This document shows positions 1 through 28,362 of a DNA stretch of 28,362 bases, piece by piece. The stretch spans positions 1-28,362 of the IMG/VR virus record IMGVR_UViG_3300031963_000729; one strand, written 5' to 3'. The translations under genes and the position numbers were made by a program. This DNA comes from a virus. Every line of letters begins with the position of its first letter. The stretch's first letter is position 1. Below the pieces are notes generated by a model. The model was not told where the DNA came from. It did no database searches and saw only the letters and a list, made by a program, of their open reading frames with translations.

Positions 1-246
1 GTCATGTATATCCACAATACTGGTGGATCGACAAAACACATTACTGTGGTGTGGAATGATGCAAGTGCCGCTACTTCCTACGACATCCTGACTGAATACA
101 ACTTTACTTCTAAGCAATACCTTCAATTTGATGGCAATGCTTATATCGTTTTGGAAGAAGGCGATAAGATTCAAATTACGACTGAAGCGGGTAGTTCATT
201 CAGTTTTATCGCCACATTTGAAGTTTCAGGAGCGCAACGAACATGA
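1..246 (+). CDS. Small virion (head/neck-associated) protein, 5' end missing
   Basis: The reading frame is open from base 1 (GTC precedes the first ATG at base 4), so the gene very probably starts outside the window and the ATG is internal. The visible 81 codons read as a beta-rich domain with phrases such as IHNTGGSTKHITVVWND and YIVLEEGDKIQI. This resembles small phage proteins of about 110-120 residues that sit between capsid and adaptor genes and are often annotated as head fibre or virion protein. Its TGA overlaps the next ATG (ATGA at 243-246), so translation is coupled to the adaptor gene. The structural assignment rests on context and general resemblance; the exact role is unknown. 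Confidence 0.6.
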   Translation, partial: VMYIHNTGGSTKHITVVWNDASAATSYDILTEYNFTSKQYLQFDGNAYIVLEEGDKIQITTEAGSSFSFIATFEVSGAQRT

Positions 247-887
247 CCTACTTAGAACTTGTTAACGATGTGCTAGTTCGCTTGCGTGAAAGCACAGTAA
301 CGACTGTTGGCGAAACAACCTATTCTTCTTTGATTGGCAAGTTTGTCAACGATGCTAAGAGACAGATTGAAGACTCTTACAACTGGAATTGCCTTGCTCA
401 AACAATTACAGTAACGACTACCAGTGGTACAAGTTCTTATGCTTTGACAGGTGCGGGGCAGAAGTTTCGTGTTAATGATGCAATCAACACAACAAGTTTG
501 ATTGGTCTTCGCAATATTGAGTTTGTGGACATGAACCGCAAACTAAACCTTGGTGCGCCTTCTCAATCTATTCCTTCAGAGTTCTGCTTTAGCGGTGTAG
601 ATGGTAGTGGAGACACCAAAGTAGACTTGTTTCCAGTTCCTTCTGGTGCTTTTACTCTGTTGTTTGACCTTACAATTCCACAGGCTACTTTGTCTGCTGA
701 TGGCACATCTGTCAAGGTCTTAGACTATTTGGTTGCTCAGAGTGCGTATGCTCGTGCTTTGATTGAGCGTGGTGAAGATGGTGGAACAAACTCTAATGAG
801 GCTTATGCTTTGTTTAGAGGAATGCTCTCTGATGCGATTGCATTGGAGTCCACTCGTTATCCTGAAGACAACTTTGTGGCGGTCTAA
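243..887 (+). CDS. T7 gp11-like tail adaptor (head-tail connector) protein
   Basis: This is a 214-residue protein starting MTYLELVNDVLVRLRE, with a helical N terminus, a central beta-rich part and a helical C terminus (VAQSAYARALIERGED). Its length is close to T7 gp11 (about 196 residues), and this opening is typical of adaptor proteins that sit under the portal in short-tailed phages and receive the nozzle. It starts in an ATGA overlap with the upstream virion gene, and its TAA shares one base with the next ATG. The order adaptor, nozzle, fibre supports the call. The assignment is by family resemblance and gene order; no catalytic motif is expected. Confidence 0.7.
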   Translation: MTYLELVNDVLVRLRESTVTTVGETTYSSLIGKFVNDAKRQIEDSYNWNCLAQTITVTTTSGTSSYALTGAGQKFRVNDAINTTSLIGLRNIEFVDMNRKLNLGAPSQSIPSEFCFSGVDGSGDTKVDLFPVPSGAFTLLFDLTIPQATLSADGTSVKVLDYLVAQSAYARALIERGEDGGTNSNEAYALFRGMLSDAIALESTRYPEDNFVAV

Positions 888-2431
888 TGGCATCAGCACT
901 TCAAAGTTACAGTCTCTCAGCACCAGGCTTTTATGGCCTGAATACTGAAGATTCGCCCCTTGATTTAGGCTCTGGCTTTGCTTTGGTTGCGACTAACTGC
1001 ATCTTGGATCAGTATGGTCGTATTGGTGCTAGAAAAGGTTGGTCAAGGGTTAATGCTTCCTCTGGTGCTTTGGGTGCTAACGATGTTGGTGTGATCCATG
1101 AGTTAGTGCAGAACGATGGCACTCTTACAGTTCTATTCGCTGGCAACAACAAGATATTTAAGCTTGGTACTGCTAATGCGGTGACTGAGTTAACCTATGG
1201 TGGTGGTGGTTCTGCTCCTACTATCACTGCAAATAACTGGCAAACTGCATCCTTAAACGGGATTGCTTACTTCTTTCAAACAGGTCACGATCCTCTGATT
1301 TATGACCCCGCAGTAAGTACAACTACTTATCGCAGAGTTTCAGAGAAGTCAGGCTATGTTGCTACTGTTCCTCAAGCAAACATTGCTATTTCAGCATTTG
1401 GTCGTTTGTGGGTAGCTAATACGTCAACTGACAAAGTAACAGTTACCTTCTCTGATCTAATTGCAGGTCATGTATGGGGTGGCGGTACTTCTGGCTCATT
1501 AGATGTATCCCGTGTATGGCCTAATGGTGCTGATGAAGTGATGGGCTTGGCAGCGCACAACGATTTCTTATTTATCTTTGGTAAACGACAGATTCTTGTC
1601 TATTCTGGTGCTTCAACACCCGCATCTCTTGTTTTGAGCGACACAGTAGGTTCTATTGGGTGTATCGCAAGAGATACCATTCAAAGCATTGGCTCTGACG
1701 TTGTTTTCTTGTCAGACTCAGGTGTTCGTTCATTGATGAGGACTATTCAAGAGAAGTCTGCACCTTTGAGAGATTTATCTAAAAATGTTCGTTTTGACCT
1801 GAATTCAGCATTGTCAAGCGAGACATTGGCTAATTTGAAGTCTGTTTATTCAGAAAAAGAAGCCTTTTATTTGCTTGTTTTACCAACAACATTCCAAGTT
1901 TACTGTTTTGATACCAAGCAATCTTTGCAAGATGGGGCTTCCCGTGTAACCAAATGGGACTCAATTAATCCTACTGCCTTGCGTTCTTTGCGTAATGGTG
2001 ACTTGTACATTGGCAAGAATGGCTACATTGGTAAGTATGGAACTTATCTTGATGATGCCAATACCTATCGATTTGCGTACTACACCAACAATGCTGACTT
2101 GGGTAATCCCAACATGATTTCTATTCTGAAGTCTGTAACTGCCATTGTGATTGGTGGATCAAATCAGTTTCTAACGATCAATTGGGGTTTTGATTACTCT
2201 GGTTCTTATCGAGCAGAGAACGTCTATATCCCTACAACATCCAGTTATGAGTATGGGACTGCTGAGTACAACATTGCTGAATACACAAGTGGTGTGCCAA
2301 TTAGGACGCTAACAGCAAATGCTTCTGGTGCGGGAAAGATTGTTCAAACTGGTTATGAAACAACGATTAACAATGTTTCATTGTCTCTTCAAAAGATTGA
2401 AATTCAAGCCAAAGATGGCAAAATAGGGTAA
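887..2431 (+). CDS. Tail nozzle / tail tubular protein B-like (P22 gp10-like stabilisation protein)
   Basis: The product has 514 residues. The N terminus (GFYGLNTEDSPLDLGSGFA, then ATNCILDQYGRIGARKGW around residues 35-52) matches the way nozzle and stabilisation proteins of short-tailed phages begin. The rest is beta-propeller-like, rich in short strands and turns (FGRLWVANTSTDKVTVTFSD, FLSDSGVRSL). Such proteins close the end of the short tail and hold the DNA in. The gene overlaps the adaptor stop by one base and is followed three bases later by the tail fibre. It is shorter than T7 gp12 (about 794 residues) and closer in size to P22 gp10 (472). Confidence 0.68.
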   Translation: MASALQSYSLSAPGFYGLNTEDSPLDLGSGFALVATNCILDQYGRIGARKGWSRVNASSGALGANDVGVIHELVQNDGTLTVLFAGNNKIFKLGTANAVTELTYGGGGSAPTITANNWQTASLNGIAYFFQTGHDPLIYDPAVSTTTYRRVSEKSGYVATVPQANIAISAFGRLWVANTSTDKVTVTFSDLIAGHVWGGGTSGSLDVSRVWPNGADEVMGLAAHNDFLFIFGKRQILVYSGASTPASLVLSDTVGSIGCIARDTIQSIGSDVVFLSDSGVRSLMRTIQEKSAPLRDLSKNVRFDLNSALSSETLANLKSVYSEKEAFYLLVLPTTFQVYCFDTKQSLQDGASRVTKWDSINPTALRSLRNGDLYIGKNGYIGKYGTYLDDANTYRFAYYTNNADLGNPNMISILKSVTAIVIGGSNQFLTINWGFDYSGSYRAENVYIPTTSSYEYGTAEYNIAEYTSGVPIRTLTANASGAGKIVQTGYETTINNVSLSLQKIEIQAKDGKIG

Positions 2432-2434
2432 ATC

Positions 2435-5248
2435 ATGTCAAATTACACCAAAACTACTAACTTTGCATCAAAAGACAATCTATCACCTGGCAATCCTTTA
2501 AAGATTGTTAAAGGTACAGAGATTGACACTGAATTTAACAATATTCAGACTGCAGTTGCAACAAAGACAGATAACTCTGCTGCCAACATTACTGGTGGCT
2601 CAATTACTGGTATCACAGATTTAGCGGTTGCTGATGGCGGTACAGGTGCTTCTACGGCTACTGCGGCTTTGAACAACCTATTGCCTAGCCAAACAAGCAA
2701 TGCAAACAAGTATCTTCAGACTGATGGCACTAATGCTACATGGGATGCAGTAAGCCTTTCTACTGCTGACATTACTGGAACTCTACCTGTTGCTAATGGT
2801 GGTACTGGTGTAACTTCTTCTACTGGCACAGGCAATGTAGTGTTGTCAAACTCGCCAACATTGGTGACTCCCGCATTGGGAACACCTGCTTCTGGTGTGG
2901 CGACAAACTTAACTGGTCTGCCTCTAACTACTGGTGTGACAGGCACTTTGCCCGTGGCTAATGGCGGTACAGGTATTACATCCTTTGGTACTGGTGTAGC
3001 TACATTCTTGGGTACACCATCATCTGCTAATTTGGCTTCTGCCGTTACAGATGAAACAGGATCAGGTGCTTTGGTGTTTGCCAATAGCCCCACTTTGGTA
3101 ACTCCTGCCCTTGGAACACCCGCTAGTGGTGTTTTAACCAATGCTACTGGCTTGCCTATCAGTACAGGCGTTTCAGGTCTTGGAACGGGTGTGGCGACTT
3201 TCCTAGCTACTCCTTCAAGTGCAAATCTAATCTCTGCTGTAACAGATGAAACTGGTACAGGTTCTTTGGTTTTCGCTACCTCGCCTACATTGGTAACTCC
3301 TGCTCTAGGCACTCCATCTGCTTTGATAGGCACGAACATCACAGGCACTGCCTCTGGTCTGACTGCGGGTAACGTCACTACTAACGCTAACTTAACAGGT
3401 GCAGTCACTTCTGTTGGCAATGCAACATCTTTGGGTTCATTTAGTTCTGCTAACCTTTTGGGTGCTTTAACAGATGAGACAGGAACAGGGTCAGCAGTAT
3501 TTGCTACCTCTCCTACTTTAGTTACACCTATCCTTGGAACGCCTACTAGCGCAACCTTAACAAACGCTACAGGTCTTCCTATCGCTACAGGTGTATCAGG
3601 TCTAGGAACTGGCATTGCAACGGCTCTAGCGGTCAATACAGGCTCATCTGGTGCGCCTGTCATCAATGGTGGTGTTCTTGGTACACCCTCTAGCGGTACT
3701 GTAACTAACCTTACTGGTACGGCTTCTATCAATATCAATGGTACTGTGGGTGCTACTACGGCTTCTACTGGTGCGTTTACAACCCTGACAACAACAGGAA
3801 CAATTAACTTGTTGACTGTTGGTCGTGGTGCGGGTGCTGTGTCTACCAATACTGCGGTGGGTGCTAGTGCTTTGGCAAATAGTGGCACTGGTGGTAGCAA
3901 TAGTTCATTTGGCGGATTAAGTTTAACCAATAACACGGGTAGTTATAACAGTGCATTTGGGTATGGAACGCTATATGCAAACACAACAGGCATTTCTAAT
4001 GCGGCATTTGGCGGTGCTCAAACAGCATCTGCGGCACTTGGTAACAATACAACAGGCTCGTACAACACGGCACTAGGCGTTGCGGCACTTCAAGCCAACA
4101 CCACAGCATCTCAAAACACTGCCGTAGGTTATCAAGCCACAAATAGCAATACAATAGGCGCAAACAATGTTGCAGTGGGGATGCAGGCACTTTTCTCCAA
4201 CACCACAGCATCTAGCAATACTGCTGTAGGTTATCAGGCGGGGTATGGTAATACCACGGCATCTGAAAACACTGCAATAGGTTATCAAGCAGCTTATTCA
4301 ACAACTGTTAATTCTGGAATTTTAGCTGTAGGTTTTAAAGCTGCTTATTCAACTGCCGTAGCCAATACTGCTGCCGTTGGGTATACAGCATTGCAAAACA
4401 ATACTACAGGTGCAAGAAATCAAGCATTTGGTAACTATGCTTTATTTACAAATACAACAGGAGCAAATAATCATGGATATGGTGATTCTGCTTTGTATTA
4501 CAACACTACAGGCTCAAACAACACGGCATTAGGAGCATCGGCTCTTCTTAACAACACCACAGCAAATAGCAACACAGCCGTAGGTTATCAGGCCCTTTAC
4601 ACAAGTATTACAGGAGGTTCTAATACTGCTTTTGGTTATCAGGCTGGATACTCTTGCACTGATGCTTCAAATACATTTATTGGTCAAAGCGCAGGATTGT
4701 CAAAAACAACTGGAACAGGAAATATTTACCTTGGCAACGAAGCTGGCAGTACATCAACAACTGGCGATAATAATGTATTGATTGGCAACGCAGTTCGTGC
4801 TTCATCTATCACAAACGGTTCTGAACTTGTTATTGCTTCTGGTTACAACTTCACAGGTAAAGGTTCAAATACAGGATTTATTAGTCCCAATGGTGGCGGT
4901 GTTTATCAAGGCAACAACTCCTCGTCTTGGTCAACTACTTCCGACCAACGCCTAAAGAAAAACATTGCTGACAACAATGATGGTTTGAACAAAATCAATT
5001 CAATTCGTGTTCGCAACTTTGAGTATCGTATTGAAGAAGAAATTACAGAATTGTCAACACATTGCGCCATTGCAAAAACTGGCGTTCAACTAGGTGTCAT
5101 AGCCCAAGAACTGCAAGCCGTTCTGCCTGAATGCGTGAAACAAGAATCTACTGGCGTTCTGTCTGTGGACACCGACAACTTGACTTGGTACTTAGTCAAT
5201 GCTGTTAAAGAATTAGAAGCCCGTATTAAACAACTTGAAGGAAATTAA
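2435..5248 (+). CDS. Tail fibre with YadA-like head repeats and self-cleaving S74 chaperone
   Basis: This 937-residue protein has three zones. Residues about 1-450 carry repeats of the type [19 protein letters not shown] and VTDETGTG, typical of receptor-binding fibre shafts. Residues about 465-800 carry a trimeric-adhesin-like head with NTAVGYQA motifs in 17-residue units. The last roughly 100 residues form a peptidase S74 intramolecular chaperone (SDQRLKKNI, then [13 protein letters not shown]). In the endosialidase family cleavage follows a serine that works with a lysine five residues on; here these are S836 and K841, giving a mature fibre of about 836 residues and a released chaperone of about 101. 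It is the host-recognition protein. A small gene starts two bases after its stop. Confidence 0.9.
4046..4654 (+). repeat. 51-bp tandem coding repeats in the tail fibre (two blocks of five)
   Basis: Two blocks of five exact-length units of 51 bp (17 residues) lie at 4046-4300 and 4400-4654. The unit pattern is NTTxSxNTAxGYQAxxx; examples are [17 protein letters not shown] and [17 protein letters not shown]. Each unit probably adds one coil of a trimeric YadA-type head. The 99 bases between the blocks hold irregular units. Bases differ between units while the residue pattern is kept, so the repeats are old and under selection at protein level, although recombination between units could change fibre length. 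Confidence 0.85.
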
Positions 5249-5249
5249 A

Positions 5250-5468
5250 ATGATTAACGAAACACTAACACCAGAACAAATTGCACAGCACTACTCTGCT
5301 GCTATGGACTCGGTTAACCTGATTAACGCAGGTAAACCAGAAGGAATGTCTGATGCAGATTGGGCAGATTGTCTGTCACGCAATAAAGAACATCTAATAA
5401 TTATGGTTTCAAAGACGTTTTGGACAAATGAGGATTTGACTCCTTTCCATTCCGCTATTAACGCTTAA
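5250..5468 (+). CDS. Small protein after the tail fibre, function unknown
   Basis: The ATG at 5250 is preferred over an in-frame TTG at 5235 because GAAGGAAA lies just upstream. The product has 72 residues and begins MINETLTPEQIAQHY. It is acidic, helical and has no membrane segment or signal peptide; the middle part (MSDADWADCLSRNKEHLIIM) looks like an amphipathic helix pair. Its place directly behind the fibre suggests a fibre-associated or assembly protein, but no motif proves this. Codon use is like that of its structural neighbours. I do not recognise the family. Confidence 0.65.
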   Translation: MINETLTPEQIAQHYSAAMDSVNLINAGKPEGMSDADWADCLSRNKEHLIIMVSKTFWTNEDLTPFHSAINA

Positions 5469-5473
5469 AAATA

Positions 5474-6121
5474 ATGTTCTACGTTTACGAACACATCCGA
5501 CTCGATACCAATGCCGTCTTTTATGTTGGCAAAGGTAAGGGGCGTAGGTGTTTTGAGGAAAGACGTAGGAATCAGCATTGGAAGCGAGTTGTTTTAAAGG
5601 CTGGTGGTTTTGATGTTCGCATTGTTGTTGACAAAATTGATGAGGAACTTGCTTTTTTGGCTGAAGAAGAATTGATTGCAAAACTTAAACTACAAGGATT
5701 AACTCTTACCAATATTACAAATGGTGGAGAAGGTACTTCTGGTTATCAGCATACTGACGAGGCAAGAATAAAGTTTAGTAAAACAATGACTCGTACAATG
5801 GAAACATATAAGCATATTGTTAGAGAGAGACAGTTAGGTGAAAACAATAGCGCAAAAAAATTAGGCGTTGGCGATAAAATATCAAAAGCATTAACTGGAA
5901 GAAAGTTAAGCCTTGAAAGACGGATTAAAAGTTCATTGCCAAGAGGATTAAATCCAAAAGCAGTTAAAGTTTCTTTTAATGGACAAGAGTTTGGTTGTAT
6001 AAAAGATATGGCTGAATTTCTGAAATTACCTTACACAACACTTGTAAATAGGATGAGAAAAATGAAACAATATCATTGGACAACAGAAGACCTTGCATCA
6101 CTACAGGCAGCATCAGCATGA
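5474..6121 (+). CDS. Free-standing GIY-YIG homing endonuclease
   Basis: The product has 215 residues. The N-terminal nuclease domain has the GIY-YIG core in the form FYVYEHIR...FYVGKGKGRR (residues 2-25), followed by EEELIAKLK and the late conserved block NITNGGEGTSGYQHT (about 78-92). The tail (about residues 155-200: KAVKVSFNGQEFGCIKDMAEFLKLP, then TTLVNRMRK) looks like a NUMOD-type DNA-binding module ending in a helix-turn-helix. Such enzymes cut an unoccupied allele and spread by repair. The gene is AT-richer and more lysine-rich than its neighbours, which fits recent arrival. Its TGA overlaps the next ATG. No intron is visible. Confidence 0.85.
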   Translation: MFYVYEHIRLDTNAVFYVGKGKGRRCFEERRRNQHWKRVVLKAGGFDVRIVVDKIDEELAFLAEEELIAKLKLQGLTLTNITNGGEGTSGYQHTDEARIKFSKTMTRTMETYKHIVRERQLGENNSAKKLGVGDKISKALTGRKLSLERRIKSSLPRGLNPKAVKVSFNGQEFGCIKDMAEFLKLPYTTLVNRMRKMKQYHWTTEDLASLQAASA

Positions 6122-6258
6122 AGCTAGAGTTAGACATTAACGAAATCAACTTTGTTTTGCAGACCTTGGGAAACCTCCCATCGTCTAGCGGAGTTTGGCC
6201 TCTTATCGTAAAGATTAAAGAACAGGCTGAAGCGCAAGTTCCTAAAGAAGCGGAGTAA
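6118..6258 (+). CDS. 46-residue phage protein, unknown
   Basis: The ATG at 6118 forms an ATGA overlap with the stop of the homing endonuclease; longer in-frame extensions are less likely. The product begins MKLELDINEINFVLQTL and continues LPSSSGVWPLIVKIKEQAE. It is a small helical protein of a type often found between tail and ejection genes in short-tailed and aquatic phages. It has no membrane segment. It ends five bases before the next large virion gene. The function is unknown. Before the endonuclease inserted, it probably followed the 72-residue gene directly. Confidence 0.65.
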   Translation: MKLELDINEINFVLQTLGNLPSSSGVWPLIVKIKEQAEAQVPKEAE

Positions 6259-6263
6259 ACATC

Positions 6264-6788
6264 ATGGCAGTTACTAATGCAGATATTCTGGGGTGGTTGA
6301 ATGCCAACCCTGGTGCTGATGCGGCTCTTATCAATCAGACAATGGCAGAAGCGGGTGTTAGTGCTGCTCAATATCAATCGGCTACTGGTGCGCCTCCTCC
6401 TCCAGTAGCACAAGCGGTTGCTCCACAGGGAATGCTTAGTGGCCCTGCTCCTTCAGCACCTGCTCCTTCAGCACCTACTGTAAGTAATGCCGATATTTTG
6501 GGATGGTTTAACGCCAATCCAAATGCAAGTGATGCTCTGATCGCTAAAACAATGCAAGAAGCAGGGGTTACTCCTGTTCGTCTAGCACAAGTAACTGGTG
6601 CTCCTGTTGCAGAGGTTGTTAATCGTTTCCAAGCGGCTATTGCTCCTGCTCCTGTAGCTCCAACTCCTGCTCCTGCTAATCCAGCGGTAACAAATGCCGA
6701 CATTCTGGGTTGGTTCAATGCTAACCCTAATGCTGATGCGGCATTGGTTAACCAAACAATGCAAGCGGCTGGTGTTTCGCCATCACAA
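6264..6788 (+). repeat. Three-copy NADILGW module repeat at the start of the 835-aa protein
   Basis: Three homologous segments of about 100 bp begin near 6267, 6477 and 6684 and encode the NADILGW(L/F)NANP modules. Spacing is about 210 bp because of variable Pro/Ala linkers. The copies have diverged at many third positions, so this is an old internal duplication, not a sequencing artefact. The module looks like a compact three-helix unit and may bind a partner in the virion. Confidence 0.8.
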
Positions 6789-8771
6789 GTATCTTCTGCA
6801 CTTGCTTCTAACCCAGAGGTTGCTAAATCATACCTGACTCAGCAAATTCTTGGTCAAGGCACTACAGAAAAGTGGACAGGTGAAGGTAAAGGATCGCCCC
6901 AAGCTAATGCCGCTGACATGGCTAATATTTTGGCTGGCATTGGAATTACTGATATTACTCAGTTTGGACAATTGCCAGATGGAAGTTTTGGTAACAAGTT
7001 AACTGGTCAACCCGTTCCTAATACATATTCAGAGCGTCAAACTGGTAATGCTTTTGGTGGAACTTTCTCAGGAAAAGGAAACACAGGTTATCGAGTAGAG
7101 TTTGATGCCTCTGGTAAGCCTCTTTTCTATACAACAGGTGCGTCAAGTTCTGATGTTCCTAGTTGGGTTAAACCCGCCTTAATTCTTGGTGGTGCTTATC
7201 TTGGTTTAGGTGGTGTAGAGGGATTATTGGGTGGTGCAGCTCCTGCAACATTAGGTGTTACTGGTTCTACTGGTGCTTTTCTAGGCGAGGGTGTTTTGTC
7301 TGGTATTGCGGCTTCAGATGCGGCTTTAGCTGCTGCGGGTGGATTGGGGGCTGGCTTTACAGCAGCAGGTCTGCCATCTGGTGTTGGTACTTTCTTGGGA
7401 GAAAATGTAGTATCAGGCATTCCAGCCTTTGATGCGGCTTTTACATCAGCTGGAGGATTGTTTAATCCTGCTTTTGGATTGCCTGTTGGTAATGGTGCTT
7501 TCATTGGTGAAGGAGTGCCTACAGGAATTCCTGCTTCTGATGCCGCATATTTAAATGCAGGTGGCGTTTTCAATCCTGCTTATCTTGCCCCTGCAATTTC
7601 TACTGCAATTCCTTCTGGTGGAGTTTCTCCTGTAGCTATTCCCTCAGGTGCGCCTTCTACTGCGCTTCCTTCATCACTTGTTAATGCAGGTGTATCAACC
7701 GCAGTAAATAAGATTATTGGTGGTGGTACATCAAATATTGGTGGAATTCTTAATACTGGTTTGACAACAGGTGCAGGTCTTCTTCAACAACAAACATCAC
7801 GTGAAGCGGCTCAAAGAGCGCAAGCAATGATTGATGCTGAGACTGCTGCCGCTAAAGCGTCTGCGACTTTCCGTCCCATCGGAATGACTACTCGATTTGG
7901 TACTTCACAGTTTGGTTTTGATCCAGCAACAGGTCAGTTGACAAGCGCAGGATATACATTAAGCCCTGAAGCCAAAGCACAACAAGACAGGTTCATGGCT
8001 TTGTCTCAGCAAGGTTTGACTCAAGCAGAACAAGCACAACAACAGTTTGCTCCTCTTCAAACAGGCGCTCAAAGGTTGTTTGGTCTTGGTAATCAGTACT
8101 TGGCTCAATCTCCTGAAGCGGTTGCTCAGAACTATCTCAATCAACAGATGGCTTTGTTGCAACCAGGCAGAGAGTTAGAGTTGGCTAATCTGCAAAACAG
8201 ACTTCAACAACAAGGTCGTGGTGGTTTGTCGGTTGCTCAAGGCGGTACTTTGGGTGCTACTACTCCTGAACTACAGGCTTTGTATAACGCTCGTGCTACA
8301 CAAGAGGCTCAATTGGCGGCTCAAGCTCAACAAGCTGGTCAACAACAGGTTGCATTTGGTGCGGGATTGCTTGGTACAGGCGCACAGACTATGGGTCAGT
8401 ACTATGGTGGTCAACAAGCCGCTTACGCTCCTTACACGACTGCTATGGGTCAGGTTCAAGGGCTTGAGGCTTTGGGTCAACAACCCTTCCAAATGGGTGC
8501 GACTCTTGGTCAAACAGCATCTACTGCGGGTGCTAGGGCTGGTGCTTTAGGCTTAGAAGGTGCAAATATTAGTCAACGATTGGCTACAGGTGCTGCCGCT
8601 ACTACCAACCCATACTCTACTGCATTGGGTGGTGTTGCTTCTAATCCCGCTTTTGGTCAACTATTGGGTGGATTGTTTAGTAATGTACCAACAACCGCTA
8701 TGAGTGCACCAGCAACAACATTTGGTACTGGTAACTATTATGGCAATCAAGACCTTGGCTTATATTTGTAA
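6264..8771 (+). CDS. Large repeat-bearing internal virion / ejection-type protein (835 aa)
   Basis: This 835-residue protein is rich in Ala, Gly and Gln. Three copies of a ~34-residue module (V-T/S-NADILGW-L/F-NANP, then QTMxxAGV) start at residues 2, 72 and 141, joined by Pro/Ala linkers. A hydrophobic Gly-rich stretch (about 300-335) precedes a second triplicate set (GAFLGEGVLSG, GTFLGENVVSG, GAFIGEGVPTG starting at 337, 375 and 411). The C-terminal half is Gln-rich and helical (EAQLAAQAQQAGQQQ). Size, composition and position before two other large helical proteins fit the internal-core or ejection proteins that cross the envelope with the DNA. No enzymatic motif is seen. GGAG lies upstream of the ATG. 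Confidence 0.6.
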   Translation: MAVTNADILGWLNANPGADAALINQTMAEAGVSAAQYQSATGAPPPPVAQAVAPQGMLSGPAPSAPAPSAPTVSNADILGWFNANPNASDALIAKTMQEAGVTPVRLAQVTGAPVAEVVNRFQAAIAPAPVAPTPAPANPAVTNADILGWFNANPNADAALVNQTMQAAGVSPSQVSSALASNPEVAKSYLTQQILGQGTTEKWTGEGKGSPQANAADMANILAGIGITDITQFGQLPDGSFGNKLTGQPVPNTYSERQTGNAFGGTFSGKGNTGYRVEFDASGKPLFYTTGASSSDVPSWVKPALILGGAYLGLGGVEGLLGGAAPATLGVTGSTGAFLGEGVLSGIAASDAALAAAGGLGAGFTAAGLPSGVGTFLGENVVSGIPAFDAAFTSAGGLFNPAFGLPVGNGAFIGEGVPTGIPASDAAYLNAGGVFNPAYLAPAISTAIPSGGVSPVAIPSGAPSTALPSSLVNAGVSTAVNKIIGGGTSNIGGILNTGLTTGAGLLQQQTSREAAQRAQAMIDAETAAAKASATFRPIGMTTRFGTSQFGFDPATGQLTSAGYTLSPEAKAQQDRFMALSQQGLTQAEQAQQQFAPLQTGAQRLFGLGNQYLAQSPEAVAQNYLNQQMALLQPGRELELANLQNRLQQQGRGGLSVAQGGTLGATTPELQALYNARATQEAQLAAQAQQAGQQQVAFGAGLLGTGAQTMGQYYGGQQAAYAPYTTAMGQVQGLEALGQQPFQMGATLGQTASTAGARAGALGLEGANISQRLATGAAATTNPYSTALGGVASNPAFGQLLGGLFSNVPTTAMSAPATTFGTGNYYGNQDLGLYL

Positions 8772-8780
8772 GGAATCATC

Positions 8781-10280
8781 ATGGCAGACAATATCGTAGC
8801 GGGTCTTTTTGGCCTAACACCTGAAATGTATGGTGAACAACAACGTAGAAGTTCTTTGCGTGAGGGAATTGAGCTTGCCCAATTAGACCCTGCGGCTCGT
8901 GGTGCGGCAATGACCTATGCGGGTGCTAGAGGGCTTGGTGGTGCTATTGCAGGTGCTATGGGCATAGAAGACCCTCAGTTGAAGATGATTACGCAACGTC
9001 AGCAATTGCTTGGAATGATTGACCCAAGCAATCCAGACTCATACCTTCAAGCCGCACAAATGGCATTGCAAAGTGGTGATGCACAGGCAGCCCTTGCTTT
9101 GCGTGAGCAAGGTACACAAGCCCGTATGCAAGCCATGAAGAATGAGGATTATTTGACCCAACGTGGCGCTCAAATGCAAGCCCGTGGTCTTGAGGGAATG
9201 GCTCAAAATTTAATAACACAGTTGAAGAACCCAGATGGTAGTGTTAATGAAGAGGTAAAAAATAGACTGTTGTCGTTCCCGCAAGGACAGGCGGCAATCT
9301 CTCAGTTTGCCAAAGTTATTCCTGATTTGCGTAGGATTGGCGCAATGGGTGCTACAGAAGACAATCCATTTAAAGTGTTTATTGACGATCAAACCATTCC
9401 AAAGACTGTTCAAACACTTGCAAAACAGTATTCAACTAGTCTTGAAAAGGGAATTCTTGATCCTGAAAAGGTTGATGCAAAAGCTAAAGAGTTGGCTGAG
9501 ATGACTCAGCGAATTAGTCAGTTTGAACAAAATCAAGCGCAGATTAAAAACAATCAAGACACACTTGCTTCATTAAGGTCTCAAGGTCTTGAGAACTCTC
9601 GTCAAAGCCTTTTGATTCAACAAGGCAATCAAGCATTGCAGGCGCAGAACATTGCTTTCCAACAGGATATGAAGAAAGCAGAAGCAGATCGTAAAGCAGA
9701 AGCCGCTAGAAGCAAGCCACTACCTTCTTATCTTGCAAAAGAGGAAGAGGCAGATTATGGAACTGCAACTGCCGCAACAAACTTAGCATCTGATGCCAAC
9801 AACTTCATCAACAGAATCAAGTCTGGTGACATCAAGTTTGGTCTGAAAGATAGAGCTAGTATTAGAACAAGGCAAGCATTTGGCTCACAAGACCCTGATG
9901 TTATTGCAAGAGAAGATTATGATAAGTTCTTGAAGGTATTGACCAATGAGAGTCTGCGCTTAAACAAAGGCACACAAACTGAAGGTGATGCTGTAAGGGC
10001 GGCAAAAGAACTTGAAAGTTCAGAGTCTCCTGCGGCGGCTGCAGCGGCAATGAGGCGTTTGGTTGAAATCAATGTACGTCGTACTCAGAACGCTTCTGAT
10101 GATGTATTGCGACGTAGAAAGAATGCTAATTTCCCTGACCCAGAGCGTCCAATTGAAGTACCTAAATTTGATGTTCAGATTATTGACAATGCTGACTATC
10201 AAAGGTTTCTTAAAAATCCAAAGTTCCCATCAGGAACGGCATTCATTGACCCCGAAGGACAGAGAAGGACAAAACCATAA
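8781..10280 (+). CDS. Internal virion / ejection-type protein (499 aa)
   Basis: The product has 499 residues, starting MADNIVAGLFGLTPEMYGEQQ, with an AAGGAA ribosome site just before. It is largely helical: an Ala/Gly segment near residues 45-62 (YAGARGLGGAIAGAMG), long Gln-rich helices (about 75-140), and a coiled-coil stretch (about 225-320) with KAEADRKAEAARS. The C terminus has a proline-rich linker and a small domain ending GTAFIDPEGQRRTKP. Proteins with this opening occur next to nozzle and fibre genes in short-tailed phages and are taken to be DNA-ejection proteins. No catalytic site is visible. Its TAA shares a base with the next ATG. Confidence 0.6.
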   Translation: MADNIVAGLFGLTPEMYGEQQRRSSLREGIELAQLDPAARGAAMTYAGARGLGGAIAGAMGIEDPQLKMITQRQQLLGMIDPSNPDSYLQAAQMALQSGDAQAALALREQGTQARMQAMKNEDYLTQRGAQMQARGLEGMAQNLITQLKNPDGSVNEEVKNRLLSFPQGQAAISQFAKVIPDLRRIGAMGATEDNPFKVFIDDQTIPKTVQTLAKQYSTSLEKGILDPEKVDAKAKELAEMTQRISQFEQNQAQIKNNQDTLASLRSQGLENSRQSLLIQQGNQALQAQNIAFQQDMKKAEADRKAEAARSKPLPSYLAKEEEADYGTATAATNLASDANNFINRIKSGDIKFGLKDRASIRTRQAFGSQDPDVIAREDYDKFLKVLTNESLRLNKGTQTEGDAVRAAKELESSESPAAAAAAMRRLVEINVRRTQNASDDVLRRRKNANFPDPERPIEVPKFDVQIIDNADYQRFLKNPKFPSGTAFIDPEGQRRTKP

Positions 10281-12169
10281 TGGCTGACTACAAAGATGCA
10301 CCACTTGCTGAACAACCACAGGCATTTAAATCAGTCCTTGGTTCGCCCGTAGAATACTCAGGGCCAGCCGAGACTCTTAGGTCTGTGGGTCAAGGCTTGA
10401 CCTTTGGAACACTTGAAGAAATTGAGGCGGCACTTAGAACTGGCTCAATCAGTGGGCCAGAGTATGAGAAACAGCGCAATCTTTTGCGTGAGCAACAAAA
10501 ACAGTTTGGCATGGATTTTCCCATTGTTAAAACAAGTGCAGAAATTGGTGGCAGTTTAATCGCTCCCCTTGGTATTGCCAAACAGGTGGCAAAACTTGCT
10601 CCCAAAACTCAAGATTTAATTACAGGCACAACTACATTGGGGCAACTGCTTCGTGGTGCTGCAATTGGAACAACTACAGGCGCGGCCTCTGGCTATGGTT
10701 TTGCTGAGAAGGATGAAGGATCAGAGACTGCAATGGGCGGCGTGTTTGGCGGCGTTCTAGGCGGCTCTGTGCCAATTGTCGTAAAGGGTGCAGGCACTCT
10801 TATCAAGAATGTCTTGAACTCTGCGGGTATTGGCGATCAAGAGACTGCGGCATCAAAGATGTTGGCAAACTATCTCCAAAAAGACAATCTTTCGCCAACA
10901 GAAGCACAGCAAGCATTGAATGAACTGCGCCGCATTGGCATTCCCAATCCGGTCATTGCTGACTTGGGTAAAAGCCTTAACGACTTGGCTTACAGCGCAT
11001 ACGTTGTGCAATCCAAAGTCAAAGGTGCTACTAAAGAATTCCTTGAAAATCGTCTTATTGACCAACCCAGTAACATTGTGCAGGGCTTGGTTGAAAAAGC
11101 TGGCTTGGCTAAAAATGTCAATGGTTTTGAATATCTTGAGGCATTGGCGGCAAATCAGTCACGGCTGGCAAGCCAAGCATACCCACTAGCGTACAGCAAA
11201 GATATTGATGCTCGTCCGTTTCGTCAATATGTAGATCGAGATTTATTTAAAAACGCCTATGCTAATGCCGTAAAAAATGCTGATGCACAAGGTAAAAAAT
11301 TACCATCACTTGAATCAATACGCAACGCTCAGTCTGTTCCTACTGAAATATTGCATGAAATTAAAATTGGCTTAGACCAAGTAGTTGATTCAAATACTGA
11401 TGCTTTAACAGGAAAAATGACCAAGTATGGCGCTACAGTTGTTAAAGTTAAAGATGAATTTAACGATCTAATTAAATCACTCAATAATGATTACAGAAAA
11501 GCAAATGAAGAATTTGCTGATGCAGAACGCATCAAAAAGGCTTTTAGTATGGGCGAAAAATATCAAACACTCAACCCAGCAGAAGCCGCATCTAAAATCA
11601 AAAAAATGACTTCTGATGAGAAAGAAGCATTTCGTTTGGGGGTGATGGCTGATGTCAATGAACGCCTTATAGATTACAAAAGTGGTGACTTTACCAAGCA
11701 AGTATTTAAATCAGAAAAGCAAAAGCTATTGTTGCGAAATGCTTTTACTGATACTGTTGATGCCAATGGCAAAGTTAAGTCTGCACAGGACTCTTACACT
11801 GAGTTTTCTCAATATGTAAAAGGATTGAATCGTCAAGCTGAAACTAAGCAGCGTGTTCTTGCAGGTTCTAGAACAGATGAAAATCAGGCGGTGCGTGAGC
11901 AAGCCAACCTTTTGGGTTCACTTGCACAAGCAGTTGTAACAAGTGACCCTGTAAGTATGCTTAGAGCTGGTGGCTCGGCCTTGCTGTCAAGAGCAAAAGG
12001 CATAAGCAGTGAAAGTTCAGAGGCTCTGCAAAAACGCTTGTTTACTGTTGATCCAGTAGAGCAGACGGCAATCTTGCGAGAACTAAATCTTAGAGCGCGA
12101 AAGCCAAAAACTGGCTTGCTAACTGGTGCTGCGGCTGTTGGAAGTGCCACTGGTATTCTAGGAGATTGA
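10280..12169 (+). CDS. Internal virion / ejection-type protein with glycine-zipper segment (629 aa)
   Basis: The product has 629 residues, starting MADYKDAPLAEQPQAF. Residues about 90-175 hold two Gly/Ala-rich hydrophobic stretches (GAAIGTTTGAASGYGFA and GGVFGGVLGGSVPIVVKGAG) of glycine-zipper type, able to insert in a membrane. The rest is helical with repeated Lys/Glu segments, and the C terminus has another Ala/Gly segment (LLTGAAAVGSATGILG). This is the third large protein of the set and fits a channel-forming ejection protein. It starts in a TAATG overlap and ends one base before a tiny membrane gene, where the lysis-side chain of small genes begins. Confidence 0.6.
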   Translation: MADYKDAPLAEQPQAFKSVLGSPVEYSGPAETLRSVGQGLTFGTLEEIEAALRTGSISGPEYEKQRNLLREQQKQFGMDFPIVKTSAEIGGSLIAPLGIAKQVAKLAPKTQDLITGTTTLGQLLRGAAIGTTTGAASGYGFAEKDEGSETAMGGVFGGVLGGSVPIVVKGAGTLIKNVLNSAGIGDQETAASKMLANYLQKDNLSPTEAQQALNELRRIGIPNPVIADLGKSLNDLAYSAYVVQSKVKGATKEFLENRLIDQPSNIVQGLVEKAGLAKNVNGFEYLEALAANQSRLASQAYPLAYSKDIDARPFRQYVDRDLFKNAYANAVKNADAQGKKLPSLESIRNAQSVPTEILHEIKIGLDQVVDSNTDALTGKMTKYGATVVKVKDEFNDLIKSLNNDYRKANEEFADAERIKKAFSMGEKYQTLNPAEAASKIKKMTSDEKEAFRLGVMADVNERLIDYKSGDFTKQVFKSEKQKLLLRNAFTDTVDANGKVKSAQDSYTEFSQYVKGLNRQAETKQRVLAGSRTDENQAVREQANLLGSLAQAVVTSDPVSMLRAGGSALLSRAKGISSESSEALQKRLFTVDPVEQTAILRELNLRARKPKTGLLTGAAAVGSATGILGD

Positions 12170-12170
12170 C

Positions 12171-12263
12171 ATGAAAGATTGGGTTGAAGCAATCATTGCT
12201 TCGGCCTTAGTTCTTTGTTTTGTAATCTTTTGTAGTTATATTATTGTTTGGGCATTTCCGTGA
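12171..12263 (+). CDS. 30-residue single-span membrane protein
   Basis: ATG at 12171 directly follows the TGA of the ejection gene. The product is MKDWVEAIIASALVLCFVIF followed by CSYIIVWAFP: a short charged head and one long hydrophobic helix covering almost the whole protein. It ends within GTGA, overlapping the next gene's GTG. Very short single-span proteins beside lysis genes can be holin-like or pinholin-like, but nothing here proves that. Coding status rests on its perfect fit into the overlapping chain. Confidence 0.5.
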   Translation: MKDWVEAIIASALVLCFVIFCSYIIVWAFP

Positions 12264-12373
12264 TCGCCTTTCTCTTGGCGGCAACCATAGAGTACCGATG
12301 TATTAAATGGACTTGGACTGGCGATGTGTTTAATCGCAGAGTAGTCTGTCTCAAGTGGGAGAGAAAGAAGTGA
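12260..12373 (+). CDS. 37-residue basic protein with N-terminal hydrophobic segment
   Basis: A GTG start at 12260 overlaps the previous TGA (GTGA), and its own TGA overlaps the next GTG in the same way. The product starts MIAFLLAATIEYRCIKWTWT and ends with a basic tail RRVVCLKWERKK. It has a short hydrophobic N terminus and two cysteines. The function is unknown. The tight GTGA overlaps on both sides are the main evidence that it is a gene. Confidence 0.5.
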   Translation: MIAFLLAATIEYRCIKWTWTGDVFNRRVVCLKWERKK

Positions 12374-12867
12374 TCGATCCAATTTCTGCTCTAGCTGGCA
12401 TACAGTCAGCTATTTCAATGGTCAAGAAGGCAGCGGGAGTTGCCCAAGACCTAGGTTCACTTGCGCCCATGATTGGCAAGCTATTTGACGCTAAGTCTGT
12501 AGCTACAAAAGCAATGCTTCAGGCTAAACAGTCTGGCAAAGGCTCGAACATGGGTACGGCTTTGCAGATTGAGATGGCTTTAGAACAAGCTAGGGCGTTT
12601 GAGGAAGAGTTAAAGATGCTCTTCATGCAGACAGGCAAGATTGATGTCTGGAACAAGATTAAAGCCCGTCAAGCAGAGATGGACTTGGCAGACGCTAAAG
12701 AGATTAGTGCTTTAAAGAAGGCCGAGAAAGCAGCCAAAGAGAAAGAGCAAGAAATGAACGAACTAGCCATGATTATTGGCGGTTGTGCGTTTGTGTTGTT
12801 CTTGGTATTTGTTGGTGTAAATGAGTTGATGGAATTTTGTGCAACGACTCGTAGATGTGGCAGATGA
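12370..12867 (+). CDS. Membrane-anchored helical protein of the late small-gene chain (165 aa)
   Basis: A GTG at 12370 is chosen over an in-frame GTG at 12355 because it makes the GTGA overlap with the preceding stop and follows a GGGAGAGAAAG purine-rich site. The product begins MIDPISALAGIQSAISMVKKA. A Lys/Ala/Glu-rich helical stretch, likely a coiled coil (about residues 85-135: ARQAEMDLADAKEISALKKA), leads to one membrane span (AMIIGGCAFVLFLVFVGV). Proteins opening this way are frequent in short-tailed aquatic phages near lysis genes. The layout (long helix, then C-terminal span) is opposite to Rz. The function is unknown. Confidence 0.65.
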   Translation: MIDPISALAGIQSAISMVKKAAGVAQDLGSLAPMIGKLFDAKSVATKAMLQAKQSGKGSNMGTALQIEMALEQARAFEEELKMLFMQTGKIDVWNKIKARQAEMDLADAKEISALKKAEKAAKEKEQEMNELAMIIGGCAFVLFLVFVGVNELMEFCATTRRCGR

Positions 12868-13019
12868 ATGAGTACCAGAAGACCTTTGACTTGTGCTTAA
12901 AAATCTTCGTTTACGGGGTAGTGGCACTTTATTTCTTGGGTTTTCTGAAGTTCTTACCTGATGATCTGTCAGACAGAATTGTTAATCTTTTACTTGGAAA
13001 GGTTGGATTGGGCAAATGA
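12864..13019 (+). CDS. 51-residue single-span membrane protein
   Basis: The ATG at 12864 forms ATGA with the previous stop. The product starts MNEYQKTFDLCLKIFVYGVV and has one membrane helix at about residues 13-31, then a short amphipathic tail (LPDDLSDRIVNLLLGKVGLGK). It is too short for a class I holin and has only one span, so it could be a class III-like or accessory holin; this is a guess. Both ends overlap neighbouring genes by four bases. Confidence 0.55.
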   Translation: MNEYQKTFDLCLKIFVYGVVALYFLGFLKFLPDDLSDRIVNLLLGKVGLGK

Positions 13020-13183
13020 GAATCACCACTTACCAACAGAATGCTCAAATGTTGTCAGAGGCTCACCGAGTGATCCACCAACAGAATATGAAGCGCTTGG
13101 CAGAGTTAAGCAGACAAGCTCAACAACAACAGAAAGCCCAAGAGATTAAGACTCAATGGGCTAAAGTGGATGTTAAGGTATGA
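13016..13183 (+). CDS. 55-residue Gln-rich coiled-coil protein
   Basis: It starts in an ATGA overlap at 13016 and stops in another at 13180-13183. The product begins MRITTYQQNAQMLSEAHRVI and continues with a Gln/Ala/Lys-rich helix (LAELSRQAQQQQKAQEIK). There is no signal or membrane segment. It is a soluble helical peptide of unknown role inside the small-gene chain. Confidence 0.5.
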   Translation: MRITTYQQNAQMLSEAHRVIHQQNMKRLAELSRQAQQQQKAQEIKTQWAKVDVKV

Positions 13184-13371
13184 GATACATATTGCTTCTT
13201 TTACTGTTAACTGGTTGTGATGAGAAATATCGGTATTTTTGTCAGAACCCAGACAATTTCCATGCTGAACCTTGCCAGAAACCTAGATGCCAATTCACTC
13301 AGACCTGCCCTGAATATTTAGTTGCACCAATCTTGGAGAAAAAAGTTGACGAAGTTAAACCTAACAACTGA
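13180..13371 (+). CDS. Small cysteine-rich lipoprotein
   Basis: The product has 63 residues, starting MRYILLLLLLTGCDEKYRYF. It has a signal sequence with lipobox LLTG-C, which places lipidation on C12. The mature part has four more cysteines (C21, C32, C37, C43) that could form two disulphides in the periplasm. It is not the usual proline-rich Rz1 type, and a separate Rz1 exists downstream, so another periplasmic or outer-membrane role such as superinfection exclusion or lysis control is possible. This is inferred from the signal alone. It begins in an ATGA overlap, and its last 26 bases overlap the next gene. Confidence 0.7.
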   Translation: MRYILLLLLLTGCDEKYRYFCQNPDNFHAEPCQKPRCQFTQTCPEYLVAPILEKKVDEVKPNN

Positions 13372-13855
13372 AGAGATCGAGGTAAGAATTTGGGGCTTTG
13401 TCGTGATTGCAGTCACGCTTATCCTCATGTTTATTGTTGGTGCTTTGCTCTACTCGGTCACTTTTGTGACTCAGCCTATCAAAAGCATGGCCCCGATTGA
13501 CCAAGCCTATACCAAGATGTTGAACGACATTGTTCTCTTGATCGTTGGTGGTATCGGTGGAGTTATTGGCAAACGGGCTATGTCTAGTGCTTCTAAGGCG
13601 TTTAATCCTCCAACGCAACCAATGTGTCAACCAATGGGCTATCAAGGCTCTATGGGCGGTTTTAATTCGTCCTATGCCCCTCCGCAATCTGCCTATGGTT
13701 TGCCTTCTCAACCTTTCGGTGCTATGCCTGTTTGGAAGAACCCTGAGTTGGATGAGAGTTGGACACCTGGCCCTCCTCCAACTACCCCTCCTGACCACCT
13801 AGAAGATGACCAAGAGCGTGAAGAGTTGGCTCAAGCAAGAAAAGAGGCTGAATAA
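13346..13855 (+). CDS. Two-span membrane protein, holin candidate
   Basis: A TTG at 13346 is preferred because GGAG lies seven bases upstream; an in-frame TTG at 13322 has no such site. The product (169 residues) begins with LTTEEIEVRIWGFVV. Two membrane helices are visible: about residues 14-38 (IAVTLILMFIVGALLYSVTF) and about 60-77 (DIVLLIVGGIGGVIG). After them comes a Pro/Gln/Gly-rich cytoplasmic-like tail and an acidic end (PPDHLEDDQEREELAQ). Two spans just upstream of Rz and the endolysin fit a class II holin, although the tail is unusually long. It overlaps the lipoprotein gene at the 5' end and shares one base with Rz. Confidence 0.6.
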   Translation: MTKLNLTTEEIEVRIWGFVVIAVTLILMFIVGALLYSVTFVTQPIKSMAPIDQAYTKMLNDIVLLIVGGIGGVIGKRAMSSASKAFNPPTQPMCQPMGYQGSMGGFNSSYAPPQSAYGLPSQPFGAMPVWKNPELDESWTPGPPPTTPPDHLEDDQEREELAQARKEAE

Positions 13856-14352
13856 TGTTACCTTTACCTCTCCCGTGGCTGATTGTGGGTGTTCTAGTGT
13901 CTTTATTCGGGTCTTACAGGGTAGGACACCACTATGGATGGCTAGAACGTGATGGCGACATGAAGATCGCTATTGCTAAAAAGAACGAAGAATCTCGTAA
14001 AACAGAACAGAAATTGACTGAAGAACTGAACCTAAATGCTACTAAATTATTGGAGGCAAACAATGCTATCAATCAAAAGACTTCTGCCCTTAGTGCTGCC
14101 AATCGTGCTGGCAAGTTGCGCCTCTGCCCCTCAAGTAACGTATCAACCCCCACAAATACCCCCGTTGCCCCCACAAATACAGAAGCAACCCGTGAACCTG
14201 ACAGACAGGCTGACCAACCTTCTGATGCCGAAAGAGCAACCATCGAAGCCATCGCAGAAATAGTCGCCCAAGGGGATAAGAATACTGCGGCTTTAAATGC
14301 TTGTGTGGACTCGTATAACCAGATGAGAGATTTACTAAATGGTAACAAGTGA
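13855..14352 (+). CDS. Rz: i-spanin (Rz-like)
   Basis: The product has 165 residues with one N-terminal membrane helix (PWLIVGVLVSLFGSYRVGHHYGW, about residues 8-30). A periplasmic helical region follows, likely coiled coil (about 38-85: KKNEESRKTEQKLTEELNLNA), then a Thr/Pro/Asn linker and a C-terminal helix. This is the Rz layout: the inner-membrane half of the spanin complex, which joins inner and outer membranes at the end of lysis. The decisive support is a lipoprotein gene (14063-14263) nested in another frame. The start shares a base with the upstream stop, and the end overlaps the endolysin by 14 bases. Confidence 0.85.
   Translation: MLPLPLPWLIVGVLVSLFGSYRVGHHYGWLERDGDMKIAIAKKNEESRKTEQKLTEELNLNATKLLEANNAINQKTSALSAANRAGKLRLCPSSNVSTPTNTPVAPTNTEATREPDRQADQPSDAERATIEAIAEIVAQGDKNTAALNACVDSYNQMRDLLNGNK
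14063..14263 (+). CDS. Rz1: o-spanin (Rz1-like), nested inside Rz
   Basis: This 66-residue proline-rich lipoprotein lies wholly inside the Rz gene in another frame. The ATG at 14063 follows GGAGG at 14052-14056 with a six-base spacer, a strong ribosome site that also has to encode Rz residues. The signal is MLSIKRLLPLVLPIVLASC with lipobox VLAS-C19. The mature part is proline/glutamine-rich (VTYQPPQIPPLPPQIQKQPV), as in lambda Rz1. It is the outer-membrane partner of the spanin pair. It ends in TAG, one of the few amber stops in the window. Confidence 0.88.
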   Translation: MLSIKRLLPLVLPIVLASCASAPQVTYQPPQIPPLPPQIQKQPVNLTDRLTNLLMPKEQPSKPSQK

Positions 14353-14932
14353 ACAATTAGCTAGATTACATATTGGTAATCAATGGTTAGATGCCCTGAA
14401 TGCCACTTTTGAGAGGTTTGACATTATGAGTCCGCTTAGAAAGGCGGCTTTCATTGGTCAATGTGGGCATGAATGTGGGAACTTTAAGATGCTCGAAGAA
14501 GGCTTATCTTATTCTGCGGCTGGCCTGATGAAAACATGGCCCAAGCGCTTTGATGCTACCAAGGCTCAAGCGTGTCAGAGAAATCCAAGGCTCATTGCCA
14601 ATTCTGTTTACGCCAATCGCATGGGTAACAGGGATGAGGCCAGTGGGGATGGGTATCGTTTCCGAGGCAGAGGATGTATACAATTAACTGGCTCTAGCTC
14701 GTATTTCCATGCAGGGAAGGCTTTAGGAGTTGATCTCATTATGAACCCCGAGTTAGTGGCTACTCCTATGTATGCCGCACTAACTGCGGGATGGTTTTGG
14801 GATACGCATAAGCTAAACCAATACGCTGATTCTCGTGACTATAAGACCATGACCAAAAAGATCAATGGTGGCTTTATTGGCTTAGAAGACCGCATCAAGC
14901 ACATTAACCATGCCTTAGAGGTTCTTACTTAA
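14339..14932 (+). CDS. Endolysin, GH19 (chitinase-like) muramidase family
   Basis: The product has 197 residues. Motifs of glycoside hydrolase 19 endolysins are clear: IGQCGHECGNFKMLEEGLSY (about 39-58), with E45 as the likely catalytic acid and E54 nine residues on, then YANRMGNRDEASGDGYRFRG and RGCIQLTGSSSYFHAG. It should cut the glycan strands of peptidoglycan. There is no signal peptide and no binding domain, so it needs a holin for release. It overlaps the Rz end by 14 bases. At its 3' end it overlaps the leftward operon tail-to-tail by 18 bases, leaving no room for an intergenic terminator. Confidence 0.9.
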   Translation: MVTSEQLARLHIGNQWLDALNATFERFDIMSPLRKAAFIGQCGHECGNFKMLEEGLSYSAAGLMKTWPKRFDATKAQACQRNPRLIANSVYANRMGNRDEASGDGYRFRGRGCIQLTGSSSYFHAGKALGVDLIMNPELVATPMYAALTAGWFWDTHKLNQYADSRDYKTMTKKINGGFIGLEDRIKHINHALEVLT

Positions 14933-15109
14933 ATCTTTATACGCCTGAAGCGCCGTCTTTAGATCGCACTGCAATTGCTGAATGCGGTCATCCTGTTCGC
15001 ACAGTTTGACGTAGCACTCGCCTGCAAAATCAACCAAGCTCTCGCGCTCCCAAATGTCAAACTTGGGCATTTGAATTTGGCGCTTGCGCCAGCCGCTTTG
15101 GTTAGTCAT
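14915..15109 (-). CDS. Small helical protein, last gene of leftward operon
   Basis: The ATG at 15109 (64 residues, MTNQSGWRKRQIQMPKFDIW) is chosen because it sits in an ATGACTAA overlap with the stop of the gene before it. The second half is a helix with two cysteines (FAGECYVKLCEQDDRIQQLQ), perhaps a coiled coil. There are no motifs of known function. Its 3' end overlaps the endolysin gene on the other strand by 18 bases. Confidence 0.55.
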   Translation of the reverse strand: MTNQSGWRKRQIQMPKFDIWERESLVDFAGECYVKLCEQDDRIQQLQCDLKTALQAYKDLSKNL

Positions 15110-15293
15110 TGGTTTCTTTCTTTGAAGGTGCGTCCAGTTCAAGGCGGTAATACTTGGCAGGCATCTTGGCGTTCTTATCCAGTTGCTTACGCAGCCACTC
15201 AGCGCCGCCAAGTTCTTGCAAGATCATCCAATGTCTGTCAGACATCCGGACTTGTCGTCCTAGTAGGGGTTCAGGTGGTTTCGGTCTTGGCAT
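15102..15293 (-). CDS. 63-residue protein, possible small DNA-binding type
   Basis: The product begins MPRPKPPEPLLGRQVRMSDR and continues HWMILQELGGAEWLRKQLDK. A basic strand-like segment (GRQVRMSD) followed by two helices resembles the ribbon-helix-helix plan, and similar sequences occur as small phage orphans; DNA binding is only an inference. It overlaps the upstream zinc-finger-like gene by 23 bases and the downstream gene by eight. Confidence 0.55.
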   Translation of the reverse strand: MPRPKPPEPLLGRQVRMSDRHWMILQELGGAEWLRKQLDKNAKMPAKYYRLELDAPSKKETND

Positions 15294-15459
15294 TTTGTCT
15301 TAAGTGTTTACCAGTTGTTCGTCTGACCCAGCAAAGCTGGCAGTTCCATTTTGCGCCCATATCAACACCGCCCTCTGGCGGCCTATCAGCTTGGCACTTG
15401 GTGCAAAACTTTAGTCGATGCACAGGCGTGACTCGGCCCATTTGAATCGCAGGCATCAT
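15271..15459 (-). CDS. Small zinc-finger-like protein
   Basis: The product has 62 residues (MMPAIQMGRVTPVHRLKFCT...). Two CxxC pairs, C19/C22 (KFCTKCQ) and C40/C43 (NCQLCW), are spaced as in a zinc ribbon, with a basic tail. AGGAG lies upstream and the start overlaps the previous stop (TAATG). It is likely a zinc-binding accessory or regulatory protein; the target is unknown. Confidence 0.6.
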   Translation of the reverse strand: MMPAIQMGRVTPVHRLKFCTKCQADRPPEGGVDMGAKWNCQLCWVRRTTGKHLRQNAKTETT

Positions 15460-15671
15460 TAGCGCACTCTCCTGAGAGGTACATCCACAAGGCGATCACG
15501 CTCGGGCGGTGGGGGAGCCATTTTCTCGGATGGCGGTGTCCATCCATGCTTGCGCCAAAGTGTTTGCACATCAGCGCCCGACTCCCATTTAAACTCTACA
15601 ATGCCGTCTTTGTCCATTTTGGTGGGAGTTGACGGGTAACTAATCTTTGAATATGGTGGTTTTTCTAACAT
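15459..15671 (-). CDS. 70-residue phage protein, unknown
   Basis: The ATG at 15671 follows AAGGAG with a five-base spacer. The product contains GIVEFKWESGADVQTLWRKH and GWTPPSE, which looks like a small conserved domain: a strand, then a helix ending GWTPP. The C terminus is Pro/Arg-rich. There is no membrane segment and no metal motif. The function is unknown. It shares one base with the next gene. Confidence 0.6.
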   Translation of the reverse strand: MLEKPPYSKISYPSTPTKMDKDGIVEFKWESGADVQTLWRKHGWTPPSEKMAPPPPERDRLVDVPLRRVR

Positions 15672-15680
15672 GATGTCTCC

Positions 15681-15881
15681 TTAAAAAGGTATTTGATCCC
15701 ATTCCCAATGTTCGCACTCAACTGTGCCAGTTATCCATTCTAGTGGCGGCGCTGCTCCATATTGTTGACAGATGCCTGTCTCAAAATTGTTACACTGTCG
15801 GCAATTGACTTGGATGGTGTTGATCTGTTTGATCTGGCTGTCCAAATGCCTCTTGATTGCGTTTATTTCGATTAAATTCAT
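15681..15881 (-). CDS. Small Cys-containing protein overlapping the helicase end
   Basis: ATG at 15881 gives 66 residues: MNLIEINAIKRHLDSQIKQI, then NCRQCNNFETGICQQYG and TVECEHWEWDQIPF. The cysteines (CxxC, then two more) suggest a bound metal. AGAGG lies nine bases upstream of the ATG. The first 92 bases overlap the 3' end of the helicase gene in another frame, a longer overlap than usual here, but composition and the ribosome site favour a real gene. Confidence 0.6.
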   Translation of the reverse strand: MNLIEINAIKRHLDSQIKQINTIQVNCRQCNNFETGICQQYGAAPPLEWITGTVECEHWEWDQIPF

Positions 15882-17478
15882 AGTCTTTGACCTCTGTGTA
15901 TTTTCCATTTTTACGGGTTGCAATCCTAACTGGCTCTTCAATGTTGTGAAACTCAAGCCATTCAAGCGCTTCTTGTGTGCCTGATGGCATAGATTTCTTC
16001 TCCCTTCGCATCCACCAGTTCTCGGCCTTTTGCCTAGCATAGCCAATGTGACTGAAACAAACCCATTCAGTTGCAACCCGAAGCAGGCCAGCGTAGTAGT
16101 CAACCCTCAATGAATCTGGCTTGCCTTCCTTTCGGTGCAGGCCGTAGTCAACTCGGGTCACATCGTGCCAAATCAGTTCTGAGATGCTTGCCTGATTCGA
16201 CAAGAGCGCTGCCAATGAAATCTTGGCATCAAGTGGTTTGGCCTCTTCCTCTCGGATTTGACCACCGCAATGAATGCAAATGAGAGCTGCGGGGGCGTTG
16301 CGTTCACCGCAATCTGGGCAGATGCTGTAGGGTGCTTCCTGAGTGCCTGACCTCTTCTTAGCCCTGCCTTGGATCGTATCCACTGGCCCCAAGCGCTCAA
16401 CTGTGTCGGTGAAGTCAAGCACCAGGCAATCGGTCTTGCCGTCTGCAATGCGAGTGCCTCGCCCCATCCCTTGCACATAAAGCACTGGCGACCTCGTTGG
16501 CCTGCACCAAATAATGCAGTCAACGTCCGGCACATCAAAGCCAACCGACAAAGCCAAGACAGTGACCAAGCAGTGAATCTGATGCTCCTTGAACTGGCGA
16601 ATCAGGTCTTCGCGCTCTTGTTTGGGGGTTTCGCCGCAGACCACCGCGCTGACAATGCCAAGGGAATTTAGCTTGTCTGCAAGGCTTTCAGCGTTTTTGA
16701 CACTCGGTGTAAAGGCAATCCATTTCTTGCGCTCTGAGGCGATTTTGGAGGCTTCTGCGGCTACTTTGGAAAGGTATTTTTCAACCTCGCGGGAAAGTTC
16801 GCCAATCTTATAGTCTCCATTGGCTATTCCAACGTGGCTTGCATCAATGCGGGTTTCAATGCGGTCTGGTGGGACAAGCGGGGCAATGAACTTGGCATCA
16901 AGCAATTCGCGCATAGAGACTCGGCTTGCAATGCCTGTGAACAATGGCTCATCGCCATCAGTCAGCCAAACACCATTGCCCCTAAAAGGCGTGGCGGTCA
17001 TGCCAACAGTCCTGAATTCGCAAAGTTCACCCAACTTAGACAAGAAGTTGCGGTACATCCCTGCATCGCCTGCCTTCTGGCTCACCAGATGAGCCTCATC
17101 AATCACCACGGCTTTGATGTTGCCAAGCAGGTGGGATGCCTTGTGGATGCTGCCAATGGTGGCAACAATTACATCGGCGTTGTACTTCTTTGTTCCAAGA
17201 CTAGCGCTGACAAAACCAACGCTGATGTTGGGCGGTAATAAGGCTCTGAGTTTGGCCGCATTCTGCTCGGCCAGTTCCTTGGACGGAACTAGCACCACAG
17301 TGCGCGGGTGGAAAAGAGGCCATTGATCCCACATTTGGCGCACAATCTCGGCGCAGATCACCGACTTGCCTGCGGCGGTGGGTAACACTAGCAAGGGGAT
17401 GTCGTGATCCTCTTGGTGCTTTGTCCACCATGCAAATAGGTCTGTGACTGCGCGAGACTGATACTCACGTAGGATCAA
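15790..17478 (-). CDS. SF2 DEAH-type helicase with C-terminal zinc ribbon
   Basis: A TTG at 17478 is chosen as start: AGGAG lies seven bases upstream, and the protein then opens MILREYQSRAVTDLF, the normal opening of this family. A longer in-frame ATG at 17619 would run back through a conserved upstream gene. Of 562 residues, motif I is LPTAAGKS (K38), motif II DEAH (127-130), motif III TAT (161-163) and motif VI QGMGRGTR. A zinc ribbon (CPDCGERNAPAALICIHCG) follows, then a C-terminal domain. It is likely an ATP-driven DNA translocase or annealing helicase acting with the nuclease and recombinase upstream. The gene overlaps the previous stop by 14 bases. Confidence 0.85.
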   Translation of the reverse strand: MILREYQSRAVTDLFAWWTKHQEDHDIPLLVLPTAAGKSVICAEIVRQMWDQWPLFHPRTVVLVPSKELAEQNAAKLRALLPPNISVGFVSASLGTKKYNADVIVATIGSIHKASHLLGNIKAVVIDEAHLVSQKAGDAGMYRNFLSKLGELCEFRTVGMTATPFRGNGVWLTDGDEPLFTGIASRVSMRELLDAKFIAPLVPPDRIETRIDASHVGIANGDYKIGELSREVEKYLSKVAAEASKIASERKKWIAFTPSVKNAESLADKLNSLGIVSAVVCGETPKQEREDLIRQFKEHQIHCLVTVLALSVGFDVPDVDCIIWCRPTRSPVLYVQGMGRGTRIADGKTDCLVLDFTDTVERLGPVDTIQGRAKKRSGTQEAPYSICPDCGERNAPAALICIHCGGQIREEEAKPLDAKISLAALLSNQASISELIWHDVTRVDYGLHRKEGKPDSLRVDYYAGLLRVATEWVCFSHIGYARQKAENWWMRREKKSMPSGTQEALEWLEFHNIEEPVRIATRKNGKYTEVKDYEFNRNKRNQEAFGQPDQTDQHHPSQLPTV

Positions 17479-17653
17479 AGTCGCTCTCCTCAAGCATGGC
17501 ATCTGCAATTGCATACGCCCTTTGTGCAATCTTTGAAGGATCATGCCACCATTTGTAGTCACTATCGTGCGCTCCTTGTTCGAGATCGCCAGCAAGAGCT
17601 TGCCCTGCAAAGTAGTCACGCAATGTAATTTTGTTAATTGATGGTGTTTTCAT
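17465..17653 (-). CDS. 62-residue DYFAGQAL-type phage protein
   Basis: The sequence is MKTPSINKITLRDYFAGQAL, then a short variable loop and AQRAYAIADAMLEESDF. The pair DYFAGQAL...AYAIADAML is a widespread hallmark of small phage and prophage proteins of unknown function, usually in early operons. It is helical, acidic and soluble. It starts in an ATGA overlap with the nuclease gene and ends inside the start region of the helicase. Confidence 0.75.
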   Translation of the reverse strand: MKTPSINKITLRDYFAGQALAGDLEQGAHDSDYKWWHDPSKIAQRAYAIADAMLEESDFDPT

Positions 17654-18738
17654 ACAAACCTCGCATTGTGCTGTTTACGTAAATCAAGGGCAAACTCATC
17701 CACCAAGGCGGTCTTGTCTGTGCAGGCATGAATTTCAGCACTGCTGATGTGATCGGGGTTCTTATCTGGATCGCCATTGACAAACTGCTTGCCTTCTGGC
17801 GTCTTGTAAACCACATTATCATTTTGATCAAGGTCAACTGGATGACCTGTTTTGGCAAGCAAGATGGGGATGTAGCGGTGATCATTGCAACCTTTGCGCT
17901 GCATTCCTTCTGACAAGACTGTGCTATGGGAGGCGCATGACCAAACTGCATTGCCATCCAGTTCAGGCGTGGCATGAACGCATGAACGGCAGGTTGGGGC
18001 AGGAACGTCTGTGCCGTGGCAAATGGCGTGATAGTCGCAGAACTTGCACTCAAACCAAGTGGGGTCAGTAGAAACCCCAACTGGTGGCTCGGGTGCGGTA
18101 ATCACAGCCATTGCCTTGTTGATGATCTCCTGCGCTTCGCACTTGTCGTACTCCAAGCGCTCGGTGTAGATGTCATCGTTGTCTTTGTTGACCACAAAGT
18201 AAAGCGCACGATGGCAACCATCTTCCCCAAACTGATCGATTGACCACTTCATGTATATTTGCATCTGCGCGTAGTGTTCGGGCTTGGCTTTCTTTACGCC
18301 AAATTTCTGCATTTCTTTGAACATTTTGTCAGATGCGGTCTTGATCTCTAGCAGGTGCGGAGACTTCGGCGCTTGTGGCAGGCCCGTGATGATGCCATCA
18401 GCATTGCCCTGAAAGTGGTGGCCTGTGGCGGGTTCTGTGAATGACCACTGTCTGCCAGTTGCAGGGTTGATTTGGTAAACAGTGCAGCCAATGCTAGACA
18501 AGTCTGCATAAACTCTAGGCTCTTGCAGGTGACCAGACTGAAACACTCGGTACAGGCGACCAGAGAACTCGGCAGGCTTTGACCACCGGAAAGAGTACCA
18601 GTGCTGGCGCAGGCAGGGTTTGCCAATCGCCGAAGCACCAAGGTAAGAGCGCTGAGATTCCGAGCCAAACTTTGCCTTGTAATGGGCAAAGATGGCGTCG
18701 GCCACAGGATCAGTAACTGATTGTGGAAGTAAAGCCAT
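17650..18738 (-). CDS. Cas4/RecB-like PD-(D/E)XK nuclease
   Basis: This 362-residue protein has the nuclease core with D114 (GNADGII), E131-I-K133 (LLEIKTAS) and Q158 (EHYAQMQIY). C42 (GKPCLRQHW) together with C231, C234 and C240 (CKFCDYHAIC) gives the one-plus-three cysteine pattern of an Fe-S cluster, as in Cas4 and AddB. A second cluster (C250, C253, C268, C284, then DHRYIPI) forms a separate C-terminal metal-binding module not found in minimal Cas4. It likely resects DNA ends to feed the pairing ATPase two genes upstream. It overlaps DUF669 by one base (TAATG) and the next gene by four. Confidence 0.85.
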   Translation of the reverse strand: MALLPQSVTDPVADAIFAHYKAKFGSESQRSYLGASAIGKPCLRQHWYSFRWSKPAEFSGRLYRVFQSGHLQEPRVYADLSSIGCTVYQINPATGRQWSFTEPATGHHFQGNADGIITGLPQAPKSPHLLEIKTASDKMFKEMQKFGVKKAKPEHYAQMQIYMKWSIDQFGEDGCHRALYFVVNKDNDDIYTERLEYDKCEAQEIINKAMAVITAPEPPVGVSTDPTWFECKFCDYHAICHGTDVPAPTCRSCVHATPELDGNAVWSCASHSTVLSEGMQRKGCNDHRYIPILLAKTGHPVDLDQNDNVVYKTPEGKQFVNGDPDKNPDHISSAEIHACTDKTALVDEFALDLRKQHNARFV

Positions 18739-19250
18739 TATTTTCTAGCCCAAGCAGGTGCTTTAGACTTGGCGGCCTCTTGCTCTGGTGTCGGCCATGC
18801 AGGGGTGTCGGCAACAGGCGCAGGGGTTGGTGCAGGAGCTGGTGCGCTGATACCACCGCCTGCGGCTTCATAGCCCTTGATGTTGTTGCTTGCCTTGTAC
18901 TGCCCAACAGCTTCGCGCACAGTCACATTGATGCGAACTGGCTTGAAGTGCAGGGCGGCAGTGTCCATCAACTTGATGACGTTCACGGCGTGGCAAAGCG
19001 CTGACAACTGGCTTTGTGCAATCCTTTGGGTGTCTTCGTTGCTGTGACGAATGTTAAGGTTCTCCCAAACCTTACGGCCTTTGAACTGGCCATCAATGAT
19101 CTCAAATGTCAGCTTCAAGCCTTCGCCGTTGCCAGACTTCAAGGGCTGCACATCAGATTCGGTGATGTGAGCCAAATAAGTTCCGGCAGGCAGTGGGCCT
19201 GTAGATGCTTGGGGGGCGACTTGGGATGCGTCAAAATTAAACTGAGCCAT
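18738..19250 (-). CDS. DUF669-type ssDNA-binding protein
   Basis: The product has 170 residues. The body (MAQFNFDASQVAP, PAGTYLAHITESDVQPLKSG, LKLTFEIIDGQFKGRKVWEN) matches the DUF669 family of phage recombination cassettes, thought to be OB-fold single-strand binding proteins. The C terminus is a low-complexity Pro/Ala linker ending PAWARK rather than the acidic tip of cellular SSB. TAGGAAAT precedes the ATG. Its location between the Sak4-like ATPase and the nuclease supports a recombination role. Confidence 0.8.
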   Translation of the reverse strand: MAQFNFDASQVAPQASTGPLPAGTYLAHITESDVQPLKSGNGEGLKLTFEIIDGQFKGRKVWENLNIRHSNEDTQRIAQSQLSALCHAVNVIKLMDTAALHFKPVRINVTVREAVGQYKASNNIKGYEAAGGGISAPAPAPTPAPVADTPAWPTPEQEAAKSKAPAWARK

Positions 19251-19289
19251 GATAAATTTCCTAAAAAGTTAAGTTACGAACTGGGGTGA

Positions 19290-20036
19290 TCAAGACTGCG
19301 CTTGGGTAAGCGCTGCTTGGAATGCCGTCCAGTCAAGCGGCATATTCTGGAGGCCAAAGCGGTTACCACCGCAATGAGCCGGATGGGGTTCAACGTGCAA
19401 GATGCGCTCGCCAGTTGTCGTGGCCTTGGTTTCTTTCTTAGAGAACCCTGCATCTGTCTTGCTTGTGAAGATGCGGTAGCCTGCATAACCAATGACATCT
19501 GCCCACTCTTGGACAAGACCTGCGGCCTTGTCGTGCAGTTTAAGGACATGGCTGTCATAACCCTCGGTCAGAGGGTCTTCTATGCGCTTGATCTTGTCGT
19601 GGGCAATCAAGATGATGCCCATGCCCTTGGCAGAGCGCAAGACTTCTAGGCCAGACAGAAGGTTACGCCATTCCTCGGCGGCGGCCACGTAGCCCTTACC
19701 GAAGCCTGGCTGTTCAATGTTCTTCCAGTTGTTCTGCTTGCACACATACTCTTGGATCATGGGTTCAAGCCAATCAAGCGAGTCAATGAACAAGGTCTGG
19801 AAGTCATGGTCTTTGTTGATCAGAGTGTCGATGGCGGCATAGACCTCGGGCAGGCTAGAAGCCAGTGGGAAGGCGTTAGCGTCTACTGCGTCAGCGCCGT
19901 CTTCGGTCAGGATGCCAATGGCGTTGGGCGACATGGCGGCAAAGGTGGTCTTGCCAATCTTGCCTTGGCCCACCACCACAATCTTGGGTGAGCGTACACG
20001 TTTGGTTTTGGAAATGGAGGATAGATCAAAGGCCAT
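19290..20036 (-). CDS. Sak4-like RecA-fold ATPase (AAA_24), single-strand annealing/pairing
   Basis: The product has 248 residues. Walker A is GQGKIGKTTF (K29), Walker B is TLFIDSLDW (D85), and a third core strand is IILIAHDKIK. An aromatic-containing stretch follows (GYAGYRIFTSK). This is the short RecA/Rad51-like core of phage Sak4 recombinases, without RecA-type N- or C-terminal domains. It should pair or anneal single strands with the DUF669 protein. It begins one base after the preceding stop; 39 bases separate it from DUF669. Confidence 0.82.
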   Translation of the reverse strand: MAFDLSSISKTKRVRSPKIVVVGQGKIGKTTFAAMSPNAIGILTEDGADAVDANAFPLASSLPEVYAAIDTLINKDHDFQTLFIDSLDWLEPMIQEYVCKQNNWKNIEQPGFGKGYVAAAEEWRNLLSGLEVLRSAKGMGIILIAHDKIKRIEDPLTEGYDSHVLKLHDKAAGLVQEWADVIGYAGYRIFTSKTDAGFSKKETKATTTGERILHVEPHPAHCGGNRFGLQNMPLDWTAFQAALTQAQS

Positions 20037-20037
20037 G

Positions 20038-20406
20038 TTAGTCTTTCAGTTCAATGGATGGTTTTGCGGGTTTGCTAGTGATGAACACTGCTGCCTTGTT
20101 GTAGGCGGTAGGGTCAATTTCTGAGAGGGATCGCAGATATGCCAGATTAACTTCAGCTTTCCAGCGAAATGCTCTTTGGGCGTTGTCTGGCAGATCGTCA
20201 AAATCGGCAGATAAACGATCAGTATCTACTGTGCGGTTGAGTTTCCAAGTAATTGAGAACTCCTCATCCTTGTGGATGCCTTCGCCAGATTCGGGCTTGG
20301 CGAATTGTTCTTCAATCAAGCCCTCAATGCGTAGGCGCTCGGCCTTGGCTTCGTTCTCGGCTTGCTTGGCTTTGCGTAGCAGGGTTGCCAGTTCAGAGAT
20401 CGTCAT
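20038..20406 (-). CDS. Conserved phage protein of recombination cassettes (122 aa)
   Basis: The N-terminal half is a charged helix, probably coiled coil (LLRKAKQAENEAKAERLRIEG), followed by a small strand-rich domain (EEFSITWKLNRTVDTDRLSA) and NLAYLRSLSEIDPTAYNKAA. This plan is shared by small phage proteins next to Sak4-type ATPases. The function is unknown; a role as partner of the ATPase is plausible from position alone. It overlaps the upstream gene by 14 bases. Confidence 0.65.
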   Translation of the reverse strand: MTISELATLLRKAKQAENEAKAERLRIEGLIEEQFAKPESGEGIHKDEEFSITWKLNRTVDTDRLSADFDDLPDNAQRAFRWKAEVNLAYLRSLSEIDPTAYNKAAVFITSKPAKPSIELKD

Positions 20407-20668
20407 TTTTATAATCCTCTAGTGCGGTAGTTGTAATGTGGTCAACAAGGCCCTGCAAGAGCAAGTGACCAATGTCTATGTCTGTGCCTTTGATGTAGGC
20501 GCTGACAAGTTCCATAGTTTCGCCATAGTCAGGCTCATTAGGTAAGCCATCGCCGTCAAGTGAGCCAAGTTCTTCGGGGACGTACTCCAAGTGGCAGACC
20601 AGATCGACACCTTCGAGTTCGCAGGCGAACTCAATAATTCCTTGGGGGCAGGCAGGCGTGGGGTTCAT
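20393..20668 (-). CDS. Acidic small protein, unknown (91 aa)
   Basis: The ATG at 20668 has AGGAG six bases upstream. The product contains FACELEGVDLVCHLEYVPEE, then a strongly acidic loop (LGSLDGDGLPNEPDYGE) and a helical end. The overall charge is very negative; a DNA-mimic or a metal-stabilised small protein could look like this, but there is no proof. It starts in an ATGA overlap with a tiny upstream gene. Confidence 0.6.
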   Translation of the reverse strand: MNPTPACPQGIIEFACELEGVDLVCHLEYVPEELGSLDGDGLPNEPDYGETMELVSAYIKGTDIDIGHLLLQGLVDHITTTALEDYKNDDL

Positions 20669-20778
20669 GCGGCTCTCCTACATTGTTTGTTACAAGCTGG
20701 GTTGTGCTTGGACTGACAAACACCAAGAATCTCACAGCGTGTCAGTTTGGGTTTAATGGGTATCCAGACTGTTGTCAT
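20665..20778 (-). CDS. 37-residue Cys-rich basic mini-protein
   Basis: ATG at 20778 gives MTTVWIPIKPKLTRCEILGV, then CQSKHNPACNKQCRRAA. Four cysteines (C15, C21, C29, C33) and a basic end suggest a small metal-binding protein. It is joined to both neighbours by four-base ATGA overlaps, exactly filling an otherwise empty stretch of about 100 bases. That fit is the best evidence for coding. Confidence 0.55.
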   Translation of the reverse strand: MTTVWIPIKPKLTRCEILGVCQSKHNPACNKQCRRAA

Positions 20779-20918
20779 GCTGACCACCATGCAACCAGTA
20801 GGGCTGCCAAGCTGATGCCAATGGCAAGGGCAGTAAGAAGGTCAAGCCCTGCTTCTGCGCGGGCGGTGAGCCTCGCGCTCTTGACTTCGGGGTAGTGGTA
20901 GTGTTTGTGGTGTTTCAT
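20775..20918 (-). CDS. 47-residue His-rich, C-terminally anchored membrane protein
   Basis: ATG at 20918 gives MKHHKHYHYPEVKSARLTAR, then a membrane helix (DLLTALAIGISLAALLVAWW) close to the C terminus. The N terminus is full of histidine, lysine and tyrosine and might bind metal. The topology is tail-anchored. Its stop overlaps the next start (ATGA). The ribosome site is weak, and a GC hairpin lies just upstream. Confidence 0.5.
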   Translation of the reverse strand: MKHHKHYHYPEVKSARLTARAEAGLDLLTALAIGISLAALLVAWWSA

Positions 20919-20928
20919 GTTGTGCTTT

Positions 20929-20945
20929 CGGGGGCTTGCGCCCCG
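20929..20945. other. GC-rich hairpin between first two leftward genes
   Basis: CGGGG at 20929-20933 pairs with CCCCG at 20941-20945 around a seven-base loop. It lies between the stop of the 126-residue gene and the start of the His-rich membrane gene. There is no T tract in the leftward direction, so it is not a typical intrinsic terminator; RNA stability, processing or attenuation after the first gene is possible. Confidence 0.4.
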
Positions 20946-20955
20946 TTTGGTTGGA

Positions 20956-21336
20956 TTAGGCTGCGGCTTTCTCAGCGAACAAGCGCTTGGCTTCTGTGCC
21001 TTGGTAGGCGTATTCGTCAGAGCCATAAGCTGGATCAATTTCTTCCCAAAATGTTGGTGACAAAAACTGACCAGACTTAAGAGCAGTTTCAACACGAATA
21101 GACAAGCGAACTGCTTTGGCTGATGCTTCTTGGCGAAGATCGGGAAAATAAGAATCGCCAGACTCTGGGCAAACAACTTCCTGAGTGCCGTTGAAAGTAG
21201 CTGTGTGACGAAAACGGCGACCTGCCTGGTTCTCAATAACAACGTAATACTGCTCGGCAATGAAGGGCTGACCATCGCAAGAGTAGCCTGCGTTGTAAAG
21301 ATCAGTTGCGACGTGGGCTGTGTAAGATGCGTTCAT
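20956..21336 (-). CDS. First gene of leftward early operon, phage protein of unknown function (126 aa)
   Basis: The ATG at 21336 follows TAGGAAACAAA; a longer in-frame start at 21390 would overlap the likely transcription start and is rejected. The product reads MNASYTAHVATDLYNAGYSC, then EQYYVVIENQAGRRFRHTAT, with a helical second half and DPAYGSDEYAYQGTEAKRLF. It is a compact strand-rich fold of a type seen repeatedly as small early phage proteins. As the first gene after the promoter it should be the most strongly made. The function is unknown; anti-host or regulatory roles are possible. Confidence 0.7.
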   Translation of the reverse strand: MNASYTAHVATDLYNAGYSCDGQPFIAEQYYVVIENQAGRRFRHTATFNGTQEVVCPESGDSYFPDLRQEASAKAVRLSIRVETALKSGQFLSPTFWEEIDPAYGSDEYAYQGTEAKRLFAEKAAA

Positions 21337-21396
21337 TTTGTTTCCTATGGCCTTTCGGCGTGATGGACAGAGAACCAATTTCCCTGCCACGCTTTG

Positions 21397-21495
21397 AATT
21401 CTAGCGAGTTGCTAGATGTTGTCAAGCCCTTTGCTAGAATTATTTGCATAGGTGTTTTCCCTATTGCCAAAAGACTCTATCAATGTGCTAGAGTC
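21397..21495. promoter_or_regulatory. Operator cluster of GCTAGA half-sites in the divergent control region
   Basis: TCTAGC-GAGTT-GCTAGA (21400-21416) is a perfect inverted repeat over the leftward -10 region. GCTAGAATT at 21433-21441 is the inverse of AATTCTAGC at 21397-21405. A further half-site GTGCTAGAG lies at 21485-21493, just before the Cro-like gene start. The arrangement fits a dimeric helix-turn-helix repressor acting on both directions. No convincing rightward promoter was found, so its place is open. Confidence 0.6.
21398..21425 (-). promoter_or_regulatory. Leftward early promoter
   Basis: On the minus strand, TTGACA (21425-21420) is a perfect -35 box. After 16 bases comes TAGAAT (21403-21398), five of six matches to TATAAT. 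Transcription would start near 21391, giving a leader of about 55 bases before the ATG at 21336. The spacer and -10 box are covered by the TCTAGC/GCTAGA operator. Confidence 0.7.
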
Positions 21496-21496
21496 G

Positions 21497-21721
21497 ATGA
21501 CTATGAACACACAAATACCACCAGACGAGCGCCGACAACTGGCAGAAAAAGTTGGCATCAATGAGCAGTATCTCTACCAATGTCTCACTGGCAGGCGAGA
21601 GATGTCAGCCTGGGAGGCTGTCAGAGTGGAGCAGGCCAGTGAAGGGCGGCTTACTCGGCAGATGGTGTGCCAAGGCAGTTGGCAGTCTATTTGGCCTGAG
21701 TTGGTGGAGATCAAAGCATGA
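21497..21721 (+). CDS. Cro/YdaS-like helix-turn-helix regulator
   Basis: ATG at 21497 (or 21503, two codons later) gives about 74 residues; a GTG at 21452 would run through the control region. The HTH is DERRQLAEKVGINEQYLYQC with a recognition helix YLYQCLTGRR, as in YdaS-like and Cro-like proteins. The first position in the rightward operon and the GCTAGAG half-site directly in front of the gene suggest autoregulation. No CI-type partner is seen in the window. It ends in an ATGA overlap with the primase-helicase. Confidence 0.75.
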   Translation: MTMNTQIPPDERRQLAEKVGINEQYLYQCLTGRREMSAWEAVRVEQASEGRLTRQMVCQGSWQSIWPELVEIKA

Positions 21722-23769
21722 CTAACCTAACAACAATATTCCCTAACGGCTTTGCCGCAGCCACAGAATCGCAAGACCTGATTAACCCTGAAGAGGGGTT
21801 CAGAAAGCATTGCGAGGCATCTGGCTTGCTGATCAAAGAGATCATCGCAGATGGTGAGATTCACAGGGTGGCTCATGTCTCATCCAAGAAGGGTGCATTG
21901 GATGGTTGGTACATCTTGCACTCCAGTGGCAAAGTGCCTGTGGGCATTGCAGGGTGCTGGAAAGAGCCAGTGTTTGAGAGTAAATGGATAGCAGACACTG
22001 GCAAGGCCATGTCGTTCACTGAGCGCTTTGAGCATGACAAGTGGTTGGCAGAGGTCAAAGCCAAGAAGGATGCTGACAGGTTGGCGAGTCAGGCGGTGGC
22101 GGCAGAGAGGGCAGAGGATGAGGTTGGGACGTATGCAGATGCTAGTGATGATCATCCCTACCTTGTGAGGAAGCACGTTGGGGCGCATGGGATCAAGATT
22201 GATCGTGCAGGCAGGTTGGTTGTGCCAGTGATTAACCAAGCAGGGGAAATCCTGAGTTATCAGACCATTGATGCAGATGGCAACAAGCGGTTCTTGAAGG
22301 GTGGCAAGATTGAGGGTGGGTTTTATGAACTCAGGGGCAATCGCAAGATTGTGTTCGTTGGTGAAGGGTTTGCCACTTGCGCTTCGATCCATGAGGCTAC
22401 TGGCTACACAGTTCTTGTGGCGTTTGACTGTGGGAACTTAGCCAAGGTAGCCAAGAGCGCCAAGGAGATGTTCTTGGGGTCTAAGATCATCATTGGTGCA
22501 GATAATGATCAGTTCACAGAGGGCAACCCTGGTGTTACGAAGGGTCGTGCGGCGGCGGCATTGGTGTTTGGGGAGATCGTTTACCCATCATTTGGGGAGT
22601 CTGACATGGTGGACAACAAACCAACAGACTTCAATGACCTGCACTGCCTGCAAGGTCTGGATGCGGTCAAAGAACAGATCGAGCGCGTAGCTGGCCCAAT
22701 GCGTGACAAACTGGCGTTTGAGTTCTCTCGGGCAGACAGTCTGCAACTGAGCCAGATCAACTGGATTGTGGATGACTACATTGAGAGTGATAGCTTGGCG
22801 CAGGTGTTTGGTGACCCAGGCGGTGGTAAATCGTTTGTCTCCATCGACATAGCCTGTTGTGTGGCAACTGGCAAGCCTTGGCATGGGCATGATGTCAAGC
22901 AAGGCAGTGTGTTTTACATCGCAGGCGAAGGACATAACGGGTTAGCGAGAAGGTTTAAGGCATGGCAGTTGGGCAATGGGCAGACTCTTGATGGTGCGCC
23001 TCTGTACAAGAGCCATAGGGCAGCGCAGTTGTACGATGCAACAGAGGCGGCTGTTGTGGCTGAGAGCATCAAGGAGCTGTCAGCGCAAGCAGGGACAACT
23101 CCAAGTTTGATCATCATTGATACTCTAGCCAGAAACCACGGCGGTGATGAGAACTCAACTCAAGACATGAATGCGTTCATTCAGCACTTGGATGTCTATT
23201 TGCGCCAACCTTGGAAATGTTGTGTCTTGGTGGTTCACCACTCCGGCGTGGCTGATAAGGATCGCAGTCGGGGATCAACGGCATTGAAGGGCGCACTGGA
23301 TGCGGAATACAGATGCCAGTTGGACAGTGGAACTAAAACCATAGCCTTTGAATCCAAAAAGATGAAGGATGCAGAGATGCCTGCACCTAAGAACTTTCAG
23401 ATCACTCAGGTTGATTTGCCCATCCAAGACAAGAATGGAGCGCCAGTTCGGGGTGCGTATTTGACGGCAGTAGACATCTCGGGCCTGATGGGTAATATCC
23501 AAAAGCGGGTAGTTCTGTCAGGCAACCAGCGCATTGCCCTGAACTGTTTGGTTGCCATTGAGGTCAAGAGAGCCAGTGATGGGATTGAGGGTTTTGCGGC
23601 AATGGTGGACTATGATGAGTGGCGAGATAGCGCCAAAGGGCATGGTTTGAATGCCAGAAGGTTCAAGGAATGTTTGGAAGCACTGACTAAGAAATCAATG
23701 GTTTTGGAGAACTCTGGGATGTACCGAACTGTACCGAAATGTACCGAAGTCGGTACAGAACGTACATAG
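21718..23769 (+). CDS. Toprim primase - RepA-like helicase fusion
   Basis: The product has 683 residues. An N-terminal domain (GWYILHSSGKVPVGIAG around 63-80) precedes a Toprim domain (VFVGEGFATCASI near 211; IIIGADND near 257). The second half is a RecA/RepA-like hexameric helicase: Walker A GDPGGGKSF (about 365), Walker B LIIIDTLAR (about 463) and VLVVHHSG (about 505). No zinc finger is visible at the N terminus. It should unwind and prime the phage DNA, with a host polymerase, since none is seen here. The last 16 codons (from MYRTVPKC) are encoded by the iteron array, and the gene ends in TAG inside it. Confidence 0.88.
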   Translation: MTNLTTIFPNGFAAATESQDLINPEEGFRKHCEASGLLIKEIIADGEIHRVAHVSSKKGALDGWYILHSSGKVPVGIAGCWKEPVFESKWIADTGKAMSFTERFEHDKWLAEVKAKKDADRLASQAVAAERAEDEVGTYADASDDHPYLVRKHVGAHGIKIDRAGRLVVPVINQAGEILSYQTIDADGNKRFLKGGKIEGGFYELRGNRKIVFVGEGFATCASIHEATGYTVLVAFDCGNLAKVAKSAKEMFLGSKIIIGADNDQFTEGNPGVTKGRAAAALVFGEIVYPSFGESDMVDNKPTDFNDLHCLQGLDAVKEQIERVAGPMRDKLAFEFSRADSLQLSQINWIVDDYIESDSLAQVFGDPGGGKSFVSIDIACCVATGKPWHGHDVKQGSVFYIAGEGHNGLARRFKAWQLGNGQTLDGAPLYKSHRAAQLYDATEAAVVAESIKELSAQAGTTPSLIIIDTLARNHGGDENSTQDMNAFIQHLDVYLRQPWKCCVLVVHHSGVADKDRSRGSTALKGALDAEYRCQLDSGTKTIAFESKKMKDAEMPAPKNFQITQVDLPIQDKNGAPVRGAYLTAVDISGLMGNIQKRVVLSGNQRIALNCLVAIEVKRASDGIEGFAAMVDYDEWRDSAKGHGLNARRFKECLEALTKKSMVLENSGMYRTVPKCTEVGTERT

Positions 23770-23907
23770 GCTTGATGTACCGAAGCGTGTACCGAAATGT
23801 ACCGAAACGTACCGAAATGTACCGAGGCAAACCCCCTCTGGTGTACCGAAACGTACCGAACGTGTCTATAGACACGTTCAGGTTCGGTACAAAAAGGGTT
23901 TCGGTAC
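23721..23907. repeat. Iteron array (GTACCGAA), candidate replication origin
   Basis: Nine perfect direct copies of GTACCGAA start at 23721, 23731, 23741, 23777, 23789, 23799, 23809, 23843 and 23853. One variant (GTACCGAG) is at 23819 and two perfect inverted copies (TTCGGTAC) are at 23883 and 23900. Inside the runs the period is 10 bp, about one helix turn, so bound proteins would line up on one face. The array starts in the end of the primase-helicase gene and fills the 184-base gap before RusA. Placement beside the replicative helicase resembles lambda, where the origin lies within gene O. Confidence 0.8.
23858..23879. other. 22-bp perfect palindrome inside the iteron array
   Basis: The half GAACGTGTCTA (23858-23868) is followed by its exact complement TAGACACGTTC (23869-23879). 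It overlaps the last direct iteron, and an inverted iteron (TTCGGTAC at 23883) follows, so the whole makes a larger imperfect dyad over 23853-23890. It could form a cruciform or bind a dimer. It lacks a T tract and is not a terminator in form. Confidence 0.75.
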
Positions 23908-23953
23908 AGTCCGGCGGATTTTGGGGTGGTTTTGAAGGATTGGAGTGGACTGC

Positions 23954-24301
23954 ATGATTGAGGTCAGAATGAACATGAAAATTGTCAGTGTGGCGAACAT
24001 GAGACTGCATTGGGCGGTTAAGGCCAAGCTGGTCAGGGATCATAGAACGAGGACTCGGATGAGCTTGGCTGCTGCGGCGCAATCTTCTGGTTTGGAGATG
24101 CTTCCGGTTACTGTGGTTTTGACCAGAGTCGCGCCAAGGCGATTGGATGGGGATAATTTGCAGTCTGGGTTTAAGGCGGTCAGGGATGGTGTCGCTGATT
24201 GGCTTGGCGTGGATGATGGTAATGGCTTGATTGATTGGCAGTATGTTCAGAGGTCAGGCAGGCCAGGCGAGTATGCCGTTGAGATTGAGGTGATAAGATG
24301 A
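23954..24301 (+). CDS. RusA-like Holliday junction resolvase
   Basis: ATG at 23954 has GGAG eight bases upstream; the product has 115 residues. The acidic core is RRLDGDNLQSGFKAVRDGVA (D65, D67, N68, K74, D78), then WLGVDDGNG (D87, D88). This matches the RusA plan in which Asp-x-Asp-Asn and a later Asp bind metal, although the spacing from DxDN to the lysine is longer than in E. coli RusA; that variant is common in phages. It would resolve recombination intermediates before packaging. It ends in an ATGA overlap with a tiny gene. Confidence 0.8.
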   Translation: MIEVRMNMKIVSVANMRLHWAVKAKLVRDHRTRTRMSLAAAAQSSGLEMLPVTVVLTRVAPRRLDGDNLQSGFKAVRDGVADWLGVDDGNGLIDWQYVQRSGRPGEYAVEIEVIR

Positions 24302-24393
24302 GTGTGCGCGCAGTTGCCATTGATTGTTGCGCCTTCGGGGAAAGCGCCTTGCGGCGTGAGTACCCATTTTTTTGGGGGTTGTTTTATGGCTAA
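24298..24393 (+). CDS. Possible 31-residue mini-protein coupled to RusA
   Basis: The ATG at 24298 overlaps the RusA stop (ATGA), and the stop overlaps the next gene's start (ATGGCTAA). The product is MSVRAVAIDCCAFGESALRR followed by EYPFFWGLFYG. It is basic at first, then aromatic. No motif is recognised. The evidence is the double overlap, the same arrangement used by other small genes here; a chance reading frame cannot be excluded. Confidence 0.4.
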   Translation: MSVRAVAIDCCAFGESALRREYPFFWGLFYG

Positions 24394-24607
24394 CGCTAAT
24401 GGCAGGCCGCCAAGCATAAATTCTAGATACTTCTATCGTGAGCTAACGATGCCAGACAAAATGATCTTGGCCTGCGCTGGCTCTGGCAATATTACGATTG
24501 GGTTTCGTAATGTCATTGATGCTTACCAAGTTCTTTGGAACGCAGGATATCGCCCTGAGATGGATTTAATCGATTTTCTAGGGCAGTACAAGGGTGAAGG
24601 GCAATAA
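24386..24607 (+). CDS. Small soluble protein, end of rightward early operon (73 aa)
   Basis: The ATG at 24386 (GGGGGTTG upstream) gives MANANGRPPSINSRYFYREL, then KMILACAGSGNITIGFRNVI and DAYQVLWNAGYRPEMDLIDF. An in-frame GTG at 24302 would extend it, but the extension has no good ribosome site. It is a small alpha/beta-looking protein without membrane or metal motif. The segment around residues 33-60 could hold a helix pair; the function is unknown. Confidence 0.6.
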   Translation: MANANGRPPSINSRYFYRELTMPDKMILACAGSGNITIGFRNVIDAYQVLWNAGYRPEMDLIDFLGQYKGEGQ

Positions 24608-24683
24608 TGCCGTATGGATCGTTTTGATGCGTTCTAGGCATGGTTTGCTTGGTATGCGTTGATGCTTTGCGAAGAACTTTTTG

Positions 24684-24706
24684 AGTTATAACAAAATGTT
24701 ATAACT
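24684..24706. repeat. 23-bp perfect inverted repeat
   Basis: AGTTATAAC and GTTATAACT are separated by AAAAT. Each arm contains GTTATAAC, itself a palindrome, so the site is also a direct repeat of an 8-bp element. It lies in the gene-free stretch downstream of the rightward early operon and about 80 bases before the DnaA-like boxes. It looks like a protein-binding site rather than a terminator, because stems are AT-rich and no T run follows. Confidence 0.65.
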
Positions 24707-24754
24707 GGTGGTCAGGTATGCGTGGAATGCACCCACCGCCTCTTTCCCTTTTTT
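24707..24754 (+). terminator. Possible weak terminator after early rightward operon
   Basis: GGTGG (24707-24711) can pair with CCACC (24733-24737), and a pyrimidine tract with six T (24749-24754) follows. The loop is long and the T run is 11 bases away, so this is a weak candidate only. Confidence 0.2.
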
Positions 24755-24787
24755 CTCCCGCCCCGATTCAAATCGATCCGAACCCAG

Positions 24788-24876
24788 TTATCCACAATGG
24801 TCTTGTTCAACTTGTCCACAGTTTGCGGTGGATAACTTGGCAAGTAAAAACAAAGTATTCAAATATCTGTGCATAA
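24788..24876. other. Cluster of four DnaA-box-like sites with AT-rich segment
   Basis: TTATCCACA at 24788-24796 is a perfect DnaA box. TTGTCCACA (24812-24820) differs at one base. On the other strand TTATCCACC (24835-24827) differs at one base and TTATGCACA (24876-24868) fits TTATNCACA. Between the third and fourth lies an AT-rich stretch (24841-24866) that could melt. Four such sites within 89 bases, two in each orientation, in a region without genes suggest a DnaA-dependent origin or a DnaA-regulated promoter. Confidence 0.65.
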
Positions 24877-24923
24877 CTATGCGTCAACTTAACATAATGG
24901 CCATTGTATAAAGTAGAATCGGG

Positions 24924-24966
24924 AAAACCCTTGGTTTTGGGCGCGTTTGCATGGGGGGGGAGGGGG
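24924..24966 (+). promoter_or_regulatory. Hairpin and G tract in front of the packaging operon
   Basis: AAAACC (24924-24929) and GGTTTT (24933-24938) form a six-bp hairpin with a three-base loop. A run of eight G, one A and five G follows (24953-24966). TATAAA (24907) and TAGAAT (24914) just upstream could serve as -10 boxes of a late promoter, but no good -35 is seen. The position directly before terminase small fits a pac/cos or late promoter region. The 95 bases from here to the terminase start show nothing else. Confidence 0.35.
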
Positions 24967-25060
24967 TCGGCCTCGCCGTGATAATTGTAGGTACACCCCA
25001 CCCACCGAAAAAGCAAAATGGACTAGAATCCATCAAACCCATCTTCCCGAAAGGAAAAAA

Positions 25061-25486
25061 GTGGAATTCACCCCTGCAACCGAAGAAACGCAACAAACGC
25101 AACAAACCCCTACACCCCCTGCAAAGAAGAAGGGCGGCAGACCCAAGGGTTCGGTCAAGATGACCATTCAGCGCTATGCAAACAACCCACCCAAGGTTTT
25201 GCCTAAGACTGACCACCAGCGCCTCAAAGAACTCAAGGAGTTAATGATCCGGTCTGGTGGCAAGGATGTGGCGCAGAAGGTGATTGAGATTGCGCTCAAC
25301 GATGACCACCCAGGCCAGATGGCAGCGCTCAAGATGTGCATTGACCGCACACTGCCAATCAGTATGTTCGAGAAAGACAAAGGCCAACGAAGCGCCGTAA
25401 CCATCAACATCACTGGCTTGGGTCAAGAGCCACTGGTAGTAGACACTAACCCTGATGCAGAAGACGTAGAGGCAAAGTATGGCTGA
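25061..25486 (+). CDS. terS: Terminase small subunit-like protein
   Basis: The GTG at 25061 is chosen because AAGGA lies five bases upstream; an in-frame TTG at 24947 would read through the G tract as a run of glycines. The product has 141 residues. A Thr/Gln/Pro- and Lys-rich start (KKKGGRPKGSVK) is probably DNA-contacting. A helical core follows (RLKELKELMIRSGGKDVAQK, then GQMAALKMCIDRTLPISMFE), then a strand-rich tail with VTINITG. This is the usual form of the small gene before TerL in such phages; it should recognise the packaging start. It overlaps terL by eight bases. Confidence 0.68.
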   Translation: MEFTPATEETQQTQQTPTPPAKKKGGRPKGSVKMTIQRYANNPPKVLPKTDHQRLKELKELMIRSGGKDVAQKVIEIALNDDHPGQMAALKMCIDRTLPISMFEKDKGQRSAVTINITGLGQEPLVVDTNPDAEDVEAKYG

Positions 25487-26738
25487 TCTTAATTTCCAAC
25501 TATTACCTTGGCAGCAGATTGTTTTCAAAGACCCCGCCCGATTCAAAGTGGTTGCCGCAGGTCGTAGGTGTGGAAAGTCTCGATTAGCCGCCACAACCTT
25601 GTTAATTGAGGGATTGCGTTGCCCTCCTGGTTCGGCAGTCTTGTATGTCTCCCCAACAATGGGGCAGTCCCGTCAAATTGTCTGGGACTTATTACTAGAC
25701 CTTGGCAGAGAGGTGATTCAGAGCAGTCATGTAAACAACCTAGACATTACCCTGATAAACGGAGCAAGAATCTACGTCCGTGGTGCTGATAGACCCGATA
25801 CCCTTCGTGGTGTCAGTCTGACCTATGCCGTACTGGACGAGGTTGCCGACATTAAACCCGAGGCATGGGAACAGGTCATTCGAGCCAGTTTGTCTGATAA
25901 ACGGGGGAGAGCATTGTTTATCGGCACTCCAAAAGGACGCAACTGGTTCTACGATACCTTTAAGTTGGGTGAGAGTGAGGATGATCCTGATTGGAAGTCG
26001 TGGCACTTCACGACTGCTGATAACCCTTTGATTGACTCAAAAGAGATAGAAAGTGCTAAGAAAACCCTGAGTACCTTTGCTTTCAAACAGGAATACATGG
26101 CGAGTTTTACCAACGCTGGCTCGGACATCTTCAAGGAAGAGTGGATCAAATACGGGGTCAAACCTGAACATGGAAGCTATTACATTGCTGTTGACCTTGC
26201 GGGATTCGAGGAAGTTGCCAAACAAGCAGCCAATGCTAAGAAGCGTCTGGACGAGTCTGCTATCTCAATCGTTAAGGTCACAGACGATGGGAAGTGGTTT
26301 GTTGAGAAGATTGAACATGGAAGATGGGATATCCGAGAAACTGCCTCCAAGATACTGATAGCTATTCGGGACTACCGACCCCTTAGTGTAGGGATAGAGA
26401 GGGGGGCGCTAAAGAATGCTGTTTTGCCCTATCTAAGCGACTTAATGCGAAAGAACAACACCTATGCCCACATCATAGATTTGACCCACGGGAATAGAAA
26501 AAAAGCAGACAGAATCATCTGGGCTTTACAAGGTAGGTTCGAGCATGGCAGAATTGTGTTAAATTCGGAAGAAGATTGGGATGAGTTCGTAGACCAGTTA
26601 ATCCTGTTCCCTGCACAAGGGGTACACGATGACTTGCCTGACTCCCTTAGTTACATTGACCAACTTGCTGTCACTTCGTATATGGAAGAAGATGACTCCG
26701 AGGAGTGGCAACCAGTAGATATTATTAGTGGGGTATAA
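25479..26738 (+). CDS. terL: Terminase large subunit
   Basis: The product has 419 residues. The packaging ATPase has Walker A AGRRCGKS (27-34), Walker B AVLDE (D120, E121) and the coupling motif GTPKG (149-153). The RNase H-like nuclease has D239 (IAVDLAG), E307 (VGIERGA) and the late acidic cluster HDDLPDS (D384, D385, D388). All key residues are present, so both translocation and cutting should work. It is a little shorter than many TerL proteins. It starts eight bases inside terS, and the portal ATG follows one base after its stop. Confidence 0.93.
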   Translation: MADLNFQLLPWQQIVFKDPARFKVVAAGRRCGKSRLAATTLLIEGLRCPPGSAVLYVSPTMGQSRQIVWDLLLDLGREVIQSSHVNNLDITLINGARIYVRGADRPDTLRGVSLTYAVLDEVADIKPEAWEQVIRASLSDKRGRALFIGTPKGRNWFYDTFKLGESEDDPDWKSWHFTTADNPLIDSKEIESAKKTLSTFAFKQEYMASFTNAGSDIFKEEWIKYGVKPEHGSYYIAVDLAGFEEVAKQAANAKKRLDESAISIVKVTDDGKWFVEKIEHGRWDIRETASKILIAIRDYRPLSVGIERGALKNAVLPYLSDLMRKNNTYAHIIDLTHGNRKKADRIIWALQGRFEHGRIVLNSEEDWDEFVDQLILFPAQGVHDDLPDSLSYIDQLAVTSYMEEDDSEEWQPVDIISGV

Positions 26739-26739
26739 G

Positions 26740-28362
26740 ATGGAATATCAAGAACCAACCGAGTCCGACAAGGAAATAGTTAACTTTGTTGTTAACCATT
26801 GTGATCGTTGGAGGGATTGGCGAGATGTTAACTGTCTTGATGATTGGCTAGAGTACGAGCGCATCTTCAATGGCGAGTGGGATGTCCAAGATAAGACTAG
26901 GGACTCCGAGAGAAGCCGTATCGTTACTCCCGCTACCCAACAAGCCGTAGAGACACGCCATGCCGAGATCATGGAAGCTATCTTTGGTCAGGGTGAGTTC
27001 TTTGACATTCAAGACGATATTCGTGATGTCAATGGTAGTCCACTAGATGTTGCTGCCATCAAAGCACAACTGATGGAAGACTTCAAAGTAGACAAGATCA
27101 GGAAGTCTATTGACCAGATTGAGTTGTTGGCTGAGATTTATGGTACTGGTATCGGTGAGATTGTTGTCAAAACAGAGAAAGTCTTTGTTCCCGCTACTCA
27201 GGCAATACCTGGTCAAATGGGACAAGCCGCTATTGGAGTGGTAGAACAAGACCGCATTGCAGTCAAGATTGTTCCTGTTAACCCCCGTAACTTCTTGTTT
27301 GACCCCAATGGCACATCTATTGATGACTGTATGGGTATGGCTATCGAGAAGTATGTCTCCATCCACAAGATCGTTAAAGGTCAAGAAGAAGGCATCTACC
27401 GCAAGGTAAAGGTCGGTACTGACTCTATGGACACAGACTTAGAGCCTACCCAAGAAGTCTCTCAGTACGAAGATGACAAAGTAAAACTTCTGACTTACTA
27501 TGGACTCGTTCCCCGTGAGTACCTAGAACAGTTGGAAAACGAAGATGGTGAAGTAGAAGATTTCTTTCCTGAAGACAGTATTCAGGATGAGTATTCCGAT
27601 TTGGTCGAAGCAATTGTCGTGATTGCCAATGATGGCGTTCTTCTGAAGGCAGAAGCCAATCCATACATGATGAAGGATAGACCGATTCTTGCTTATCAGG
27701 ACGACACAGTTCCTAATCGCTTGTTAGGTCGTGGTACTGTAGAGAAGGCTTACAACTCACAAAAAGCCATAGATGCCCAAGTTCGTTCACACTTAGATTC
27801 ACTTGCTCTGACAACTAGCCCAATGATGGCTATGGATGCCACTCGCCTCCCCCGTGGTGCTAAGTTTGAAGTAAAGCCAGGCAAGGCAATCCTGACAAAC
27901 GGCAATCCTAACGAGATTCTGTTCCCGTTCAAGTTCGGCAATACTGATGGTTCTAACCTGACAACTGCCAAAGAGTTTGAACGTATGCTTTTGATGGCAA
28001 CAGGCACTCTTGACTCACAGGGAATGATTACTGCGGTGTCCAGAGATGCTGGTCAGGGCGGTATTTCGATGGCTACTGCCTCGATTATCAAGAAATACAA
28101 GCGTACCTTGGTGAACTTCCAAGAGGATTTCATGATCCCCTTCATCACCAAAGCCGCTTATCGCTATATGCAGTTCGATCCAGAGCGTTACCCTACTGTG
28201 GACATGAAGTTCATTCCCACGGCAGCACTCGGCATCATTGCTAGAGAGCATGAGCAACAACAATTTATCGCTTTGTTGCAGACTCTTGGCCCGAATACAC
28301 CTGTTTTGCCTATCATTTTGAAGGGCATCATGGCTAATTCTTCTCTGTCAAACAGATTTGAG
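26740..28362 (+). CDS. Portal protein, 3' end missing
   Basis: The ATG at 26740 begins MEYQEPTESDKEIVNFVVNH; the frame stays open to the window end (541 codons). The protein has the acidic helical N terminus, a central region with PVNPRNFLFDPNGTSIDD, and the stem-like helix LLGRGTVEKAYNSQKAIDAQ of podovirus portals. Further on, GGISMATASIIKKYKRTL precedes the long wing helices. Portals form the dodecameric ring through which TerL drives DNA. The position right after terL and the large size are as expected; perhaps 100-200 residues lie outside the window. Confidence 0.85.
   Translation, partial: MEYQEPTESDKEIVNFVVNHCDRWRDWRDVNCLDDWLEYERIFNGEWDVQDKTRDSERSRIVTPATQQAVETRHAEIMEAIFGQGEFFDIQDDIRDVNGSPLDVAAIKAQLMEDFKVDKIRKSIDQIELLAEIYGTGIGEIVVKTEKVFVPATQAIPGQMGQAAIGVVEQDRIAVKIVPVNPRNFLFDPNGTSIDDCMGMAIEKYVSIHKIVKGQEEGIYRKVKVGTDSMDTDLEPTQEVSQYEDDKVKLLTYYGLVPREYLEQLENEDGEVEDFFPEDSIQDEYSDLVEAIVVIANDGVLLKAEANPYMMKDRPILAYQDDTVPNRLLGRGTVEKAYNSQKAIDAQVRSHLDSLALTTSPMMAMDATRLPRGAKFEVKPGKAILTNGNPNEILFPFKFGNTDGSNLTTAKEFERMLLMATGTLDSQGMITAVSRDAGQGGISMATASIIKKYKRTLVNFQEDFMIPFITKAAYRYMQFDPERYPTVDMKFIPTAALGIIAREHEQQQFIALLQTLGPNTPVLPIILKGIMANSSLSNRFE

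Follow-up and report, generated by a model that had tools for sequence, protein, structure and literature searches.

Short iterons at the 3' end of a phage primase-helicase gene form a candidate replication origin, probably read by the enzyme's own winged helix

The window analysed here (the whole stretch of viral DNA, an IMG/VR record of 28,362 bases) encodes a primase-helicase in which Toprim and RecA-fold helicase domains are united in one protein, as indicated by Pfam, PHROG and Foldseek (Table 1). Pfam matches were obtained to AAA_25 (3.7e-38) and Toprim_3 (4.7e-9) and to no other Pfam domain, and the PHROG match was to DNA primase (3.5e-69). The AlphaFold2 model of the protein has a mean pLDDT of 81.9, and its best Foldseek matches in the PDB were T7 gp4 (5ikn, 6n9x) and RSF1010 RepA (1nlf). 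P-loop residues G368, G370 and K371 and the acidic Toprim residues E216, D262 and D264 are invariant in 97 sequences. Approximately the final 80 residues were predicted to form a winged-helix domain, with three helices and a beta wing modelled over residues 602-671 both in the full protein and when the domain was folded alone (pLDDT 87.4, pTM 0.77). Searches of the PDB and Pfam with the sequence of this domain gave no significant match, the weak ones including the winged helices of MCM and Cdc6, and Foldseek returned only generic winged helices, among them that of the MCM C-terminus, with none significant (best E 0.03).

The gene is followed by the iteron array, a RusA-like resolvase gene and, further downstream, the window's own terminase, identified by Pfam. 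The array sits in a rightward operon, with the early operon on one side of it and the terminase genes on the other. The slot upstream of the helicase (21452-21721) holds an XRE/YdaS-like gene in approximately 27 of 67 loci and unrelated reading frames elsewhere. No lambda O-like protein was found with Pfam or PHROG among the neighbouring window proteins scanned, and a DNA-level search of the window against isolate phages gave no match.

Table 1. Features of the primase-helicase locus, in positions of the window
Feature	Position	Strand	Basis or detail
Primase-helicase, 683 aa: Toprim_3, AAA_25 RecA-fold helicase, C-terminal winged helix	21718..23769	+	Pfam, PHROG, Foldseek
Exchange cassette: winged-helix codons and whole array	23461..23940	+	DNA identity of window and L047
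Winged-helix domain, residues 602-671, proposed iteron binder	23521..23730	+	AlphaFold2
Presumed recognition helix, residues 645-658 NARRFKECLEALTK	23650..23691	+	Residues 645, 646, 647 and 650 vary by word class
Direct iterons 1-3	23721, 23731, 23741 (23721..23748)	+	Exact GTACCGAA, within primase-helicase ORF
Inverted near-copy GTACCGAC	23749..23756	-	One-mismatch search
Direct iterons 4-8	23777, 23789, 23799, 23809, 23819 (23777..23826)	+	Copy at 23819 is GTACCGAG
Direct iterons 9-10	23843, 23853 (23843..23860)	+	Exact GTACCGAA
Perfect 22-bp palindrome GAACGTGTCTA/TAGACACGTTC, core CTATAG	23858..23879	.	Separates direct from inverted iterons
Two inverted iterons	23883, 23900 (23883..23907)	-	Exact GTACCGAA
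RusA-like resolvase gene	23945..24301	+	PHROG RusA-like, 1.3e-4
Four DnaA-box-like sites	24788..24876	.	TTATCCACA, TTGTCCACA, inverted TTATCCACC and TTATGCACA

A word count over the record located 11 exact copies of GTACCGAA, all of them at 23721-23907, where chance predicts 0.24 in the whole window and none of 100 shuffles contained 11. With one mismatch permitted, the totals rise to 10 direct copies (nine exact) and three inverted ones (two exact, and GTACCGAC). An earlier sequence-only reading of this DNA had reported 10 direct and two inverted 8-bp copies in this interval, at spacings of 10, 12, 24 and 36 bp; the count and the computed positions agree on both, and add the inverted near-copy and the 22-bp palindrome, which that reading had missed. 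It had also placed the array next to the primase-helicase gene. The two do adjoin, but the first copies lie inside the open reading frame and double as codons of the enzyme's final residues (MYRTVPKCTEVGTERT). The helical phasing that had been proposed holds within blocks and not between them. Taken modulo 10.5 bp, the direct copies fall at 0/.95/.90,.33/.48/.43/.38/.33 and.62/.57 in the three blocks, so that the blocks would lie on different faces of the helix. No second iteron array was found elsewhere in the record. The array is 51% AT, and contains no long AT-rich melting region. As a single strand, positions 23841-23910 are predicted to fold into one long hairpin (-21.9 kcal/mol, z -7.2) that pairs the final two direct iterons with both inverted iterons. 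The palindrome was also considered as an intrinsic terminator and as a known RNA family; no terminator was predicted and no family matched.

Eighty loci were collected from viral contigs in one scan, and a second, run with L075, added more (the best 80 per scan of 216). The close set listed from them comprises 78 distinct relatives, the window included, with enzyme bodies 83-100% identical to that of the window. The sequence-only reading had named absence of the array from close relatives with the same flanks among the observations that would count against it. The array is present in all 78 listed, so the proposal came through its main test. It occupies the same place or lies 0.7-1.4 kb further on where genes have been inserted. 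Eight of the first 80 loci listed (L036, L042, L044, L046, L055, L066, L075 and L084) initially appeared to lack it and proved to carry it behind inserted genes; all eight have a displaced array and are not counter-examples. The inserts in L036, L042, L044, L055 and L066 directly follow the primase-helicase gene, and L046, L084 and L075 are also interrupted. One recurring insert is weakly PAPS-reductase-like (PF01507, E 0.0011, below the Pfam cut-off), another type encodes a 246-aa protein without an assigned family, and the slot between helicase and array appears to be a hot spot of gene gain. No match to the cassette was found in plasmids, and relatives in bacterial genomes amounted to one distant match among 84,980 genomes.

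The word repeated in the array differs among these close relatives. The 78 listed fall into four classes, with GTACCGAA in 47, GAACCGAA in 19, CATCCGA in eight and TCCGGAC in four. When mapped onto a tree of the winged helix (residues 590-665), word class changes three times, as few as four classes allow, and a well-supported branch separates each of GTACCGAA, GAACCGAA and TCCGGAC from the rest. The enzyme body (codons 1-560) gives a DNA tree, which recombination inside the body may distort, on which at least 16 changes are needed; for the GTACCGAA class, well-supported branches force 13. The tree of the RusA-like gene, which follows the array in 72 of the 78 close relatives listed and is unlinked to word class, needs 19 changes, and that of the upstream gene 22, a figure that is indicative only because the tree mixes non-homologous genes. 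The winged-helix domain and the array, judged by these trees, travel as a unit.

The limits of this unit are visible in a comparison of the window with L047. DNA identity is mostly 78-100% before 23461, with one bin at 71%, drops to 53-70% within 23461-23940 and returns to 93-100% from 23941, a profile that marks L047 as a natural double-crossover recombinant. A second dip (50-71%) at 24361-24660, with conserved flanks, covers most of the small gene at 24302-24607.

Within the presumed recognition helix, residues 645-650 read N-[AS]-R-R-F-K in the GTACCGAA class, K-S-N-R-F-R in the GAACCGAA class, [KA]-N-N-R-[FL]-W in the CATCCGA class and A-R-N-R-F-W in the TCCGGAC class. The domains of L074 and L077-L085 are only 63-66% identical to that of the window yet share both its word and its recognition-helix residues, and in the GAACCGAA class (56-61% identical) the word and the helix residues both differ. 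R648 is invariant and CCG is common to all four words, and R648 may therefore read the CCG core. For the putative role of the C-terminal domain in setting origin specificity, this is strong comparative evidence. Over the whole family, the correlation of word and domain independent of the body is weak (partial r 0.09, a value reached in 7 of 300 permutations), because distant lineages have words that no longer resemble one another at all; it is the close clade that provides the strong evidence for coupling.

This coupling bears on which protein would read the array. The sequence-only reading had inferred a dedicated binding protein and had named the Cro-like protein and the primase-helicase as ones to test, and a small HTH gene does lie directly upstream of the primase-helicase. 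That gene is, however, replaced by unrelated ones in many relatives in which the array stays, and the word changes so much more often on the trees of the upstream and RusA-like genes than on that of the helicase C-terminal domain (22 and 19 against 3) that reading by this neighbour, or by any other separate protein, is very improbable. If the reader were a host protein, the locking of word changes to the phage's own domain would be left unexplained.

Arrays at the 3' end of the primase-helicase gene extend well beyond the close clade. In distant cultured phages with homologous enzymes 30-34% identical, the array word is TGAACC in Alteromonas phage XX1924 and PB15, CGGTACA in Idiomarinaceae phage 1N2-2, GGGGACA in CGphi29 and GGCTGGAA in CRP-406. 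The more distant CRP-811/823 carry 11 copies of CTACAAA at the same place, and the array of Rhizobium phage 16-3 p101, also more distant, has 11 copies of CGTGACA. No array was found at this gene end in Mycobacterium phage Nigel or Gordonia phage Morrissey. At least five copies of a 7-mer occur at the primase-helicase 3' end in 149 of 233 loci listed, against 20 of 7,507 control windows. The two strongest control arrays examined proved to be false positives of the method; that of L097 (1280-1560) is a coding Gly-Tyr/Ser repeat tail upstream of the helicase, and that of L155 (1290-1590) a tandem repeat resembling a pentapeptide-repeat gene, also upstream of the helicase. Iteron spacing across the family is mostly 8-13 bp with 10 bp commonest, and the 10-bp period, previously described as unusually short, is typical of the arrays of this primase-helicase family. 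At the helicase end of approximately one third of family loci, whole subgroups included, no array was detected (many of L137, L142-L146, L151-L154, L282-L292 and L300-L321 have none recognisable there). In such subgroups the origin, if of this type, must presumably be sited elsewhere or rely on a word of greater degeneracy.

The palindrome follows the array through the family. In close relatives of the GTACCGAA class the homologous site, picked by homology and not by symmetry, shows eight arm variants, nearly all of which are still complementary. Palindromes without iteron words, their arms 5 or longer, were present in 76 of 105 representatives compared to 230 of 1,050 controls, with a CTNNAG centre in 54 of those 76 compared to 20 of those 230. 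Central palindromes are 12-28 bp long across representatives and are mostly CTWWAG-centred in distant phages. Where a CTNNAG-centred palindrome has words to its left and right and one orientation clearly predominates, the majority iteron orientation flips across it in 44 of 44 representatives and is kept in none; the representatives are kin, and these counts are not of independent events, but 31 different words are represented among them, with a CTNNAG centre for 26. Several loci (L074, L078, L083, L092, L160 and others) have, besides the CTWWAG palindrome, extra palindromes made of two facing iterons.

The position of the array, with the early operon before it and the terminase genes after, would also suit a packaging signal, and an array of this kind could in principle be a recombination hot spot or a neutral tandem repeat. 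Such readings are very unlikely. Across such deep divergence, a neutral repeat would retain neither its exact word nor its position nor the orientation rule, and it would not co-vary with a single protein domain, and in XX1924 and 1N2-2, which are complete tailed phages, the terminase genes lie kilobases from the array or beyond another gene, which argues against packaging. In these two phages the GC skew extreme is approximately 2.3 kb off the array, at a switch of gene orientation; the window shows no clear extreme, and gene orientation switches nearby, so that skew counts neither for nor against an origin at the array.

An operator is a further way to read the array. The winged helix would then repress or terminate its own operon, or switch the downstream genes, and replication would start elsewhere. 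Plasmid iteron arrays also serve autoregulation, the array here lies within a rightward operon, and the coupling of word and domain would be equally expected of an operator. Nevertheless, no terminator or promoter-like site was found in or beside the array, the promoter-like matches being at 23471-23521 and 24461-24516. The array is located at the end of the enzyme gene and not at its promoter, and in the divergent promoter region exact and one-mismatch searches of the window gave no copies nearby. The symmetry of opposed blocks about a palindrome is also a better fit to bidirectional loading, and an operator role is considered quite unlikely.

The remaining candidate for the start of replication lies approximately 0.9 kb downstream of the array, where the cluster of DnaA-box-like sites adjoins an AT-rich stretch (24840-24920, 69% AT). 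At least three DnaA boxes per 150 bp were present in 63 of 67 close relatives listed, at 870-1437 bp downstream of the array, with no such cluster in the rest of the locus. The interval 24788-24920 could on these grounds be the true origin, opened by host DnaA, with the array recruiting or counting the helicase. Against this, the cluster occurs in only one of 102 distant loci although most of these keep the array, and it lies outside the exchange cassette, where it is common to the window and L047. It is unlikely to be the true origin in place of the array. An accessory or rival origin element, or a promoter region under DnaA control, are roles that it could have.

The array, the palindrome, the orientation rule, their conservation, the predicted fold and the joint exchange of domain and array are established in this work. 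The array is a real and, from its comparative pattern, functional-looking feature, with an unusually clear record of apparent natural specificity swaps. It is most likely the phage origin with the phage's own initiator as its reader, and we place at roughly 80% the probability that it is the replication origin with the neighbouring primase-helicase acting as initiator through its C-terminal winged helix. The iteron-type origin of the sequence-only reading thus stands as the best reading, whereas its dedicated small binding protein is not supported, since the word follows the winged helix of the helicase.

In the mechanism proposed, the winged helix would contact the 8-bp iterons in the major groove. 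Ten direct copies to the left of the 22-bp palindrome and two inverted copies to its right face one another, and these blocks would set presumably hexameric helicase rings on either side of it in opposite orientations. The palindrome has a TATA-like core and would melt or extrude; the helicase would load there, and the fused Toprim domain would make the first primers at the opened site. Both strands of the palindrome core contain CTA or CTT. These trinucleotides resemble known primase start sites, and it is speculated that they might serve as primer starts.

Ring helicases of the T7-gp4/RepA kind are generally regarded as dependent on a separate loader or initiator. We lean towards the view that the locus represents an apparently undescribed and widespread class in which an enzyme of this type would read the origin itself and self-load in opposite orientations around a CTWWAG palindrome, with reader-array cassettes swapped among dozens of incompatible specificities. 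No description of such an origin class for Toprim/AAA_25 phage enzymes was found in the searched part of the open literature. Competition among co-infecting phages, or enemies directed against origins, may perhaps drive the swapping. In enzymes otherwise approximately 80-99% identical, the natural series of four words and their matched recognition helices would offer a ready system for studying how origin specificity is coded and switched, and the origins of many uncultivated phages would become predictable from sequence alone. The odd repeated peptide tails of these enzymes would also be explained, as peptides encoded by origin DNA.

Several known systems share elements of this arrangement. 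In lambda the origin lies in or beside the gene of the initiator O, which is neither helicase nor primase, and the iterons, of approximately 18 bp, are inside the gene. The array here is likewise in or beside the proposed initiator gene, but no lambda O-like protein stands among the scanned neighbours. As in iteron plasmids, the repeats are near the gene of the initiator that would bind them; iteron plasmids, however, use iterons of approximately 17-22 bp and a Rep with two winged helices, whereas the words here are 7-8 bp and one winged helix is predicted per enzyme. RSF1010 encodes RepA, RepB and RepC as three separate proteins, with iterons of approximately 20 bp read by RepC. The likeness to it lies in the RepA helicase fold (1nlf) and the iteron origin, and the difference in having one fused enzyme and 7-8-bp words. 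The alpha protein of phage P4 combines primase, helicase and origin recognition, its C-terminal domain reading short type I iterons, and P4 requires two separated sites, ori and crr. The P4 alpha protein with its cognate ori is mentioned in PMC6092414. Unlike alpha, which is SF3/D5-like, the present enzyme has an AAA_25/T7-gp4 fold and a primase of another family, and the record holds a single array.

In SCCmec, the C-terminal domain of Cch2 has been shown experimentally to bind short direct repeats just downstream of its own gene (PMC7581432). The short repeats beside the 3' end of a helicase gene and the C-terminal reader, here a proposed one, are alike, but Cch2 is an unrelated D5/Primase_Cterm helicase with three 5-nt iterons only. 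The nearest working analogue, judged by layout, is the SaPI/PICI Rep-ori system. There, Rep (Pri-Rep) is a helicase initiator with a C-terminal DNA-binding domain, often fused to or beside a primase, and the ori, which lies directly 3' of rep, has a central element between two sets of short iterons (PMC6092414, PMC7581432). Similarly, the putative origin array starts within the last 50 bp of the initiator-helicase ORF, and, in a likeness of form only, opposed iteron sets flank a palindrome with a flip of 44:0. The centre is a CTWWAG palindrome of 12-28 bp rather than the longer AT-rich stretch of SaPI/PICI. SaPI Rep carries DUF927 or D5/Primase_Cterm, in contrast to the AAA_25 and Toprim_3 domains and T7 gp4/RepA fold found here, and SaPI primases are of the AEP type with Rep helicases of other families (PMC7581432). 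SaPI/PICI are satellites, whereas the window has its own terminase, and 1N2-2 and XX1924, among its relatives, are complete tailed phages. With a different helicase family, primase family and element type, the locus is thus an analogue of SaPI/PICI and not a member. The SaPI/PICI origin layout has been held to be unique to PICIs (PMC6092414). The present comparison suggests that it is not, and a SaPI-like layout with an unrelated helicase in many tailed phages would represent either convergence or a more general design.
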